Below, in pieces: positions 1-64,000 of a stretch of DNA of 64,000 nt (positions are counted from its first letter, which is position 1; each line of letters begins with the position of its first letter). Both the position numbers and the translations under genes were made by a program. The notes under the pieces are model-generated. The model was not told the origin of the DNA and ran no database searches. It worked only from the letters and a program-made list of their open reading frames with translations. This DNA comes from Acidobacteriota bacterium (GTDB taxonomy: Bacteria > Acidobacteriota > UBA890 > WLXD01). The stretch lies in NCBI GenBank assembly GCA_012103255.1, contig WLXD01000003.1:267984-331983 (forward strand), read 5' to 3'.

Positions 1-615
1 GCCTCGGCCGCAGCCGCAGGCACTCTCGCAGACGGGGCGCTCAGCGCAGTGCTTCGCTACGCAGGGTCGGGCGACGCCTCGGCCGTAGCTAGTGCTTCGC
101 GACACTTGCGCGCCCACGACCCGCGCACGGGAAGCTTGATACAGGGCCTGCTCTTCGCGGATACCGAACTGCTGGGAGCTGTCGCCTCTGATGCCGCGGC
201 GATCGACGTGACACGCAGTGTCGAAACCCAGGCCGAAGCGGCCTTGGATGCCTGGCAACTCACCGGCCAACGCGGGCATCTCGAACACGCGCGTGCCCTG
301 CTTCGCACCGCCATCGGCGCCGCTTGGTCTGCCAACATCTGCGACGAAGCGAAGACTCGAAGCGCGGAGATCGCCCGACTCATCCGTACCACCGGCACGT
401 ACGTCTGGATTCGGAGAAATCTGAACGAGATCGATCAGGCCGCCGAGAACGCGATCTTCGGGATGCTCGGCCGTTTGCAGGACTGCGTCCCGACGGGTCC
501 TGAATGGACGCCAGCGTGGGCTTTCGGCGGAGCTCTGTTCGAAGACTCTCCGGAAGGTGAACGTTGGCTCGCACTGGGCGCCGGCGCGCCTACCGGACCG
601 CGTCTCGGACAATAG
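1..615 (+). CDS. Hypothetical protein, 5' partial
   Basis: The frame is open from the first base of the window, so only the C-terminal 204 residues or so are visible and the true start lies upstream. A GTG at position 49 is available, but the codons before it read as the same alanine-rich protein. The visible part is helical and rich in Ala, Arg and Leu, with no signal peptide, metal motif or nucleotide-binding motif that I recognise. It lies on the same strand as the hydrolase gene, 88 bases before that gene's start. I cannot assign a function. Confidence 0.6.
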   Translation, partial: ASAAAAGTLADGALSAVLRYAGSGDASAVASASRHLRAHDPRTGSLIQGLLFADTELLGAVASDAAAIDVTRSVETQAEAALDAWQLTGQRGHLEHARALLRTAIGAAWSANICDEAKTRSAEIARLIRTTGTYVWIRRNLNEIDQAAENAIFGMLGRLQDCVPTGPEWTPAWAFGGALFEDSPEGERWLALGAGAPTGPRLGQ

Positions 616-703
616 CGACCTCGCCGCGCCACTTGCCCTGAAGCAGGCCCGCGCGGAAAAATAGCGCATCGCCACCCGCTCTTTTGCTCCTCGGAGGTCC
701 GTG

Positions 704-1516
704 ATGCGTCGAACCCTGGCTGTGCTGTTGGCCGGAACCCTTCTTGGCGGCACGGCGAGTGCGCAGCAGGCGCCCTCCGCCGAGGACGCAGCCGCCCGGC
801 TCGCCGACTCCCCTCGCCACGGCGAATGGGTGGTCGTGGACACGCCCGGCGGCCCGGTGAGCAGCTGGGTCGTCTATCCCGAGCGTGCAGACGGTGCGCC
901 CGTGATCGTGGTGATCCACGAGATCTTCGGTTTGACCGACTGGATTCGAAGCGTCGCCGACGGGTTTGCTGCTGAGGGCTTCATCGCCATCGCTCCCGAT
1001 CTGCTCTCTGGCAAGGGGCCGGACGGTGGTGGTACGGACAGCCTCGAGTCACCTCGTACGGCGATACGTGACCTGGACCCTGCGGAAGTCAAGGTGCGGC
1101 TTGATGGCGTGGCGCACTACGGGATGAGCTTGCCGGCAGCGACCGACCGATTTGGCGTGGTGGGATTCTGCTGGGGAGGCTCGACCAGCTTCCGCTACGC
1201 GACACTCCAACCGGGGGCGGGGGCCGCGGTCGTGTACTACGGCGGATCTCCGCCCAGTGAGGATCTCGCCAACCTGCAGGTGCCGGTTCTCGGGCTCTAC
1301 GGCGGCAACGACAATCGCGTGAACGCGACCATCGCGCCTGCTCAGGAAGCTCTGTCGGACACGGATGCGCGATACGAAGTCGAGATCTACGACGGTGCAG
1401 GACACGGCTTCCTGCGAGCACAGAACCACGACGAACTCGGCCAACAGAACACCGCCGCAGCCACGGCGGGATGGCCGCGCACGATCGCGTTCTTCCGCGA
1501 ACTCCTCGAACGCTAG
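704..1516 (+). CDS. Secreted dienelactone hydrolase family protein
   Basis: An alpha/beta hydrolase of 270 residues. Residues 1-21 form a signal peptide ending in an Ala-X-Ala type site, so the enzyme is probably periplasmic. The dienelactone hydrolase hallmarks are present: an HEIFG motif, the nucleophile elbow GFCWGG with Cys156 as nucleophile in place of Ser, a late Asp in LYGGND and the catalytic His in GAGHGF. The family hydrolyses esters or lactones; the substrate cannot be read from the sequence. The ATG at 704 was chosen over the GTG at 701 because a GGAGG box lies about 8 bases upstream. Confidence 0.9.
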   Translation: MRRTLAVLLAGTLLGGTASAQQAPSAEDAAARLADSPRHGEWVVVDTPGGPVSSWVVYPERADGAPVIVVIHEIFGLTDWIRSVADGFAAEGFIAIAPDLLSGKGPDGGGTDSLESPRTAIRDLDPAEVKVRLDGVAHYGMSLPAATDRFGVVGFCWGGSTSFRYATLQPGAGAAVVYYGGSPPSEDLANLQVPVLGLYGGNDNRVNATIAPAQEALSDTDARYEVEIYDGAGHGFLRAQNHDELGQQNTAAATAGWPRTIAFFRELLER

Positions 1517-1519
1517 CGG

Positions 1520-2158
1520 CTATCGATCGCGTACCGCGCGCCGGACAACGACGTCAACCATCGGCACACGACTGAGATTGGTGCCGGGGACAGGCTGGGC
1601 GGGCACGAGAGAAATCCGGTCGACCACTTCCATACCCTCGACCACGACGCCGAAGACAGCGTAGCCGGCGCTTGGCGGCCGGTGATCGAGAAGCGGTGCG
1701 TCGACGAAGCTGATGAAGAACTGCGAGGTGCCGCTATCGGGATCGTTAGCTCTGGCGAGGGCCACGGCTCCGCGCACATTCGACAGCCCGTTGGCAGCCT
1801 CACTCGGCACCGGCTCCCGCGGTGTGCGCGGTTCCAATTCAGCATCGAAGCCGCCGCCCTGGATCACAGGCGGACCAGGGTTCTCGGGCTCGACGCGGTG
1901 AAAAATCGTCCCGTCGTAGAAACCGTCGTCCACGTAGCGGAGGAAGTTGGCCACCGTCAGCGGCGCTTGCGCCGGATACATGGCGATCACGATATCGCCG
2001 ACGTCTGTGGTCAAACGCACACGGGGAGCCGTCGGCTCAACGGGGGCGGGAGGTACGACAACTGAACGTTCCGGCAATGGCACGTTCAGCCACTCATCGC
2101 GCCCGGTGCAGGCCGCCCCGACCAGCAAGGCCAGCAGCACGACCGCTCGAAGCTTCAT
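1520..2158 (-). CDS. Cyclophilin-type peptidyl-prolyl isomerase, predicted lipoprotein
   Basis: A 212-residue protein. The N-terminus MKLRAVVLLALLVGAACTG is a lipoprotein signal with a lipobox just before the Cys, so it is probably membrane-anchored in the periplasm. The cyclophilin core follows: NFLRYVDDGFYDGT, the catalytic-arginine motif FHRV, QGGG, and SGTSQFFI. It would catalyse cis-trans isomerisation of prolyl bonds during envelope protein folding. The start at 2158 was preferred to an upstream in-frame ATG because it begins the signal peptide and lies 1 base after the mqnC stop, as the last gene of the menaquinone operon. Confidence 0.92.
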   Translation of the reverse strand: MKLRAVVLLALLVGAACTGRDEWLNVPLPERSVVVPPAPVEPTAPRVRLTTDVGDIVIAMYPAQAPLTVANFLRYVDDGFYDGTIFHRVEPENPGPPVIQGGGFDAELEPRTPREPVPSEAANGLSNVRGAVALARANDPDSGTSQFFISFVDAPLLDHRPPSAGYAVFGVVVEGMEVVDRISLVPAQPVPGTNLSRVPMVDVVVRRAVRDR

Positions 2159-2159
2159 C

Positions 2160-3392
2160 TCAATAAGTCTCGACCACGTCGTATAGCGGCGTCTTACGGC
2201 GCGCCGGGGTGAAGCCGGACTCACGAATCAGCTGGATCGTTTCCTCGGTCGTGGTCTTCACATGATGCTCGGCCTCGGCCAGAACATTCTCTTCGATCAG
2301 CGTTCCACCGAAGTCGTCCGTGCCGAAATGCAGCGCCACCTGGCCCGCCTTCTTGCCTTCCGAGAACCATGACGACTGGATGTGCTGCACGTTGTCGAGG
2401 TAGATCCGCGACAGCGCCAAGATCCGCAGGTAGACCGTGGGCCCCACCTCGTCAGGGAACTGTGCTTCGAACGGTGTGTGCGACGGCTTGTAGGACCACG
2501 GGATGAAGGCCGTGAAACCCTCGTTGCCGGACTCGTCCTGAAGCCGCCGGATGCACTCCAAATGCTCGATGATGTCGGCGGGCTGTTCGGCGTGTCCGTA
2601 CATCATCGTGGCGGTTGTACGGAGTCCCTGCCGATGCGCGGCGCGATGGATCTCGAGCCATTCCAGGCAACTCTGTTTCTTGGGCGATAGGCGCATGCGT
2701 ACTCGATCGGAAAGCAACTCGGCGCCACCGCCAGGCATCGTGTCGAGTCCGGCCTCTCGCAGGGCAACGAAAATCTCGTCGTACGACTTCCCCGTAACCT
2801 CGCGGATCTTGCCTATCTCCGGTGCGGAGTAGAGGTGCGGATGGACGTCCGGGAAGCGCTGTTTGAACTCGCGGATCACGTCGAGGTAGTAGTCGAACGG
2901 AATATCGTCGTGCAGGCCACCCTGCAGCAACACGGTGGTCGCTCCGAGGTCCACCGAGTTGCCAATGACGCCCATGAGTTCCTCGATGGAATGAGCGTAG
3001 CCCTCCTCGCGGTCGCCCGGCTTGCGATAGAAGGCGCAGAAGAGGCAGTCGGCATCGCAAAAATTCGTGTAGTTCGGGTTCGAGTCGATCACGAACGTCA
3101 CGCGCGGCTCTGGGTTGTGCCGGAAACGCCAGATGTTCGAAAGTTCGCCGAGAGCAATCAGCGGCGCCTGCGTTAGCAGCCAAAGCCCTTCCTCTGCCGT
3201 CACTCGATCGCCGTTCATCACCTTCGCGCGGATCGTATCGAGGTTCCCGTGTCCGCCGCCGCGCACCAGGTCGCCAAGCACGAGGCCTGGAAGAACTTCG
3301 GACATGTCGGCGAGTTGCCCACCGTCCTGCAGCCGCTGACGCTCGGCACGCATTACCTGCGACGCCTTGATCACGAGGTCTGGCGAACTCAC
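2160..3392 (-). CDS. mqnC: Dehypoxanthine futalosine cyclase (radical SAM)
   Basis: A radical SAM enzyme of 410 residues in the futalosine route to menaquinone. MqnC cyclises dehypoxanthine futalosine to cyclic dehypoxanthine futalosine in the cytoplasm. The 4Fe-4S motif reads CDADCLFCAFYR (CxxxCxxC, with the FCAFYR ending typical of MqnC), and the glycine-rich MPGGGAE segment shared by MqnC and MqnE is present. The start overlaps the mqnA stop by 4 bases, which supports translational coupling. Assignment as MqnC rather than MqnE rests on the CAFYR motif and on a second homolog, the better MqnE match, two genes upstream. Confidence 0.93.
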   Translation of the reverse strand: MSSPDLVIKASQVMRAERQRLQDGGQLADMSEVLPGLVLGDLVRGGGHGNLDTIRAKVMNGDRVTAEEGLWLLTQAPLIALGELSNIWRFRHNPEPRVTFVIDSNPNYTNFCDADCLFCAFYRKPGDREEGYAHSIEELMGVIGNSVDLGATTVLLQGGLHDDIPFDYYLDVIREFKQRFPDVHPHLYSAPEIGKIREVTGKSYDEIFVALREAGLDTMPGGGAELLSDRVRMRLSPKKQSCLEWLEIHRAAHRQGLRTTATMMYGHAEQPADIIEHLECIRRLQDESGNEGFTAFIPWSYKPSHTPFEAQFPDEVGPTVYLRILALSRIYLDNVQHIQSSWFSEGKKAGQVALHFGTDDFGGTLIEENVLAEAEHHVKTTTEETIQLIRESGFTPARRKTPLYDVVETY

Positions 3393-4255
3393 GTTCCAAT
3401 CTCCACGCCGGCAAGACGCTCATCATGCGCCCACCAGTCTGTTGCCTCGAGTAGCTCGATGAATCGTTGTTGGCCTGCTTCCTCGTCGGATCCCAGTCGG
3501 TATCCAAAGCCCTCGAGATAGGCTCGCCCCGCCTCATCGTCGAGACCGGCGGATGCCGCACGTGTCGCCGCCACCCGACGCAGGTCCAGCGAGCTCGTAT
3601 CCAGCGACTCGTTGATTCGCCGCTGCAGATCTTCTCGATCGGCGGTGGGAACGTGTGTCGCCGCCGCCCAGCGCGCAAAAACAAACGGAAGCCCCTGCCA
3701 TCGCTTCCAGGCGGCGCCGAGATCTACGACGTGAGTCCAATCGCCTTCCGTCGGACGCGCCAGCGGAATCATGTCCGGACTGTAGTCGGCGAGCCCGGGC
3801 ACCAGACCACCGGCGGCAGCGACCCTCAGCGCGGCATCACCAATCAGCAGATGCCCAACGTCCTCAGATTGCGGGCCGTTTGGACGACGCGCGAAGTCCG
3901 TGGAAATACTGTGTCGCGTCTCGAGCAGGAGGCGCAGCAAAGGGAACGACGTGCTCGTCTCGCCGGTGATCGCTATCGTGCCGCCCTCGAGATCGCTCAG
4001 CTCGCCACGGGTAAACAGGAGCACCGAGTGCGCGGGACCGTCGGCCGAGATCCCGATCTTGCCGAGCTCGTCGAATACCGGATCTCGAAGTAAATCGCAG
4101 AGCGAGAGAATGCCGGCATCCACCTGCCCGGCGGAAGCCAATCGGCCGAGCTCTCGCGGTGGCATGTCCACAAGCTCGAAGCCGGCTCCGGCCAGCTGTT
4201 GGTAGAACGGCGCAGAGTTCAGGTACGGGATGCGGGCGACGCGCAACGCGCTCAT
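3389..4255 (-). CDS. mqnA: Chorismate dehydratase
   Basis: A 288-residue protein of the MqnA/MqnD periplasmic-binding-like fold. It would dehydrate chorismate to 3-enolpyruvylbenzoate, the first step of the futalosine pathway. The N-terminus RVARIPYLNSAPFY is the signature of MqnA (IPYLNS..F), followed by a PRELGRLASAGQVDAGI segment that lines the pocket in this fold. It overlaps mqnE and mqnC by 4 bases each, forming a tight E-A-C cassette. MqnD shares the fold but lacks this N-terminal signature; I find no mqnD or mqnB in the window, so the pathway needs genes elsewhere. Confidence 0.93.
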   Translation of the reverse strand: MSALRVARIPYLNSAPFYQQLAGAGFELVDMPPRELGRLASAGQVDAGILSLCDLLRDPVFDELGKIGISADGPAHSVLLFTRGELSDLEGGTIAITGETSTSFPLLRLLLETRHSISTDFARRPNGPQSEDVGHLLIGDAALRVAAAGGLVPGLADYSPDMIPLARPTEGDWTHVVDLGAAWKRWQGLPFVFARWAAATHVPTADREDLQRRINESLDTSSLDLRRVAATRAASAGLDDEAGRAYLEGFGYRLGSDEEAGQQRFIELLEATDWWAHDERLAGVEIGT

Positions 4256-5580
4256 ACGACGTTCTCCGCCGACTCCTGCTGCAGTTCCTCGGTCAGCCAG
4301 ACCGCCTCTGCAGGAATTTCGGTGGCCGCCTTCTGTGCCAACTCACGGACCTCGCGCCCCGCGTCGGTGACCATCTCCCAAGTCTTGACCCCGTGGCCCT
4401 CAACGTCCAGCGCCTTGGCCTCGGCAAGCAGGCCGCGCATGGGAACAGGGTCCACGCCACCGTCGCCATGGCGCTGTGCCCAGTGCGTGTCAGAACCCGG
4501 TGCCGGATACACGCCGACGACGTTGTAGAGAGCGTCTCGCTGCACGGGCAAACGGCCGGCTTCGCGGATGAGTTTCACCAGCTTGTGTGTCGTCATTCCG
4601 GCGGGCGAGGACGCAAGCGCTGCGTGCGCAATGAGCTCTTCGCCGATCGTCCCATCAAGATCATCGGCGCCCCACTGCAGGGCCATCGATGCTGTCTCCT
4701 CGCCCAGCATCACCCAGTACGCCTTGATATGCGGGAAGTTGTCGAGCATCAGGCGTGACGTGGCGATCGTCCTGAGATCCTCAATGGCTGAGGCCTGCCG
4801 CGAGACGATGTTCGTGTATCCGGGCTGGAACGCCAGAGGAATGAAGCTGAGGAAACCGCCCGTTCGATCCTGCATCTCACGCAGCATGAGCAGATGATTG
4901 ACCCGCTCCTCGTACGTTTCGACGTGTCCATACAGCAACGTGGCATTCGTGCGCAGGCCACGCCGATGCGCGATCTCATGAATCTCGAGCCAACGCTCGT
5001 GACCCATTTTCTCCTTGTACATGATCTCGCGAACGCGCTCGGAGAAGACCTCGGCGCCGCCACCCGGCATCGCCTGCATCCCTGCAGCCTCGAGACGCTC
5101 GAAGACCTCATCAACCGAGATCTTCTCGAGGTGCGCAAAGAAGTCGATCTCGACAGCCGTATACGCCTTGATCTGCGCCGTCGGGTTGGCTTCCCGGATC
5201 GCCTCGAGAACCTCGACGTAGCGCTCGAACCGCCAGTCGGGATGCATACCGCCAACGACATGCACCTCACGGATAGGCTCGGACACCCGTTGCCGGATCT
5301 TCTCGAGGGTCATTTCGTAGGCGTTATCGTCGCCGACCTTGGTCGCGAAATCGCAGAAACGGCAGCTCAGCACACAGACGTTGGTGGGATTGACCTGTCG
5401 ATTCAGGACGAAGGCTACGAACGGCCCGGTGCGGCGTTCCTTATCGGCATTCGCCAGGCGGCCAAGTCCCACCACATCGTGGGTCTCGAGCATCGCCAAG
5501 CCATCCGCCGCATCAAGACGGTCGCCGGCAGCCTGCTTGTCGATTACTCGTTGCAGTCGCGGATCAGTGGACGTTTGCAT
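4252..5580 (-). CDS. mqnE: Aminodeoxyfutalosine synthase (radical SAM)
   Basis: A radical SAM enzyme of 442 residues. MqnE joins 3-enolpyruvylbenzoate to an adenosine moiety from SAM to give aminodeoxyfutalosine. The cluster motif is CVLSCRFCDFA, followed by HVVGGMHPDWRFERY and MPGGGAEVFSERVRE, all typical of MqnE. The ATG at 5580 (MQTSTDPRL) was chosen because the in-frame extension upstream is Arg-rich, non-conserved and runs into the ubiD gene. About 70 C-terminal residues after the radical SAM core (HWAQRHGDGG onward) appear to be an extension relative to the usual length near 370. Confidence 0.92.
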   Translation of the reverse strand: MQTSTDPRLQRVIDKQAAGDRLDAADGLAMLETHDVVGLGRLANADKERRTGPFVAFVLNRQVNPTNVCVLSCRFCDFATKVGDDNAYEMTLEKIRQRVSEPIREVHVVGGMHPDWRFERYVEVLEAIREANPTAQIKAYTAVEIDFFAHLEKISVDEVFERLEAAGMQAMPGGGAEVFSERVREIMYKEKMGHERWLEIHEIAHRRGLRTNATLLYGHVETYEERVNHLLMLREMQDRTGGFLSFIPLAFQPGYTNIVSRQASAIEDLRTIATSRLMLDNFPHIKAYWVMLGEETASMALQWGADDLDGTIGEELIAHAALASSPAGMTTHKLVKLIREAGRLPVQRDALYNVVGVYPAPGSDTHWAQRHGDGGVDPVPMRGLLAEAKALDVEGHGVKTWEMVTDAGREVRELAQKAATEIPAEAVWLTEELQQESAENVV

Positions 5581-5621
5581 TCGGTCGGCCCTGAGTCGAT
5601 GAAGTGTTCCCCGTGACCTCT

Positions 5622-7484
5622 TCAGTCTAGCCCGTATTCCGCCCATCGGCTGTCGACTCTGGCCACTACGTCGGGGTCCATTTCGAGCCGATCTGGATAC
5701 CCCGGCTTGAAGGTCGCATCGATCCCGAGGACGCCGTAATTCGTGGTCCAAGGCCCCCGCGTCTCGGAGCGACTGAAGACCACATCACGGGCACAGTCGA
5801 AGCGGGTAAACACACCCCAAATCAGGTTCTCGCGATCGTGCAGGTCCACGTCACAGCTGACGGCGGCGACAAGGCGAATCGGGCCCAGATCGCCGCGAAC
5901 AAGAGTGGCCACAACTTCCGAGCCGGCTTCCGCCACCTTGACGATCAGCATGGTGTCCTCAACGACCGTGAACTCTTCTATGCGCCCATCGAGCGTGCGG
6001 GGATCGGGAATACGAGCCGACGAGCGCGGCGCTGGCTCGCCAACGCCATAGGTCGCGGGCTCGCCGAGATCAGCCGGACGGGCCCCAAACGCCTCGACCA
6101 CCGCTTCCCGATCGGCACCAGGCCGACCATGGAGCGCACTGGTTTCGCCCGTCGTGGCATCGATCACCATCTTGCTGCCCAGATTCATGCGGTAGCTGGT
6201 GAAGTCCAGGGTATCGAGCGGCACCCCAGGCAGAAGGAGGTAGTCACGATCGGGGTCGAAGTTCTCGCCAATCGCCCTGACCACAGCGTCGAAGTCACGC
6301 ACCGGCACATCGGCATCGACGAGTACGAGACACTTGGTGAGCGATAGCTGCCCTGTGCCCAGGAGAGCCAGGGCTGTCTTCACAGCTTCCTTGTAGAAGC
6401 GCTGCCGCACCGACACGACGAGCAAGTTGTGGAAGCCGGCCTCGAAATACGCCCACACTTCCTCGATCTCGGGGTGAATCAGCTTGATCAGCGGGCCGAG
6501 AATTTCTTGCGTCGCGTTGCCGATGTACTTGTCTTCCTGTGGCGGCAGCCCAACGACGGCAGACAGGTAGATCGGGTCCCGACGACGGGTAACAGCGGAA
6601 ACCTCGAACACAGGGAACGGTGCGGCGTGCGAGTAGTGGCCGAAATGGTCGCCAAAGGGACCTTCCATGCGCCGCTCACCGGGGGCAACTGTTCCCTCGA
6701 GAACCATCTCCGCGTTCGCGGGCACATCCATCGATAGCGTCTTCGCTCGCACCATCGGGCACGGGCCGCCGGCCAGGATGCCCGAGAACGCGATCTCGTC
6801 CATGCCCTCGGGGAGGGCCGCGATCGCTGACAGCAACAGGGCCGGATCGGCACCGACGATGACGGCGGTTTCCAACGGCCGTCCGAGGGCTTCCGCCCGG
6901 GCGTAGTGATTTCCGCAGCCGCGCACAATCTGCCAGTGCATCCCGGTGGTGGTCTTGTCGAATACCTGGAGTCGGTAGAGCCCGGTGTTGCGCTCACCAG
7001 TGAGAGGGTCATGAGTGATCGCCACTGCGAACGTCATGAAGGGGCCGCCGTCGCCCGGCCATGTGGTCTGCACAGGCAACTCGCTCAGATCGGGCGGCGA
7101 CTCGACGACCTCCTGCGCGGGTGCATTCCGCATGCGTCGTGTGCGCATGGAGAGCACCTCGAAAATCGACGACCGCGCCTCCCAAAGTGCCTTGGGCTTG
7201 GGCGGGTTCGCCCTGTGAGCCAAGTCGAGAAGCATCGCGCCGATCGACTCCGGCTCCCTCCCGAGCGCGATCTCTATCCTCCGCTCACTGCCGAGCGGGT
7301 TGATCAACAGCGGGTAGCTTGCGCCACGCACGTTCTCGAACAGGAGGGCTGGGCCGCCGCTTCGCATTGATCGGCCAGCGATCTCGGTGATCTCGAGTTC
7401 GGCGTCCACTTCCGCCTGCACGCGATGAAGTTCACCCGCCGACTCGAGCTCGCGGACGAAAGTGCGGAGGTCACGGCGACTCAT
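5622..7484 (-). CDS. UbiD-family decarboxylase, probably for menaquinone
   Basis: A 620-residue UbiD-type decarboxylase, which uses prenylated FMN. The family core is visible: NTGLYRLQVFDKTTTGMHW, an IVGADPA segment and MEGPFGDHFGHYS, which carries acidic residues of the active site. Sitting between the UbiX homolog and mqnE, it is the likely enzyme that removes the carboxylate from the prenylated 6-naphthoate intermediate after 1,4-dihydroxy-6-naphthoate (the MqnL role). It is longer than classical UbiD (about 490 residues), with extra C-terminal sequence. Its start overlaps the ubiX stop by 4 bases. The precise substrate is inferred from context. Confidence 0.88.
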   Translation of the reverse strand: MSRRDLRTFVRELESAGELHRVQAEVDAELEITEIAGRSMRSGGPALLFENVRGASYPLLINPLGSERRIEIALGREPESIGAMLLDLAHRANPPKPKALWEARSSIFEVLSMRTRRMRNAPAQEVVESPPDLSELPVQTTWPGDGGPFMTFAVAITHDPLTGERNTGLYRLQVFDKTTTGMHWQIVRGCGNHYARAEALGRPLETAVIVGADPALLLSAIAALPEGMDEIAFSGILAGGPCPMVRAKTLSMDVPANAEMVLEGTVAPGERRMEGPFGDHFGHYSHAAPFPVFEVSAVTRRRDPIYLSAVVGLPPQEDKYIGNATQEILGPLIKLIHPEIEEVWAYFEAGFHNLLVVSVRQRFYKEAVKTALALLGTGQLSLTKCLVLVDADVPVRDFDAVVRAIGENFDPDRDYLLLPGVPLDTLDFTSYRMNLGSKMVIDATTGETSALHGRPGADREAVVEAFGARPADLGEPATYGVGEPAPRSSARIPDPRTLDGRIEEFTVVEDTMLIVKVAEAGSEVVATLVRGDLGPIRLVAAVSCDVDLHDRENLIWGVFTRFDCARDVVFSRSETRGPWTTNYGVLGIDATFKPGYPDRLEMDPDVVARVDSRWAEYGLD

Positions 7485-8053
7485 TCGGGATCTCCGTCAT
7501 CTAGCTGTTCGGGTCGCCAGCGGCGCTGTGGCTCACCGCCGAGCACACCTTCGATCTTGTCGACCATGTGCTCGACCAGTTCCTCGAGATTCTGCGGACG
7601 GTGATAGAAGGGCGGCGACGCTGGCAAGATCACAACGCCGTCACGCGATAGACGCGCTGCGTTCTCGAGCGCGCTGGTCGTCCACGGTGCTTCACGCACC
7701 ACGAGTACGAGTCGCCGGCGCTCCTTCAGCGCCACGAGCGCAGCTCGGGTAATGAGACTGTCGGCGATTCCTGTGGCGATCTTGGCCATCGTGCTCAGCG
7801 AACACGGCGCGATCACCATGGCGTCAAAAGGGTTGGAGCCAGAAGCGAAGGCGTTCGCAAGATCCTTGTCGGAGAACACCCGTCGCACTAGCGGCCGGAG
7901 ATCATCCTCGGTGAGACCCGTTTCCTCTCCGAGAACCATCCGGCCCCAGTTGCTCAGAACCAGGTACTTTTCCCCGAGTTCGCGCCGGAGCAAGGACACC
8001 GCGTACGGGGCGCCGGAGGCGCCAGTAATGGCTACGAGAACGCGGTCGGGCAT
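7481..8053 (-). CDS. ubiX: UbiX-type flavin prenyltransferase
   Basis: A 190-residue flavoprotein that makes prenylated FMN, the cofactor of UbiD enzymes, from FMN and dimethylallyl phosphate. The N-terminal VAITGASGAPYAV loop binds the flavin phosphate. SNWGRMVLGEE, the NPFDAMVIAPCSLSTMAKIATGI stretch, and the REAPWTTSALENAARLS and PASPPFYHRP segments follow the UbiX family order. It is encoded directly upstream of, and overlapping, its cognate UbiD-type decarboxylase, which supports a dedicated cofactor supply for the menaquinone branch (MqnM-like role). Confidence 0.93.
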   Translation of the reverse strand: MPDRVLVAITGASGAPYAVSLLRRELGEKYLVLSNWGRMVLGEETGLTEDDLRPLVRRVFSDKDLANAFASGSNPFDAMVIAPCSLSTMAKIATGIADSLITRAALVALKERRRLVLVVREAPWTTSALENAARLSRDGVVILPASPPFYHRPQNLEELVEHMVDKIEGVLGGEPQRRWRPEQLDDGDPE

Positions 8054-8098
8054 CCGAGAGCTCCGGTCGTGCGTGAGTGTGCGTAGGGGTTCGCTCGT

Positions 8099-8944
8099 TC
8101 AGAGGCCTTGGATGCCGAGAAGCACGACACCCAGGACCGCGAACCCCACCACGATATTGATCTGGAAGAATGCGAAGTTCACGCGATGGGCCAGACGTTG
8201 CTCCAGGAACAGCAGGACTGCAACAAGGACAACCGCGACGCCTGCGAACAAACCATCGAGAAACATGGCGTAAAGCGTGCCCAGCGCGACGACGGCAACC
8301 GCGTGGAACGCCATCGAGACCCGAAGAGCCGTCGCTGTCCCAAGCCAAGCCGGCATCGATCGAATGCCCGTGGCTCGGTCTGAATCCTCGTCCAACGTGG
8401 CGTAGATGATGTCGAAGCCCGCCACCCACAGGAGAGTGAAGGCCGAGAGCAGGATCGCCGGCGTGATGTTCACGAGGTCACCCCGAACCGCCACCCAGCC
8501 GCCGAGCGGCGCCAGAGCGAGCGCAAGGCCGATTCCGAGGTGGGCCAGCGGCGTGAACCTCTTCAGGTACGGGTAGGCCACGAATACGAGTACGGGGACC
8601 GGCGCGAGCTGTTGGCAAATCGGAGGCAGATTCGAGCAGGACCATGCATAGATCGCCAAACCGCCAGCGGCGATCCCCCACCCCTCGCCCACAGTCATCT
8701 TGCCGACCGGCAGCTCGCGATCCGCGGTTCTCGGGTTAGCCGCATCGGCGTGGCGATCGATCAATCGGTTAAGCGCCATGGCGAGCGTGCGCGCGCCAAC
8801 CCCGGCGAGGAGCACCCAGAGAAGCAACTGAGGTTCCGGCGTCTGGCGCGCCGCGAGAAACGTTCCGGCGAACATCACCGGCAGCGAGAACAAGGTGTGC
8901 TCGACCTTGATGAAGGACGCCCAGTTGCGTAGCCGCGAACTCAT
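8099..8944 (-). CDS. UbiA-type prenyltransferase, menaquinone branch
   Basis: An integral membrane prenyltransferase of 281 residues with about eight predicted transmembrane segments. The first Asp-rich motif is NRLIDRHADAANPRTA and the second is FDIIYATLDEDSDRATG; both coordinate Mg-diphosphate in UbiA proteins. The family attaches a polyprenyl chain to an aromatic acid; here the likely acceptor is the 1,4-dihydroxy-6-naphthoate intermediate (MqnP role), because the next genes are ubiX, ubiD and mqnE. UbiA of ubiquinone synthesis is the family alternative, but the neighbours are all menaquinone genes. Confidence 0.88.
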   Translation of the reverse strand: MSSRLRNWASFIKVEHTLFSLPVMFAGTFLAARQTPEPQLLLWVLLAGVGARTLAMALNRLIDRHADAANPRTADRELPVGKMTVGEGWGIAAGGLAIYAWSCSNLPPICQQLAPVPVLVFVAYPYLKRFTPLAHLGIGLALALAPLGGWVAVRGDLVNITPAILLSAFTLLWVAGFDIIYATLDEDSDRATGIRSMPAWLGTATALRVSMAFHAVAVVALGTLYAMFLDGLFAGVAVVLVAVLLFLEQRLAHRVNFAFFQINIVVGFAVLGVVLLGIQGL

Positions 8945-8961
8945 CGGTTTCTAGCTTCCAT

Positions 8962-9999
8962 TCACGACGGCCGTACAGCGACCTTGCCGAACTGCTCGGC
9001 AGCCTGCAGCCGTTCAAACGCCTTCACGGTGTCTTCTAGCTCGAAGACCGAGTCGACGACGGGCTCGATGGCGCCACTGGAAACCGCAGCAAGCATGCGC
9101 TGAAAGTCCACTTCGTTGCCCATGGTCGATCCCATGATGCGGATGTGATTCCAGAACAGATAGCGCACATCGACCGGAAGCTTGGGGCCGGTGGTGCCGC
9201 CACAAGTCACGATCACTCCGCCCTTGCGGCAGGCCTTGATCGAGTCGGCGAACGTGGCCTCGCCAACGTTGTCCACCACGATGTCGACTCCCACCTTGTC
9301 GGTGGCCGAGCGCACTTCCCGTGCGATGTTCGCCGATCTGTAGTCCCAGCATCGCGTCGCCCCGAGATCAGCCGCGCGCTTGAGCTTCTCCTCGGAGTGA
9401 CCGGTCACAAAAACCTCGGCGCCAGCCGCCAGCGCGATCTGCATCGCCACGAGGCTTACGCCCCCGCCCACGCCGTGGATCAAGACAGTTTGACCAGGTC
9501 CGACACCCGCGTTGGTGGCGATCATCCGCCAGGCCGTCAGAGTCGCAAGCGCGAAAGACCCGGCCTGCTCCCAGGAGAGCCGCTCCGGTTTCGGATGGCA
9601 GTTGATCGAAGGCACGACGATCGCCTGTGCAAACGTCCCGTCGAGATGTTCGCCGAAGATCTCGTAGCGCGGACACATGCTCTGCTCGCCGGCCATGCAA
9701 TTCGGGCACGTGCCGCACGACAGACCCGGATTCAGAATCACCTCGTCTCCAACCGCGACGTTCGTTACGTCCGGCCCAACGGCCTCAACGACACCCGCGC
9801 CGTCGGCGCCAAGAACGTGAGGCAGAGGCATGTCGATCCCCGGAATGCCGGCCAGCACGAACAGGTCGAGATGATTGAGGGCCGCGGCCCGCACACCGAC
9901 GCGAACCTCGCCCGCGCCTGGCTCCCGCAGGTCGAATTCATCGACGACGATCTGGTCGAGCCCGCCATGGGCGTGAATCCTCGCGCTCTTCACTCTCAT
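8962..9999 (-). CDS. Zinc-type medium-chain dehydrogenase/quinone reductase
   Basis: A 345-residue medium-chain dehydrogenase/reductase. The four structural-zinc cysteines are present (CGTCPNCMAGEQSMC), and the Rossmann fold starts at VLIHGVGGGVSLVAMQIA. The catalytic-zinc ligands are not obvious: the usual Cys near residue 38 is Asn in AALNHLDLF, and the GHE motif is GADG. It is therefore probably an NAD(P)H-dependent oxidoreductase rather than a classical alcohol dehydrogenase. The gene overlaps the tolC-like stop by 4 bases and precedes the prenyltransferase by 17 bases, so it is co-transcribed with the menaquinone genes. The substrate is unknown. Confidence 0.85.
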   Translation of the reverse strand: MRVKSARIHAHGGLDQIVVDEFDLREPGAGEVRVGVRAAALNHLDLFVLAGIPGIDMPLPHVLGADGAGVVEAVGPDVTNVAVGDEVILNPGLSCGTCPNCMAGEQSMCPRYEIFGEHLDGTFAQAIVVPSINCHPKPERLSWEQAGSFALATLTAWRMIATNAGVGPGQTVLIHGVGGGVSLVAMQIALAAGAEVFVTGHSEEKLKRAADLGATRCWDYRSANIAREVRSATDKVGVDIVVDNVGEATFADSIKACRKGGVIVTCGGTTGPKLPVDVRYLFWNHIRIMGSTMGNEVDFQRMLAAVSSGAIEPVVDSVFELEDTVKAFERLQAAEQFGKVAVRPS

Positions 10000-11657
10000 T
10001 CGGTGCTATCGCCTTCAGTTTCGTCAGTCGACGCGATTCGAATGTTGTACTTGTCGAGTAGGTCGCCGGTGGCCCGCCCCAGCTCGGCCAACGCAAGACG
10101 GTATTCGATCATCGCGCGGAGCTCCTGTGACCGCGAGGCCGCGAGGTCTTCCTGAAAACGAAGAACTTCGAAGTTGGTGGACATTCCCACATCGAAGCGG
10201 TCCACCTCGATGCTGAGCTGCTGCTCGGCGAGTTCTCGCGTCTTGCGCGTTGACTCGACAGCCTCCGCCGCAGCCTCAACACCCCGCGCGAAGCGCCGGA
10301 CCTCGAGCGTGATCTGCTGAGTGAGTCGTTGAAGATCCGCCTGGGCGCGATCGCGCCCGATCATGGCCTCGGCGTGGTTGCCCTCCGCGCCGCTGTTACC
10401 GATCGGGATCGTCACGTTCGCGCCAAGCCGCCAGGAGACGAAGTCCAGGCTGAACATCTGGTCGAGTGCATCGCCGTAACCGCCCGGGACAACGTCAACG
10501 ATCTCTCCGGGGAAACCGTCGCGGACGATCAGATCGCCACCGACTCCGTTCGTCGAGAGCTGGGCGACGAGGTCGAGCCGCGGCTGAAGCCCATTGTCGG
10601 TCGCGGCAACCTCGACGCCGCGAGCTTCGAGATCAGCGTCGCCGCGAGCCATTTCCGCGCGGCGCTCGAGCGCCGCGCGAACCAGTGCTGGAGTATCCAG
10701 CGACGTAGCCTCGACCACTGGCGCGTCGCTTGGCCGCAAGGCGGTCTCCCAGCCGTTGGGCAGGCTCTCCGCCCGCAGGAGAGCGCGCATTGTGTCTTCG
10801 GAATTGGCGAGGTTGTTCCGCGCCACGATCAAGTCGGTCTCGCGTGCAGCGACCTGCACCTCCGCCTGGGTGGCTTCGATGGGTGCCATCACGCCAACTT
10901 CCACCTGAGCCTCCGTGCGCGAGAGCTGCTCGCGAGCAAGCTCCAGCGACGACGTCTTCACCTCCAGGTCGCGCTCGGCGAACACGAGTTCCCAATAGGC
11001 GCGCTCGACCTGCAGGAGGACTTCCTCGACTTGGGCGCGAAAGGTCGCGCGCGAGGCCCTCGTATTGACTCGCGCCAGCCGCAACTCCGCTGCCGCCGCA
11101 GCCTCGCCGCGACCGTTGAGCAGCGGCTGAACAACGCTGATCGCGAGTGTGTTGTCCCAGCTGGGGTTCAGACTCTGGAAAATGCTGTTGGTCTCGGTAC
11201 GGCCGACGTTGTAGCTCACGTCGTAGCGCAGGCCGAAGGGCAACGTCTGCTGGAAATCAATGAGACCGGCGACAGATTGATTGGTGCTGACGTCGGCTCC
11301 AGCCAGAGCGGTGGACGCCGGGGTCTTGATGTCGGCAAATCCGAGTCCGCCGAATCCGGACCCCGCGCCAAACGCGGCGCCGCCCGGGAACGGATTTACG
11401 GATGATGCGCCGGGCAGTCCGACGAAAAGAAGTGGCTCGAAGCGACCCCGAGCAGCAGTCTCTCGCGCCGCCGAAGCCGAGCGATCGTACGCGATCACGC
11501 GGATATCCAGATTGCGCTCAAAGGCGAGTCGAGCCGCCTCCGCGAGAGTCAGATCCAGGCCGGTCGACTCCTGGGCACCGACCGGTGCTCCGACCAACAA
11601 CAATCCGAGGGCAATCGCCGCCGTCCGGGCGCGACGCGTGCTGTGCGAATGCTTCAC
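9996..11657 (-). CDS. TolC-family outer membrane channel protein
   Basis: A 553-residue outer-membrane efflux protein. After a signal peptide (cleavage near GAPVGAQE) it shows LTLAEAARLAFERNLDIRV, the start of the first TolC repeat, and long heptad-rich helices such as ELVFAERDLEVKTSSLELAREQL and its counterpart near the C-terminus. It would form the outer channel of a type I secretion or RND efflux assembly; no partner pump is adjacent. The GTG at 11657 was chosen over the ATG at 11705 because an AGGAG box lies about 10 bases upstream and the signal peptide starts there. Confidence 0.9.
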   Translation of the reverse strand: MKHSHSTRRARTAAIALGLLLVGAPVGAQESTGLDLTLAEAARLAFERNLDIRVIAYDRSASAARETAARGRFEPLLFVGLPGASSVNPFPGGAAFGAGSGFGGLGFADIKTPASTALAGADVSTNQSVAGLIDFQQTLPFGLRYDVSYNVGRTETNSIFQSLNPSWDNTLAISVVQPLLNGRGEAAAAAELRLARVNTRASRATFRAQVEEVLLQVERAYWELVFAERDLEVKTSSLELAREQLSRTEAQVEVGVMAPIEATQAEVQVAARETDLIVARNNLANSEDTMRALLRAESLPNGWETALRPSDAPVVEATSLDTPALVRAALERRAEMARGDADLEARGVEVAATDNGLQPRLDLVAQLSTNGVGGDLIVRDGFPGEIVDVVPGGYGDALDQMFSLDFVSWRLGANVTIPIGNSGAEGNHAEAMIGRDRAQADLQRLTQQITLEVRRFARGVEAAAEAVESTRKTRELAEQQLSIEVDRFDVGMSTNFEVLRFQEDLAASRSQELRAMIEYRLALAELGRATGDLLDKYNIRIASTDETEGDSTE

Positions 11658-11970
11658 TTCCTGACTCTCCTGCGGCGGCCGGTTGACGCCCTGGCATGCG
11701 GGCATGCGCCGTGTCTCAGCGGATCGGGAGCGGTGCGCGAAACTGGAAGGTTATCGGTTGGCCAAACGCCCGTCGGTCGTAGCTGAATCTGCCTGCGCAG
11801 AAAGTCTTGCAAAGACACTGTTGGGGGGCCTCAACTTTCTGGCGTTGTTCGCGAACGTGTGTACAATGTGCGGTCTGAACTAGATTTCGCGTTGGACTCG
11901 GCGTGCCCGCATTTTGACTCTGGGCACTCGTCACCGCATACATGGCATCCACATCCCGGGGGATTGATTG
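11658..11970 (+). other. Divergent intergenic region, possible ompA-family promoter
   Basis: These 313 bases separate the divergent tolC-like and OmpA-family genes and hold no convincing gene. A TACAAT box at 11862-11867 could be the -10 of the OmpA-family gene, but I see no good -35 at the right spacing. Just upstream is a perfect 10-base palindrome, GTTCGCGAAC (11847-11856), which may be an operator. GGGGG at about 11958 is the ribosome binding site for the ATG at 11971. Confidence 0.35.
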
Positions 11971-13758
11971 ATGCGTCGCTTCTTGATGCTGCTGGCAATC
12001 GGCGGTCTGGCCGCAAGCTTCGGCTTGCCGGCCTCCGCTCAGATCAACGATGACCCGACCATGACCTCGGGCACGACAGGCCTCTTCATGGTTCCGCGAG
12101 CGGGCACGCTCGAGCAGGGCAAGTGGGCGATTGGCGCTTCCTACAGCTATCTCGCTCGCGAAGAAGGCGACACCAAGATCGAGACGATCGGGTTCCAGGG
12201 CGCCTACGGCCTGAGCGACCGCGTCGAGCTGTTTCTGTCTGTTGAACCGCGAGTCTCCATTGATCGTCGGTTTACGGCCGAGGGCGCCATCATCGATGGA
12301 TTCCTACGCGGGGGTTTCGACCGCACGGAAACTCCGATTCCGGCGCCGATTTCCGGCTTCGCCATCAACGAACACCCCTTCGCGGTGGGCCCGGACCATC
12401 AGGGCTTCGGCGACGTTTCGGTCGGCGCAAAGTATCGCCTGACCGGGAACCCGTACGAGTACGAAGGCCTATCGCTGATGGCATCGGTGAAGCTGCCGAC
12501 GTCCAAGACCGCTGACGGCATCGGTACTGGTGCCTTCAGTGCAGAGGGACGTCTCGTTGGTTCAGTCGAAGCCTGGGACTCGGTTGGGTTCAACTCGTAT
12601 CTCGGCTACGTCTACCACGACACGCCGGACCTCGGCTCAAAGCTCAACGGACCGCTGACTTCCAACGTCAAGGGCCAGCCGGTGATCTGGCTCCCGTCGC
12701 AGTACACGTTCTTCACGAGCCCCGAGTTCCTCTACGGCATCGGCATCCAGGTGCCCACGCGTGCGCGACTCCAGTTCATCGCTGAATGGAACGGCCGCGC
12801 GACGACCCGCAGCAACAACCGGACGTATGCGCGCGCCGGAGACCAGAGCCTCGTCAGCGCCGGCCTGCGGATGACCTTCGAGTCCGGGCTCGCCATCAAC
12901 GCAGCCGGTAACTATCAGGTCAACATCAAGAATGGCGCCGAGTCATATTCGTGCGCACAGGGCGGAGACCCCTGGACCTGCGTTGACGCAGCCACGATGG
13001 ACTCGATCGACGACTCCATCCGTCGCTGGGGCGTGCAGTTCGGTTTGAGCTACAGCACGAGCCGCCGCCTGCCGCTCGTCTTCGCCGGCACGGCCCCGCG
13101 TGCGGTGCCGCTGCTCAACGGCGCGCCGACGCTCAGCTGCCGCGCCGAACGCACGTCGCTTCGCCAGGGTGAGAGCGTTCGCCTCGTTGCCACGACCAGC
13201 GACCCGGACGGCGATAACGTCGAGGTCATGTGGGACGCGGCTGCAGGTTCGCTGAGCTCGCGCACCGGCGACACCGTGACCTGGAACACCCGTGGTGTTC
13301 CGGCCGGTTCCGGCCGCATCGTCGCCCGGGCCAATGATGGCTACGGCGGCACCGCCGATTGCGAGGTTCGCGTGAGCGTGACGGCACCGCCGGCACCGAG
13401 CGAGCCCACGATCCTCGAGTTCGCATGCGCCGAGTTCTCGTCCGGCAGCAGCCGCATCGACAACCGCTGCAAGGCGGTTCTCGACGATGTCGCGCTGCAG
13501 ATGCGCAACAACCCGGGCGCTACCGCCGTGATCAACGGTCACAGCGACTCCCGCGGTTCGGATGACGCCAACAACACCGCCGCGATGGAACGTGCAGACA
13601 ACGCCCGCATGTACCTCATGGAGACGCACGGCATCGACGGCTCGCGCATCAGCGCGAACGGCATGGGCTCCGGTGAGCCGATGGCCGACAACAGCACGGC
13701 CGAAGGTCGTTCGCAGAACCGTCGCATCGAGATCGTCGTCACGATCCCGCCGCGCTAG
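11971..13758 (+). CDS. OmpA-family outer membrane protein with barrel-like N-terminal region
   Basis: A 595-residue protein. A signal peptide (cleavage after LPASAQ) is followed by about 350 residues of alternating-hydrophobicity strands that look like an outer-membrane beta barrel. Next comes an immunoglobulin-like domain (NGAPTLSCRAERTSLRQ through CEVRVSV, with DPDGDNVEVMWD as in PKD folds). The C-terminus is an OmpA peptidoglycan-binding domain, with INGHSDSRGSDDANN, MERADNARMYL, and a terminal EGRSQNRRIEIVV. It probably links the outer membrane to peptidoglycan. The ATG at 11971 has a GGGGG box at good spacing; the TTG one codon upstream is less likely. Confidence 0.9.
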   Translation: MRRFLMLLAIGGLAASFGLPASAQINDDPTMTSGTTGLFMVPRAGTLEQGKWAIGASYSYLAREEGDTKIETIGFQGAYGLSDRVELFLSVEPRVSIDRRFTAEGAIIDGFLRGGFDRTETPIPAPISGFAINEHPFAVGPDHQGFGDVSVGAKYRLTGNPYEYEGLSLMASVKLPTSKTADGIGTGAFSAEGRLVGSVEAWDSVGFNSYLGYVYHDTPDLGSKLNGPLTSNVKGQPVIWLPSQYTFFTSPEFLYGIGIQVPTRARLQFIAEWNGRATTRSNNRTYARAGDQSLVSAGLRMTFESGLAINAAGNYQVNIKNGAESYSCAQGGDPWTCVDAATMDSIDDSIRRWGVQFGLSYSTSRRLPLVFAGTAPRAVPLLNGAPTLSCRAERTSLRQGESVRLVATTSDPDGDNVEVMWDAAAGSLSSRTGDTVTWNTRGVPAGSGRIVARANDGYGGTADCEVRVSVTAPPAPSEPTILEFACAEFSSGSSRIDNRCKAVLDDVALQMRNNPGATAVINGHSDSRGSDDANNTAAMERADNARMYLMETHGIDGSRISANGMGSGEPMADNSTAEGRSQNRRIEIVVTIPPR

Positions 13759-13765
13759 GCACAAG

Positions 13766-15838
13766 ATGAACGCTCGGTTCTTCCGAGCACCGGCGCTTAC
13801 GGCCGGGGCGATGCTGGTCATCGTCCCGGCCGTCGTCTTGGCGGCTCTTCCCCTTGCGGGCCAGGAAGCCTTGACGTCGGGCGACGGCGCCACCGAAGTT
13901 GCCCCGCTCCGCTCGATTGCCGGAGATCTCGCTGGGCTGGTAGGCGTGAGTCTGGGTCCGCCCGGAGGCGAAACGCGATCCATCGCCGCCGCACCAACGG
14001 ACCCATCCCGCCTCTACGTGGGCTCGGCAACAGGGCACATCTTCCGTTCGGACGACGGTGCCAACACCTGGCGCGAGCTACCCGTGAACCTCGGTCACGA
14101 AGCCGTGATCGACAACCTGTTGGTGCATCCCCGTGAAGCGGCGCGCGTTTTCGCCGCCTACTACACCTCGGATGGCACTGGTGGTCTGGTTCAAACGCGT
14201 GACGCCGGGGTCACCTGGGCTCCCCTCGCAGTGCCCGGATCGCCATCGCTCCGGGCAATCGCGATGGCGCCGGGAGATATGGCCCGCCTCTATGTGGGCG
14301 GAATCGGTGGTGTGTGGCGTAGTGACGACGACGGAGTGACCTGGCGGAATATCAATGGAGTTGGACTGCCGAGCAACTTCATCGAGTCGCTCGCCGTGGA
14401 CCCACGAGATCCGGACCATGTCTATGCCGGGACGTGGCGACAGGTCTACAGGACGCGCGACGGTGGAGAGACCTGGACGCGGATCTATCAGGGGATGGCG
14501 ATAGATCGAGACATCTTCTCGCTCACCATCAGTCCGCACGATCCGGACACCGTGTTCGCCGGAACGTGTAATTTCCTCTACCGCTCAAACGACGGCGGTG
14601 GCTCGTGGAACGAGCGCCGTACTGGGCTCGAGACCACGCACAATCGAGTGCACGTGATCCTGCACGACCCCACCGATCCCGAGAGGGTCTTCGCGGGCAC
14701 GCGTGGCGCCCTCTACAAGTCCACCGACGGTGGCTTGAATTGGGAGATGCTGGTTCCCGCGATTACCGTGAGCGGCATGACGCTCGATGTTGAGCGCGAT
14801 CGTCTGTATGTGGCCACCGAAGAGCGTGGGATCCTGGTGGGCCCCACGTCGGGTGGACTTGCGGAGAGCAACTCGGGGCTATTCACCTCCCGCGTGGTCG
14901 CGTTCGACGTCCTACCCGGTGCGCCTCGCTTCTTGTTCGCAGCCCGCGCGGACGGCACCACATCGACGTCGGTTCACTACTCCACCGACATCGGACAGAC
15001 ATGGAAGCCTCTCGGTGTCACACCGGCGATTGGCGAAATCGTAGCTCTGCGCGCCCAGTTGGAACCGATCAACCGGGTCCTGGTGGTTTCGGAAACGAGC
15101 TGGTGGAATGCCTACCCCGGTGGCCGTTGGGAACCGGTGCCGGCGCCCCCCGGTCAGACCAACGCCGTGGAGATCGCGCACAACGTCAACGGCGCGGTGT
15201 TTGCGGCAACCACCGCTGGCCTTTTCGTCGCGACGGCCGAGGCGCTCCGCGGCACCGAAGGTGCAGCACTACCGTTTGACGCAGAGGCTCCTGTCGTGTG
15301 GCGGCCCATCGTAGATGGCACCCCGGTTACTGCGCTCGCCGTTGAAGGCGAGCACTTTCTTGCACACGGGCCAGGCGGCCCAACGGGCGGGCGTGTTCGC
15401 GATGCGCTGGAGGGCCGCGCCCTTCGAGCGACCCCTCCGAGGATTACCGACCCCGTGCGCGGGGTCGCATTGGATCCGACCAATCCTCGCGTCGGCTACG
15501 CGATGACCACCACTGAGATCTTTCGCACGGACGACGGCGGTGCGTCCTGGGTCCCGCTCCCACTCCCCTGGCCTGCGGCACGCCTGCGATCCATCGCGGT
15601 AGACCCAGCACGACCGGAGCAGATCCTGGTGCTCGACTACCGAGGCGCGATCTACCGCGGCCACGGCGACGGCGAGCACTGGCTCATCCTGGACGAGGAT
15701 CCGGGCTTGTACCGTGCCTGGAGTCTTCGGGCCAGCCCACAGGCACCGGGCTTCGCGCTCGTCGCGACGCTTGGGCACGGACTTCGGGCCGTCAGTCTGG
15801 ACCCACTCGCCGAGACCGCGGCCGGCGGATCCGAATAG
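13766..15838 (+). CDS. Secreted Asp-box (BNR) beta-propeller protein
   Basis: A 690-residue protein. A signal peptide (MNARFFRAP to LPLAGQ) precedes a chain of at least eight Asp-box turns of the form S/T-x-D-x-G-x-x-W, for example RSDDGANTW, QTRDAGVTW, RTRDGGETW, RSNDGGGSW, KSTDGGLNW, YSTDIGQTW and RTDDGGASW. This is the BNR/sortilin-type propeller common in Acidobacteriota secretomes. No sialidase catalytic arginine triad is apparent, so a binding or structural role is more likely than glycosidase activity. The gene begins 7 bases after the OmpA-family stop, so the two are probably one transcription unit. The in-frame extension upstream overlaps the OmpA gene and is rejected. Confidence 0.87.
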   Translation: MNARFFRAPALTAGAMLVIVPAVVLAALPLAGQEALTSGDGATEVAPLRSIAGDLAGLVGVSLGPPGGETRSIAAAPTDPSRLYVGSATGHIFRSDDGANTWRELPVNLGHEAVIDNLLVHPREAARVFAAYYTSDGTGGLVQTRDAGVTWAPLAVPGSPSLRAIAMAPGDMARLYVGGIGGVWRSDDDGVTWRNINGVGLPSNFIESLAVDPRDPDHVYAGTWRQVYRTRDGGETWTRIYQGMAIDRDIFSLTISPHDPDTVFAGTCNFLYRSNDGGGSWNERRTGLETTHNRVHVILHDPTDPERVFAGTRGALYKSTDGGLNWEMLVPAITVSGMTLDVERDRLYVATEERGILVGPTSGGLAESNSGLFTSRVVAFDVLPGAPRFLFAARADGTTSTSVHYSTDIGQTWKPLGVTPAIGEIVALRAQLEPINRVLVVSETSWWNAYPGGRWEPVPAPPGQTNAVEIAHNVNGAVFAATTAGLFVATAEALRGTEGAALPFDAEAPVVWRPIVDGTPVTALAVEGEHFLAHGPGGPTGGRVRDALEGRALRATPPRITDPVRGVALDPTNPRVGYAMTTTEIFRTDDGGASWVPLPLPWPAARLRSIAVDPARPEQILVLDYRGAIYRGHGDGEHWLILDEDPGLYRAWSLRASPQAPGFALVATLGHGLRAVSLDPLAETAAGGSE

Positions 15839-15903
15839 TGCGCGAGCCAAGGAATTTCAAGCGAAAACAGTCACCCCAAGTCGAGCTTTTCCCGCGCTCG
15901 CGC

Positions 15904-15909
15904 TACAAT
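15904..15909 (+). promoter_or_regulatory. Putative -10 box before the small secreted protein
   Basis: TACAAT, 5 of 6 matches to the sigma70 -10 consensus, 37 bases before the ATG at 15947. No clear -35 lies 16-18 bases upstream. AAGGAG at 15931-15936 is the ribosome binding site. Confidence 0.35.
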
Positions 15910-15946
15910 GCGCGGGTCCGTTGAACGATCAAGGAGTACGACCCTC

Positions 15947-16324
15947 ATGCGACGCCTGACCACTGCTATCACTCTGCTTGCTCTTGTCGCCGTGGCGATT
16001 CCCGCCGTGGCACAGGACATGGACGATGTTGAGATCGTTCGTGCGACCAATCCCACATTCGCCTGGGGCGCCAAGCAGGATCAGCAGGCTACCTACACGT
16101 GGAACTCCACGCTGAGCAACCCGAGCAGTCGCGAAGCAATGGTCAACGTCTCGCTGCAGTTGCTCGACAACTCCGGCGGCGTTGTGGCTTCCGACACGAA
16201 GATGATCACGATCGCAGGCGAAAGCGAGATGAGCGTGGGCGGCGAAGCGATGCTTCCCTACCCTGACGCCCGCAGCGCCGAGAAGTACCGCATCGTTGTC
16301 GAGGAAGCCGGCCAAGGAAGCTAA
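15947..16324 (+). CDS. Small secreted protein of unknown function
   Basis: A 125-residue protein with a clear signal peptide (MRRLTTAITLLALVAVAIPAVAQ). The mature part has a beta-sandwich-like pattern (TYTWNSTLSNPSSREAMVNVSLQLLDNSG and so on), resembling FxLYD-type or transglutaminase-associated small Ig folds, although I cannot name a family with confidence. The ATG at 15947 has a strong AAGGAG box 10 bases upstream; upstream in-frame starts are ignored. The gene is followed by a good terminator, so it may be monocistronic. Confidence 0.75.
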   Translation: MRRLTTAITLLALVAVAIPAVAQDMDDVEIVRATNPTFAWGAKQDQQATYTWNSTLSNPSSREAMVNVSLQLLDNSGGVVASDTKMITIAGESEMSVGGEAMLPYPDARSAEKYRIVVEEAGQGS

Positions 16325-16354
16325 CGCAGTCCTCACTCCTCGATCGATCCTCAG

Positions 16355-16383
16355 ATGAGCACCCCATCCAGGGGTGCTCATTT
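16355..16383 (+). terminator. Rho-independent-type terminator hairpin
   Basis: A perfect 11-base stem, ATGAGCACCCC (16355-16365) with GGGGTGCTCAT (16371-16381), closes a 5-base loop ATCCA and runs into a short T stretch. It lies 31 bases after the stop of the small secreted protein and before lspA. The T tract is short, so termination strength is uncertain. Confidence 0.75.
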
Positions 16384-16405
16384 GCGATCTGGACCTGTGT
16401 GAGTC

Positions 16406-16969
16406 ATGACCGTGAATGCGGCGTCGAGCCAGCGGACGATCGCCTTGATGGCGGTAGCGATCGTCGTCATCGATCAGATCACCAAGTGGGTCATCACGGG
16501 CGAGGTTGCGCTTCATACGCGCCTACCGCTCGTTGACGGGCTCCTGGCCTTCACCCACGTCCATAACCGCGGCATGGCGTTCGGCCTGTTCAACACCGTT
16601 GGAAGCCCATGGTTGAGGTGGGTGCTCGCCGGCGTGGCCGTTCTTGCCGTGGTGATTATCTGGTCGTACGCGCGGCACGAAGTTGCGCGGCCGACAGTGC
16701 TCGTGGCCTTCGGCTGTATCCTCGGCGGCGCGGTCGGTAACCTGATCGATAGAGTCCGGTTTGGCTACGTGGAGGACTTCATCCTGGCCCACTGGAACGC
16801 CTACGAGTTCCCCGCCTTCAACGTGGCGGACGCAGCGATTACCATGGGGGGTGTGGCGCTCTTCCTGAGCCTGGCTCGAGAGCCTGAGGAACCTGAGGCG
16901 TCGCCGCCTCCCCAAGACGACACGAATACGTTGGCCGCGACGGCAAACGACGTTTCCGACGACGCCTGA
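16406..16969 (+). CDS. lspA: Lipoprotein signal peptidase (signal peptidase II)
   Basis: A 187-residue membrane aspartyl protease that cleaves prolipoprotein signal peptides after lipid attachment. Four transmembrane segments are visible. The two catalytic Asp motifs are present: GNLIDRVRFGYVEDF and FNVADAAITMGG. The C-terminus has an acidic, Pro-rich tail of about 30 residues beyond the family core. It is followed after 15 bases by lgt, giving a lipoprotein maturation pair; the cyclophilin lipoprotein in this window is a candidate substrate. Confidence 0.95.
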   Translation: MTVNAASSQRTIALMAVAIVVIDQITKWVITGEVALHTRLPLVDGLLAFTHVHNRGMAFGLFNTVGSPWLRWVLAGVAVLAVVIIWSYARHEVARPTVLVAFGCILGGAVGNLIDRVRFGYVEDFILAHWNAYEFPAFNVADAAITMGGVALFLSLAREPEEPEASPPPQDDTNTLAATANDVSDDA

Positions 16970-16984
16970 TTCCAAGAGGTCCGC

Positions 16985-17881
16985 ATGTTTCCGATTCTCT
17001 TCCGGATTCCCCTACCGGGGATCGGCCCCGTAACGATTCACACTTACGGAGTCCTCCTGGTCGTCGCGTTCCTGGTGGCGATCACCGTCGCGCGCAAGTT
17101 GGCCCGGCGCGAGGATATCGATACAGATCGGATCGTCGATCTCGGCGTCTACGCGATTCTCGGCGGCCTGGTCGGCGCGAAAGTGCTGCTCCTCATCGTC
17201 GACTATGACTTCTACTCGCGGCAGTTCTCCAACATCATGGCCGACGGTGGCGGCAACGTCGGCGCGGCCTTGTCTGGACTCGGCGGAGCGGGGGCCTTCC
17301 TCGGTACGGTCACGGAAATGGCTCTTAGCCTGCTGCAGGCAGGCGGCGTCTTCTACGGTGGGCTGATCGCCGGGGTCCTCGTCGCACTGTGGTACATGCG
17401 GCGCACCGGGATGCCGATCTGGCGCTCGGCAGACGTTGCGGCGCCGGCCATCGCGGTGGCACACGCCTTCGGTCGCGTTGGCTGCTTCGCGGCCGGTTGC
17501 TGTTACGGCATCCCCACGGAACTGCCCTGGGGCGTGACCTTCACCGACAGCTACAGCGGCACGCTGGTCGGCGTCCCCTTGAACATCGCGCTGCACCCGA
17601 CCCAGATCTACTCCGTACTAGGCAACCTTGCGATCTTCGCGTTCCTGCTGTGGTTCTATCGCCGCAAGCAGTTCGACGGACAGGTGTTCTGGGTGTACGC
17701 CCTCACCTACGGAATCTTCAGATTCACCGTTGAGTTCTGGCGGGGAGACCCGCGCGGCTCGATCTTCGACGGCAGTTTGTCGACATCACAGTTCGTGGCC
17801 ATCCTGATGGTCACTGTGGCGCTCGGCATGCTGGCGCGTCTGCGCATGAACAAGACGGACGCCGCCGAGAGCAACGCCTGA
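16985..17881 (+). CDS. lgt: Prolipoprotein diacylglyceryl transferase
   Basis: A 298-residue membrane enzyme that moves diacylglycerol from phosphatidylglycerol to the lipobox cysteine. Recognisable segments are HTYGVLLVVAFLVAI, GGVFYGGLIAG (in place of the HGGL form of the E. coli enzyme) and the Lgt signature GRVGCFAAGCCYGIPTELPWGV. A hydrophobic insert near residues 85-115 (GLGGAGAFLGTVTEMALSLL) looks slightly longer than usual. It lies between lspA and the pseudouridine synthase gene on the same transcript, 4 bases ahead of the latter's GTG start. Confidence 0.95.
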   Translation: MFPILFRIPLPGIGPVTIHTYGVLLVVAFLVAITVARKLARREDIDTDRIVDLGVYAILGGLVGAKVLLLIVDYDFYSRQFSNIMADGGGNVGAALSGLGGAGAFLGTVTEMALSLLQAGGVFYGGLIAGVLVALWYMRRTGMPIWRSADVAAPAIAVAHAFGRVGCFAAGCCYGIPTELPWGVTFTDSYSGTLVGVPLNIALHPTQIYSVLGNLAIFAFLLWFYRRKQFDGQVFWVYALTYGIFRFTVEFWRGDPRGSIFDGSLSTSQFVAILMVTVALGMLARLRMNKTDAAESNA

Positions 17882-17885
17882 GGGT

Positions 17886-18854
17886 GTGACCGACCGCGAG
17901 CTCCAAGCAGGACCGGACGACGTAGGCACCCGGATCGACCGCTTCATCGCCGGCCGATTGGATGAGCTCTCGCGCGCGCAGGTCCAGCGATTGATCGACG
18001 AGGGTGCCGTACGGATCGGCGATCAGCCTGTGAGCAAGGCATCGCTGACTGTCGAAGAGGGCCACTGCATCGTGATCACGGTCGCCCGGCGACCGGCAAC
18101 AACCGCGTTGCAGGCGGAAGCCATCCCGCTGGACGTCATCTATGAAGACGAAGCGATCGCGATCATCAACAAGCCTGCGGGCATGGTCATGCACCCCGCA
18201 CCGGGACATCCGACCGGGACCCTGGTGCACGCGCTCTTGCACCGTTTCGGTGACCGGCTAACCGCAATCGCGGACGCCTCCAGGCCAGGGATCGTGCATC
18301 GGCTCGATCGCGGCACCAGCGGAGTGGTTGCTGTAGCCCTCACCGACCACGCGCATCGTGAACTGGCCCGTCAGTTTGCAGAACGTCTGGTGAGGAAGGA
18401 ATACCTGGCCTTGGTATACGGTGCCCCGGAGGATCCGACCGGCACGGTGGACGTTCCGTTGGGTCGCGATCCCAAGGATCGCAAGCGCATTTCAACCCGG
18501 GCCCGTAATGCGCGCGAGGCGATCACCGACTGGCGCTGCATCGAGCGTATGCCCGGCTTCGGGTTGATCGAGGCGCGCCCCCGCACGGGTCGGACTCACC
18601 AGATCCGTGTGCATCTGGCTCATCTCCGCCATCCGATCGTCGGAGATACCGACTACGCGGGCCGGCAATGGCGCGGTATCACCGAAGGACGGATCCGTTC
18701 AGCCGTGGCGAACTTTCCTCGCCCCGCGCTCCATGCGAGACGCCTCGCGTTCGAACATCCGGTCACCGGCGAGTCCGTGACGTTCGAAGTGCCCCTAGCT
18801 GACGATATCCTGGAGCTCCTCGGGACCCTCCGCGACTGGCGCGACACGGGCTGA
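17886..18854 (+). CDS. rluD: RluA-family 23S rRNA pseudouridine synthase (RluD type)
   Basis: A 322-residue RNA pseudouridine synthase. An N-terminal S4 RNA-binding domain (GTRIDRFIAGRLDELSRAQVQRLIDEGAV) is followed by the RluA catalytic core with the active-site Asp in HRLDRGTSGVV, and by RTGRTHQIRVHLAHLRHPIVGD. The S4 plus core layout and the position after lspA resemble RluD, which modifies helix 69 of 23S rRNA. The exact target uridines cannot be read from sequence. It uses a GTG start 4 bases after the lgt stop. Confidence 0.9.
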   Translation: MTDRELQAGPDDVGTRIDRFIAGRLDELSRAQVQRLIDEGAVRIGDQPVSKASLTVEEGHCIVITVARRPATTALQAEAIPLDVIYEDEAIAIINKPAGMVMHPAPGHPTGTLVHALLHRFGDRLTAIADASRPGIVHRLDRGTSGVVAVALTDHAHRELARQFAERLVRKEYLALVYGAPEDPTGTVDVPLGRDPKDRKRISTRARNAREAITDWRCIERMPGFGLIEARPRTGRTHQIRVHLAHLRHPIVGDTDYAGRQWRGITEGRIRSAVANFPRPALHARRLAFEHPVTGESVTFEVPLADDILELLGTLRDWRDTG

Positions 18855-18883
18855 AGGCGGCCAGGATTCTCGCCTTGGCGAAA

Positions 18884-18892
18884 TGATAAGAT
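18884..18892 (+). promoter_or_regulatory. Possible extended -10 promoter element
   Basis: TGATAAGAT contains the TG-N extension followed by TAAGAT (4 of 6 matches). It lies 108 bases before the EF-G-like start, with no recognisable -35. Weak on its own. Confidence 0.3.
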
Positions 18893-19000
18893 CGCGCCTT
18901 CGCTCACCCCCCCGCGCTTGCCGCAAGTAGTCGCCGGGGCGTACAAGCGCCCGGCGCGATGCGCCGTGGTTCGCGCGGACCCCATGCCGGAGGTCGCGCC

Positions 19001-21085
19001 ATGGCCAAGTACAAGACAGCGGATCTACGTAACGTAGGTGTAATCGGGCACGCAGATACCGGCAAGACGACGCTGGTATCGGCGTGCCTTCTTACGAGCG
19101 GCGCGCAGAACCGTATGGGACGAGTGGAAGACGGCAACGCCGTGACCGACTTCGACGCCCAAGAGGTCGAACGCCAGATCTCGATCCAGGCGGCGCTGGC
19201 GCACACCGACTGGAAGGGCTCTCAGATCACCTTCATCGATACGCCCGGCTACTCCGTGTTCCGAGCCGAGACCAAGGGAGCGTTGCGCGTTGCTGACGGC
19301 GCGATCGTGGCGGTAGACGCCCTCGCGGGCGTCGACGTGATGACCGAGAAGGTATGGCAGTACAGAAGAGAAGATTCGATCCCGGCGATCATCCTCATCA
19401 ACCGCCTCGATCGCGAAAATACCGACTTCACCCACGCGGTTGAAACTTGTGTCGACTCATTCGGCCGCGAAGCAGTGCCGGTGCAACTCCCCATCGGATC
19501 AGGCCACGACTTCAAAGGCATCGTCGATCTGCTCGAGATGAAGGCCTACACATACGAAGCGGACGGGGACGGCAAGGGCAAGGCCGGCGATGTTCCTGAC
19601 GATATTCAAGAGGCTGCGCAAGAGGCCCGAGCAGCTCTTGTCGAAATGGTCGCCGAGAGCAACGAAGAGCTCATGGACACCTTCTTTGAACAAGGCGACC
19701 TCGACGACGCACAGCTCATGGAAGGCCTGTGCCGCGCAGTGCACCGGCGTCGCCTGTACCCCGTGTACTGCGCAGCCGCAGGCCGTGGCATTGGCACGGA
19801 CCGCGTGATGGATGCCTGCGTCAAGCTTCTGCCATCGCCAGTCGAGCACCCGCAGCTAATTCACCACGACGATGACGGAAAGCCGGTGTTCGCGGATACG
19901 GATCCCGAAGCACCCTTCGCCGCGCTGGTCTTCAAGACCGTATCTGACGACTTCGCGGGGCGCATCAACTTCCTCAAGGTATTCGCGGGCACGCTCAAGG
20001 CCGACGATCATGCGATCAACGCCCGGACCGACGCGGACGAGCGCCTGACCAACTTGTCGTCGCCCCAGGGCAAGGAATTGCAGAACATCGATTCTGCGGT
20101 CGCCGGACAGATCTGTGCCGTGGCCAAGCTCAAGGATACGAGCACGGGTGACACCCTCCACGCCAAGGGCAGTTCTCTCGAGCTCGAGCACGTCGAGTAT
20201 CCGCAGGCGGCGATCTCCTTCGCGCTCGAGCCGGAGTCAAAGGGCGACGAAGAAAAGATCTCTCAGGCACTGGCCCGTCTCACCGACGAGGACCCAGTTC
20301 TGCGGGTCAATCGAGATCCGCAAACGCACGAACTCGTTCTGTCCGGCGTGGGCCAGCTTCACGTCGAAGTGACCCTGGCCAAACTCAAGGGGCGCTTCGG
20401 GGTCAACGCCAAGCTGCATCCTCCCAAGGTCCCCTACCGCGAGACAATTCGCGCCCGTGCCGAGGCCGAGGGTCGACACAAGAAGCAGTCGGGCGGCCGC
20501 GGTCAGTTCGGAGTGGCCGTTATCGCTGTGGAGCCTTTGCCTGCAGGCAGCGGTTTCCAGTTCGAAGACAAGATCTTCGGCGGATCGATATCTCAGTCGT
20601 ATCGACCGGCTGTCGAGAAAGGCGTTGCAGAGGCGGCCGAGCGCGGCGTCCTCGCGGGCTTCCCGCTCGTCGACTTCAAGGTCGAACTTTTCGACGGCAA
20701 AGAGCATTCGGTGGACTCGTCGGAGATGGCATTCAAGATCGCCGGCTCCATGGCGTTCAGGGAAGCCGTTCCGCGCGCGCGCCCGGTATTGCTCGAACCC
20801 ATCATGAAAGTCGAAGTCACGGTGCCTGACGAATCTCTAGGCGATGTGATGGGTGATCTGAACAGCCGTCGCGGGCGCGTCCAGGGGATGGATCCGCGGC
20901 GCGGCCGCCAGATCATCCACGTCGAGATTCCGCTTGCCGAGCTGATGACGTACGCCACCGACCTGACGTCAATGACAGGCGGCCGCGGAAGCTACACAAT
21001 GGAGTTCACACGCTACGATGATGTTCCTGCGAACATCGCTCAGCGGGTCATCGAAGAAACCAAGCGTGAGGCGGAGGCCGACTAA
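19001..21085 (+). CDS. Elongation factor G-like GTPase
   Basis: A 694-residue translational GTPase with the five-domain EF-G layout. The G1 loop is GHADTGKTT rather than GHIDAGKTT, the switch region reads EVERQISIQ in place of the ERGITI of true EF-G, G3 is DTPGYSVF and G4 is NRLD. These changes place it with EF-G-like paralogs rather than the housekeeping fusA product. It may act in ribosome recycling or in a specialised translocation step. The ATG at 19001 has GGAGG 7 bases upstream; an in-frame ATG at 18959 is rejected. Confidence 0.88.
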   Translation: MAKYKTADLRNVGVIGHADTGKTTLVSACLLTSGAQNRMGRVEDGNAVTDFDAQEVERQISIQAALAHTDWKGSQITFIDTPGYSVFRAETKGALRVADGAIVAVDALAGVDVMTEKVWQYRREDSIPAIILINRLDRENTDFTHAVETCVDSFGREAVPVQLPIGSGHDFKGIVDLLEMKAYTYEADGDGKGKAGDVPDDIQEAAQEARAALVEMVAESNEELMDTFFEQGDLDDAQLMEGLCRAVHRRRLYPVYCAAAGRGIGTDRVMDACVKLLPSPVEHPQLIHHDDDGKPVFADTDPEAPFAALVFKTVSDDFAGRINFLKVFAGTLKADDHAINARTDADERLTNLSSPQGKELQNIDSAVAGQICAVAKLKDTSTGDTLHAKGSSLELEHVEYPQAAISFALEPESKGDEEKISQALARLTDEDPVLRVNRDPQTHELVLSGVGQLHVEVTLAKLKGRFGVNAKLHPPKVPYRETIRARAEAEGRHKKQSGGRGQFGVAVIAVEPLPAGSGFQFEDKIFGGSISQSYRPAVEKGVAEAAERGVLAGFPLVDFKVELFDGKEHSVDSSEMAFKIAGSMAFREAVPRARPVLLEPIMKVEVTVPDESLGDVMGDLNSRRGRVQGMDPRRGRQIIHVEIPLAELMTYATDLTSMTGGRGSYTMEFTRYDDVPANIAQRVIEETKREAEAD

Positions 21086-21087
21086 CC

Positions 21088-21660
21088 ATGCGCATCAGAC
21101 GCGGCGTAGCCGCAGCCATCCTGATCGCCGCAATTGCGGCGGGGTCATTTCTGACGCCCCAACCTGCACGCGGCCAACTCTTCGATGAAGAGCGCGTGCG
21201 CGCAGCCGCCGTACTCGGCAGTACGCCCCTTGTGCAGGGAGCCGAAGTGCGGGCAGCTGTTGCGGTGAAGGTTGGGCGCGGCTTCCACGTCAACGCCAAC
21301 CCGGCATCCGAGGACTTCCTCATCGCCACAGAGGTGGGCGTCACCGCACCCGGGATCGAGGTCGTCGACGTCTTCTATCCGCCGCCGATCGAACAGACAT
21401 TCGGATTCTGGCCCGAGTCGCTCAAGGTCTGGGAGGGTGACGTTGTGGTAGGCGTGGTGCTCAGGGTGACTGACGCCGCGGCGGCAGGCGACGCCAACCT
21501 GGACTTCGTCGTGGCCTATCAGGCCTGCAACGACGAAGCCTGCTTCGCTCCGGCAGAAGCAACAGCGACCGTACCGACGTCAATCGCTCCGGCGGGCACC
21601 ACTTCGCGCGCGGTGGAGTCGCCGTTGCTCGACGCAGCCAGCTTCGGCGAAGAGTCCTAG
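21088..21660 (+). CDS. Secreted DsbD N-terminal-domain protein
   Basis: A 190-residue secreted protein with a signal peptide (cleavage near PARGQ). The mature part matches the DsbD N-terminal immunoglobulin-like domain: GFHVNANPASEDFL and the two-cysteine motif YQACNDEACFAP, where the cysteines receive electrons in DsbD. The membrane and thioredoxin-like domains of DsbD are absent, so this is a stand-alone domain that would need a separate electron donor. The start is 2 bases after the EF-G-like stop; the gene ends in a CTAG shared with the convergent menG gene. Confidence 0.85.
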   Translation: MRIRRGVAAAILIAAIAAGSFLTPQPARGQLFDEERVRAAAVLGSTPLVQGAEVRAAVAVKVGRGFHVNANPASEDFLIATEVGVTAPGIEVVDVFYPPPIEQTFGFWPESLKVWEGDVVVGVVLRVTDAAAAGDANLDFVVAYQACNDEACFAPAEATATVPTSIAPAGTTSRAVESPLLDAASFGEES

Positions 21661-22397
21661 TCCGAGCCGCTGGCCCTCGTGCCCCAGTGCAGTGCGACCG
21701 TGCCGAAGCTGAGCAGTCGATAGCCCACTTGGTCGAAGCCGGCTGCGCGGAGGACGTCAGCGAACTCGTCGGGCGATAACCACTCGTCGATGCTGCGATT
21801 GAGGTAGTCAAACGGTTCGCGACTGCCGGTAAGCCAGCCACCGATGCGCGGAATCAAGACTCGAGTGTAGAGGTGATGTCCCCAACGCAACGGGGCAATG
21901 GACGGCTCGGTGAACTCCAGGATCACAACCTTCCCGCCGGGCTCGAGCACGCGGTGCATCTCCGAGGCGACGGGTCCGAGAATTGTCCTGACGTTCCGCA
22001 TCGCGAACGCCGACAAGGCTCCGGCAAAAGAGCCGCCGGCATACGGCAGATCCCCGGCACTTCCGACGTGGAACGCACTGCGGGCGCAATCTTCGGTGGC
22101 CTTGCTCGCGGCGATGCGGATCATTTCGGCCGCGAAGTCGCAGCCCACGACCTCCGCGCCCGCCCGCTCGGCGGCAAATGCCAGGTCGCCCGTTCCCGTG
22201 GCGATATCCAGAACGCGGCCCGATGAAGCGCCCAATTCACGCACGGCGGCGCGCCGCCAGCCCTCATCCATACCCAGGCTGGCATACCTGTTGAAGCGGT
22301 CGTAGCCTGGCGCGATCCCGTCGAACATGGCGCGGACAGCGCCCTGAAACGAGCCGCCGCCGGCCTCGACATGATCGGGGGCGATGCCATTACTCAT
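21657..22397 (-). CDS. menG: Demethylmenaquinone methyltransferase
   Basis: A 246-residue SAM-dependent C-methyltransferase (UbiE/MenG family) that makes menaquinone from demethylmenaquinone. Motifs: MFDGIAPGYDRFNRYASLGMDEGWRR, the SAM loop VLDIATGTGDLAFAAERAGAEVVGCDF (read in two parts), the AFAMRNV motif and RVLEPGGKVVILEF. It supplies the final step for the futalosine-type genes 12 kb away. The stop codon overlaps the convergent DsbD-like gene in CTAG. The start is 51 bases from the divergent Rieske gene. Confidence 0.93.
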   Translation of the reverse strand: MSNGIAPDHVEAGGGSFQGAVRAMFDGIAPGYDRFNRYASLGMDEGWRRAAVRELGASSGRVLDIATGTGDLAFAAERAGAEVVGCDFAAEMIRIAASKATEDCARSAFHVGSAGDLPYAGGSFAGALSAFAMRNVRTILGPVASEMHRVLEPGGKVVILEFTEPSIAPLRWGHHLYTRVLIPRIGGWLTGSREPFDYLNRSIDEWLSPDEFADVLRAAGFDQVGYRLLSFGTVALHWGTRASGSD

Positions 22398-22447
22398 GCG
22401 TGCCAGAATATCGCCTCAGCTCAATCGCCGGATGCCAGGAGCCCCGA

Positions 22448-22753
22448 ATGGCGAAACTCGTCACAGTTGCCAACGTTCAAGATCTCGCCGTCGGCGATGG
22501 CAAGGTGCTGCAGGTCCGCAATCTCGAGATCGCGCTGTTCAACGTCGACGGCGCCTTCTACGCCCTCGAGAACACCTGCTGCCATCGTGGAGGACCCCTC
22601 GGCGACGGAGCAATCAAGGGCAACTCGGTAACCTGCCCTTGGCACATGTGGGAGTTCGAGCTGGCCACCGGCGCGTGTGTGAATTCGCCGGGTGACCGCG
22701 TAAGAACCTACGACGTGGTCGTCGAGGACGATCAGGTCAAGGTCCGGCTGTAG
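22448..22753 (+). CDS. Rieske 2Fe-2S ferredoxin-like protein
   Basis: A 101-residue soluble Rieske protein. The cluster ligands are Cys44 and His46 (CCHRGGPLGDG) and Cys63 and His66 (CPWHMWEF). It resembles the ferredoxin subunit of ring-hydroxylating oxygenases or the small NirD-like Rieske proteins, and could donate electrons to an oxygenase. A fatty acid hydroxylase-like di-iron protein is the next gene 135 bases downstream and is a candidate partner by position only. The start at 22448 was chosen because the Rieske fold begins there. Confidence 0.9.
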   Translation: MAKLVTVANVQDLAVGDGKVLQVRNLEIALFNVDGAFYALENTCCHRGGPLGDGAIKGNSVTCPWHMWEFELATGACVNSPGDRVRTYDVVVEDDQVKVRL

Positions 22754-22888
22754 CACCGCGGCACCAGTGAGACCGACTGACTCCACCACCTGACTGTCGC
22801 GAACCGCGCACCTGGATTAGTCTTTCTAACGAGTCGCGCCGGCATTCGCCGCCGACTCATCTGACCTGCAGCCGCGCGAGGCGACACC

Positions 22889-23521
22889 TTGGCAAAGAAA
22901 GCGCACGTTACCCGCGAACGCGAAGTTCGGCTCTACAAGAACGACTTCCTCGAAGCCCTGACCCGCGTCCATCCAGCTCTGCCCCTGTGCATCTGGGGCC
23001 CGTTCAGTCTGGGCCTGATCTACTTCGGCTATTACCTCGGCCTGAGCGTCAACTGGGTGGCGAGCCTGGCGTTGATCGGCGGTTTCGTGTGGACCTTCAC
23101 CGAGTACTGCTTGCATCGCTGGCTTTTCCACTTCGAACCAAAGAACGACAAGCTCCGTGAGGTCTTTTACCCGGTGCATCAACTGCACCACGACGTTCAG
23201 GAGTGGGATCGGCTACTGGCTCCGCCCATGATGGCGGTGCCGCTCGTGATCATCTTGATGGGCATTTTCTACGCCGTGCTCGGTACGCCGACAGTCTTCC
23301 CCTTCTTCGGCGGATTCCTCATCGGCTACCTCTGCTACGACTACATCCACTTCTACACCCACTTCGTCACGCCCAAGAGCCGCATCGGCAAGGGGCTCCG
23401 GAATCGCCACCTGCAGCATCACTTTGCGGGCGACGACATCTGGTACGGCGTGAGCTCGCCGCTGTGGGACTACGTCTTCCGGACGCACGTCCCCAAGGGT
23501 GTGAAGCCAACCGAGATGTAG
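22889..23521 (+). CDS. Fatty acid hydroxylase/sterol desaturase family membrane protein
   Basis: A 210-residue integral membrane di-iron protein. The histidine clusters of the family are in order: EYCLHRWLFH (near residue 75), HQLHHD (near 97), HFYTHF and RHLQHHF (in the last third). These bind two irons for O2-dependent hydroxylation. The size and the HRWLFH motif are closest to fatty acid 2-hydroxylases acting on lipid acyl chains. It starts with TTG preceded by GCGAGG. The substrate is an inference from family only. Confidence 0.85.
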   Translation: MAKKAHVTREREVRLYKNDFLEALTRVHPALPLCIWGPFSLGLIYFGYYLGLSVNWVASLALIGGFVWTFTEYCLHRWLFHFEPKNDKLREVFYPVHQLHHDVQEWDRLLAPPMMAVPLVIILMGIFYAVLGTPTVFPFFGGFLIGYLCYDYIHFYTHFVTPKSRIGKGLRNRHLQHHFAGDDIWYGVSSPLWDYVFRTHVPKGVKPTEM

Positions 23522-23532
23522 GCGCGTTGCCG

Positions 23533-24297
23533 CTAGTACTTCTTCGAGAAGGGGTACTTTGCGTGCTCGCGACTCTCGGGCAAGTAGTGCTGTAGCGACT
23601 TCACGTACCCGAATTCCTTAGGGAAACTGAGCTCGTAGCTCTCCGGGTTGATGTTGTCGCTGAAGTACACCTTCTTGCACTGACGCGCGGCGCGCGTCAT
23701 CAGGATGCCACCACGCACCGTTTCTGCCGGGTACGAGCGCGAGCAGATCAGGTCGGCGTTCATCACGCCTTCCGGCTCCAGATAGAACATGTACTCATCC
23801 GAGGCGAACTCGCCGTCGAGCGCCGCCTTCTCGAACGCGTCCATCCCGATCACGACGCCGTAGCAGGTCTCTGGATCGGGCTCCGGCTCTGGTTCTGGCT
23901 CGGGCTCCTCCGGCTTGGGCTTGGCGGCTGCTGGCTTGGGCTTCGCGGGCGCCGGAGTCTCGTCCGCCTTGGGCGCAGCTTCCGTCTGGGGCGCAGCTTC
24001 CGCCTTCACCGGCTCGGCCGCCGGCGCATCTTCCGAGGGTGCATCGACAGCGGCCTCTGGCTTGGCTGAGACCGGTTCTTCCACGGGAGCCGCAGGCGCG
24101 GGCTCGGCTTCCGCCGGCTTCGAGGATGGTTCCGGAGCGACAGCCTTGGCCTCGGGCTCGGTTCTCGGCGCAGGCGTGGGGCTGACATCCGGGGTTTCGG
24201 CGTGTCCCGAACCTTCACCTTGCGTCCGCTTCGCCAACCAGAAAGTGACCCCTGAAGTCACGCTCATCGCCAAGCCGACGCCCACCATCGTAAGCAT
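23533..24297 (-). CDS. Membrane-anchored protein with acidic Pro/Ala-rich stalk
   Basis: A 254-residue protein of unknown function. Residues 2-22 are a transmembrane anchor (MLTMVGVGLAMSVTSGVTF), then about 120 residues of low-complexity Pro, Ala, Glu and Lys ending in a short Glu-Pro repeat. The last 110 residues form a compact domain starting at CYGVVIGMDAFEKAALDGE, with cysteines in LICSRS and RQCKKVYFS and a basic end. I do not recognise that domain. The layout suggests a cell-surface or periplasmic domain held on a flexible stalk. An AGGAG box precedes the ATG. Confidence 0.7.
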   Translation of the reverse strand: MLTMVGVGLAMSVTSGVTFWLAKRTQGEGSGHAETPDVSPTPAPRTEPEAKAVAPEPSSKPAEAEPAPAAPVEEPVSAKPEAAVDAPSEDAPAAEPVKAEAAPQTEAAPKADETPAPAKPKPAAAKPKPEEPEPEPEPEPDPETCYGVVIGMDAFEKAALDGEFASDEYMFYLEPEGVMNADLICSRSYPAETVRGGILMTRAARQCKKVYFSDNINPESYELSFPKEFGYVKSLQHYLPESREHAKYPFSKKY

Positions 24298-24385
24298 TCC
24301 GTTCTCCTCTCAGTGGGATTCCCTGCAAGCGCGCCGAGGATAGCAGTTTGCCGAGACATTGACAGGCTGTACGGGCCGAAAGAAG

Positions 24386-25180
24386 ATGCCTGATCCACCC
24401 GCTAACCCAGGCTCCGAAGCAATGCCAGAAGGCGACTGGACAGAACGCTACGCGGTCGACGCCGGTGCGACGTCGATCACCGGTACTGTGCGCGAGCACA
24501 ACGAGGATGCGGCGTGCGCGCATTCCGAGATGGGAATGGTGGCAGTCGCGGATGGGCTTGGTGGTCACAACGCCGGTGAACAGGCCAGCGGTATCGCCAT
24601 CGAGGTATTGGAACGCCGACTCGGCGAGATCCGGGACGCGGGTGCAAGCCCGACGGTCGAACAGATGTTCGAGGCATTCGGCGAGGCCAATACCGAGATC
24701 CTCCAGGATGCCGAGGCGAACCCGGAGCGAGCCGGGATGGGCACCACGCTCACCTGCTTGGTGCTCGTCGAAAACCGCGTGCTGGTCGGACATATCGGCG
24801 ACAGTCGTGCCTGGCGAATCCGCGACGGGTTTGCCGAACAACTCACCCGAGATCACACCTTGGTTGGGCAGCAGGTTCGCGACGGGAGCCTCACCGAGGA
24901 GGAAGCAGAGAACCATCCCATGCGGCACGTATTGAGCCGATGTCTCGGTGTCGAACCTTCGATCGAGGTCGATCTTGTGGAAGGTGACCTGGACGTCGAC
25001 GATATCTATGTTCTTGCCTCAGACGGTCTCGTGCACGGACTCGACGGCGAAGCGATCGCCCGGATCGCCATGCGCGCGAAGGAAGCTGAAGAAGCGTCGT
25101 CGTCCTTGGTGAACGAGGCGTGCGAGATCGACGGCACGGACAACATCACAGCAGCGGTTCTCGTATGTCGCGAACGCTGA
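24386..25180 (+). CDS. PP2C-type Ser/Thr protein phosphatase
   Basis: A 264-residue PPM-family phosphatase (Stp1/PrpC type). The metal-binding motifs are present: REHNED, VADGLGGHNAGEQAS, GMGTTLT, HIGDSRAW, LTRDHTLV, SDGLVHGL and the terminal DGTDNITAAVL. It would dephosphorylate substrates of Hanks-type kinases, such as the TPR kinase 27 kb away. It is the first gene of an operon with two secreted proteins. Starts at 24359 (TTG) and 24422 (ATG) are also possible; 24386 has a purine-rich GAAAGAAG stretch just upstream. Confidence 0.92.
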   Translation: MPDPPANPGSEAMPEGDWTERYAVDAGATSITGTVREHNEDAACAHSEMGMVAVADGLGGHNAGEQASGIAIEVLERRLGEIRDAGASPTVEQMFEAFGEANTEILQDAEANPERAGMGTTLTCLVLVENRVLVGHIGDSRAWRIRDGFAEQLTRDHTLVGQQVRDGSLTEEEAENHPMRHVLSRCLGVEPSIEVDLVEGDLDVDDIYVLASDGLVHGLDGEAIARIAMRAKEAEEASSSLVNEACEIDGTDNITAAVLVCRER

Positions 25181-26439
25181 ACGTCGGCCGAATCGTGATC
25201 GGCTTCGTTCTGTTCGTTGCGCTGATCGGTGCAACCCCTCAGGAAAGCCCGGAGGCGGTATTCGCCGCGGCCGAAGGTAGCCTGCAGGCCGGCGACCTCG
25301 AAGCGGCGCGCGATGGCTATCTCGAACTCCTCGAGATCTTTCCGCGAGATTCGCATCCCGATGTGACGTGGCGTGCGGCCGCACGACTGCGCCTGGGCGA
25401 TCTGCTCTGGCGTCAGGGCGACTGGCAACTGGCCGGCGCCGATTACCTCGATGTGGTCGAACTCGAGAAAGCGTCGAAATGGACATCGCGAGCGGCGCTC
25501 AAGTTGGCCTATGTCGCGCTCGCGGAGGAAGACTGGATCGGCGCCGCCGACCTCTTGCAGCGTGTGGTGTCGGCTACTGGCCTCGCGGCGGACTCCGGCG
25601 CCGCGGAGTCGGCGCGGAGGGCGCTGGCAATCGTGCAAAGGTTCCATTTGAGGTCCGCCGACGCACAGGGACCCTACACGCGGGCGCGCGTCGTGGACAT
25701 GGGCGCGGAGATCGACCGGCCGATCGCTCTCGCGGTCAGCGCCGACGGCCAGGTTCTGATGGTCGATGAAGGGGCCCCGGCAGTCTTCCTGAAAGATCCC
25801 GCCCGTGACGCCGCGAGTCGGTTGACGTTCAACGCGCATACCCGTCCGTGGTGGGGTGTCGACGGACTGCCGTATCTGCCGACCCGGCGGGCAGGAGTTA
25901 TCGCGCTCGGCGGTTCGCGGCTCGGCTTCATGAGCAATGACAACGGTCGGTCCGTACCGCTCAAGGACCTCCAGGCCGGCGTGCGCACGCCAGACGGATC
26001 GTGGTTCCTCCTCGACGCAGATCCCCGCCGCGTGCTCAAGTTCGATCCGGCCGGTGCCTACCGCGGCACCGCCACGACGGCAACCGAGGAGCCTCTCGAC
26101 GTGGATATCGACGGCGTCGGTCGACTCTACGTGCTCGAGCGGACGGGATCACGCGTGCTCCGCTTCGGACCGGATGGACAGCGTGAGGGCGTGATCGTCG
26201 CGACGAACTGGCAACGTCCGGAAGCACTTGCCGTCGACCGACTCGGCAACAGTTATGTGGTCGATCGGGATGCGCGAACCGTAGATATCTTCTCCCCCGC
26301 CGGCATACGGCTGCACCGACTGGGCCCCGGCCTTCCGGGAGGTCTCGAACTTCGCGGGCCGCGCGACGTCGCCGTCGACGACTCCGGACGGATTTATGTC
26401 GCCGATCGAAGTGCCCGGACTGTGATGGTGATCGAATGA
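25165..26439 (+). CDS. Secreted TPR/NHL-repeat beta-propeller protein
   Basis: A 424-residue protein. After an N-terminal hydrophobic segment (VIGFVLFVALIGATPQ) there are about 130 residues of TPR-like helices (AEGSLQAGDLEAARDGYLEL), then an NHL-type propeller with repeats such as PLDVDIDGVGRLYVLERTGSRVLRF, PEALAVDRLGNSYVVDRDARTVDIFSPAG and PRDVAVDDSGRIYVADRSARTV (each read in short pieces). Propeller lids of this kind bind ligands or proteins at the surface. The start overlaps the phosphatase by 16 bases, and the stop overlaps the next gene by 4. Confidence 0.82.
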   Translation: MSRTLNVGRIVIGFVLFVALIGATPQESPEAVFAAAEGSLQAGDLEAARDGYLELLEIFPRDSHPDVTWRAAARLRLGDLLWRQGDWQLAGADYLDVVELEKASKWTSRAALKLAYVALAEEDWIGAADLLQRVVSATGLAADSGAAESARRALAIVQRFHLRSADAQGPYTRARVVDMGAEIDRPIALAVSADGQVLMVDEGAPAVFLKDPARDAASRLTFNAHTRPWWGVDGLPYLPTRRAGVIALGGSRLGFMSNDNGRSVPLKDLQAGVRTPDGSWFLLDADPRRVLKFDPAGAYRGTATTATEEPLDVDIDGVGRLYVLERTGSRVLRFGPDGQREGVIVATNWQRPEALAVDRLGNSYVVDRDARTVDIFSPAGIRLHRLGPGLPGGLELRGPRDVAVDDSGRIYVADRSARTVMVIE

Positions 26440-28511
26440 GACGCCTCACGCTCGGCCTGGTCGCGGCGCTGGCTCTGCTGAGTGCGCCTGTCGCGCAGGC
26501 GCAAGAAGTCGACCCCGAAGCGCTGCGCCTCTTGCTCGGCCGCGCGGAGACGCTGTTGCGAGCCGGAAACACCGATACTGCGCTCGACGCCCTGGACCGT
26601 TTGGTGGCCCGCGCCGAAACCGTCAACGCCGGCTCCCCGGGTTCGCTCCGCACGCTACTCCGCCGAGCCCTCGAAACAAGCGTTACGACACGCCACGCAA
26701 ACGGGACCGACGGCATCGATGCCCACCTCGATCGATTGATCCAGCTCGACCCGGCGTACGCCATCGCCGCGATCACCGACGACGACGATCTCCTGAATCG
26801 ATTTGGCCGTCGCCGCGAGCGGCTCGTTGGGTTTCTGCGCGTCGGCATTGCCCCGGCGGATGCGGAAATCATGCTGAACGGCGTCGCCCTGGAAGACCCG
26901 CCGGAGATTATCCCGGTGCTCGCCGGTGACCACGTTGTTTCTGCGCGCAGGCGCGGATATGCGGGACAACAGGAAGAGGTGTCTGTACGAGCCAACCGCA
27001 CGGAAGGCGTTGGACTGACACTTGAACGTTCGAGCGCCACCGTCCAGGTCGCGACGATTCCTCCGGGCGCCAGAGTAGTGCTGGACGGCGAAGCTGTCGG
27101 TTTCACGCTCGAGCGTGATGACGAAGATTCCTCGGCGCCGCTCCTGGTCGAAGGGTTGCTCCCCGGCTGGCACGAGATCGAGATTTCGCTACCCGACCAT
27201 CGACCGTTCCGCCAACGCTTCGAAGTGCCGAATCTCGTCGACTACGACCTCGGCACGCTGACCATGCGGCTTGCGGTGGGGAACGTAACTCTCGGCGACG
27301 TCCCCAACACTGCGGATGTATGGGCTGATGGCGAGCGGATCACCACTTCTCGAAACGGCGATAGCTCCCGCTTCCAACTCGCGGTCGGCGACCACTCCCT
27401 TCTCGTCGGCGCGCCGGGTGGTCGGGTCTGGGAAGGCTCTGTCACGGTCGTTGACGGCGGCAACGCGAGCCGGGATATAGAACTTCGACCGGGTATGGCG
27501 TTTCTCGGCGTTGCGGGCGGTGACGCGCTCGATCGGGACTCGGCCAACGCCCCCCTCCTCCGTGCGCTGCAAGGTCTACGCGGCTGGACGATCATCGATC
27601 GAAGTTTGTACGCCGCGGATCTCACGCCAGCCGAGGCTCTCGCCCTCGGCACCGGCGCTCACGACGACATCCGGTGTCGATTCGAGGACGAGGCCCCGGT
27701 AGGGCTTTTCGTCATCGGTGCCCTGGATCCCAACGCCTTATCGACGGTGGTGCTCAACGTATGGGCCGTCGACTCCGAGCTTCCCCCCGCTCAGATCACG
27801 CTGCAACCCAACTCCGGCACCGACCTCACGGCGGAATTGGCCGATCTCGAGGTCGCGCTGCTAGCCGCTCGAGCCTGGCACGGCCTCGCAGTCGTGGATG
27901 CGCAGAGTGGGCCCATGGTCGCTGCGGTTTCGGCTGGTAGCCCCGGCGACTCTGCCGGGTTCGCGCCCGGCGACCGCCTGACCAGCTTGCCCGGAGGGTC
28001 GGTTCAGGACGCCACGGCCTTTGCTAGCTGGATGGAGGCTGCGGGGCCGCAGCGCCGAGTAGAAATCGGAATCGAACGAGCTGGATCCAGCGCTACCCTG
28101 CAACTCGATCTTGCGCCGTCCCCTCAGATTGGCGCTCCGCCGTCGGCAGTCACCGCACTCGCATGGTGGGCCCGGGCCGGAGCCGGAATCGCCGCAGCCG
28201 ACGTCGGACAACCGATCTGGGCCCTGCATTTGCAACAAGCCCTGATGCTTATCGAGAACAACCAGATCGACGCCGCGATCGACATGCTCTGGGATGCGGC
28301 CGCGCCGGCCGATGCACCCTTCGGTCAGGCTGCCGTGGACTACTGGCTCGGGCTAGCGCTCACGCTGGGCGATGCTCCCGACCTCGACGCCGCGCGCAAT
28401 GCGTTCAATCGTGCAGCCAGTGCCGACAACGGCCGGCTGTTTCACAACGACGGTCCGCTGGTGGGCCCGCGCGCCCGCGCCCGCATTCGGCGTATTGCTG
28501 CCAGCCAGTAA
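26436..28511 (+). CDS. Secreted PEGA- and PDZ-domain protein
   Basis: A 691-residue secreted protein with a signal peptide (to APVAQAQ). Around residues 140-270 are two PEGA-like beta domains (LRVGIAPADAEIMLNGVALED and VQVATIPPGARVVLDGEAVG, typical of surface-binding modules). A PDZ domain follows near residues 485-560 (GPMVAAVSAGSPGDSAGFAPG, PGDRLTSL). A C-terminal helical region resembles TPR repeats. No protease catalytic triad is evident, so it is probably a scaffolding or envelope-binding protein. Its start overlaps the NHL protein stop in ATGA. Confidence 0.8.
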   Translation: MRRLTLGLVAALALLSAPVAQAQEVDPEALRLLLGRAETLLRAGNTDTALDALDRLVARAETVNAGSPGSLRTLLRRALETSVTTRHANGTDGIDAHLDRLIQLDPAYAIAAITDDDDLLNRFGRRRERLVGFLRVGIAPADAEIMLNGVALEDPPEIIPVLAGDHVVSARRRGYAGQQEEVSVRANRTEGVGLTLERSSATVQVATIPPGARVVLDGEAVGFTLERDDEDSSAPLLVEGLLPGWHEIEISLPDHRPFRQRFEVPNLVDYDLGTLTMRLAVGNVTLGDVPNTADVWADGERITTSRNGDSSRFQLAVGDHSLLVGAPGGRVWEGSVTVVDGGNASRDIELRPGMAFLGVAGGDALDRDSANAPLLRALQGLRGWTIIDRSLYAADLTPAEALALGTGAHDDIRCRFEDEAPVGLFVIGALDPNALSTVVLNVWAVDSELPPAQITLQPNSGTDLTAELADLEVALLAARAWHGLAVVDAQSGPMVAAVSAGSPGDSAGFAPGDRLTSLPGGSVQDATAFASWMEAAGPQRRVEIGIERAGSSATLQLDLAPSPQIGAPPSAVTALAWWARAGAGIAAADVGQPIWALHLQQALMLIENNQIDAAIDMLWDAAAPADAPFGQAAVDYWLGLALTLGDAPDLDAARNAFNRAASADNGRLFHNDGPLVGPRARARIRRIAASQ

Positions 28512-28513
28512 CG

Positions 28514-29485
28514 TTGCGCTATCTGTCCGCGGCTGATCTCGATCTGGCGCTGCCGATGGCGTCATGTATCGAGGCCATGCGCGCCGTCTACAAGGACAGC
28601 GCCAATGCGGTACCCGCCGAAAGACTCTTCGTGCCGCAACCGCGAGCAACCGATACGCCTGACGCCCTCCTTGGCGTCATGCCGGCTGGCTGGGCAGGGC
28701 ATGGTTTCGGCGCCAAGATCGTGAGCATTGTCCCGGACAATCCACAGCACGGGCGACCGGGCATTCAGGGGGTTGCTGTGCTGCTGGATGCCGAAACGGG
28801 AACGCCGCGTCTGATCACCGACGCCGCGCGCCTCACCACCCGGCGCACCGCGGCCATGGCCGGCCTCGCCACCGACCACCTGGCATGTCCGGAAGCCCGG
28901 CGCCTTGCGGTCATTGGAGCCGGCGCTCTGGCGGCCGACATGATCGCAGCGATGCGGGCGGTCCGCCCCATCGAAACGGTCAAGCTACACAGCCGCACCA
29001 GAGCCAAGGCTGAGAGCCTGGCGGACGATCTCGATCTTCCCGCCGCCGTGACCGCAACGGCCGATGACGCGGTCGCTGACGCCGACGTCATCGTTCTGTG
29101 TACGACGTCGCCCGAGCCGGTGGTCAATGACGCTGCGCTACCGCCGGGAACGCACGTGTGCGCGGTCGGCAACTTCTCAGCCGAAGGAAGCGAACTCGAA
29201 CTCGTTACCGTCGCGCGCGCCGCGATCTGGGTCGACACTTTCGAGGGCGCACTGACTGAAGCCGGCGAGCTGATCCAGGCGGCAGCGCGAGGACTGATCC
29301 CGGCCGGCGTGGACGCCATACGCGGGGACCTCGCAACGCTAGCCAACGCGAGCGGGCTACTGCGGGAGGCCGAATACGACCTGACGCTCTACAAGTCGGT
29401 GGGTGACGCTCTGGCGGACGTAGGCGCCATGGTCTGGGCGGAGAGAGCCGCCGAGGCCGACGAGCTCGGCACGCTGCTCAACTGA
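28514..29485 (+). CDS. Ornithine cyclodeaminase/mu-crystallin family protein
   Basis: A 323-residue NAD(P)-dependent protein. The family features include the N-terminal LRYLSAADLDLALPM, the substrate-side loop GHGFGAKIVSIVPDNPQHGRPG, RLITDAARLTTRRTAAMAGLA, and the dinucleotide loop LAVIGAGALAADMI, followed by LHSRTRAKAESLADDL. Members include ornithine cyclodeaminase, alanine dehydrogenase and pyrroline-2-carboxylate reductase; sequence alone does not choose between them. The TTG at 28514, 2 bases after the previous stop, is the only start that fits the family N-terminus; a longer reading overlaps the PEGA gene. Confidence 0.85.
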   Translation: MRYLSAADLDLALPMASCIEAMRAVYKDSANAVPAERLFVPQPRATDTPDALLGVMPAGWAGHGFGAKIVSIVPDNPQHGRPGIQGVAVLLDAETGTPRLITDAARLTTRRTAAMAGLATDHLACPEARRLAVIGAGALAADMIAAMRAVRPIETVKLHSRTRAKAESLADDLDLPAAVTATADDAVADADVIVLCTTSPEPVVNDAALPPGTHVCAVGNFSAEGSELELVTVARAAIWVDTFEGALTEAGELIQAAARGLIPAGVDAIRGDLATLANASGLLREAEYDLTLYKSVGDALADVGAMVWAERAAEADELGTLLN

Positions 29486-29507
29486 GTCCGACGCGATTCC
29501 GGCCGTC

Positions 29508-29536
29508 TTGTCGGCCACCTCACGCGCGGGTATGCT
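29508..29536 (+). promoter_or_regulatory. Putative sigma70 promoter for the ErpA-type gene
   Basis: TTGTCG (29508-29513), a 17-base spacer, then TATGCT (29531-29536); 4 of 6 matches in each box. The predicted start site would lie about 36 bases before the ATG at 29579. Confidence 0.5.
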
Positions 29537-29578
29537 GAATTCAAGTCCCCGCTCTCACCAAACATCGGTGCATCAGGT

Positions 29579-29962
29579 ATGGAAACGCCGAACCAGGCTC
29601 CCGCAAGCGACGAAAACACGGCTCCGCCAGCCGGGTCTCCGGTGGTCTTCACGGCCGCGGCAGTGACAAAGGTGCGTTCGTTCCTCGACTCTCTCGAAGA
29701 AGCGAAAGGGAAGCATTTGCGGATCTTCGTGCAGGGCGGCGGCTGCTCGGGATTCGAGTACGGGTTCACCTTCGATGAGCGCAAGCCCAACGACATCGTC
29801 GTGGCTCAGGACGGCATCGAGGTCCTCCTGGACCTGTTCAGCAAGCCCTACCTCGAGGGCTGCGAGGTGGACTACAAGGAGTCCCTGATGGGCTCGGGTT
29901 TCTCGGTGCAGAACCCCAACGCCGTGGGCACCTGCGGCTGCGGCCACTCCTTCTCCGCCTAG
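29579..29962 (+). CDS. erpA: A-type iron-sulfur carrier (ErpA/IscA family)
   Basis: A 127-residue A-type Fe-S carrier that receives clusters from the SUF scaffold and passes them to target enzymes. The three conserved cysteines are Cys56 (GGGCSGFEYGF) and Cys119/Cys121 (TCGCGHSF). An extra Cys95 occurs in YLEGCEVDYK, and the N-terminus has a Pro/Ala-rich extension of about 20 residues. It lies directly upstream of the SUF operon, which fits. ErpA, IscA and SufA cannot be separated with certainty; the long N-terminus and context favour ErpA-like. Confidence 0.88.
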   Translation: METPNQAPASDENTAPPAGSPVVFTAAAVTKVRSFLDSLEEAKGKHLRIFVQGGGCSGFEYGFTFDERKPNDIVVAQDGIEVLLDLFSKPYLEGCEVDYKESLMGSGFSVQNPNAVGTCGCGHSFSA

Positions 29963-30022
29963 AGCCTCCGCGCTCAGGATTCGCGCGCTGCTACTGTCCG
30001 GAAGCGACGTCGCCCGGAAAAG

Positions 30023-30051
30023 TTGAAGAAACCGTCAGCTTTTCGTAAACT
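30023..30051 (+). promoter_or_regulatory. Putative promoter of the SUF operon
   Basis: TTGAAG (30023-30028), exactly 17 bases, then TAAACT (30046-30051), 77 bases before the Rrf2 regulator ATG. The sequence around it, AAAAGTT near 30018 and AACTTT near 30048, forms an imperfect inverted repeat that could be an operator for the Rrf2 protein, though it does not match the E. coli IscR consensus well. Confidence 0.45.
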
Positions 30052-30127
30052 TTCGGAAGTAGCCAGATTTCGCCGCGCGCCCGGGTGGTAACGGGCCCGC
30101 TGCGGCTCCCTTTTTTCACGGATCGCG

Positions 30128-30652
30128 ATGAAGATCACCGCGCTCGAAGAATACGGCCTCCGCTGCATGATGCAGCTGGCGTCTGATGTCTCCGACGCCC
30201 CCATGACGGGTGCGCAGGTGGCGGAAAACGAGGGCCTCACTTCCGACTACGCCGGCAAGCTGCTCAACCTGCTGAGCCAGGCCGGTCTCGTCGAGAGCGT
30301 GCGCGGACGCAACGGGGGGTTCGTGCTGGCACGACCCGCAGACGAGATCACGGTGGCGGACATTGTCCGGGCCCTCTCCAACGACATCTTCGATTCCGAA
30401 TACTGCGACCGTCACGGCGGTTCGGCCTCGGTCTGTGTGCATGAAGCCTCATGCGCACTGCGACCCGTCTGGTCGACTGTTTCCGAGATGGTCACTTTGA
30501 CCCTACAGAGCATCACGCTCCTGGATTTGCTGCGCTCCGAGCGCCAGCTGTCGCAGGAGCTTCAACCCCTTGGGGAACTGTCCCCCACGATCAACCGGGA
30601 CAGCCCTGGTGCGCAGACGGTCCACCGACTCGAACTGCGCGACCAACCCTAG
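30128..30652 (+). CDS. Rrf2-family Fe-S-sensing regulator of the SUF operon
   Basis: A 174-residue winged-helix regulator of the Rrf2 family (IscR/SufR-like). Its N-terminal HTH reads MKITALEEYGLRCMMQLA through VAENEGLTSDYAGKLLNLL. Three cysteines, Cys93, Cys103 and Cys109, are placed where IscR binds its 2Fe-2S cluster, with a wider first gap (C-X9-C-X5-C versus X5-X5 in E. coli). It heads the sufCBDSUT genes, so it probably represses or adjusts them in response to cluster status. The C-terminal tail of about 40 residues is not conserved. Confidence 0.9.
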   Translation: MKITALEEYGLRCMMQLASDVSDAPMTGAQVAENEGLTSDYAGKLLNLLSQAGLVESVRGRNGGFVLARPADEITVADIVRALSNDIFDSEYCDRHGGSASVCVHEASCALRPVWSTVSEMVTLTLQSITLLDLLRSERQLSQELQPLGELSPTINRDSPGAQTVHRLELRDQP

Positions 30653-30702
30653 ATCCAAGAGCCAAGCAACACGGTGCGTAGGCACCGGGAGTAGCCAGAC
30701 TG

Positions 30703-31476
30703 ATGAGTGACTCGACCCCGATTTTCGAAGTCCGCGGCCTGCGTGTCGCGATCGAGGGCAAGGAAATCCTGCGCGGTGTTGATCTGACGATCGAACGCGG
30801 CAAGGTACACGCCCTCATGGGTCGCAATGGCTCCGGCAAGAGCACCCTGGCGTATGTCGCCCTCGGTCACCCGAGCTACGAAGTGCTCGAGGGACAGATC
30901 CTCTACAACGGCACGGATGTCACCGAGCTCAACACGGACGAGCGCGCACGCCTCGGCATGTTCCTCGCGTTCCAGTACCCGATGGCCATTCCCGGCGTGA
31001 CGGTCTCGAAGTTCATGCACTCCGCCTTGAAGGCTCGAGCAGAGAACGGCGACGTTCAGCTGCGCGAGTTCCGCGACAAGCTCAACGCCGCGATGGACCT
31101 GCTTGGCGTGGACAAGTCGTTCACGGGCCGCTACGTCAACGACGGCTTCTCGGGCGGCGAAAAGAAGCGCCTCGAAATTCTCCAGATGTTCATGCTCGAC
31201 CCAACCTTCTGCATCCTCGACGAGACCGACTCCGGCCTCGACATCGATGCGCTGAAGACGGTCGCTGAAGGGGTGAACGCAACGCGATCCGAGGAGCGCT
31301 CGCACCTCGTGATCACGCATTACCAGCGCCTGCTGAACTACATCGCACCGGACGTTGTCCACGTGATGATGGATGGTCAGATCGCCCGCACGGGTGGTCC
31401 AGAGCTTGCGCTCCAGCTCGAAGAGAACGGCTACGAGTGGCTCGAGGACGAGCTACTTCAGGCCGCCGGCGCCTAG
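30703..31476 (+). CDS. sufC: SUF system ATPase SufC
   Basis: A 257-residue ABC-type ATPase, soluble, which drives cluster assembly on the SufBCD scaffold. It has Walker A (GRNGSGKS), the signature FSGGEKKR, Walker B leading to LDETDSGLDIDAL, and the switch His in LVITHYQRLLNYI. The order here is sufC-B-D rather than the common B-C-D. The ATG at 30703 follows the Rrf2 gene by 50 bases; sufB starts 9 bases after its stop. Confidence 0.96.
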   Translation: MSDSTPIFEVRGLRVAIEGKEILRGVDLTIERGKVHALMGRNGSGKSTLAYVALGHPSYEVLEGQILYNGTDVTELNTDERARLGMFLAFQYPMAIPGVTVSKFMHSALKARAENGDVQLREFRDKLNAAMDLLGVDKSFTGRYVNDGFSGGEKKRLEILQMFMLDPTFCILDETDSGLDIDALKTVAEGVNATRSEERSHLVITHYQRLLNYIAPDVVHVMMDGQIARTGGPELALQLEENGYEWLEDELLQAAGA

Positions 31477-31485
31477 GAGATCACG

Positions 31486-32898
31486 ATGAGCTCTCGACCC
31501 GACGACCTGAACATCAATGACGAGTACAAGTACGGGTTCCACGACCCCGAGGTCTCTGTCTTCAAGGCGGAGAAGGGCATCAACGAAGACGTCGTGCGTG
31601 CGATCTCGGCCAAGAAGGAGGAACCCGAGTGGATGCTCGAGTTCCGTCTGAAGGCGCTCAAGACGTTCCAATCAAAACCAATGCCGACCTGGGGCAACAC
31701 GGAGCTCCTGAACTCGATCGACTTCGACGAGATCTACTACTACCTCAAGCCCACCGAAGAGCAGGGCAAGAGCTGGGATGACGTTCCGGAGTACATCAAG
31801 GACACGTTCGAGAAGCTCGGCATCCCGGAAGCGGAGCGCAAGTTCCTCGCCGGTGTGTCCGCGCAGTACGAGTCCGAGGTCGTCTACCACTCGCTGCAGG
31901 AGGAGATCGAGAAGCAGGGCGTGATCTTCCTCGATATGGACAGCGGGCTGCGCGAGCACGAAGAGCTCGTGCGCAAGTACTTCGCCACGGTGATCCCGGC
32001 GGAGGACAACAAGTTCTCCGCGCTCAACTCCGCGGTGTGGTCGGGCGGCTCGTTCGTCTACATCCCGCCGGGCGTTGAGGTCACGATTCCGCTGCAGGCT
32101 TACTTCCGCATCAACGCGGAGAACATGGGCCAGTTCGAGCGCACGCTGATCATCGCGGACGAAGGCTCACGCGTGCACTACATCGAAGGCTGCACGGCGC
32201 CGACCTACGTGAGCGACTCGCTCCACTCAGCGGTCGTCGAGCTCATCGCGATGCCTGGTGCGCAGCTGCGCTACACGACCATTCAGAACTGGTCGAAGAA
32301 CGTGTACAACCTGGTCACCAAGCGCGCCAACGCGCACGAGAACGCGGTGGTCGAGTGGGTCGATGGCAACCTCGGCTCGAAGCTCACCATGAAGTTCCCC
32401 TGCGTGAACCTTCTCGGCGAAGGCGCCCACGGCGAGATCCTGTCCGTGGCGTTCGCCAACGAAGGTCAGCACCAGGATGCCGGCGCAAAAATCTACCACG
32501 CGGCACCCCGCACAACGTCGCGCATCACCTCGAAGTCGATCTCGAAGGCGGGTGGACGGTCCTCGTACCGCGGCATCGTCAAGGTGCTCCCCGACGCGGT
32601 GGGCTCGAAGGTAGCCGTCGAGTGCGACGCGCTGCTGATGGATGAGAACTCGCGCTCCGACACCTACCCGACGATGGAGATCGCCGAGGAGCAGGTGCAG
32701 GTGGAGCACGAGGCTCGCGTCTCGAAGGTTGGCGATGAGCAGCTCTTCTACCTCATGAGCCGCGGGCTCACCGAGGAAGAGGCGCTCGTCATGGTGGTCA
32801 ACGGCTTCATCGAGCCCTTCGTGAAGGAGCTGCCGATGGAGTACGCCGTCGAACTGAACCGTCTCATCCAGCTCGAGATGGAAGGCTCGGTCGGCTAG
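31486..32898 (+). CDS. sufB: SUF scaffold subunit SufB
   Basis: A 470-residue subunit of the SufBC2D scaffold on which Fe-S clusters are built. It has the long beta-helix core with [20 protein letters not shown], the [11 protein letters not shown] segment containing a conserved Cys, and [17 protein letters not shown] at the end. The high identity expected for SufB is evident across the whole length, and no truncation is apparent. It lies between sufC (9 bases upstream) and sufD (29 bases downstream). Confidence 0.96.
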
Positions 32899-32927
32899 CG
32901 CCGGTCGCCAGAAAAGGACTCAGAGAA

Positions 32928-34229
32928 ATGGATACCGCAGTGAAGCCGAGCCTGAGCGCCGGCGAAGTACGCGCAATCAGTGAAGCTGCCGGCGAGCCGG
33001 AGTGGCTTGGCCAGTGGCGCCACGACGCCTGGGAAACCTGGGACGTCACACCGATGCCCGACCGTGTCCGCCACCTGTGGCGCTACACCGATCCGGACAA
33101 GTTCCTGATCGACAAGGTCACGCCCATGCTCCCGGCAGCTGCCGGCGAAGTGGTGAACGAACTCCCGGCCGGCATGGAAGAAACGCCCGCCGCCGTGGGT
33201 ATCGTCGATGACGCAAGCCTGCACACGGCCTGGCTGAGCCCGGCACTCCAGGAAGCGGGCGTCGTGCTCGCCGACCTGGCAACGGCCGCGGGCACGCACG
33301 AGGAGATCGTTCGCGAGCACCTCGGGCGGGCTGTCAGCCCGGACGCCGGCAAGTTCGAGGCGCTCAATGCCGCGCTCTTCCCTGGCGGCGTATTCCTCTA
33401 CGTGCCGCGGGGCGTTGTCGTCGAAGGGCCGATCCACCTGTTCCGCCGCCACGGGGTCGACCTGTCGGCCGCGTTCCCACGTTTGCTGATCGTGGTGGAC
33501 GAGGGCGCAGAGGCCACCGTGATCGACGAATACAGCACGCCGGGCGACCCGCGCGTTGTGGCGAACTCGGTAGTGGAGGGCACCGTTCTCCCGAACGGGC
33601 ACCTCAATTACTTCAACCTGCAGCGTTGGGGCGACCGGGCGCGAAGCCACGCGCGCCAGCGGTTCCTATTGCAACGCGATGCAACCGTCTCTTCTGTCAA
33701 CATCGCGTTGGGCGGGCAGTACTGCAAAGCGGACATCAGCAACGTCATGCAGGGCAAGAACGCCCAGTCCGAGATGATCGGCGTGACTTTCGGTAGCGGC
33801 ACGCAGCACTTCGACACGCACACGGAGCACGTTCATGAAGTTGGCGACAGCTTCTCGGACATGGACTTCAAGGTCGTGCTCGAGAACGAAGCTCGCTCCG
33901 CCTACACCGGGCTGATCCGCATCGATCTCGATGCCCCCAACTCCGAGGCGTATCAGGAGAACCGCAACCTGATGCTCGACCCGACCTGCTCGGCCGAGTC
34001 GATCCCGGAGCTCGAGATCCTCAACGAGAACGTGCGCTGCACTCACGGCGCCACGGTGGGCCCGATCGATCAGGACCAGGTCTACTACTTGAAGACTCGA
34101 GGGCTGCCGGAGCGCGAAGCCGAACGACTGATCGTCGAGGGTTTCTTCGGTCCGGCGCTCGATCGCATCGACGACGAAGGCCTGCGCGAGCGCATGTGGA
34201 GCCTGGTCGCCGACAAGATCGCCGACTAG
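32928..34229 (+). CDS. sufD: SUF scaffold subunit SufD
   Basis: A 433-residue SufD homolog, the partner of SufB in the scaffold complex. It has the FEALNAALFPGGVFLYVPRGVVVEGPIHLF core (read in parts) and a C-terminal NENVRCTHGATVGPIDQDQVYYLKTRGL segment that carries the conserved Cys-x-His of SufD. The N-terminal 90 residues, rich in Trp and charged residues, are variable as usual. It is followed by the Rieske gene after 12 bases. Confidence 0.94.
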   Translation: MDTAVKPSLSAGEVRAISEAAGEPEWLGQWRHDAWETWDVTPMPDRVRHLWRYTDPDKFLIDKVTPMLPAAAGEVVNELPAGMEETPAAVGIVDDASLHTAWLSPALQEAGVVLADLATAAGTHEEIVREHLGRAVSPDAGKFEALNAALFPGGVFLYVPRGVVVEGPIHLFRRHGVDLSAAFPRLLIVVDEGAEATVIDEYSTPGDPRVVANSVVEGTVLPNGHLNYFNLQRWGDRARSHARQRFLLQRDATVSSVNIALGGQYCKADISNVMQGKNAQSEMIGVTFGSGTQHFDTHTEHVHEVGDSFSDMDFKVVLENEARSAYTGLIRIDLDAPNSEAYQENRNLMLDPTCSAESIPELEILNENVRCTHGATVGPIDQDQVYYLKTRGLPEREAERLIVEGFFGPALDRIDDEGLRERMWSLVADKIAD

Positions 34230-34241
34230 AACGGAGTCGAG

Positions 34242-34586
34242 ATGGCCAGCGCCACGGAGTGGTTCGACGTAGCCTCCAGCGATGAGATCGCCGAAGGCGA
34301 CGTGCGCACGTACGCGGCCGGGGCAACTCGCGTGGTGGTCGCTCGCGCCGACGGGTCGCTCTACGCGGTTCAGGATCGTTGCTCCCACGACGACGGGCCA
34401 CTCGGCGAGGGATGTCTGGAAGGCTTCGCGGTGCAATGCCCGCGACACGGGGCTCGCTTCGACGTACGCACAGGCGGCGTGCTCACCGCTCCGGCCGTCG
34501 TCGGTATCGGAACTTTCGAGATCCGCGAGACCGACGGCCGGGTGCAGGTCGCAGCCCCGGCTATTGACGCGGATGAGGCCTGGTAG
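34242..34586 (+). CDS. SUF-linked Rieske 2Fe-2S protein
   Basis: A 114-residue Rieske-type ferredoxin inside the SUF operon. The cluster ligands are Cys47 and His49 (CSHDDGPLGEG) and Cys66 and His69 (CPRHGARFD). It lies between sufD and sufS with 12- and 3-base gaps, an arrangement known from some other bacteria but without a proven role. It might supply electrons for cluster assembly or be an early client. The second Rieske gene at 22448 differs in the Trp-rich CPWH motif. Confidence 0.9.
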   Translation: MASATEWFDVASSDEIAEGDVRTYAAGATRVVVARADGSLYAVQDRCSHDDGPLGEGCLEGFAVQCPRHGARFDVRTGGVLTAPAVVGIGTFEIRETDGRVQVAAPAIDADEAW

Positions 34587-34589
34587 ACG

Positions 34590-35852
34590 ATGACCGACAC
34601 GGTAGTAGCCGCCACGCCGCCCCTCGACGTCGCCCGCGTGCGACAGGACTTCCCGATCCTGCAGCGCACGGTGCGCGACAAGCCGCTCGTCTACCTCGAC
34701 AACTCCGCTACCACACAGCGTCCGGAAAGCGTCATCGAGGCGATGGCGAACTTCTACCGGACGTCGAACGCCAACGTGCATCGCGGGGTGCACCTACTGT
34801 CTGAGGAGGCGACCGACGCCTACGAGGGTGCCCGCAACAAGGTCGCGGCGTTCCTCAACGCTGACTCCCCGCAGAGCGTGATCTTCACCCGGAACACGAC
34901 GGAGTCGGTAAACCTTGTCGCCCACGCCTGGGCCCGACGGCATATGCGCGAGGGAGACGAGATCCTGCTGACGGTGATGGAACACCACAGCAACCTGGTG
35001 CCGTGGCAGCTTCTGGCCCAGGAGCGCGGCGTGAAGCTGAAGTTCCTCGACATTGACGACTCCGGGCACTTGCAACTCGACAACCTCTCCGAGGTTCTCA
35101 ACGAGCACACGCGACTGGTGTCTCTGGCGCACGTCTCCAACACCCTCGGCACGGCGAACGCTATCCCGACCATCGCGTGCGCCGCGCACTCGGTCGGCGC
35201 GAAGGTGTTCGTCGATGGCGCACAGGGCGTGCCGCATGGCCCGGTGGACGTCCAGGCACTCGACTGCGACTTCTACGCCTTCTCCCCGCACAAGGCCCTG
35301 GGCCCTCTCGGCATCGGTGTCCTGTGGGGACGGCGCGACGTGCTCGAGGAGATGGATCCGTTCCTGGGCGGCGGCGAGATGATCCGCGACGTGACCCTCG
35401 AACGCAGCACCTGGGCGGCTGTTCCACACAAGTTCGAAGCGGGCACGCCTAGCGTGGCCGATGCTGTGGGCCTCGGCGCCAGCATCGACTACCTGGAAAA
35501 CCTCGGGATGAGCGCCATCCGGCAGCACGAGGTGAAGATCAACGAGTACTTGCTCCCGCGTCTGCGCGAGCTGCCCTGGCTGACCATCTACGGCCCCGAG
35601 GATCCGCACGACCGATGTGGACTCGCCTCGTTCAACGACAATCAGATCCACGCTCACGATCTCGGCACGATCCTCGACCAACACGGAGTCGCGGTACGGG
35701 CCGGTCACCACTGTGCCAAGCCGCTGATGCGGCGACTCGGCGTGATGGCCACGACACGAGCCTCTTTCTACGTCTACAACGATCTCGACGACGTCGACCA
35801 CCTGATCGACGCGCTGATCGAAGCCCGCAAGGTCTTCGGACTGGCGACCTGA
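34590..35852 (+). CDS. sufS: Cysteine desulfurase SufS
   Basis: A 420-residue PLP-dependent group II cysteine desulfurase that provides persulfide sulfur for Fe-S assembly. The PLP site reads FYAFSPHKALGPLGIGVLW with the Lys that forms the aldimine, and the catalytic Cys lies in VRAGHHCAKPLMRRLG. The start includes DFPILQRTVRDKPLVYLDNSATTQ (read in parts). SufU is encoded next, so a SufS-SufU pair is expected; no SufE is present in the window. Confidence 0.95.
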   Translation: MTDTVVAATPPLDVARVRQDFPILQRTVRDKPLVYLDNSATTQRPESVIEAMANFYRTSNANVHRGVHLLSEEATDAYEGARNKVAAFLNADSPQSVIFTRNTTESVNLVAHAWARRHMREGDEILLTVMEHHSNLVPWQLLAQERGVKLKFLDIDDSGHLQLDNLSEVLNEHTRLVSLAHVSNTLGTANAIPTIACAAHSVGAKVFVDGAQGVPHGPVDVQALDCDFYAFSPHKALGPLGIGVLWGRRDVLEEMDPFLGGGEMIRDVTLERSTWAAVPHKFEAGTPSVADAVGLGASIDYLENLGMSAIRQHEVKINEYLLPRLRELPWLTIYGPEDPHDRCGLASFNDNQIHAHDLGTILDQHGVAVRAGHHCAKPLMRRLGVMATTRASFYVYNDLDDVDHLIDALIEARKVFGLAT

Positions 35853-35866
35853 CACCGGAGCGTCCG

Positions 35867-36352
35867 ATGCAAGGACTCGACGACCTCTACCGAGAGGTAA
35901 TCCTCGACCACTACCGCTCGCCCCACGGTGCGGCGGCGATCGAAAACGCCGCCGTGAAAGTGGAGGGGTTCAATCCGTTATGCGGCGATGAACTCGTCAT
36001 GGAGCTGTCGGTCGATAGCGATGGACGCATCGACGGACTCCACATCGAGCCCAATGGATGCTCGATCTCGGTGGCCTCCGCATCGATGCTCGCCCAGCAG
36101 CTCACCGGCAAATCCCTCGACGACGCCATCGCGCTGAAAGAGACCTTCAAGTCGGTGATGCGTGGCGAGTCATGGCCCGAGGGTCAGGACTTCGGCGATC
36201 TTGAAGCCTTGGAAGGCGTCAAGAATTTCCCCGTGCGCATCAAGTGCGCGCTGCTGGCCTGGATGACCCTCGAACAGGCCCTCGCCCAGTACGACCCGGA
36301 ACTCGCCAACCAGGTCGAAGCCGACGACGATATCGAAGTCAAAACTCACTGA
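35867..36352 (+). CDS. sufU: SufU-type sulfur transfer protein
   Basis: A 161-residue SufU protein that accepts persulfide sulfur from SufS in a zinc-dependent exchange. The expected zinc ligands are present: Cys and Asp in NPLCGDELVM, Cys in NGCSISVAS and Cys in RIKCALLAW. SufU is distinguished from IscU by the insertion between the first two Cys regions, which is present here. The ATG at 35867 was chosen over the long overlapping ORF start because it begins at the conserved MQGLDDLYREVILDHY. Confidence 0.93.
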   Translation: MQGLDDLYREVILDHYRSPHGAAAIENAAVKVEGFNPLCGDELVMELSVDSDGRIDGLHIEPNGCSISVASASMLAQQLTGKSLDDAIALKETFKSVMRGESWPEGQDFGDLEALEGVKNFPVRIKCALLAWMTLEQALAQYDPELANQVEADDDIEVKTH

Positions 36353-36362
36353 GGTGTCCCAG

Positions 36363-36758
36363 ATGAACGATTCGAGCGAGACCCCGCCGGCCGACGCCCA
36401 GCCCGCCGAGGCGCCCGAGGAAACGAAGGCTGTCTCCGCCGGCTCGCTGCCGAACAAGGAAGAGGTCATGGAAGCGATCCGCCCGGTCGTCGATCCCGAG
36501 ATGAACGTCTCGATCGTCGACCTCGGACTCGTGTACGACGTCGAGGCTGACGAGGCCGCCAGCAAGCTGAACATCAAGATGACGCTGACGTCCCCAATGT
36601 GCCCCGTCGGGCCACAGATCATGGGCGCCGTGCACAGCAGCGCGCTGCAGATGGAAGGCGTCGAAGACGTCGAAATCCAGTTGGTCTGGACGCCGCAGTG
36701 GGATCCGCGCCAGATGGCAACGGACGACGTCAAGATGATGCTGGGGATCTGGGAGTAG
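36363..36758 (+). CDS. sufT: SufT/MIP18 (DUF59) iron-sulfur assembly factor
   Basis: A 131-residue DUF59 protein of the SufT/MIP18 type, an auxiliary Fe-S maturation factor. The core is IRPVVDPEMNVSIVDLGLVYDV and LTSPMCPVGPQIM, with the conserved Cys. A Pro/Ala/Glu-rich N-terminal extension of about 30 residues precedes it. The ATG at 36363 was preferred over a GTG at 36354 because a GAGG box lies 8 bases upstream of the ATG. It is the last gene of the SUF operon, 7 bases from the convergent permease stop. Confidence 0.9.
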   Translation: MNDSSETPPADAQPAEAPEETKAVSAGSLPNKEEVMEAIRPVVDPEMNVSIVDLGLVYDVEADEAASKLNIKMTLTSPMCPVGPQIMGAVHSSALQMEGVEDVEIQLVWTPQWDPRQMATDDVKMMLGIWE

Positions 36759-36765
36759 CCTCCCG

Positions 36766-39483
36766 CTACTCCGCCCGCAGCGAACTCACCGGATCGACCC
36801 GAGCGGCGCGGCGCGCAGGCACGACCGTGGCCAACAAGCCGACCGCGAAGAGAATCCCGGCGCAGAGCGCGAACGTCCACACATCCGCGGCAGGAACTCC
36901 GTAGAGGATCCCTTCCAGGACGCGTCCTGCCGCAAGCGCACCACCGGCACCGATGAGTAATCCTGCGGCGGCGATCCAAGCCCCCTGCCACAGCACCATG
37001 CGCAGGATGCCTCGCGGAGCAGCGCCGATTGCCAACCGGATGCCGATCTCCCGATTCCGTTGCGCTGTGACCGTCGCCAGTACGCCGTAGAGACCTACCG
37101 CCGCGACGAGCAGTCCGATTCCACCAAACACAGCGATGACCCGCATGGTGAAACGTGTCTTGGTCATCTGCGCTCCGATCAACTCGGAGAGAGGCCGCAC
37201 GTCGGCCAGTGGGACATCTGATCGAACAGCGTTGACGGCCGAGCGCAACGCGGCTGGGTCGACCGCCGCTCCGTCGCGACCGCGCACGACCCACGTCTGC
37301 GGTGAATACGAGTACGCGGCCGCGGCTCGATAGATGGTCGGAGGATCCGGCTCGGTGAGCTGGATGGCTCGCGTATCCGCCACGACTCCAACGATCTCGC
37401 CGGGTTCCGGACCGCTCCACCAACCCACCGTCAGCCGGCGACCGAGAGCCTCTTGTTCCGGCCACAGCGCGTTCGCCAGCGACTCCGAAACCACGAGCTT
37501 GTCTCCATCGTCCTCCCAGGTCAGATCTCGGCCCCGCAGTATCGGGATCTGCATCGTGTCGAAGTACCCCGGAGTCACCAGGAGGCTGGCTGCCAGAGAA
37601 CCTTCCATCAGTTCAGGCGACTCCTCCGGCGCGAATGTACTCCCCGACGACTCATCTCCCAGAGGCGTCGGGAATACGCTCGCCGCGGATTCAACACCGG
37701 GAAGCTCCTCGAACACTCGATCGAGTTCGGCGTAGTAAGCCTGCATGCTCGGATTGCTCTGCCAGGTTGCGCGCTGCACCCCGTCACCCTGCCGAACCTC
37801 GCGTGGCGTCGCCGCAGTGAACGTGAGCACCCGATCCGTCACGTAGCCGGTGTCTTCATCCAGTAGGTTCCACACGCTCCGCACCAGCAACCCGCCGCCG
37901 ACGAGAAGAACCAGCGACAGCGCGATTTCGGCGACCACCAGGGTGGTACGGAGCCGGCCAAGTCCGCCGGTATGTGTGCGCGCGTCGCTTCCCGGAAGAG
38001 CCGCACCACTGCGGCCGGTACTGCGGACCGCTGGGATGAGACCCACGAACAACGCCAGACCGAGCGTGAGGGCCGCGGTGAAAGCAACCGCACGCAGGTC
38101 GATCGCGACGTTGTCGATCATCGGCATGGTCGTCGGGGCCGCGAGTAGAAGAGCGCGTGTGCCGATGAGCGCCAGACCGAGACCGCACGCAGCCCCGATC
38201 CCGGCGAGCACGGCCGCCTCAACGAGGAGCAGCCTGACCAGGCGGGTCCGACTACCGCCGCAGGCGGCGCGCACGGCGAGTTCGTTACGACGGGATCCGC
38301 CGCGCACGAACATGAGATTGCCTACGTTTAGCGCCGCGATGAGAAGCAGCGCGACTACCCCACCCTGTACTGCAACGAGCATCGGCCGAACTTCCCCGAC
38401 CACTTCGGAGTGCAACGGAACCGCCTCGATCGTGGCATCACGCTCCGCGCGCTTCGGCTGATCGGTGCGCTGGTACTCCGCAACCGCATCGAGCTGAGCC
38501 TGTGCCACGGAGAGATCGACTCCCGGACGAAGCCGGCCAAGAGTCTTGACCCAATGCGCGGTTGCGTCCCACTTGCCGTTGGCGCCGCCGTTCCAGGCCT
38601 CCGGCCAGATGTTCCATACCGGCACGCTCGCGGGAATCCGGGTAGAGCCCGGCAGGCGCAGACGAAAGTCGGGCGGCAAAACCCCCACGATGATGTGCTC
38701 TGTTTCGTTGAGAATGAGCTTTTCGCCGAGGGCGGAGGCTGCGCCGGCGAAGCGGTCGCGCCAGAACGCATGGCTGATCAAGATCGAGGTGTGATCGTCG
38801 GACTCGGAGAGATGGCGCCCTATGACCGGTTCGACACCGAGCATGGGTAGTAGTCCACGAGAGATACCCACCGTATCGATGCGCTCCGGCGCGCCCCTCC
38901 CGGTGAGCGTCTTCGGGAAGAGCGAGCCCGCGGCTTCGATGGTCTCGAAGGCGTCGGTCATCTCTCGATAGTTCATGAAGTCGCGCGGGTTCTGGGCCCC
39001 GCGCCGAACGTCGAGGGTCGGATATTGGTTGAAGATCATCACAACCCGCTCCGCCCCGGGATACGGCAGAGCGCGAAGCAATACCGCGTCCACGACGCTG
39101 AACACTGCCGCGTTCGCACCCACTGCGGCGGCGATCGTTGCGATCACCACGATCGCGAACGCGGGTCGCTGAACAAGACCTCGCGCGGCATCGCGCAGGT
39201 CGGTAAGGAAGTCTTCCATCAGATTCGAACCACGGGGATGCGTGGGAAAGCGGTCGTTCCTCAACTCGGCCGGCAAGCGGCGCACGAGATCGAGCAGGCA
39301 TCGCGCCCAGACCTGTAGCAACGCGACCACACCGTGGTCGCGATACGCCTCGTCAGCGAGTTCCTCGAATAGGTCGCAGGCCGGAACGGCGAAGTCCTTG
39401 CGGAAGCGAGCCGGCAGTACCCGGCCGGCAAATCGGTATGTGGCGATCGCAAACCGTACCGGTGCCGACAGGTCAGACCGCAT
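36766..39483 (-). CDS. ADOP-class MacB/FtsX-type permease (first copy)
   Basis: A 905-residue multi-pass permease of the ADOP class (acidobacterial duplicated orphan permease). An N-terminal cytosolic region of about 95 residues precedes the first MacB periplasmic domain (AAAVGANAAVFSVVDAVLLRALPY), then FtsX-type segments (NVGNLMFVRGGSRRNELAVRAACGGSRTRLVRLLLVE), a second periplasmic domain and a last FtsX set (VTAQRNREIGIRLAIGAAPRGILRMVLWQG, read in parts). No ATP-binding subunit is adjacent, as is typical for this class. It overlaps the PadR gene by 11 bases, so both are probably on one transcript under the TATATAC dyad. The substrate is unknown. Confidence 0.9.
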   Translation of the reverse strand: MRSDLSAPVRFAIATYRFAGRVLPARFRKDFAVPACDLFEELADEAYRDHGVVALLQVWARCLLDLVRRLPAELRNDRFPTHPRGSNLMEDFLTDLRDAARGLVQRPAFAIVVIATIAAAVGANAAVFSVVDAVLLRALPYPGAERVVMIFNQYPTLDVRRGAQNPRDFMNYREMTDAFETIEAAGSLFPKTLTGRGAPERIDTVGISRGLLPMLGVEPVIGRHLSESDDHTSILISHAFWRDRFAGAASALGEKLILNETEHIIVGVLPPDFRLRLPGSTRIPASVPVWNIWPEAWNGGANGKWDATAHWVKTLGRLRPGVDLSVAQAQLDAVAEYQRTDQPKRAERDATIEAVPLHSEVVGEVRPMLVAVQGGVVALLLIAALNVGNLMFVRGGSRRNELAVRAACGGSRTRLVRLLLVEAAVLAGIGAACGLGLALIGTRALLLAAPTTMPMIDNVAIDLRAVAFTAALTLGLALFVGLIPAVRSTGRSGAALPGSDARTHTGGLGRLRTTLVVAEIALSLVLLVGGGLLVRSVWNLLDEDTGYVTDRVLTFTAATPREVRQGDGVQRATWQSNPSMQAYYAELDRVFEELPGVESAASVFPTPLGDESSGSTFAPEESPELMEGSLAASLLVTPGYFDTMQIPILRGRDLTWEDDGDKLVVSESLANALWPEQEALGRRLTVGWWSGPEPGEIVGVVADTRAIQLTEPDPPTIYRAAAAYSYSPQTWVVRGRDGAAVDPAALRSAVNAVRSDVPLADVRPLSELIGAQMTKTRFTMRVIAVFGGIGLLVAAVGLYGVLATVTAQRNREIGIRLAIGAAPRGILRMVLWQGAWIAAAGLLIGAGGALAAGRVLEGILYGVPAADVWTFALCAGILFAVGLLATVVPARRAARVDPVSSLRAE

Positions 39484-39778
39484 CGGTGATCTCGCGCGCC
39501 CGCGCCGCCAGCGCTTCGATACGTCTGGTTCCCTCGTGCACCGCTTCTCGGCCGGTCGGCGTCAGCTCATAACCTCGCCGGCGTGCGTCCTCCTCGGTGT
39601 CGGGCGCAGCCTCTTGCAAGTATCCGGCCGCGAGCAGCTCGCGCAACGCCCCGTAGAGGCTCGTCGGCCAGAGCTGAACCTCGCCATCGGACAGTTCTGC
39701 GACTCGGTCGCGAATCGCCCGGCCGTGGGTGGCGCCGCCACCTACGGCGAGCAGGATCAGGTACCAGGTGCGTTTCAT
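39473..39778 (-). CDS. PadR-family regulator of the first ADOP permease
   Basis: A 101-residue PadR winged-helix regulator (MKRTWYLILLAVGGGATHGRAIRDRVAELSDGEVQLWPTSLYGALRELLAAGYLQE, read in parts). The HGRAI and PTSLYGALREL segments are the family signature. PadR genes paired with ADOP permeases are a recurrent Acidobacteriota arrangement. The start at 39778 (MKRTWY) is used rather than the upstream ATG in the same frame, because the PadR fold begins there. A dyad 53 bases upstream is a good candidate operator, suggesting autoregulation. Confidence 0.9.
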   Translation of the reverse strand: MKRTWYLILLAVGGGATHGRAIRDRVAELSDGEVQLWPTSLYGALRELLAAGYLQEAAPDTEEDARRRGYELTPTGREAVHEGTRRIEALAARAREITDAV

Positions 39779-39830
39779 GGCATTCCGTACGGGGTGCGGG
39801 ATCAATTTGTATGGGCGACTATTCTCCATT

Positions 39831-39850
39831 TATATACTGTTTTGTATATA
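39831..39850. promoter_or_regulatory. Palindromic operator candidate TATATAC-N6-GTATATA
   Basis: A perfect 7-base inverted repeat, TATATAC (39831-39837) and GTATATA (39844-39850), with a 6-base centre TGTTTT, set in an AT-rich island within otherwise GC-rich DNA. It lies between the PadR gene (minus strand) and the secreted-protein gene (plus strand). PadR proteins bind short A/T-rich dyads of this size, so it is the likely autoregulatory site, and may also affect the divergent gene. Confidence 0.65.
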
Positions 39851-39983
39851 TTTTCATTTACGCTGAGCTTGGCCATCCCTGCGCCGCGATGCAGGGTGCG
39901 GACATCACACCTCCTCCGAGACGAAATCGTGGGCTCCGTGCTACTCTCAGTAGGTCGCTACTACCACCCGATACGGAGCAGCC

Positions 39984-40532
39984 GTGTCTCTCAAGAGCAC
40001 TGCCATCGCGGCCCTCATGGTCGCAGTCGCCAGCCCCGCAATGGCTCAGGACGGCCCGTCGCCCGACGACGTCCTCTACGCCTTGCAGGACGTGAGTCTG
40101 ACGCTTGAAGGGCTCCAGGTGCGCAACGCGCTCGCTACCGCAGAAGGAAGCGGCAACGCGCTGCTGCAACTCGGCGATGGCACCTTGGTTGACCTCCGGA
40201 TGGTGGAGATCCAGGAAGGCTGGGCAGTTCGCGACATCTCGTTGGTAGCCGGCAACGCGGACAACTTCCGCGGCTGGACTGAGCCCTGGCGCCAGCGCGT
40301 GGCGGCGGCCGAAGATTTCCTCGCCGGCATCGATGATCCCGGCGGCCCGCAACGCGCGGCCGAGGAACTCGCACCGCTGTCGTGGTTCGAGGACCCCGAT
40401 GAGAGCTCGCGTCTCTGGGGCATGAACCCGATGACCTATCGGATGATGCAGACGTTGCAGATGATGCCGACACTGCAGGGGCCGACTGGCGCCGGGTCGC
40501 CGACCAATCCCGTACCCCGCCGCGAACGCTAG
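39984..40532 (+). CDS. Small secreted protein of unknown function
   Basis: A 182-residue protein with a signal peptide (MSLKSTAIAALMVAVASPAMAQ). The mature part has a beta-rich middle region (GNALLQLGDGTLVDLRMVE) and a Met/Thr/Pro-rich end (MTYRMMQTLQMMPTLQGP). I recognise no family. It starts with GTG preceded by GGAG at 6 bases. It is divergent from the PadR/ADOP operon and convergent with the M42 gene, ending 4 bases before that gene's stop. Confidence 0.7.
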   Translation: MSLKSTAIAALMVAVASPAMAQDGPSPDDVLYALQDVSLTLEGLQVRNALATAEGSGNALLQLGDGTLVDLRMVEIQEGWAVRDISLVAGNADNFRGWTEPWRQRVAAAEDFLAGIDDPGGPQRAAEELAPLSWFEDPDESSRLWGMNPMTYRMMQTLQMMPTLQGPTGAGSPTNPVPRRER

Positions 40533-40536
40533 TTAA

Positions 40537-42705
40537 CTAGCGACCCGCGGGATTCTCGGCCAACACGACGACCATCCGGATCAATGCGTCCAGGTCACGG
40601 AAGTCGAGCACTTCGATAGGCGAGTGCGAATAGCGGCCAGGCCATGAGATCGGCGCGCTCGGGATGCCCTGCGCCACCCACGGCAGACCATCGGTGCCGC
40701 CAGAGGTCATACCGAGTTGCGCCGGGATCTCGTTGACAAGGGCCAGCCGTTGCAAACGAGCAACTACCGCGGCAGGCGTGTAGTTGACGCTCTCCACGAC
40801 ACGAATCACGAAACCAGACCCGAGGCGAGCGTACGCAGTGCGCTCCGACTCGAGCGGCGCGTCGGAGGAGACGAACGTATCGACCGGGTGCACCGTGGAG
40901 ATGTCAGTGAAGCGCTCGGCCAGGGCCAGCGCGCCAACGAGACCCACCTCTTCTCCCACCGACCAGGCAAACGTCACTCGTTGTGAGAGCGCGGCCGGGT
41001 CAATCCGGCGCGCTGCCTCGACGAGCGCTGCTGAGCCGGCCCTGTCGTCGAATGCGCGCGCGATCGCCCGGAACCAACCGAGCCTCCGCATCTGCTTGGG
41101 CATCGTGACGGTGTCCCCTACCCGCACGCCCAGACTGGCAACTTCATCCGCACTGCCGCTGCCTGTGAAGGCCGTGAGGTCGTCGGTCCCCCTGCGAGTA
41201 CGAGCGTTCAGGTGACCGAGACGGGGTTCGAACACGGCGGGGACCACCCCGCCGGCGCTGTGCACCACGGCCGCCTGGGATTCCCAGATCCACTCGAGGT
41301 TGCCGCCGACCATATCGAGAACGAGAGTGCCGTCCTCGCGGATCTCACGCACGCGATAGCCCGTTTCGTCCATGTGGGCCACGAACATCACGTGCTCGTC
41401 GCCCTCGCCGAATGTGATCGTCAGGTTGCCCGTGTCGTCGACGACCGGCTCCGCCCAAGTGGGTAGGCGCTCTATGAGAGCGTCGCGTACCGAAACCTCG
41501 TGCCCGCTGACGCCGTAGCGCGCCACCAGTGCTTCCAGATCGCCTGCCACCTCCCCAAACGACCGGTCTTCGCGAACCACCGGCGCGGGCTCGCGCACCG
41601 CCCGGAGTGCAACGGGCGCCCCGGTGCTTTCAGCGAAACCCGTGAACAGATCCGCAAGGGCCGCCCCGTCGCTGGCGCTCACAGTCTCGACGGGCGTGTC
41701 CTGATAGCGCGTCGGAAGCCCCACGAAATGCAGCTCGGCCTCACCCCAAGCGGGGCCGCCTGTGTAGGGATAACGGAACATCTCTCGATGGACGGCTTCG
41801 GTGGTTCCGGCTAAGACATCGGCCGCAAGCACGCCGGCTCCGAGCGGAGGTGTGGCCAATTCGATGAACGCCCGGCCTTCGACGCCCCAGCCGAAGTTAC
41901 GGCTGAAGATCATCACCTCGTCGAACGAGCCCGCGTCGTGCACGACGGCTTCAAGGCCCTTGCCGTTGAGTAACTCGAGCGCCGTCCAGGCGAGAACGGT
42001 GGTGCCCGTGCCGGGGCTAGCGGCAATACGATGCGCCGCCTCGGCGAGAGCCACAGCCGCGGCCTTGACCTGCACGGAGGGCGCCGCCACCAGTTCGCCG
42101 CGCATCACGGTCGGCCGCTTGATCAGCGTCACCGTATCCATCAATCGGATACCCAGCGCTGCCGCCTCGCCGGCGCCGGCAGCTCCAACGTCGACGTAGG
42201 CATCCTGCCAGGCAAAGGCCGGCCATTGCGCCACGGGCTCGCGAGCGAAGGAAGTGAGGTGCGCGGAGGGCACCCCAACAGCCCCCGGCACGACTCCGGT
42301 GCCGGTGACAATCGTCACCTCGTTGCCTTCCAGTGCCTGGTGCGCCAGGGTGCGGCGATAGCCCTGCCCCACAGGCGTGAGCCGGAGATTGCCCCGGTCG
42401 TCGATCCGACTGACGACGTAGCCGGGCTCATCCAACGGCACCGTGATGAGGCGGCGAGGCTCACCCTCCCCGAGCGTCAGCGTGAGCGACCCCAGCGCGT
42501 CCGTCTGCACGTCGAGACCCGCCAGCAACTCGCGCACATGAGCCGCCGCGAGATGCTCGCGACCGGGAACGCTCGGCGTCCGCGCCATCGCCACGATGGG
42601 CTCGACCAGGCGGAGGCCCGACGCATCCTGCGCAGCTGCGATCGTGCTTCCCGTCGTAGCCGGAAGCGTCACTAGCGCGACAGCCGCCAGCATCCGGTGC
42701 CTCAT
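40537..42705 (-). CDS. Secreted double-domain M42 metallopeptidase
   Basis: A 722-residue protein with a signal peptide (to TIAAAQ). The C-terminal half (about 390-722) is an M42 aminopeptidase with all metal ligands in place: His444 (AHMDE), Asp554 (AFDDRAG), Glu585/Glu586 (GEEVG), Asp615 (SSDAPLE) and His694 (YSHSPIE). The N-terminal half (about 30-365) has the same fold pattern but lost the ligands: VPLDE replaces AHMDE, and YQDTPVE replaces YSHSPIE. So it is a tandem duplication with one inactive copy. It overlaps the racemase gene by 4 bases in ATGA and is likely co-transcribed with it. Confidence 0.85.
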   Translation of the reverse strand: MRHRMLAAVALVTLPATTGSTIAAAQDASGLRLVEPIVAMARTPSVPGREHLAAAHVRELLAGLDVQTDALGSLTLTLGEGEPRRLITVPLDEPGYVVSRIDDRGNLRLTPVGQGYRRTLAHQALEGNEVTIVTGTGVVPGAVGVPSAHLTSFAREPVAQWPAFAWQDAYVDVGAAGAGEAAALGIRLMDTVTLIKRPTVMRGELVAAPSVQVKAAAVALAEAAHRIAASPGTGTTVLAWTALELLNGKGLEAVVHDAGSFDEVMIFSRNFGWGVEGRAFIELATPPLGAGVLAADVLAGTTEAVHREMFRYPYTGGPAWGEAELHFVGLPTRYQDTPVETVSASDGAALADLFTGFAESTGAPVALRAVREPAPVVREDRSFGEVAGDLEALVARYGVSGHEVSVRDALIERLPTWAEPVVDDTGNLTITFGEGDEHVMFVAHMDETGYRVREIREDGTLVLDMVGGNLEWIWESQAAVVHSAGGVVPAVFEPRLGHLNARTRRGTDDLTAFTGSGSADEVASLGVRVGDTVTMPKQMRRLGWFRAIARAFDDRAGSAALVEAARRIDPAALSQRVTFAWSVGEEVGLVGALALAERFTDISTVHPVDTFVSSDAPLESERTAYARLGSGFVIRVVESVNYTPAAVVARLQRLALVNEIPAQLGMTSGGTDGLPWVAQGIPSAPISWPGRYSHSPIEVLDFRDLDALIRMVVVLAENPAGR

Positions 42706-43985
42706 CGGCGCCGGGCGCCTTCCATCACCCGCGGCATCTCCGGGTTAAAGCCGATCAGCGCCCGATACACAGAGACTCCCGCCCACTCCGCGACCATGTC
42801 TGCTGTGGGTCGCCCGAGCCACCGATCTGTTCCTTCCGCCGGCGGTGGACCGAAGAAGCCGGGCTCATTCCCCGTCGCCACCATCACAGCAAAGTCACCG
42901 GGCGACACCGACACGTCCGCCGGCACTCTTACCATGCAATGGTTGGCACTCATCTCGCCCACGAACGGGCACCGTGCTCCACCCATCCAGACGTGACCGC
43001 GCGCCACCGCCTCGGGCGGATAACCGTCGGAGTAGCCGATCGGCAAGACGGCGATCGTTTCTGCTTCCGGAGCGACGTAAACGCGGTGATAGCCCACCGA
43101 GTCGCCCGGCTCGAGCCTCTTCACCTGCGCAACACGCGCACGCAGCCCGAGCACCGGCTTGAGCCCCAGCTCCGGCTCGGCCTCCCTGGCTCCGGCGGAC
43201 GGATATTGCCCGTAGAGCAGTATTCCGGGTCGCACCATATCGAGGTGAGCATCGGGCATCGACAGCACCGCGGCGCTCGATGCCGCATGCCGCCGGCCGA
43301 GTTCGATGCCCGCAGCCATCGCTGCGTCGCAGACTTCGTTGAAGCGCTGCAACTGAACCGCGTCGTATTCGGGATCTTCCGTGAACGCCGTGCTCACGCC
43401 CATGATCTGGAGCCGGGCGCGACTGCCGACGTACTCGAGCAGTTCCGACGCCTCCTGCCAAGGGATGCCCATGCGCCCCAGGCCGGTGTCGATATGAACC
43501 TGGACTTTGATCGTTCCCCGATTCTGCGCCGCCTCGGCAACCATCCCGGAGATCGCCTCGCGCGAGTCGACCATCTGCTCGATGTCATGCTCGATCAGCA
43601 GACTCGCCCCGCCGAACATCGGGCCGAAATTCAGAATCGGCTGCGTGAGTTCCGCGCGCCGCAGCGCCACCGCTTCCTGCGTGTTGGACACCATGAAGGC
43701 ATCGACGCCAGCGCGCGAGAGAACCTGCCCCGCTGTGGTGATCCCGTGCCCATAGGCGTCGGCCTTGACCACCGCCATCACCGGACGGCCGCCCGCGCGT
43801 TCCTTCACCAGATTGAAGTTCGACGTGAGGTTCGCGGCGTCTACACCGACCCACGCGTCGCTCCGCCGGCCCGGCTCGCCGCCGCGACCGAAAAACTGCG
43901 TTGCAGAGACGGGCCGCGGAGCAGCCGCCACTGCGCCGCCCAGAAGCGCCCCAGCGCCGCTTCGGATCAGGTCCCGGCGTCGCAT
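42702..43985 (-). CDS. Tat-exported alanine racemase family protein
   Basis: A 427-residue fold type III PLP racemase. It has the PLP Lys74 (VVKADAYGHG), IDTGLGRMGI, DMVRPGILLYG, and VGYHRVYVA with the catalytic Tyr at the start of the beta domain. The N-terminus MRRRDLIRSGAGALLGGAVA is a twin-arginine signal, so the enzyme is probably folded with PLP and exported to the periplasm. A periplasmic racemase would convert released D- and L-amino acids, or have broad specificity. Its start overlaps the DUF3467 stop by 1 base. Confidence 0.87.
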   Translation of the reverse strand: MRRRDLIRSGAGALLGGAVAAAPRPVSATQFFGRGGEPGRRSDAWVGVDAANLTSNFNLVKERAGGRPVMAVVKADAYGHGITTAGQVLSRAGVDAFMVSNTQEAVALRRAELTQPILNFGPMFGGASLLIEHDIEQMVDSREAISGMVAEAAQNRGTIKVQVHIDTGLGRMGIPWQEASELLEYVGSRARLQIMGVSTAFTEDPEYDAVQLQRFNEVCDAAMAAGIELGRRHAASSAAVLSMPDAHLDMVRPGILLYGQYPSAGAREAEPELGLKPVLGLRARVAQVKRLEPGDSVGYHRVYVAPEAETIAVLPIGYSDGYPPEAVARGHVWMGGARCPFVGEMSANHCMVRVPADVSVSPGDFAVMVATGNEPGFFGPPPAEGTDRWLGRPTADMVAEWAGVSVYRALIGFNPEMPRVMEGARRR

Positions 43986-44314
43986 CAGTGCACGAACCCG
44001 ATGTCCTCGGGGCGCGGGGTGTCGCCCGGATCATCCACCTCGCCGAACTGCTCTTCGTACTTGCGAAGGTTGTCTGCCAGGGCGGCGACGATGCGCTTGT
44101 AGTGACTCGGCGAGACGATCACCCGCGAAACGAGATGTCCACGCGGCCCTTCCCCCGCGGGCGTCACGGCGAAGAAGTCGAGCACGAACTCCTCCGGCGT
44201 ATGCGACACCGACATCAGATTCGCGTAGCGACCCTTGAGCTCTTCATCGCTCGCCGAGATCTGAACATGTCCGTCCTGGCTCGGCACTACGTCGTTGTTG
44301 TCTTCGTTGTCCAT
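43985..44314 (-). CDS. DUF3467 family protein
   Basis: A 109-residue acidic protein of the DUF3467 family, recognised by RYANLMSVSHTPEEFVLDFF and VIVSPSHYKRIVAALADNLRKYEEQFG. No enzymatic motif and no signal peptide is present. The function of the family is not established. It is the first gene of a three-gene operon with the exported racemase and the M42 peptidase, and divergent from the second PadR gene. Confidence 0.85.
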   Translation of the reverse strand: MDNEDNNDVVPSQDGHVQISASDEELKGRYANLMSVSHTPEEFVLDFFAVTPAGEGPRGHLVSRVIVSPSHYKRIVAALADNLRKYEEQFGEVDDPGDTPRPEDIGFVH

Positions 44315-44425
44315 GATCCGCGCTCTGAATGAGGAATTTCAGTTAGAGCGGCCATGTTATCGAGTCGCGCGGAACTGTCCACCGAGAAGATCGGCCAAGG
44401 CCTCGAGGAAGGTGACTTGCGGAAT

Positions 44426-44455
44426 TATCGTGACGCGATATATCGTTGCGCGATA
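44426..44455. promoter_or_regulatory. Tandem 15-base palindromic operators
   Basis: Two adjacent 15-base palindromes: TATCGTGACGCGATA (44426-44440) and TATCGTTGCGCGATA (44441-44455). Each is TATCG-N5-CGATA, and their junction creates the palindrome CGATATATCG. They end 15 bases before the PadR ATG at 44471, overlapping the likely promoter. Arrays of TATCG/CGATA repeats are typical upstream of PadR genes, so this is very probably the autoregulatory site. Confidence 0.75.
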
Positions 44456-44470
44456 CTTCAAGGAGAAACC

Positions 44471-44800
44471 ATGTCGAGCCCTAGCGAAGCCGTGTTCCAG
44501 ATCCTGCTGAGTCTTGCCGATGAACCCCGTCACGGGCTGGGCATCGCAGAGGAAGTCGAACGTAGAACAGGCCGCCGCGTCCGCCTGGGCGCCAGTACGC
44601 TCTACACGGCGATCCGGCGGATGAACGCGGATCAGTGGATCCAGGAAGCAACAGCAGGCGCCGACGAGGATCCTCGAAGACGGTTCTATTCCCTCACGCC
44701 CGCCGGTCGGCGAGTGCTCGAGAAGGAAGCGATGCGTCTCGACTCCCTGGTGCGCGACGCCCGCGGCAAATCGGTCATCCCCGACGAAGGCAGGGCGTGA
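44471..44800 (+). CDS. PadR-family regulator of the second ADOP permease
   Basis: A 109-residue PadR regulator. The core is FQILLSLADEPRHGLGIAEEV, ASTLYTAIRRMNADQWIQE and RRRFYSLTPAGRRVLEKEA, matching the winged-helix family. AAGGAG at 44460-44465 sets the start at 44471; the longer in-frame ORF upstream would read through the operators. Its stop overlaps the ADOP start in ATGA, so regulator and permease are translationally coupled. Confidence 0.92.
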   Translation: MSSPSEAVFQILLSLADEPRHGLGIAEEVERRTGRRVRLGASTLYTAIRRMNADQWIQEATAGADEDPRRRFYSLTPAGRRVLEKEAMRLDSLVRDARGKSVIPDEGRA

Positions 44801-47445
44801 TGCGTCAGCTCATGTGGGGTCTTTACCGACTGGCCCGCCGCATTCTGCTCCCACGCGTGCCGGATCGGGATCGGGCTGACATGGATGACCTGGTCGCCGC
44901 GCGCCTGGCAGGAGCACACTCGATACGCAGCGCGGCCGGCGTATGGCGGTTCGAATTCGCCGACCTCATCCGGTCGGCCTGGCGCGCGATCGGCGCACGC
45001 GGCGCATCGTTCTCCTGGCTCGACATCAAAGTGGGAGCTCGACTTCTGCTCCGGCAGCCAGGCCTCAGCGTTGTCGCCCTTGCCACACTCATGATCGGCA
45101 TACCGGTCGGGCTCGCTCCCATCCACGGCGTAAGACAGTTCGAGACGCAGCCGCCAGTCGCCGGCGGCGAACGCCTCGTCGTGATGAAGAACTACGACAC
45201 CGCCGCCCAGAACTGGAGCCGGTCGCGACTGTACGACTTCCTGAACTGGGACGACATGCGCACTATCGAGTTGTCGGGTGCCGTCGCGACGGACACGTTC
45301 AACGTCGTCGCCGGCGGCGAGTCGCAACCGGTGCGCGGGGCACTTGCAACGGCGACCCTCTTCGACGTGTTCAACGTCGAGCCGCACCTCGGGCGCGGAC
45401 TGCAGCCGACCGATGAGGTTCAGGGCGCACCTGATGTCGTCGTGATCGGGCATGGAGTGTGGCAGAGCCGGTATGGCGGCGATCCCGACGTCGTCGGCCG
45501 ACTGCTGGCGATCGCCGGGCGCGAGCATCAGATCGTCGGCGTGATGCCCGAGGGATTTCAGTATCCGAGCCGGGAGAATCTCTGGGTTCCCCTGCGAATC
45601 AACGAGGCCACCGCGACCGCTGGTCGGGGACGCGATGTGATGGTGTTTGGCCGTCTGACGGTTGACTCCACGATCGAAGCCGCCCGTGCCGAGATCGCCA
45701 CGCTGGGTGAGCGCACGGCCGTAGCAGAAGTCGAGACCCATGAGCACCTGCTGCCCGACGTCGTGTCCTACACAACCGGCTTGTTCTGGATGCCTCGAGA
45801 CGGCCTGACCGCCGACCCGGCCTTCTACATGATGCAAACGGCAGCCCTGGCCGTGCTCCTGGTGGTGTGCACCAACATCGGCATGCTGATGCTCGCCCGC
45901 ACTGCGAGTCGCACCGAAGAGCTCGCGGTCCGCACCGCGCTCGGCGCTAGCCGCACGCGGATCATCGTTCAGCTGTTCACGGAGTCGTTGGTGCTCTCGC
46001 TTGCAGCCGCCTCGATCGGGCTCGCCGCCGCCGACGTCGTGGTGCGACAAACCCTGAGCTGGCTGAATCTGCTCACCCCCGCATGGGTAGATTTCGGCAT
46101 CACCACCTCCACCACGCTCTGGGGCCTCGGCCTCGCAGCCCTCAGCGCGGCAGTGGTCGGTGTCGTTCCCGCGCTCAAGGTCACCGGCGGCAAGATCCAG
46201 CAGAACATCCAGAACGCGGCCGCCGGCCGGTCAGGCGTTCGCTTCGGCGGCCTCTCGAGCATGTTGATTGTTGCCGACATCGCCCTCGCCATGCTGGCGG
46301 TCGGGATCGTGGCCGGTGCCTGGGATACTCAGGCCAGTGGCGGGCTCGGCCTCGATGCCGAACAGCACCTGACCGCCCAGTTCCGCATCCCCGGCAGCTT
46401 GCCCGGTGAAGATCTCGCTACGTTCGACCCCGACGATCTCGCCGCACGGGTCGCGGCAACCCAGGAAGAGTTCGCCACTCGGCTAGGCGCCGAGCCAGGC
46501 TTCGGAACGCCCGCGATCGCAACGTCTCTGCCCGGCTGGGATCATCCCGGGGAGTGGATGGAACTCGAAGGAGATGAGGCACTCGCCGATGACGCGCGGC
46601 CCGCGCGACCGCGGGTCCGGGTTGCCCGAGTCGACATCAGGTACTTCGACGCGCTGGAGCATCCGATTCTCGGCGGGCGAGCGTTCAGCACAGCCGATCT
46701 GGACGCCGAAGCATCTCCCGTGATCGTCAATACCCGCTTCGTCGAGCGCGTGCTAGAAGGCGAGAGCGCGCTCGGCCGCCGCTTCCGCTACCGAGACCGC
46801 GGCGAGGAGGCCGGGCCCTGGCTCGAGATTGTTGGCATCGTGGGCGACCTCGGCATGGACACCGACAATCCCCTCGACGCTGCGGGCGTCTACCACCCGC
46901 TCGAGCCAGGCGCCGTGAATCCCGTCCGGTTCGCGATTCGTTTCGACGGTGCGGTCGACGACGCCACGCGCCGTCTCCGGGCGCTGATGGGAGAGGTAGA
47001 CTCGACAGCGATCATGTCGCCGCCCGTGCCGATGAACGAAACGGTGAATATCGATCGCCAGCTACAGAATTGGGTTTCGCTAGGCGCCATGGCTTTCATC
47101 GCAGCCGTGCTCATCCTCTCGGCGATGAGCCTCTATGCGTTGATGTCCTTCACAGTCGCTCAGCGTACGCGGGAGATCGGCATTCGTATCGCGCTGGGCG
47201 CCGAGTGGGGTGGCGTGGCCATGACGGTCGCACGGCGTGCAGTGGCGCAACTCGCCCTCGGGTTCGTCCTCGGGGTGCCGCTTGCCGCGTGGTTCCTGTC
47301 TGCGACGACGATCACGGCGCCACGCATCGCGATCGCGATCGGTGTAGACATTGTTGTGCTCGCGATCGTGGGTGCCGCCGCGTGCGTCGCCCCCACGCTC
47401 CGAGCGCTCCGGGTTACGCCGACCGAAGCACTGCGCGAAGGCTAG
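44800..47445 (+). CDS. ADOP-class MacB/FtsX-type permease (second copy)
   Basis: An 881-residue ADOP permease, only distantly similar to the first copy. The N-terminal cytosolic region (MRQLMWGLYRLARRILLPRVPDRDR) is followed by the first periplasmic domain, where the usual [22 protein letters not shown] run is altered to LMIGIPVGLAPIHGVRQFE. FtsX blocks (ARTASRTEELAVRTALGASRTRIIVQLFTESLVL and VAQRTREIGIRIALGAEWGGVAMTVARRA, read in parts) are conserved. The true start is the ATG that overlaps the PadR stop; the longer ORF start is in another gene. No ATPase is adjacent. Confidence 0.88.
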   Translation: MRQLMWGLYRLARRILLPRVPDRDRADMDDLVAARLAGAHSIRSAAGVWRFEFADLIRSAWRAIGARGASFSWLDIKVGARLLLRQPGLSVVALATLMIGIPVGLAPIHGVRQFETQPPVAGGERLVVMKNYDTAAQNWSRSRLYDFLNWDDMRTIELSGAVATDTFNVVAGGESQPVRGALATATLFDVFNVEPHLGRGLQPTDEVQGAPDVVVIGHGVWQSRYGGDPDVVGRLLAIAGREHQIVGVMPEGFQYPSRENLWVPLRINEATATAGRGRDVMVFGRLTVDSTIEAARAEIATLGERTAVAEVETHEHLLPDVVSYTTGLFWMPRDGLTADPAFYMMQTAALAVLLVVCTNIGMLMLARTASRTEELAVRTALGASRTRIIVQLFTESLVLSLAAASIGLAAADVVVRQTLSWLNLLTPAWVDFGITTSTTLWGLGLAALSAAVVGVVPALKVTGGKIQQNIQNAAAGRSGVRFGGLSSMLIVADIALAMLAVGIVAGAWDTQASGGLGLDAEQHLTAQFRIPGSLPGEDLATFDPDDLAARVAATQEEFATRLGAEPGFGTPAIATSLPGWDHPGEWMELEGDEALADDARPARPRVRVARVDIRYFDALEHPILGGRAFSTADLDAEASPVIVNTRFVERVLEGESALGRRFRYRDRGEEAGPWLEIVGIVGDLGMDTDNPLDAAGVYHPLEPGAVNPVRFAIRFDGAVDDATRRLRALMGEVDSTAIMSPPVPMNETVNIDRQLQNWVSLGAMAFIAAVLILSAMSLYALMSFTVAQRTREIGIRIALGAEWGGVAMTVARRAVAQLALGFVLGVPLAAWFLSATTITAPRIAIAIGVDIVVLAIVGAAACVAPTLRALRVTPTEALREG

Positions 47446-47505
47446 TCTCGGCGCGCCGACACGCCTCCCTTCCTCGCCCCGCGTAAACACGGTAGCGTGG
47501 GCGCG

Positions 47506-48348
47506 ATGAACGGTCGCACTCTCCTGCTCGCAACGGTCTTGCTCGTCACGCCGCTTTCTGCAGAAGCGCAGCTGGCCCCGCGCATGTGGATGGCGCCAAA
47601 CGGCGACCAGCTCCCCTTCGAGGCCGACGAACAGATCCTCGAGTTCCTGCGCGAGGCGGAGATCATGGCCGCCGAGGAGATCCCGGCCGGCACGACGAGA
47701 CCGCAACTTGTTACCCTGCGCCGAAACGGACTCGAGGCGCGAGCAGTGTTCCGCTGGGTCGAGGAACGCGCGCGCCGTGTTGACGACGCCAGCCAGCACG
47801 GAGAGATCACCTTCCGCGACAGCGCGAGCTTCGAGACCGCCGCCTATGAGCTCGCCAGACTCGTGAATATCGATCATGTCCCACCGACCGTGCAGCGCAC
47901 CTACGACCGACGTGACGGCACGCTCCAGTTGTGGATCGAGGGCGCCATGACCGAGCGGAACCGACTCGACCAGGGCGCCGAGGACCCAGTTCAGCCGCGA
48001 TGGCAGCGCCAACTCGGCGTGATGAACGTGTTCGACGCCCTCGTGGGCAACCTAGACCGCAACCGCGGCAACATGCTCATCGACCAGTACTGGCGCGTCT
48101 GGTTCATCGACCACACGCGCGCATTCCGTGGCAGCACCCGGATGGACTCCGACAACCTCAACGCAATCGAAAAGGCGCTCTGGGACGGGCTTCAGGCTCT
48201 CGACCACGACGTCGTGCGCAACCGGATCGCCCCCTTCCTCACGGAACGCGAACTCACCGCGCTGCTGAGCCGCGCCGACCTGCTCGTCGAGCACTTCCAG
48301 GCCCTGATCAGGAAACACGGCGAAGACCGCGTCGTCTATACCTACTAG
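47506..48348 (+). CDS. Secreted PI3/4-kinase-like fold protein
   Basis: A 280-residue protein with a signal peptide (MNGRTLLLATVLLVTPLSAEAQ). The C-terminal half shows the catalytic core pattern of PI3/4-kinase, HipA and FAM20-like kinases: ETAAYELARLVNIDHVPPTV, then LVGNLDRNRGNMLID (Asp184 and Asn189) and VWFIDHTRAFR, with Asp202 as the metal-binding Asp. In the N-lobe, Arg83 in ARAVFRWVEE occupies the position where these kinases have Lys. It would therefore be an exported kinase, or a pseudokinase, in the periplasm. The start at 47506 (ATG) gives the best signal peptide; GTG at 47497 is an alternative. The substrate is unknown. Confidence 0.72.
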   Translation: MNGRTLLLATVLLVTPLSAEAQLAPRMWMAPNGDQLPFEADEQILEFLREAEIMAAEEIPAGTTRPQLVTLRRNGLEARAVFRWVEERARRVDDASQHGEITFRDSASFETAAYELARLVNIDHVPPTVQRTYDRRDGTLQLWIEGAMTERNRLDQGAEDPVQPRWQRQLGVMNVFDALVGNLDRNRGNMLIDQYWRVWFIDHTRAFRGSTRMDSDNLNAIEKALWDGLQALDHDVVRNRIAPFLTERELTALLSRADLLVEHFQALIRKHGEDRVVYTY

Positions 48349-48374
48349 CGTGGCGCCGGTCCGACGTACGGAGT

Positions 48375-48402
48375 TTGCCCCGCGCCCGAACCCGGCTATC
48401 AT
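48375..48402 (+). promoter_or_regulatory. Putative tRNA promoter
   Basis: TTGCCC (48375-48380), a 16-base spacer, then TATCAT (48397-48402). It lies about 69 bases upstream of the tRNA gene on the same strand. Confidence 0.5.
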
Positions 48403-48470
48403 GTCCGCTTGCTGAGTCCGTGTGACGGCACTCGCCCCAATGGACCGGAAGATCCAGCGGACACCCAGAT

Positions 48471-48543
48471 GGGCGCGTAACTCAGCGGCTAGAGTGCCAT
48501 CTTCACACGGTGGAAGTCGGAGGTTCGATTCCTCCCGCGCCCA
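48471..48543 (+). tRNA. tRNA-Val (anticodon CAC)
   Basis: A 73-base cloverleaf. The acceptor stem GGGCGCG pairs perfectly with CGCGCCC, the D stem ACTC with GAGT, the anticodon stem CCATC with GGTGG (one G-U), and the T stem GGAGG with CCTCC around TTCGATT. The loop TTCACAC gives anticodon CAC, for valine GTG codons. The CCA end is not encoded. A typical tRNA with no intron. Confidence 0.93.
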
Positions 48544-48664
48544 CTCCTACTTGCACTTGTGTACCAGGGCGGAGCGCGACAACGGTCGCTAGAGTCCCCA
48601 CGCGCCCCGTTTGTGACTATTTCAATCTAGGTGCGGGCATCTTCGCGACCCTCTCCGCTAGGTA

Positions 48665-48681
48665 CTCGGTACGCTACCGAG
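48665..48681 (+). terminator. Possible terminator-like hairpin after the tRNA
   Basis: CTCGGTA (48665-48671) pairs perfectly with TACCGAG (48675-48681) around a CGC loop, followed by ATAGTTTC. The T run is poor, so it may be a plain hairpin rather than a terminator. The rest of 48544-48740 holds no gene that I can see. Confidence 0.35.
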
Positions 48682-48740
48682 ATAGTTTCGGCTACGAGTG
48701 CGTCACGGTGGCAGAGGCGATGACGGTCTAGAATCGCAAA

Positions 48741-50722
48741 ATGTCGACTAGCCGCCTGGCGCCAAGTGTTGTCCTACTGCTGCTGCCCCCCGTGACCGTT
48801 CACACGATCCTGGTGCACCGCAGCGCGTACTCGCTCGGGAGTCCAGTGCCGTGGGTTCTCGCTCTGGTCGCGGTCAGCACCGTGGCGTGGCTCAGCGCCG
48901 GCAGGGCTGACGCCGAGTCCGGCTGGAACCCGTGGCGTCGACTCAACGGGCACGAGTTCTTCCTACTGTTGTTCTTCTTCGTTTTGCTGTTGGGTTTCGT
49001 CACCAGTTTTGAACGCGCCACCGGCGACGGCCGCGAGTATTTCGTCCAACTGCAATCCATCGCCCTCGATTGGAATTTCGACTTCGCCAACGCCTCGGAA
49101 CGATTCGGCACTCAGGCCTGACGGCGATCTTCCCGGTGGGAACTGCGATTCTGTGGCTGCCGTTCTATCTGGCCGCGCATCTGTGGTTCGGCATACTCAA
49201 CCTACTGGGCGGCGAATTCGCACGCGCTGGCTTCGGGAACCCGTATCAGCAAGCCGTCGGACTGGGGACTCTCACCTACGGTTGCGCCGGTCTGTACCTG
49301 TCCTATCGAGCGGCGCGCGCAGCGGTCGGGTCTGGTTACGCGCTCGCCGCCACCATCACGGTCTGCAGCGGCGGCTTTCTTCTGTGGTACTTGATCGCCG
49401 AAGCTTCCTACCCCCACGGTGCGTCGTTCTTCGCGGTCGCCGCGTTCCTGACCGTCTGGCATGGCACGCGAAACAGCCAGGCATCTCGCGACCTGTTCGT
49501 CGTGGGCCTCCTGGCCGGCCTGATGACGATCGTACGCTGGCAGAACATCCTTTGGGCCGTACCGTTTGTGGCGCTCGAGATCATCGAACGGGGGCGGCGG
49601 GCACGGGCCGGTGGCGAGGAACTCGCTGCCCTGGCGAGGGTCTCGGCGATGGCCGGGGCAGGCTTCATGATCGCAGTTCTTCCCCAGTTGCTGCTGTGGA
49701 GAGCGAACTTCGGAGGCTTGTTCACCCTGCCCCCGCTGATGGCTGGGTCGCAATGGTGGGGGCAGCCGTTGTTTCTCGACGTTCTCTTCTCCTCCAACCA
49801 CGGGCTCTTCTCCACGCACCCTCTGCTCTACCTCTCCGTGCTGGGCATCCCATTGCTGATACGCGAGAACCGCGCGCTCGGCACGTGTCTGGCAGTAGCT
49901 TTCCTGGCTCAGATCTGCGTGAACGCGGCGGTAGGCGAGTGGTGGGGCGGAGCGGCTTTCGGGGCTCGCCGGTTCGCCGCCGCGACCTTCATTTTCGTAC
50001 TTGGCCTGGCCTACGTGTTACGTGCCATAGCGCTGCGACCGCGGCTCGCACTGGCGCTCGTCCTCGTTCCGTTCGTAGCACTCAACCTCACGCTGGCCGG
50101 TGCGATGCGGGCCGGCAGCCTTCCCGCCGGCTCCGGTATCGGTTTCGATCGAATCAGCGCGACCCTCTATGAGCGCGTCGGCAACCCCTTCGCGTTCCCG
50201 GCGACACTATTGTTCGCTCGGAGTTGGGGAGTCTCACCCAGTCAGTACGATCGCCTGGGTGAACAGCAGTTCAACCACCTCGATATCGACGTTGGTGGTA
50301 ACGACGACCGTTTTCTGCTCCGCGGGTGGCACGGAGCAGAGTCTGGGGGCGGTAGCTTTCGCTGGGCAGCGAACACCAGCAGCTTCGCCGCTCCATTGAA
50401 GACGCCCGGGGTAATTTCCCCGGAAACGGACAATGTGCAGGCCGATTACAGCCTCAGCTTCGATGTTGCGCCGTTGGCTCATCCCGACGGCCAACGCCAA
50501 ACTGTTAGCGTCGAGGTCAACGGCACGACGCTCGATCCCGTCGAGATAGGTCCCGGTCGCAATGTGTTTACGGTCAGCATTCCCGGCACTCTTCTGAGAC
50601 GTCACCTCAACCACATCGCTCTCCGGCACGCCTGGGCGGTTACGCCTGCGTCGATTGGCATCAACAGCGATGGCCGTCGGCTGGCCGCGCGCTACTACCA
50701 ACTCCGGCTCCAGCGACGGTGA
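48741..50722 (+). pseudogene. Frameshifted membrane glycosyltransferase-like gene
   Basis: Two consecutive reading frames form one protein of about 660 residues. Frame 1 (48741-49121) ends ...FANASERFGTQA at a TGA. The rest, from ALTAIFPVGTAILWLPFYLAAHLWF onward (read in parts), continues in the -1 frame to 50722. A single missing base near 49118-49120 would restore one ORF. The protein has about ten transmembrane helices, an early acidic segment (ERATGDGREYFVQL) and a soluble beta-rich C-terminal domain, a GT-C glycosyltransferase-like layout. The break may be a true mutation or a sequencing error. The donor and acceptor are unknown. Confidence 0.7.
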
Positions 50723-50916
50723 CCGCTACCTCAGCACGATGTGCTCGAGGGTCTGCCCGCAACCTTGTTGTCGGCAGCTTTGCCGGCACGTTCGTCCTAC
50801 TCGGAACGGGGCGCATCCAGGGGCCTAGACTCCCCTGACGCGTCAACGACGGCGATCCGTCTCGCCGCGCCACGCGTGTGACAATCCTCTCGCGCCCACT
50901 CTTTCGCTCGGGGACC
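50723..50916 (+). other. Intergenic spacer
   Basis: No ORF, RNA or repeat that I can support lies here. It separates the frameshifted membrane gene from the methyltransferase remnant. Confidence 0.5.
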
Positions 50917-51394
50917 ATGAAACTGCTTAGCTGGCTCGTCTTTGTCCCGCTGCGGCTGCTGGCGATTCCGCTTGCGATCGTAGGCTCCGCGCTCGTCGCG
51001 TACCGGGAGCTTCTTGTCAGCAAGCAGCTCGGCGTCTCGCAGACAGCCATCGAGATCTTAACGGCCGCTGGACGCTCCACGTACCCTGTATCTGTCAGAG
51101 CCGGCCGTACGCCAGACCATGGACAACGTTCGGGCCAGGTCCGCCCCTGGAAGTGTGCTTCTCGCCGATATCTGCGCCGAGCGCTTCGTGACGTTCATGC
51201 GATCTCGCTCCCGGGCGAAGCTACTCGAACTCACCGGCGAGACTGGCAACTTCGCTCTACCTGTCGACAAGGGCTGGGAGTCAGAACTGCGAACGTTCGT
51301 CGCGGGCTCTTCCTTCACGCCAGGCGAGGCTTTCTGCATAGGGACGGCGTCCGCGAAGGATCCCTTCATGGCGGTTATCGAGATGGTGGTCTGA
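50917..51394 (+). pseudogene. Remnant of a PPM/LCM-type methyltransferase lacking its SAM core
   Basis: Decayed gene. The first part (from ATG 50917) reads MKLLSWLVFVPLRLLAIPLA through GVSQTAIEI, a transmembrane N-terminus typical of one branch of leucine carboxyl methyltransferase-like proteins. The frame then breaks near 51058, where ILNGRWTLH continues briefly in another frame. From about 51083 a third frame gives YLSEPAVRQTMDNV, APGSVLLADICAERFV and GETGNFALPVDKGWESEL, which match the late part of the family (the TMYLTEEAV, PGS and GEP-FGIP regions). The central portion with the SAM-binding glycine loop is missing. So it is an internally deleted and frameshifted remnant. Confidence 0.6.
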
Positions 51395-51491
51395 GCGGAC
51401 CAGCCCAGGTGGACGCTTCGCGCTCGGGTTGAACGTTCAGATCACAGCGCGCACAATGCCGGCAATCTGCCCCCCTACAGGAGACCCCCTG

Positions 51492-51914
51492 ATGCGCAGA
51501 ATCATCACCGCTGTCTTTGTCCTCGGAGCTCTCGCCCTGCTGCTCTGGCCAGCGCCTGAACTCGAGGCTGTGTCCCAGCAATCCGTACCGGTCAACGTTC
51601 GTATCCAATGCAACGGCGAGACCGTGGGCGATGTCGATATCCAGCCCTATACCGCCGTGCTTCGCCGCGGACAGAACGCGACCGCGCGATTCCGCCTCCT
51701 GGGCAACTCGGACGTCAGCACGGTGACGGTGCGGCCCAAAGAGGGCGTCGAGTGGCCGTTCGACGGCAATCCGCCCAGCTTTGGACAGGGCAATGACGCC
51801 TCTACCGGGGCGATCCGCTCCGACGTCGCAGATGACGTATACGGCTACGACTTCATCGTGACTTGTGGAACTGATCCCGACACGGTCGATCCGAACATGG
51901 ATATCCGACCCTAG
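51492..51914 (+). CDS. Small secreted protein of unknown function
   Basis: A 140-residue protein with a signal peptide (MRRIITAVFVLGALALLLWPAPELEA). The mature part is beta-rich with two cysteines (IQCNGETVGDVDIQPYTAVL and FIVTCGTDPDTVDP), likely disulfide-bonded. I recognise no family. A GGAGA box lies 8 bases before the ATG at 51492. The last 4 bases (CTAG) overlap the convergent kinase gene stop. Confidence 0.72.
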   Translation: MRRIITAVFVLGALALLLWPAPELEAVSQQSVPVNVRIQCNGETVGDVDIQPYTAVLRRGQNATARFRLLGNSDVSTVTVRPKEGVEWPFDGNPPSFGQGNDASTGAIRSDVADDVYGYDFIVTCGTDPDTVDPNMDIRP

Positions 51915-54523
51915 ACCTCCTCGCCGGTGATGTCGGCGTAACCGGGATCATCGCGTAGGTCGCCAAATACCGGATCGACCGCGACTTCTGCCACGGGATA
52001 ACCGAGGTTTATCGCGGCGCGCAGTGACTCGATCGCGGCGGAGCGCAGGCCTAGAAGTTCCTGGGCCTGCGCGGCGCCCTGCATCACGTAGCTATCCTCC
52101 GAGGCACCGGCCAGCGCCGTGGCAAGCATCTCCTCGGCCTCAGTCTCCGCGCCCGTCGCCGCGTAGTAGCGCGCAAGATGTACTGCGAGCAGCGCATCGT
52201 TGGGATTCACGTCGAGGCGTTCGAGGCCCAACTCGATGGCCCGGCCGTAGGCATCACGCGACTTGTCTCGCTCGCCGGCGGCCCAGTAGTAGGCATCCCC
52301 GAGGTTGCCCCAGGCCAGATAGTTGCTCTCCGCGGCTTCGAGTGCCTGTTCAAACATCTGCGCCGAGGCCGCGTAGTTACCTTCGTAGAAGTACAGCGTG
52401 CCCAGGTTGGAGATCGCGCTCGAATACTGTGGATTCAGCTCCAGCGCTCGCTCGAAGGCGCGCCGTGCCTGAGTCCAGTCCTGCGCAACGTAGTAGGCCA
52501 CCCCAAGGTTGCTAAAGCCCCCGTAGCTGTCCGGGGCCAGCGCCACGACCTGTTGAAGATTCGTGACGGCGTCGTCAACGCGTCCGCTGCGTAGATAGAA
52601 CGTGCCCAGCCAGCTGTATCCGCCCCAGTAGTGCGGACGCAGCGTCACCGCTTCTTGGTAGGTGGCCTCCGCCAGACTGGTCTCCCCCTGGTTCTGATAG
52701 GCACTGCCAAGAGCCAGGTAGACCGTGTCGTCTGTCGGATCGAGCCGCTTGGCCTGCTCCAGAGCCTCTACCGCCTCGGCGAGGTTGCCGGTTCCGTTCA
52801 GAACAGTCCCGAGGCAGCGATACCCAGCGCTGTCATTGGGAGCCTTCTCGATGGCAACCTCACACTCGCTGCGCGCACGATCGACCCACACTGCATCGTC
52901 GGTGAGTCGGTACTGATTCCAATGAGCCTCGCCCAGCGCGGCGTGGGCGCGTGCGTAGTCAGGATCCACCTGGAGCGCCTGTTCGAGAAGCGTCGTGGCG
53001 GACTGCACGCTATCGGGTTCGCTGTACTCCTGGAGGTAACCCGTTGCCCGGAGATAGTAGTCGTGCGCGCGGGGCTCCTCCGTTCCAACGCGGAGCAGGT
53101 CCCGTTCCATCGGCATGAGCTCCAGGCGCAGCATGCGGAGAGCGCGCAGCGCCACCTGCTCTTCGAGGTCGATCGCGTCGTCAACGAGACCGTCGACCGT
53201 CGCTGCGTCCAGCTGGCGTTGCGCCGCGGTATCGATGAGATTCACGTTCACCCGCAGCTGGTCGCCGACACGGCGCAGCTGGAAGTCGACCGCGAGCGTC
53301 ACGCCGAGTTCGCGGCGCGCGTCCAGGAAACTGTCGAGTTCAAGATCGAGCACAGCGGACGTCGGAACCACTTGCAGGTCATGGGCGCGGCTCATCTGCG
53401 TGAGCATGCCGGTAAGCGTGGCCGCCAACCCCTGACTCAGGGCCTCAAGCTCGGGATCGTCCTCCCCCACCGCGGCCGGCAGCACCGCGATGATCCACTG
53501 GGTCGCATCGAAGCGCTCGGCCACGGCAGTTGTCGCTGGCCCCTCGGGAGCGGTGAACCACCATGCGCCGAACGCGGCCATGACCAACGCGACGCCCAGT
53601 ACGGCAGCCGGAACCCGCGACAAGCCCGTGCTCGCGCGATCCGACGGCGACGGCGCCAGCGGCGCAGACTGGGAAGGTGCCGACATGTTGGCCCGCACTC
53701 GCTTCAACTCCGCAACCACGACATCCATGTCGCCGTAGCGGTCCTTGGGATCTTTGGCGAGCATCCGGCGAACCACGGCATCGAGCTCGGCCGGAACATG
53801 CGGATTCGATTCTGCGAGCACGGCGGGCTCGTGATGCAGGATCCGATCGACCGTCGCAGGTCCGGTCTTGGCGGAGAACGGATGCAGACCAGACAGCATC
53901 GCGTACAGAGTGACGCCGAGCGAGAACACATCGGCGCGGCCGTCAGATTCGTTTCCAAGCAGGACCTCCGGCGCCATGAACGGCACGGTGCCCGCCGGCG
54001 AACTGGCATCCGACAGGAGGTCCGTCGCCGTCGCGGTCTCGGCGCTCAACCCCTCGGGGAGCGTGGCGACGCCGAAATCGAGCACCTTTACCGTTCCGTC
54101 ATCGCCGATCATCACGTTGTCGGGTTTGATGTCCCGATGAACGATCCCGTGGCCATGGGCTGCCGCGATCCCTTCGGCGCACTGGATGGTGATGTCGACT
54201 GCCCGCGGAATCGAAATCCCCTTCTCGAAGAACTGCCGCAGCGTGCGCCCCTCGACGAGTTCCATCACGAGATACAGCTCGTCCTCGATCTCGAGCACGT
54301 CGTATAGCGTGGCAACGCCCTGATGCTTGATCCGGGCAGCACCGCGCGCCTCGAGGAGCAAAGCTCGACGGCGACTACCGTCGGCCGCCATATCCGCAGG
54401 CAGCCGCTTGATCGCTACGTCGCGGCGCAGCCGAGGATCAGAGGCGCGATACACCTCGCCCATGCCGCCTGCGCCGAGTTGCTCCTGGATCTCGTAGGGG
54501 CCTAGCCGAGTTCCGGGTTCCAT
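51911..54523 (-). CDS. Hanks-type Ser/Thr protein kinase with TPR repeats
   Basis: An 870-residue membrane kinase. The N-terminal kinase domain (residues 8-275) has the glycine loop GAGGMGEVYRA, Lys39 in VAIKRL, HRDIKPDN with catalytic Asp131, LDFGVA with Asp149, and the activation segment ending GTVPFMAPEVL. A transmembrane helix lies near 304-323, followed by a periplasmic region with a TolB-N-like module (residues 340-460) and about ten TPR units. The ATG at 54523 (MEPGTRLGPYEI) starts the domain; the longer ORF overlaps another gene. This architecture is abundant in Acidobacteriota. Likely targets are unknown; the PP2C phosphatase in this window could oppose it. Confidence 0.93.
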   Translation of the reverse strand: MEPGTRLGPYEIQEQLGAGGMGEVYRASDPRLRRDVAIKRLPADMAADGSRRRALLLEARGAARIKHQGVATLYDVLEIEDELYLVMELVEGRTLRQFFEKGISIPRAVDITIQCAEGIAAAHGHGIVHRDIKPDNVMIGDDGTVKVLDFGVATLPEGLSAETATATDLLSDASSPAGTVPFMAPEVLLGNESDGRADVFSLGVTLYAMLSGLHPFSAKTGPATVDRILHHEPAVLAESNPHVPAELDAVVRRMLAKDPKDRYGDMDVVVAELKRVRANMSAPSQSAPLAPSPSDRASTGLSRVPAAVLGVALVMAAFGAWWFTAPEGPATTAVAERFDATQWIIAVLPAAVGEDDPELEALSQGLAATLTGMLTQMSRAHDLQVVPTSAVLDLELDSFLDARRELGVTLAVDFQLRRVGDQLRVNVNLIDTAAQRQLDAATVDGLVDDAIDLEEQVALRALRMLRLELMPMERDLLRVGTEEPRAHDYYLRATGYLQEYSEPDSVQSATTLLEQALQVDPDYARAHAALGEAHWNQYRLTDDAVWVDRARSECEVAIEKAPNDSAGYRCLGTVLNGTGNLAEAVEALEQAKRLDPTDDTVYLALGSAYQNQGETSLAEATYQEAVTLRPHYWGGYSWLGTFYLRSGRVDDAVTNLQQVVALAPDSYGGFSNLGVAYYVAQDWTQARRAFERALELNPQYSSAISNLGTLYFYEGNYAASAQMFEQALEAAESNYLAWGNLGDAYYWAAGERDKSRDAYGRAIELGLERLDVNPNDALLAVHLARYYAATGAETEAEEMLATALAGASEDSYVMQGAAQAQELLGLRSAAIESLRAAINLGYPVAEVAVDPVFGDLRDDPGYADITGEEV

Positions 54524-54534
54524 GGAAGGGAAGC

Positions 54535-56967
54535 CTATTGCGTCCGATCGCGGACCACCATCCCGTCGCGATACAAATCCGGCGACGATCGCAACATCGA
54601 GCGCCCGGTCCAAAACAAGACCACCAAAGCACCCATGGCCGTCAACCCGAGGGCCCAGAGCCAAGAGCGCGGCCTGTAGGTCATCTCGAGAGTGTGGGCG
54701 CCAGCGGGTACCGGAACTGCCATCAGAGCAAGGTCGGCCGGCAACACCTCCACCTGCTTTCCAGCGACCGCGGCACGCCACCCAATGGAGTAGCTCTCGC
54801 TCACGACGACGAGCCCTGCGGCTTCCACGCCCAGCTCCACCCGAAGCGATGATGCCGTTGGCCGGGAAATACGGGGTGCCGACCGAAGAACGGCCGCCAC
54901 ACGATCGCCCGACCCTTCGACCGCCGCAACCTCGTCTGGCGCAAAGTCCTCGGCACGCAGAATCCGTTCCGCTGCCTCCGGATCTGAAACCGCGACGATC
55001 TCCCTCGGGGTGAACGCCATGGGGAGTGCACGAGGGTTCCGGTAGATGTAACCGCCGCCTATACCGCCGAGCGGGACCAGATGATCGGACGCGATGGGCT
55101 CCGAGGTTGTGATGACCCGAACCCCCAATAGGTCGTAGGGCCAAGATCCCGGATGCCGGAGATTGCTGTAACGCGGGAACGGACCCGCGACTCGCAGCAG
55201 TCGACCGAGTCGGCCGCGATCGAGAACGTCATACCCAGCGACGTCTTGCAAGCGATAGAAGGTGGCAGCGTTTGCCGGCAACCCGCCGAGGATCAACGCA
55301 CGGCCTGCGCCGGCCTCCACGCGGATGCGTTCAATCGCTTCGACTTCTGGGAACGCCAACCGCTGTTCGATCGCTGGATTGTAGCCAAGGCCGATATACA
55401 GAAGATCCGCCGCAACGATCCCGACCGTGACCCATCCCAGGCGTCTCCGGTCACGTCGAATCTTGACCAGCACGAACGCGCTAGCGCCTGCGATCACCCC
55501 CCAGGGAATAAGGAAATCCGCGCCATACTTGGGCAAGACGTCGCCGAGTTGGGACAGCACGTCCTCGAGGCGCGAACCGAACAGATCCTGACCCCAGGCA
55601 TTGTTGAGAAGTTGCTCCGAGCGCTCTACCAGAGTTTCGGGGTCGACGATCATAGCGGTGCCGAGCAACACGGCCCCTCCCGCCAACACCGCGAGAGCCT
55701 GTGCGACCCGCCGAACTCCCGGTGGGCACTCGGCGAGGCGGAGCAAGCCGTCCAACCCCAGCCCGGCCAGAACCGCGAACGCACAAACTGCCACTGGTGC
55801 CACGCGCAAAGAGGGCGCGTGATTGAGGATGGGTATGTGCGCGCCGAGCTGCAGTAGAGGTGGGATGCCGATGTAGTAGGCCCAGGCCACCAGGCCAACG
55901 CCGCCGAGGGCCCGCCGACGCGGCCCATAGCTTGACGTCACGAGTCCGTAGACAGCGAGCAAGATGCCCAGCACGGAGACGTATGCTCCCACCAGGACTG
56001 TGAAGGGCGGTCCCGGGTTCCAGATCGCGACTTCGCCGCGCAGCGGTCGGCCCGCAAGGAACGGGAAAACTTGCGTGACCAATGCCTCGCGCTGGAACGA
56101 GTTGTCGAAGCGCGCGACGGGTGTCCGGTCATCCAGAACCCCGCTCTCCAGAAGCGCCTCGACGAAAGGCAGTATCTGTACGGCCGTCAGGGCTACACAG
56201 ATTAAACCCGCGATCGCCAGTCGGCGAAGCACGGCGCGCGCGCCAGCGAACCCCGACTCCAGAGACCCGAACGCCAGCGCATAGGCACTAGCCCCGAGTG
56301 CCCCGTAGAAGGCAACCTCCGGGTGGCCACCGAAGAGCGACAACGCGAGCACCACGGCAAGGGTGGCCATGCGCTCGCGGGCCGGACGCTCAACGAGCCG
56401 ATCGGCTGCCACGAAAGCCCAAGGGATCCATGCGCTGCTGGACGTGTGGGGAGAGAGCAGGAAGGTGATGGTGAAGCCGCTACACGAATACGCAACCCCC
56501 GCTAGGGCAGATCCCACCGGACCTGCGCCGAGCCGCCTCGCGAGTACCAGCGCCCCCAGGCCCGCTACCCAGAGACGCAACAGTGCCACCCAGGCAGTCG
56601 CTCGCTCCGGCCGATCCGATGCGAGTAGATAAGGCAGCGACAAAGGATCGAAGACGCCGCTCTGGACATTCCCGAGCAGGGGCGCTCCAGCGTAGGAATA
56701 CGGATTCCAGAACGGCATCCTCCCGCTCAACAGCTCGTGATTGACGAGCGATCGCCAGGGGACGAACTGGCGATAGGGGTCGGTCGTCAGTCTGTTTGCG
56801 CGCGCATGTCCTTCCGGTCTTGCTTCCTCCATCAAGTACGCGTCGAGCAGCCCGTCGGATGCCGAGAGCACGTGTCCTGGCCGCAACGAGGGCAGGAGCA
56901 TCAGGACGGGAACCAGCAGGACCGTGGCCACTGCCGCTCGCCAGGCTTTGGAAGCTTGCGACATCAT
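54535..56967 (-). CDS. YfhO-like multi-pass membrane protein
   Basis: An 810-residue membrane protein of the YfhO type, a GT-C-like family implicated in lipoteichoic or surface glycosylation in Firmicutes. It has an early DPYRQFVPWRSLVNHELLSGRMPFWNPYSYAGAPLLGN segment (read in parts) typical of the family, about eleven transmembrane helices and a C-terminal beta domain with VVVSESYSIGWRAAVAGKQ and VPVPAGAHTLEMTYRP. The gene starts at 56967, or 3 bases later at the second Met, and runs into the kinase gene with an 11-base gap. It probably acts in cell-surface glycoconjugate assembly. Confidence 0.82.
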   Translation of the reverse strand: MMSQASKAWRAAVATVLLVPVLMLLPSLRPGHVLSASDGLLDAYLMEEARPEGHARANRLTTDPYRQFVPWRSLVNHELLSGRMPFWNPYSYAGAPLLGNVQSGVFDPLSLPYLLASDRPERATAWVALLRLWVAGLGALVLARRLGAGPVGSALAGVAYSCSGFTITFLLSPHTSSSAWIPWAFVAADRLVERPARERMATLAVVLALSLFGGHPEVAFYGALGASAYALAFGSLESGFAGARAVLRRLAIAGLICVALTAVQILPFVEALLESGVLDDRTPVARFDNSFQREALVTQVFPFLAGRPLRGEVAIWNPGPPFTVLVGAYVSVLGILLAVYGLVTSSYGPRRRALGGVGLVAWAYYIGIPPLLQLGAHIPILNHAPSLRVAPVAVCAFAVLAGLGLDGLLRLAECPPGVRRVAQALAVLAGGAVLLGTAMIVDPETLVERSEQLLNNAWGQDLFGSRLEDVLSQLGDVLPKYGADFLIPWGVIAGASAFVLVKIRRDRRRLGWVTVGIVAADLLYIGLGYNPAIEQRLAFPEVEAIERIRVEAGAGRALILGGLPANAATFYRLQDVAGYDVLDRGRLGRLLRVAGPFPRYSNLRHPGSWPYDLLGVRVITTSEPIASDHLVPLGGIGGGYIYRNPRALPMAFTPREIVAVSDPEAAERILRAEDFAPDEVAAVEGSGDRVAAVLRSAPRISRPTASSLRVELGVEAAGLVVVSESYSIGWRAAVAGKQVEVLPADLALMAVPVPAGAHTLEMTYRPRSWLWALGLTAMGALVVLFWTGRSMLRSSPDLYRDGMVVRDRTQ

Positions 56968-57078
56968 TCGGGTCCAATCTCACTGGACACGGCCGGAGGT
57001 GGCGGCCGGTTCGTGACAACAAACGCGCAACTCGGCGCGAGGCTGCAGGATAGCTCAGGTGGCCGGCTGAGCCGATGA

Positions 57079-57107
57079 TTGCATACTAGTCATTTGACTA
57101 TTATGAT
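57079..57107 (+). promoter_or_regulatory. Promoter of the selenoprotein gene, with internal dyad
   Basis: TTGCAT (57079-57084), exactly 17 bases, then TATGAT (57102-57107, 5 of 6 matches). The spacer holds the perfect inverted repeat TAGTCA-TT-TGACTA (57087-57100), whose arms extend to ATA and TAT (57083-57104) with one mismatch. A protein bound there would block the promoter, so it is a probable repressor operator. No regulator gene is adjacent. The predicted transcript starts about 77 bases before the ATG. Confidence 0.6.
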
Positions 57108-57190
57108 TCAAGACGACTCTGGCCGGCAGCTGCGGCCGCGCCATTTCTACAGCAGGGCACGCGCAAGCCACGCCATCTGGGGGTACCGAC

Positions 57191-58003
57191 ATGGCCGGGG
57201 GAATCAGCGGAGCGGCTCTGGTCATCGTTCTGAGCACCTGGGCCCGCTATCTATCTTTGATTCCGCGCGGCAGGGTGCCTGCCCGGCCCCTCGGCTCGGT
57301 GATCCTACAAGTGCTCGGAATGACGCTTGCAGTCGCGGCCATTCTCGAGAACTACTGGAGCGTCGACGGGCCCGCGGCGGGCGTGGTCGCCAACTCCACC
57401 ACAGCCGTGCTGATGGGCGCGTTCTTCCTCTGGCTACTCGCCCAAAGGAAGACACCGGTCGGCGACCTGAAGGTGGGCGTCGGCGATATTCTGCCGGGGT
57501 TCACCGCCACGACCTCCGACGGGGCCATCTTCAGCACCGACGAACTCGACGGCAAACGCGTCCTCCTGAAGTTCTTCCGCGGCGGCTGGTGACCCTACTG
57601 CTGCGCCGAGTTACGGCGTTTCGAGCAGATGCGGCCGGCGCTGGCAAAGCACGCCGTCAGCGTGATCGCCCTGAGCAAGGACACCGTCGACGAGGTCGCC
57701 ATCCACAAGCAGCGCGACGGGCTCACACTGACGTTGCTCGCCGACCCGGAGCTCGAAGTCATCCGCCAGTACGGTGTCGAGCACCACAAGGTCCTGGGAT
57801 TCTCCACCGGCAGCCTCATGCTCGGCGGGATCCCGCTCGGGCCCGGGGGCCCGTCGTTCAAGACGATGGCCATCCCGACTTCGCTGCTGGTGGACGAAGA
57901 CGGACGCATCGTCTGGATCGACCAGGCCGACGACTACCGGCTGCGCAGCAGCAACGGCCGGGTACTCGGGGCTGTCGAAACCGCATTCAGCTCCGAGTCC
58001 TAG
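57191..58003 (+). CDS. Membrane-anchored redoxin, predicted selenoprotein (Sec134)
   Basis: A 270-residue protein read through one in-frame TGA (57590-57592). Residues 1-90 contain about three hydrophobic segments (SGAALVIVLSTWARYLSLI, SVILQVLGMTLAVAAIL, TAVLMGAFFLWLLAQ). The redoxin domain follows: VGVGDILPGFTATTSDG, then FFRGGW-Sec-PYCCAELRRFEQ, where homologs have WCPYC. The TGA occupies the catalytic Cys position and Cys137 follows in a Sec-x-x-Cys motif. The frame continues without a stop for 136 codons, including IPTSLLVDEDGRIVWID. A SECIS-like hairpin lies directly after the TGA. It probably reduces peroxides or disulfides at the membrane. A nonsense mutation is the alternative. Confidence 0.85.
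57598..57628 (+). promoter_or_regulatory. Bacterial SECIS-like hairpin
   Basis: Starting 5 bases after the TGA, a lower stem CTGCT (57598-57602) pairs with AGCAG (57624-57628), and an upper stem CGCCG (57604-57608) with CGGCG (57614-57618) around the loop AGTTA, with G at the second loop position. One unpaired G lies on the 5' side and TTTCG on the 3' side. The loop begins 16 nt after the TGA, inside the 16-37 nt window known for bacterial SECIS elements. It lies wholly inside the coding frame. Confidence 0.75.
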
Positions 58004-58048
58004 GGGGCGCGACTGTCGGCTAGCGGGAGGACCATCACGCGGGCCGGC

Positions 58049-58444
58049 TCAGGTCTGAGCAGGCGGATCGAAGCGGGCTAGAAGCCAGTAGCACTTCCAC
58101 GATCCGCTCCCCCGGCGCGCGGCCCACATTCCACGACCAGGATTGACCTGGGTCGCTCCATCGGGCGTTTCCACCGTGGCCGTCCATGACTCGCGGACGA
58201 TGACGTCATCGCCGGTGATCTTGTATTCGAACTGATAGTCGCTGAGCTTCGGCGCGGCCTGAGCGAACGCCTGCTTATAGAACTCGATCAGCGCGCTCCG
58301 ACCGCGAATCTCGCCTCCAAACGGCGGGCAACTTACGACATCCTCGGCGTAGTGGGAGGCGACACGCTCGAAATCTCCAGTTCCGAATGCATCCATGTAG
58401 TCGGCCACCATCGCTTCAAATGTTTCATCAGCGGGCGCGGACAT
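58049..58444 (-). CDS. SnoaL/NTF2-fold protein
   Basis: A 131-residue protein of the NTF2-like (SnoaL/DUF4440) superfamily: VADYMDAFGTGDFERVASHYAEDVV, IRGRSALIEFYKQAFAQAAP, and WTATVETPDGATQVNPGRGMWAARR (each in the family pattern). Such proteins are small ligand-binding or isomerase domains; no catalytic residues can be assigned. It has no signal peptide. Convergent with the selenoprotein gene, 45 bases between stops. Confidence 0.82.
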   Translation of the reverse strand: MSAPADETFEAMVADYMDAFGTGDFERVASHYAEDVVSCPPFGGEIRGRSALIEFYKQAFAQAAPKLSDYQFEYKITGDDVIVRESWTATVETPDGATQVNPGRGMWAARRGSGSWKCYWLLARFDPPAQT

Positions 58445-58759
58445 GGGGCCTCCTCAGGGTGCGCTCAAATCTGGGCAAGTCGTCCGAGACTATGCATCGT
58501 GCGGGACGGAGACAACCCAGCGCCTGGTTCTGTTCAGGGCTTTCGCCGACCGGCGACCAGCGCAGGGCGCAAGGTCCTTGTTGGCGAAACCCGGCCGGGT
58601 CGTCGAGGCACCCACGAGCATGAGACATTGACAACTACGACACGCCTGCGATCATTCGGGACAGGGAGGCGACTGCGCAGGCCCTGAATCCCCTACTGTA
58701 TCGAGGCTGGCCGATCGCGGGCGCCTGCCGATCCTTGGCATTCACGACATAAGAGTCCC
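58445..58759 (+). other. Intergenic region with no recognised gene
   Basis: 315 bases between two divergent genes. Short open frames here (58352-58687 and others) have no start signal, no homology I recognise and codon use unlike neighbours. No RNA fold or repeat stands out. Confidence 0.5.
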
Positions 58760-59614
58760 ATGAGCGATCGAACCTCGGCGACACGCACGGTACTAGGGGC
58801 CCTTGCAGAGGTGACGGCCCGATCGGACCTCCTATCCCGGGCGACGTTCCCGTTTCTGCGGCAGTTCCATCGACGACGCGCCCGAGTCGAGTCGCAGCGC
58901 ATTGGCAGACTGCTAGCGAGAGTCGCGCCGGAACTCGTGGTCCGCAGCGGGCCGTTCGTCGGGCTCGAATACCCACGCGCGAAAGCAGCCGGGAGCGTAT
59001 TCGCCGCCAAGATACTCGGAAGCTATGAATCCGAGCTTCGCCCGGTCTGGCGCGAAGTCGCTGCCGACCCACCCGACGTATTTGTCGACATCGGCTGCGC
59101 GGAGGGCTACGACGCGGTCGGCCTCGCCCTAACAATCCCGGCGTTGCAGGTTCGCGCTTTTGACACATGTCCGCTAGCTCGCGAATTGTGCGCAGAAATG
59201 GCGGTGGCCAACAATGTGACTACCCGCGTCTCGATCGCTGAGCACTGCAGTTCTGCGGACCTCCTTGCCCTACCAGTGGCGGAGAAGATGCTCGTCATGT
59301 GTGATTGCGAGGGCAGCGAACGTTGGATCTTCACGGAGGGCGTGGTAGCACACTTGGCCGGGCACATGCTGATCATCGAAACGCACGACTTCGTACACGC
59401 CGGCACAACCGACCTCCTCGCCGAGAGGTTCCGTGCCACGCACGCTGTAGAACGGATCGCGGCTACGGTGGATGCGGAGAAGCCGAAAACGGTGGATCTG
59501 CCCGAGTTGGAAGGCCTGAGTCACCGTGAGCAGGTTTCGCTGCTCGCTGAACGACGTCCAGACGGGATGGGATGGCTCGTGTGTCGCCCACATCCCGGAG
59601 CCGGTCCGCGATAG
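58760..59614 (+). CDS. SAM-dependent methyltransferase
   Basis: A 284-residue class I methyltransferase. The SAM-binding loop is VFVDIGCAEGYDAVGLAL, followed by VRAFDTCPLARELC (the acidic end of the second strand) and LVMCDCEGSERWIF, similar to the FkbM-like group (VDxxGxE motif). The N-terminal 100 residues are basic and variable. It may methylate a carbohydrate or a small metabolite; substrate unknown. The stop at 59614 lies just before the PD40 remnant, and the end of the gene overlaps an unrelated short frame that is not translated separately. Confidence 0.8.
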   Translation: MSDRTSATRTVLGALAEVTARSDLLSRATFPFLRQFHRRRARVESQRIGRLLARVAPELVVRSGPFVGLEYPRAKAAGSVFAAKILGSYESELRPVWREVAADPPDVFVDIGCAEGYDAVGLALTIPALQVRAFDTCPLARELCAEMAVANNVTTRVSIAEHCSSADLLALPVAEKMLVMCDCEGSERWIFTEGVVAHLAGHMLIIETHDFVHAGTTDLLAERFRATHAVERIAATVDAEKPKTVDLPELEGLSHREQVSLLAERRPDGMGWLVCRPHPGAGPR

Positions 59615-59645
59615 GCATCCGCGCCAGCCAACCCACCGGCCGTCC

Positions 59646-59888
59646 GTCCTCAGCGACTTGGGCTCCGACTTCCGGGACAACGACATCTACGTGATGCGAG
59701 CGGACGGCACGGAGCTTCGCAGGGTCGCCGGAAGTCCCGACAACGACATGATGCCGAGCTGGAACGCAGCGGGGACGGAACTCGTCTACCAATCAGACCG
59801 CAACGGCAGCTCGGAGCTATTCACGGTTGACCTTGCGACGGGAGCCGAGTCGAGAACGACCTTCGGCGCAACTGGAGGCGACCAGTGA
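59646..59888 (+). pseudogene. Fragment of a PD40/TolB-like propeller protein
   Basis: About 80 residues: LGSDFRDNDIYVMRADGTELRRVAGSPDNDMMPSW (read in parts) and GTELVYQSDRNGSSELFTVDLATG. These are two PD40 (WD40-like) blades of the TolB propeller type. The signal peptide and most blades are missing and no start codon with a ribosome binding site is seen, so it looks like the 3' remnant of a larger gene lost next to the methyltransferase. Confidence 0.6.
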
Positions 59889-59928
59889 GCCGCCAGCACT
59901 AGACCACGCCGGGTTCTCGCGTTCTCGC

Positions 59929-60372
59929 CTATCGGACGGCTTCGAGACCCTCGTTTGCCAGCTCGTCAGCGCGCTCGTTACCTTCGTGGCCGGCGTGGCC
60001 CTTCACCCACCGCCAGTCCACCTCGTGTCGCTCACACTCGGTCTCGAGTTGCTGCCAGAGCTCAGCGTTCTTCACCGGCTTCCTGGAGGCCGTGCGCCAG
60101 CCGTTGCGCTTCCAGTTGTGGATCCACTTGGTAATGCCGTTGCGGACATACGTGCTATCCGTGTGCAGCTCCACGACGCTGGGGCGGGTTAGCGCGCGTA
60201 GGGCTTCGATCGCGGCCATGAGCTCCATGCGATTGTTGGTCGTGGCGGGTTCTCCGCCGCACAGTTCCTTCACCGCGTCCCCGGATTGAAGGATCACCCC
60301 CCACCCCCCGGGTCCGGGATTCCCTGAGCAGGCACCGTCGGTGTAGATGGTGATGGGGCGGCGTTGCGACAT
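59929..60372 (-). CDS. rnhA: Ribonuclease HI
   Basis: A 147-residue RNase HI that degrades the RNA strand of RNA-DNA hybrids. The catalytic residues are visible: Asp in [14 protein letters not shown], Glu in [10 protein letters not shown], Asp in [10 protein letters not shown], and the terminal [17 protein letters not shown] with His and Asp. The start at 60372 ([13 protein letters not shown]) is used; the upstream in-frame extension is Arg- and Ser-rich and unlike the family. Confidence 0.96.
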
Positions 60373-60581
60373 GGCGATCAGTCCCAAGAAACTGGCGGAG
60401 CCGTCTACCAGGTCGGAGCCGGCGGGGCGGAGTAGCGCCATTGTCGCCGAACGACCGCTCCGACCCAAGTCACTTCCAGAACTTGCGACTGTTGAGGAGC
60501 CGCCACTTTCGCCACGGCGTCGAGCGTGCGCCACATGCGATACTGCCGGCCCACGAGAGCTCATGAGCCCGGAGCGTCCCC
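60373..60581 (+). other. Intergenic spacer before the dehydratase
   Basis: About 209 bases between divergent rnhA and the dehydratase gene. No gene is evident and I see no clear promoter. Confidence 0.45.
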
Positions 60582-61559
60582 ATGAATTCCAACGCTGCTG
60601 TAGTCGACGTCCGCCGGCTCGTTGAAGAGGCCGACGCCCGGATCCGGCCGTGGGTGCTCGAGACGCCGGTGGAGCATTCCGGCTATCTGAGTGAACTGAT
60701 CGGCGGCGAGGTCTATCTCAAACTCGACCTGCAGCAGACCACCGGATCGTTCAAGTTCCGAGGCGCTACGAGCAAGGTCATGTCGTTGACCGAGGAGCAG
60801 CTCGACATCGGCGTAGTTACCGCCTCCACCGGCAACTACGCGCTCGCGGTCGGCCAGGCGATGAAGAACCGCGGTCGTCGCGCGACCGTGTACGTCGCCG
60901 AAACCATGGTGCCCGCCCGCGTCGAGCAGATCGAATCACACGGCATCGACATCGTGAAATACGGTAGCGACCCCTGGGACGCGGAACGCAAGGCGCGCGC
61001 TGACGCAGCCGAGAACGGACTCATGTACGTGTCGCCCTACAACGACCCCGAGGTTGTTGGTGGACAGGGAACGTGCGGTCTCGAAATCGCACGCCAGGTT
61101 CGCGACCTCGACACCGTGATCGCCGCCTGCGGTGGTGGCGGCCTCATCGGCGGAACCGCCGGATTCCTGAAGTCGGTAAACCCGGCGGTGGAGACGATCG
61201 CCATCTCGCCGCAGAACTCGCCCGTCCTCTACGAGTCCGTACGTCAGGGCAAGATGATCGAAATGGAATCTGAGGAGACGCTGGCCGACACGTGTGCAGG
61301 CGGCATCGATCTCGACACGATCACGTTCGATCTCTGCCGCAACTACGTGGACGAGATGGCCGTGGCCACGGAGGACGAGATCGCGGATGCGATCCGGCTG
61401 CTCTTCAAGCACCATCGGCTCGTTACCGAAGGTTCCGCGGCGCTGAGCATCGCGTACATCGTGGAGAACGCAGAACGACTTCGAGGACGGCGGGTTGTCG
61501 CCGTGGTATGCGGCAAGAACGTCGACATGAATCTGTTCAAACAGATCGTCTGCTGCTGA
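60582..61559 (+). CDS. PLP-dependent serine/threonine dehydratase
   Basis: A 325-residue fold type II PLP enzyme. The PLP Lys58 lies in [10 protein letters not shown], the Asn-containing loop is [11 protein letters not shown], and the phosphate loop is CGGGGLIGG. It lacks the C-terminal regulatory domain of biosynthetic IlvA, so it resembles catabolic threonine/serine dehydratase or hydroxyaspartate/hydroxyectoine dehydratase (EutB-type). The actual substrate is not determined. An ATG start at 60582 begins [20 protein letters not shown]. Confidence 0.87.
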
Positions 61560-61590
61560 TGGCAGCGCCGATCGTCCGTAAGCAGAACCG

Positions 61591-62466
61591 ATGAACCAGC
61601 CTACGAGCATCTCCGCAGGAAGACGCGGTCGTGTTGTCGCCAGCGTGTTGCTCGTAGTCACGGTGATCGCAGCTTTCGCGGGCTGGGTCGATGCCCCGGC
61701 CACGACGAGTACGGACCGCGTCTTTCAACGCGCCTTGCTCACACTTGCGGCCGCACGGGCGCTCGATTCCGCCGTCTCACTGGCCCAGGGCACCGAAATC
61801 GCCCTTCAACCAGCCGGCATGGGCCTCACGGTGAGCGCGGGCGAACTTCTTGATCCGATCAACGATCTGCTCGAGCAGTTCTCATCGCTCATGCTCATCG
61901 CCACGGCCTCGCTCGGCCTCCAGGGACTCCTGCTACGTGCGTCCGCCTGGAACGTCCTGACCTGGTTGCTGGCACTCACCGTGCTCGGGCGACTGGCGGC
62001 GAGCTGGGTTCCGGATCGCGTTCCGGCTGTCTGGCGTCACCGTAGCCGGATGCTCCTCGTGCTCCTACTGCTCGTCCGATTCGCGCTCCCGGCATACGCG
62101 TTGGCATCCGGGTTGATATTCGAACAGTTCCTCGAGCCCGAACGAGCCGAGGCAGTCCGCGTGATCGAAGAGACCACGGGCGATGTGGAGCAAATCGAAC
62201 GACTCGACGAGGCGCTGCCCGAAACACAAACACCAGGCTGGCGCGAGCGCGTCTCAGGTTGGTTCGCGGAGACTTTCGAGACTCTCGACGTCGAAGCGCG
62301 CATCGAGGCGTTCCGGGATCGCCTGGGCCAGGTGGTGGAGCAGGTTATCCACTTGATCGTCGTCTTCGCCCTGCAGACCGTCCTGCTGCCGCTCGCGTTC
62401 CTCTGGGGCATGCCCAGGCTGGCCGGACTGGCGCTTGATCGCCTGCGTGCAATCGACCGCGCCTAG
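61591..62466 (+). CDS. Multi-pass membrane protein of unknown function
   Basis: A 291-residue membrane protein. Predicted helices: residues 15-32, 95-130 (two), 150-170 and 252-275. The last third before the final helix is amphipathic and charged (VIEETTGDVEQIERLDEALPE). I recognise no family. It lies 31 bases after the dehydratase and may share its transcript; it converges on the flavoprotein gene with a 9-base gap. Confidence 0.75.
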   Translation: MNQPTSISAGRRGRVVASVLLVVTVIAAFAGWVDAPATTSTDRVFQRALLTLAAARALDSAVSLAQGTEIALQPAGMGLTVSAGELLDPINDLLEQFSSLMLIATASLGLQGLLLRASAWNVLTWLLALTVLGRLAASWVPDRVPAVWRHRSRMLLVLLLLVRFALPAYALASGLIFEQFLEPERAEAVRVIEETTGDVEQIERLDEALPETQTPGWRERVSGWFAETFETLDVEARIEAFRDRLGQVVEQVIHLIVVFALQTVLLPLAFLWGMPRLAGLALDRLRAIDRA

Positions 62467-62475
62467 CAGCAGCTC

Positions 62476-64000
62476 CTACCCAGGCAATTCGCCAACGGCT
62501 CTCCAGGCCTCGTCGATCGCTACCTGCGTGGCGGCGTAGGCACCGGCGTCCGAATTCGCGAACGCGATCCGACCGAGCGGACGGCGCGCGATCTCGTGTG
62601 GCGCCTCCCCCGGCGGCCACTCAGGATCCCAGAGATCCAGATAGTCGTACGCGTAGCCGTGCGGCCACCGGTTGACCGTGATCGCCAGGATGTCCTCGGC
62701 TGCGTTGAAGCCTGCGGGCCCGAGCATTCCGTCCAGGACGGTGCGCACCTCGCGCTCGAAATCTTCGAACGTCATCTCGAGGAGCCGGGCGCGCGACGCT
62801 CGATGCTGAGTTCGAACATCGATACCCCTGGCGCCGGAATCCACCGCACCCCAGAACTGCATCACCGTTGCGCCTGAATCGCCCCACTCATGATGGTAGG
62901 TCTCGGTCTCAATGCCCTTCACAAGCCAGGCCGCCCCGTGGAGTCGACCGGGGCAGTACGCCCCGGTCACGCCCAGAGTGTCGGCAGCCTCGCTGTTTCG
63001 CAGCAGCACATTCGTGAGTAGAAGCGGCCGTTTGACCTGCGCGCGAAACGCCTGCGACTGTGCCTCCGAGAGATCCGGCACCAGGAACGGAACGATCGAG
63101 TGGTAGCAGGCGAGCACCGCGTGGCGGGCCCGTACCGCCATCACTTCGTCGGCCTGGACGTATGTGACGCGGACGGCACCTCCCTCCTCTGCAACCTCAA
63201 CCGCGGTCGAGTTCAGGCGCAAACGAACCGCAGATCGAGCTTCGTCCAGGCGCGCGTAGTTGAAGACGGCGCTCACGATGTCTTCGTTGTCAGCGCCCGC
63301 GGTGACATCCGGAATCAAACTGCGTACGAGCAACCGGGCGACAGAAGCATTGCCATCCGGAAATGCCGTCGTCTCCCCCGAGACGCTTCCATCCCCCGCC
63401 GTCAACTCACCTCCGAGCAGATGCGCCATCGGGAGCCCGGCCCCCTCGCATTCGGCCACCGACAGGCTGTCGGCACCAACGCCCCAGTAGCCGTGCGTGG
63501 TCTTGACGAAGAGTTCCGCGGCCTCGTCAGTCAGTTCGCCGTGCTCGCGCAGAAACTCGGTGTAGCTCGTACCTCGCAGGTAGCGCGTACGTCCTGCTTC
63601 GTCCTGTCCAGCCAGCACATCCTTGCGAGCCATGTAGAACCGCCGCAACGACGCCCGCGACTCGTCGCTCAGAGGCAACTCGTCAACTTGTTCGAGAACT
63701 CTGGCCGGATCGCCGTGCCGCAGCACGAACCCTGGCGCGAGGGCATCGCGGCCGTACGTCTCGGCGTCAAAGAACGTGGCCGCACCCAGTTCGCCGTCGG
63801 CTCCGTAGTTGAAGTCGTCCCGCGACCGGAGCCGCTCAATATCCACGCCGAGCTCATCCAACAGACGGTGAACAACGGGGCTGAACTCGGTGTATTCGAG
63901 GTTGAACACTCCTCCCCAGGCCAGCCTCATCGCGTCGCCCTGGTGGAACTCGTTGCGCTTCGCATGGCCGCCGAAGTCGTCGTGATTCTCGAGAATCAGA
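62476..64000 (-). CDS. Spermidine dehydrogenase-like FAD-dependent amine oxidase, 5' partial
   Basis: At least 508 residues, with the N-terminus beyond the window edge. The visible start of the frame reads LILENHDDFGGHAKRNEF, just after the FAD-binding glycine loop expected in this family, so the ATG at 63930 is internal and the reading frame continues to base 64000. Other signatures: AVLACYHSIVPFLVPDL and RRPLGRIAFANSDAGAYAATQVAIDEAW at the C-terminus (FAD-contact end). It is likely a polyamine or amine dehydrogenase, probably exported; neither is certain. Confidence 0.83.
   Translation of the reverse strand, partial: LILENHDDFGGHAKRNEFHQGDAMRLAWGGVFNLEYTEFSPVVHRLLDELGVDIERLRSRDDFNYGADGELGAATFFDAETYGRDALAPGFVLRHGDPARVLEQVDELPLSDESRASLRRFYMARKDVLAGQDEAGRTRYLRGTSYTEFLREHGELTDEAAELFVKTTHGYWGVGADSLSVAECEGAGLPMAHLLGGELTAGDGSVSGETTAFPDGNASVARLLVRSLIPDVTAGADNEDIVSAVFNYARLDEARSAVRLRLNSTAVEVAEEGGAVRVTYVQADEVMAVRARHAVLACYHSIVPFLVPDLSEAQSQAFRAQVKRPLLLTNVLLRNSEAADTLGVTGAYCPGRLHGAAWLVKGIETETYHHEWGDSGATVMQFWGAVDSGARGIDVRTQHRASRARLLEMTFEDFEREVRTVLDGMLGPAGFNAAEDILAITVNRWPHGYAYDYLDLWDPEWPPGEAPHEIARRPLGRIAFANSDAGAYAATQVAIDEAWRAVGELPG

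Follow-up and report, generated by a model that had tools for sequence, protein, structure and literature searches.

The gene at positions 57191-58003 of the window (the whole 64,000-nucleotide stretch of DNA that was analysed) very probably encodes a selenoprotein of 270 residues, with a SECIS-directed selenocysteine at position 134, three helices, an AhpC/TSA domain and a proposed catalytic pair of Sec134 and Cys137. This conclusion is based on the computed reading frame, the exchange of Sec and Cys among homologs, a covarying SECIS hairpin, the machinery of the host genome, the protein domain and the helices. An earlier note, made from the letters of the DNA alone, had read an in-frame TGA of this gene as selenocysteine, a reading supported by the machinery, by homologs with TGA or Cys at the same codon and by the bacterial SECIS (bSECIS)-type hairpin.

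The frame starts with ATG and ends with TAG, and the only stop within it is a TGA at codon 134 of 271 (TAG included). Its G+C content by codon position is coding-like both before the TGA (GC1/2/3 = 0.64/0.50/0.83) and after it in the same frame (0.66/0.44/0.90). These features confirm the single open frame across the TGA that the earlier note had described, all of whose coordinates are correct. On read-through, residues 130-137 form the motif RGGW-U-PYC, and the proposed placement of the TGA at the first Cys of the redox motif is borne out by homologs, in which this codon is TGA or TGC/TGT. The start is supported by an ortholog (L030) that begins at the same Met and has a stop 7 codons upstream of it. 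As foreseen for a standard caller, a mechanical gene caller splits the frame into two false genes, 57191-57592 and 57629-58003. Among seven in-frame TGAs with coding-like flanks detected by scanning the window, only the one at 57590 goes with a redox motif of the UxxC type. The other candidate that lies between two long open frames, TGA 16967 (+), is not a selenocysteine codon; it is the stop of lspA, after which lgt follows in frame. These two genes (window 16406-17881) share a frame and are set apart by the lspA TGA and five codons, forming a Sec look-alike with a true stop.

Table 1. Features of the predicted selenoprotein gene, in window coordinates.
Feature	Position	Strand	Basis or remark
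Predicted selenoprotein CDS	57191..58003	+	ATG...TGA(Sec134)...TAG, 270 aa, membrane-anchored AhpC/TSA-type redoxin
Predicted transmembrane helix 1, residues 2-23	57194..57259	+	AlphaFold2 model, hydropathy
Predicted transmembrane helix 2, residues 34-56	57290..57358	+	AlphaFold2 model, hydropathy
Predicted transmembrane helix 3, residues 63-84	57377..57442	+	AlphaFold2 model, hydropathy
AhpC/TSA (PF00578) redoxin domain, residues 97-242	57479..57916	+	Pfam 1.3e-25, 90.2 bits vs 26-bit cut-off
UGA, very probably read as Sec134	57590..57592	+	First Cys position of W-C-x-x-C; homolog comparison
Predicted bacterial SECIS hairpin	57598..57628	+	Fold prediction, covariation
Outer stem, 5 bp	57598-57602/57624-57628	+	Not common to all orthologs
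Codon of resolving Cys137 (proposed role)	57599..57601	+	Invariant in alignment
Upper stem	57603-57608/57614-57619	+	6 bp
Apical loop AGUUA	57609-57613	+	Fold prediction

The window's own genome is an Acidobacteriota MAG of 4.81 Mb in 9 contigs (95% complete). It contains all four components of the selenocysteine machinery for which a search had been proposed, namely selA (534 bits), selB (346 bits) and selD (330 bits), each over its cut-off, and a tRNA-Sec (65.9 bits) with the anticodon UCA. The selD gene (C2:892635-893561) also codes for a selenoprotein: its motif SGGUAAK contains an in-frame TGA, which a hairpin follows. The same genome carries a second selenocysteine redoxin (C4:221503-221811; LLFFRGTW-U-PWCRTQLG), which has the hairpin GCAGCTC/GGT/GAGCTGC. 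Two equal, sub-cut-off matches to the selB model, located 16 kb apart (C8:101308-102168 and C8:117642-118502), are probably duplicated elongation factor Tu genes.

TGA terminates 7 of the 18 other window genes checked, including lspA, lgt and an RluD-like gene. Because it ends these genes normally, the code is not reassigned, and genome-wide reassignment was rejected. The broader explanation, in which UGA is either reassigned throughout the genome or decoded as Trp, Gly or Cys, is very improbable. Since the aligned residue of homologs is Cys, a tRNA that inserts Cys at UGA would likewise yield a working protein; however, the homologs examined carry Cys (one Asp) and never Trp or Gly, the Sec set is complete and includes the UCA tRNA-Sec, and ordinary termination at TGA also speaks against such decoding.

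Many relatives of the protein are found in a phylum sample of 396 Acidobacteriota genomes. The closest, from a sister MAG of the same genus (78% identity), has TGA at the same codon. In the 30 best loci, every internal TGA falls exactly at W-U-x-x-C, and the remaining loci carry W-C-x-x-C, with one Asp. A further 40 matches bear a TGA, which is at W-U-x-x-C in 37; of the other three, one is a natural C-terminal stop and two have a TGA where a peroxiredoxin-like motif has its cysteine. Acidobacteriota redoxins with this other Sec placement include L068 (G236), with TAGUT, and L100 (G055), with DTPGUT.

Named genomes were also scanned for orthologs using only the part of the protein upstream of the TGA as the query, so that the search was unbiased towards Sec or Cys. 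Full-length orthologs with TGA at the same codon occur in two Myxococcota, and Cys-codon orthologs occur in a MAG labelled Patescibacteria (TGT), Zongyanglinia marina (TGC) and Shimia sp. (TGT); a more distant cyanobacterial homolog, from Synechocystis, also has Cys. These codons bear out the predicted Cys/Sec exchange at residue 134. Both TGA-bearing Myxococcota genomes have selA, compared with none of the four Cys genomes (Synechocystis included). A small tree of few rows places the three Cys orthologs in one group next to the Sec orthologs (support 88/84). The ortholog from the MAG labelled Patescibacteria (0.7 Mb; JAJDCJ010000019.1) is 53% identical, and this MAG and the Acidobacteriota MAG OFTM137 belong to one OFTM isolate series; transfer or a mis-binned contig is a possible origin of this Cys ortholog. 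No relatives were found on viral contigs, and plasmids yielded only distant redoxins of <60% identity.

Overall, orthologs down to ~39% identity and in two phyla keep the TGA at this very codon, and the frame is intact afterwards. Homologs that terminate at this codon, named in the earlier note as contrary evidence, were not seen; the homologs read on with TGA or a Cys codon. This conservation bears directly on whether the TGA is an ordinary stop, either in a pseudogene with a nonsense mutation or between two genes, one for a truncated membrane protein and the next for a fragment of a redoxin. Although the frame does resolve into two ORFs under table 11, an ordinary stop is hard to reconcile with the same TGA and a conserved downstream frame in such divergent orthologs, and a pseudogene would be expected to have other lesions and not the coding-like GC3 downstream. 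We therefore consider this explanation highly unlikely. An error of sequencing or assembly, with TGC or TGG as the true codon, is less probable still. One base change would yield Cys, but the TGA is not a read error because it recurs in the independent 78%-identity MAG and in the two Myxococcota; in these independent MAGs of both phyla it is tied to SECIS hairpins and selA.

Selenocysteine insertion, the favoured reading, is also reflected in the distribution of the machinery. Among the matches listed from the phylum sample, selA is present in 40 of the 44 genomes that carry the TGA and in 19 of the 63 with stop-free matches only (Fisher 2e-10). Both genome sets were picked manually from the best matches in that list, and because the genomes are related, the p value does not reflect independent events. 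Of the four TGA-carrying genomes without selA, three have selB, and neither gene was found in the other, a MAG that is 75% complete.

The predicted minimum-energy structure of 57598-57628 consists of 5 and 6 base pairs with a 4-nt bulge (-15 kcal/mol, z -2.6), and its loop lies 16 nt after the TGA. The published bSECIS model (PMC13188914) includes a loop of 3-9 nt, a stem of 4-16 bp, a G at loop position 1 or 2, a distance of 16-37 nt after the UGA and an MFE of -7.5 kcal/mol or lower. With its loop AGUUA, 6-bp stem, G at position 2, 16-nt distance and -15 kcal/mol, the window hairpin satisfies every one of these constraints, which answers the suggestion that a bacterial SECIS check be applied to it. 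Taken alone, the window sequence gives p 0.011 on energy and 0.06 on pairs against a synonymous-codon null, which is moderate only, and the hairpin is unexceptional compared with shuffles when a longer stretch of 51 nt is folded (z -0.3).

Covariation is seen in the upper stem. Among 14 aligned Sec sequences whose loops coincide in position, from which the stem itself was defined in a way that favours it, 96% of the upper-stem cells are paired and four of the six pairs show changes on both sides. The covariation score was reached by 0 of 500 shuffles and falls far lower when the stem partners are slid by 1 to 3 columns. The same positions in the three Cys orthologs give only one or two pairs of six. 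Likewise, when the bSECIS rules are applied, the stem reaches 6 bp or more in 46 of 49 TGA-bearing W-U-x-x-C redoxins of the phylum sample versus 4 of 23 Cys homologs. The Leu codon that supplies the loop is TTA, which is used twice in five window genes versus 107 times for CTC and 105 times for CTG; this rare choice is consistent with selection for the loop and not for codon usage. Thus, the two-part hairpin 16 nt from the TGA that the earlier note had drawn is upheld by the minimum-energy fold and, in its upper stem, by covariation. An Rfam search of the region gave only chance matches and none to a SECIS family. Because bSECIS elements are mostly unlike each other (PMC13188914), this result is not evidence against a bSECIS.

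The protein scores over the Pfam cut-offs for both AhpC/TSA and Redoxin (PF08534; 6.2e-18, 65 bits), with PF00578 the higher of the two, whereas it misses every NCBIfam family cut-off by far. An AlphaFold2 model built from window and locus sequences with Cys replacing Sec (mean pLDDT 86.9) has three helices followed by the redoxin domain, in which residue 134 is located just before a helix at 135-152. The best PDB fold matches are 5enu (an alkyl hydroperoxide reductase), Bcp4 (3hjp) and the ResA-like 4nmu, and the nearest solved folds are those of BCP/AhpE peroxiredoxins and ResA-like oxidoreductases. The membrane-anchored redoxin that had been proposed is borne out as a prediction, with three N-terminal transmembrane helices. 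Positive charges are found between helices 1 and 2 (IPRGRVPARP) and after helix 3 (QRK). Because of these Arg and Lys residues, the positive-inside rule suggests a topology in which the redoxin domain faces the cytoplasm.

These features suggest a mechanism in which the downstream SECIS hairpin would direct SelB and Sec-tRNA(UCA) to read the UGA as selenocysteine. Presumably, Sec134 would be a nucleophile of low pKa and attack a disulfide or hydroperoxide, Cys137 would resolve the adduct as an intramolecular selenenylsulfide, and a thioredoxin-type reductant would recycle it. In UxxC and CxxC redoxins generally, nucleophilic attack comes from the first residue of the pair and resolution from the second. 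Both the catalysis and the substrate (disulfide versus peroxide) are inferred by homology.

The gene is flanked in the window by YfhO-like, SnoaL-like, RNase H and PALP genes. Comparison of these neighbours with those at loci L059-L064 revealed no conserved operon that names a partner, and PADLOC returned nothing. At one locus (L061), in a Myxococcales MAG, a gene for the protein adenylyltransferase SelO (4922-5809, -) is convergent to the Sec redoxin; this neighbour did not turn up at the other loci scanned.

In the phylum sample, selA is present in 251 of 396 genomes, and its distribution looks patchy by family, being found throughout some and rarely in others (f8, f23). Many of these genomes encode at least one UxxC redoxin in which annotation would take the TGA for a stop. 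Passages of a 2006 survey (PMC1794560) give only four selenoproteins for the Acidobacteriota phylum. The extent of selenium use in this large and mostly uncultured group may therefore be underestimated, and the gene described here is a clean example of one cut in two by standard annotation. In addition, the paired Sec and Cys orthologs are well suited to studying the benefit of having Sec.

Among known systems, the protein most resembles the Prx-like thiol:disulfide oxidoreductase selenoproteins (PF00578, UxxC; PMC13188914 Table 1), to which it is assigned by Pfam domain and UxxC motif. The two have in common an AhpC/TSA domain over cut-off, Sec at the first, thioredoxin-like UxxC position (not TxxU), a downstream bSECIS and widespread Cys homologs. 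The published representative of this class is WP_010940744.1 (PMC13188914), the class is named 'Prx-like' in PMC1088965, which distinguishes UxxC from TxxU among Prx-like selenoproteins, and it is 'Prx-like 1' in PMC2398784. The window protein differs in its N-terminal three-helix membrane anchor. The main text of PMC2398784 contains neither 'membrane' nor 'transmembrane' and so mentions no membrane form, which is not proof of novelty; the absence of the three-helix anchor from literature passages on UxxC redoxins is weak evidence that it is undescribed.

The Redoxin family selenoprotein (PF08534, UxxC; PMC13188914), compared by description only, shares the Redoxin domain and UxxC, although PF00578 outscores PF08534 in the window protein; 'Prx-like 3', as described in passages of PMC2398784, has the same domain and motif as that family. 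The SelL-related redox proteins (NF040769) have a related redoxin fold and match weakly, and membership was rejected (26.7 bits vs a 120-bit cut-off). ResA/TlpA thiol-disulfide oxidoreductases and BCP/PrxQ peroxiredoxins are alike in fold, but the window protein has Sec at the first motif Cys and three N-terminal helices. Both ResA (NF002854; 44.2 bits vs 170) and the thioredoxin-dependent thiol peroxidase BCP (NF006960; 46.8 bits vs 140) were rejected, the latter also because the motif is UxxC and not the peroxidatic TxxC. A tentative and rather unlikely proposal is that membrane-anchored selenoredoxins with three helices form a distinct and so far undescribed subfamily. It would occur in Acidobacteriota and Myxococcota, have its Cys orthologs in Rhodobacterales, and reduce membrane (lipid/quinone-linked) hydroperoxides or disulfides at the membrane face. 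The UxxC selenoredoxin class is already documented in passages of PMC13188914, PMC9312934, PMC2398784 and PMC1088965, and the window protein is a member of this known class of selenium-containing redoxins.
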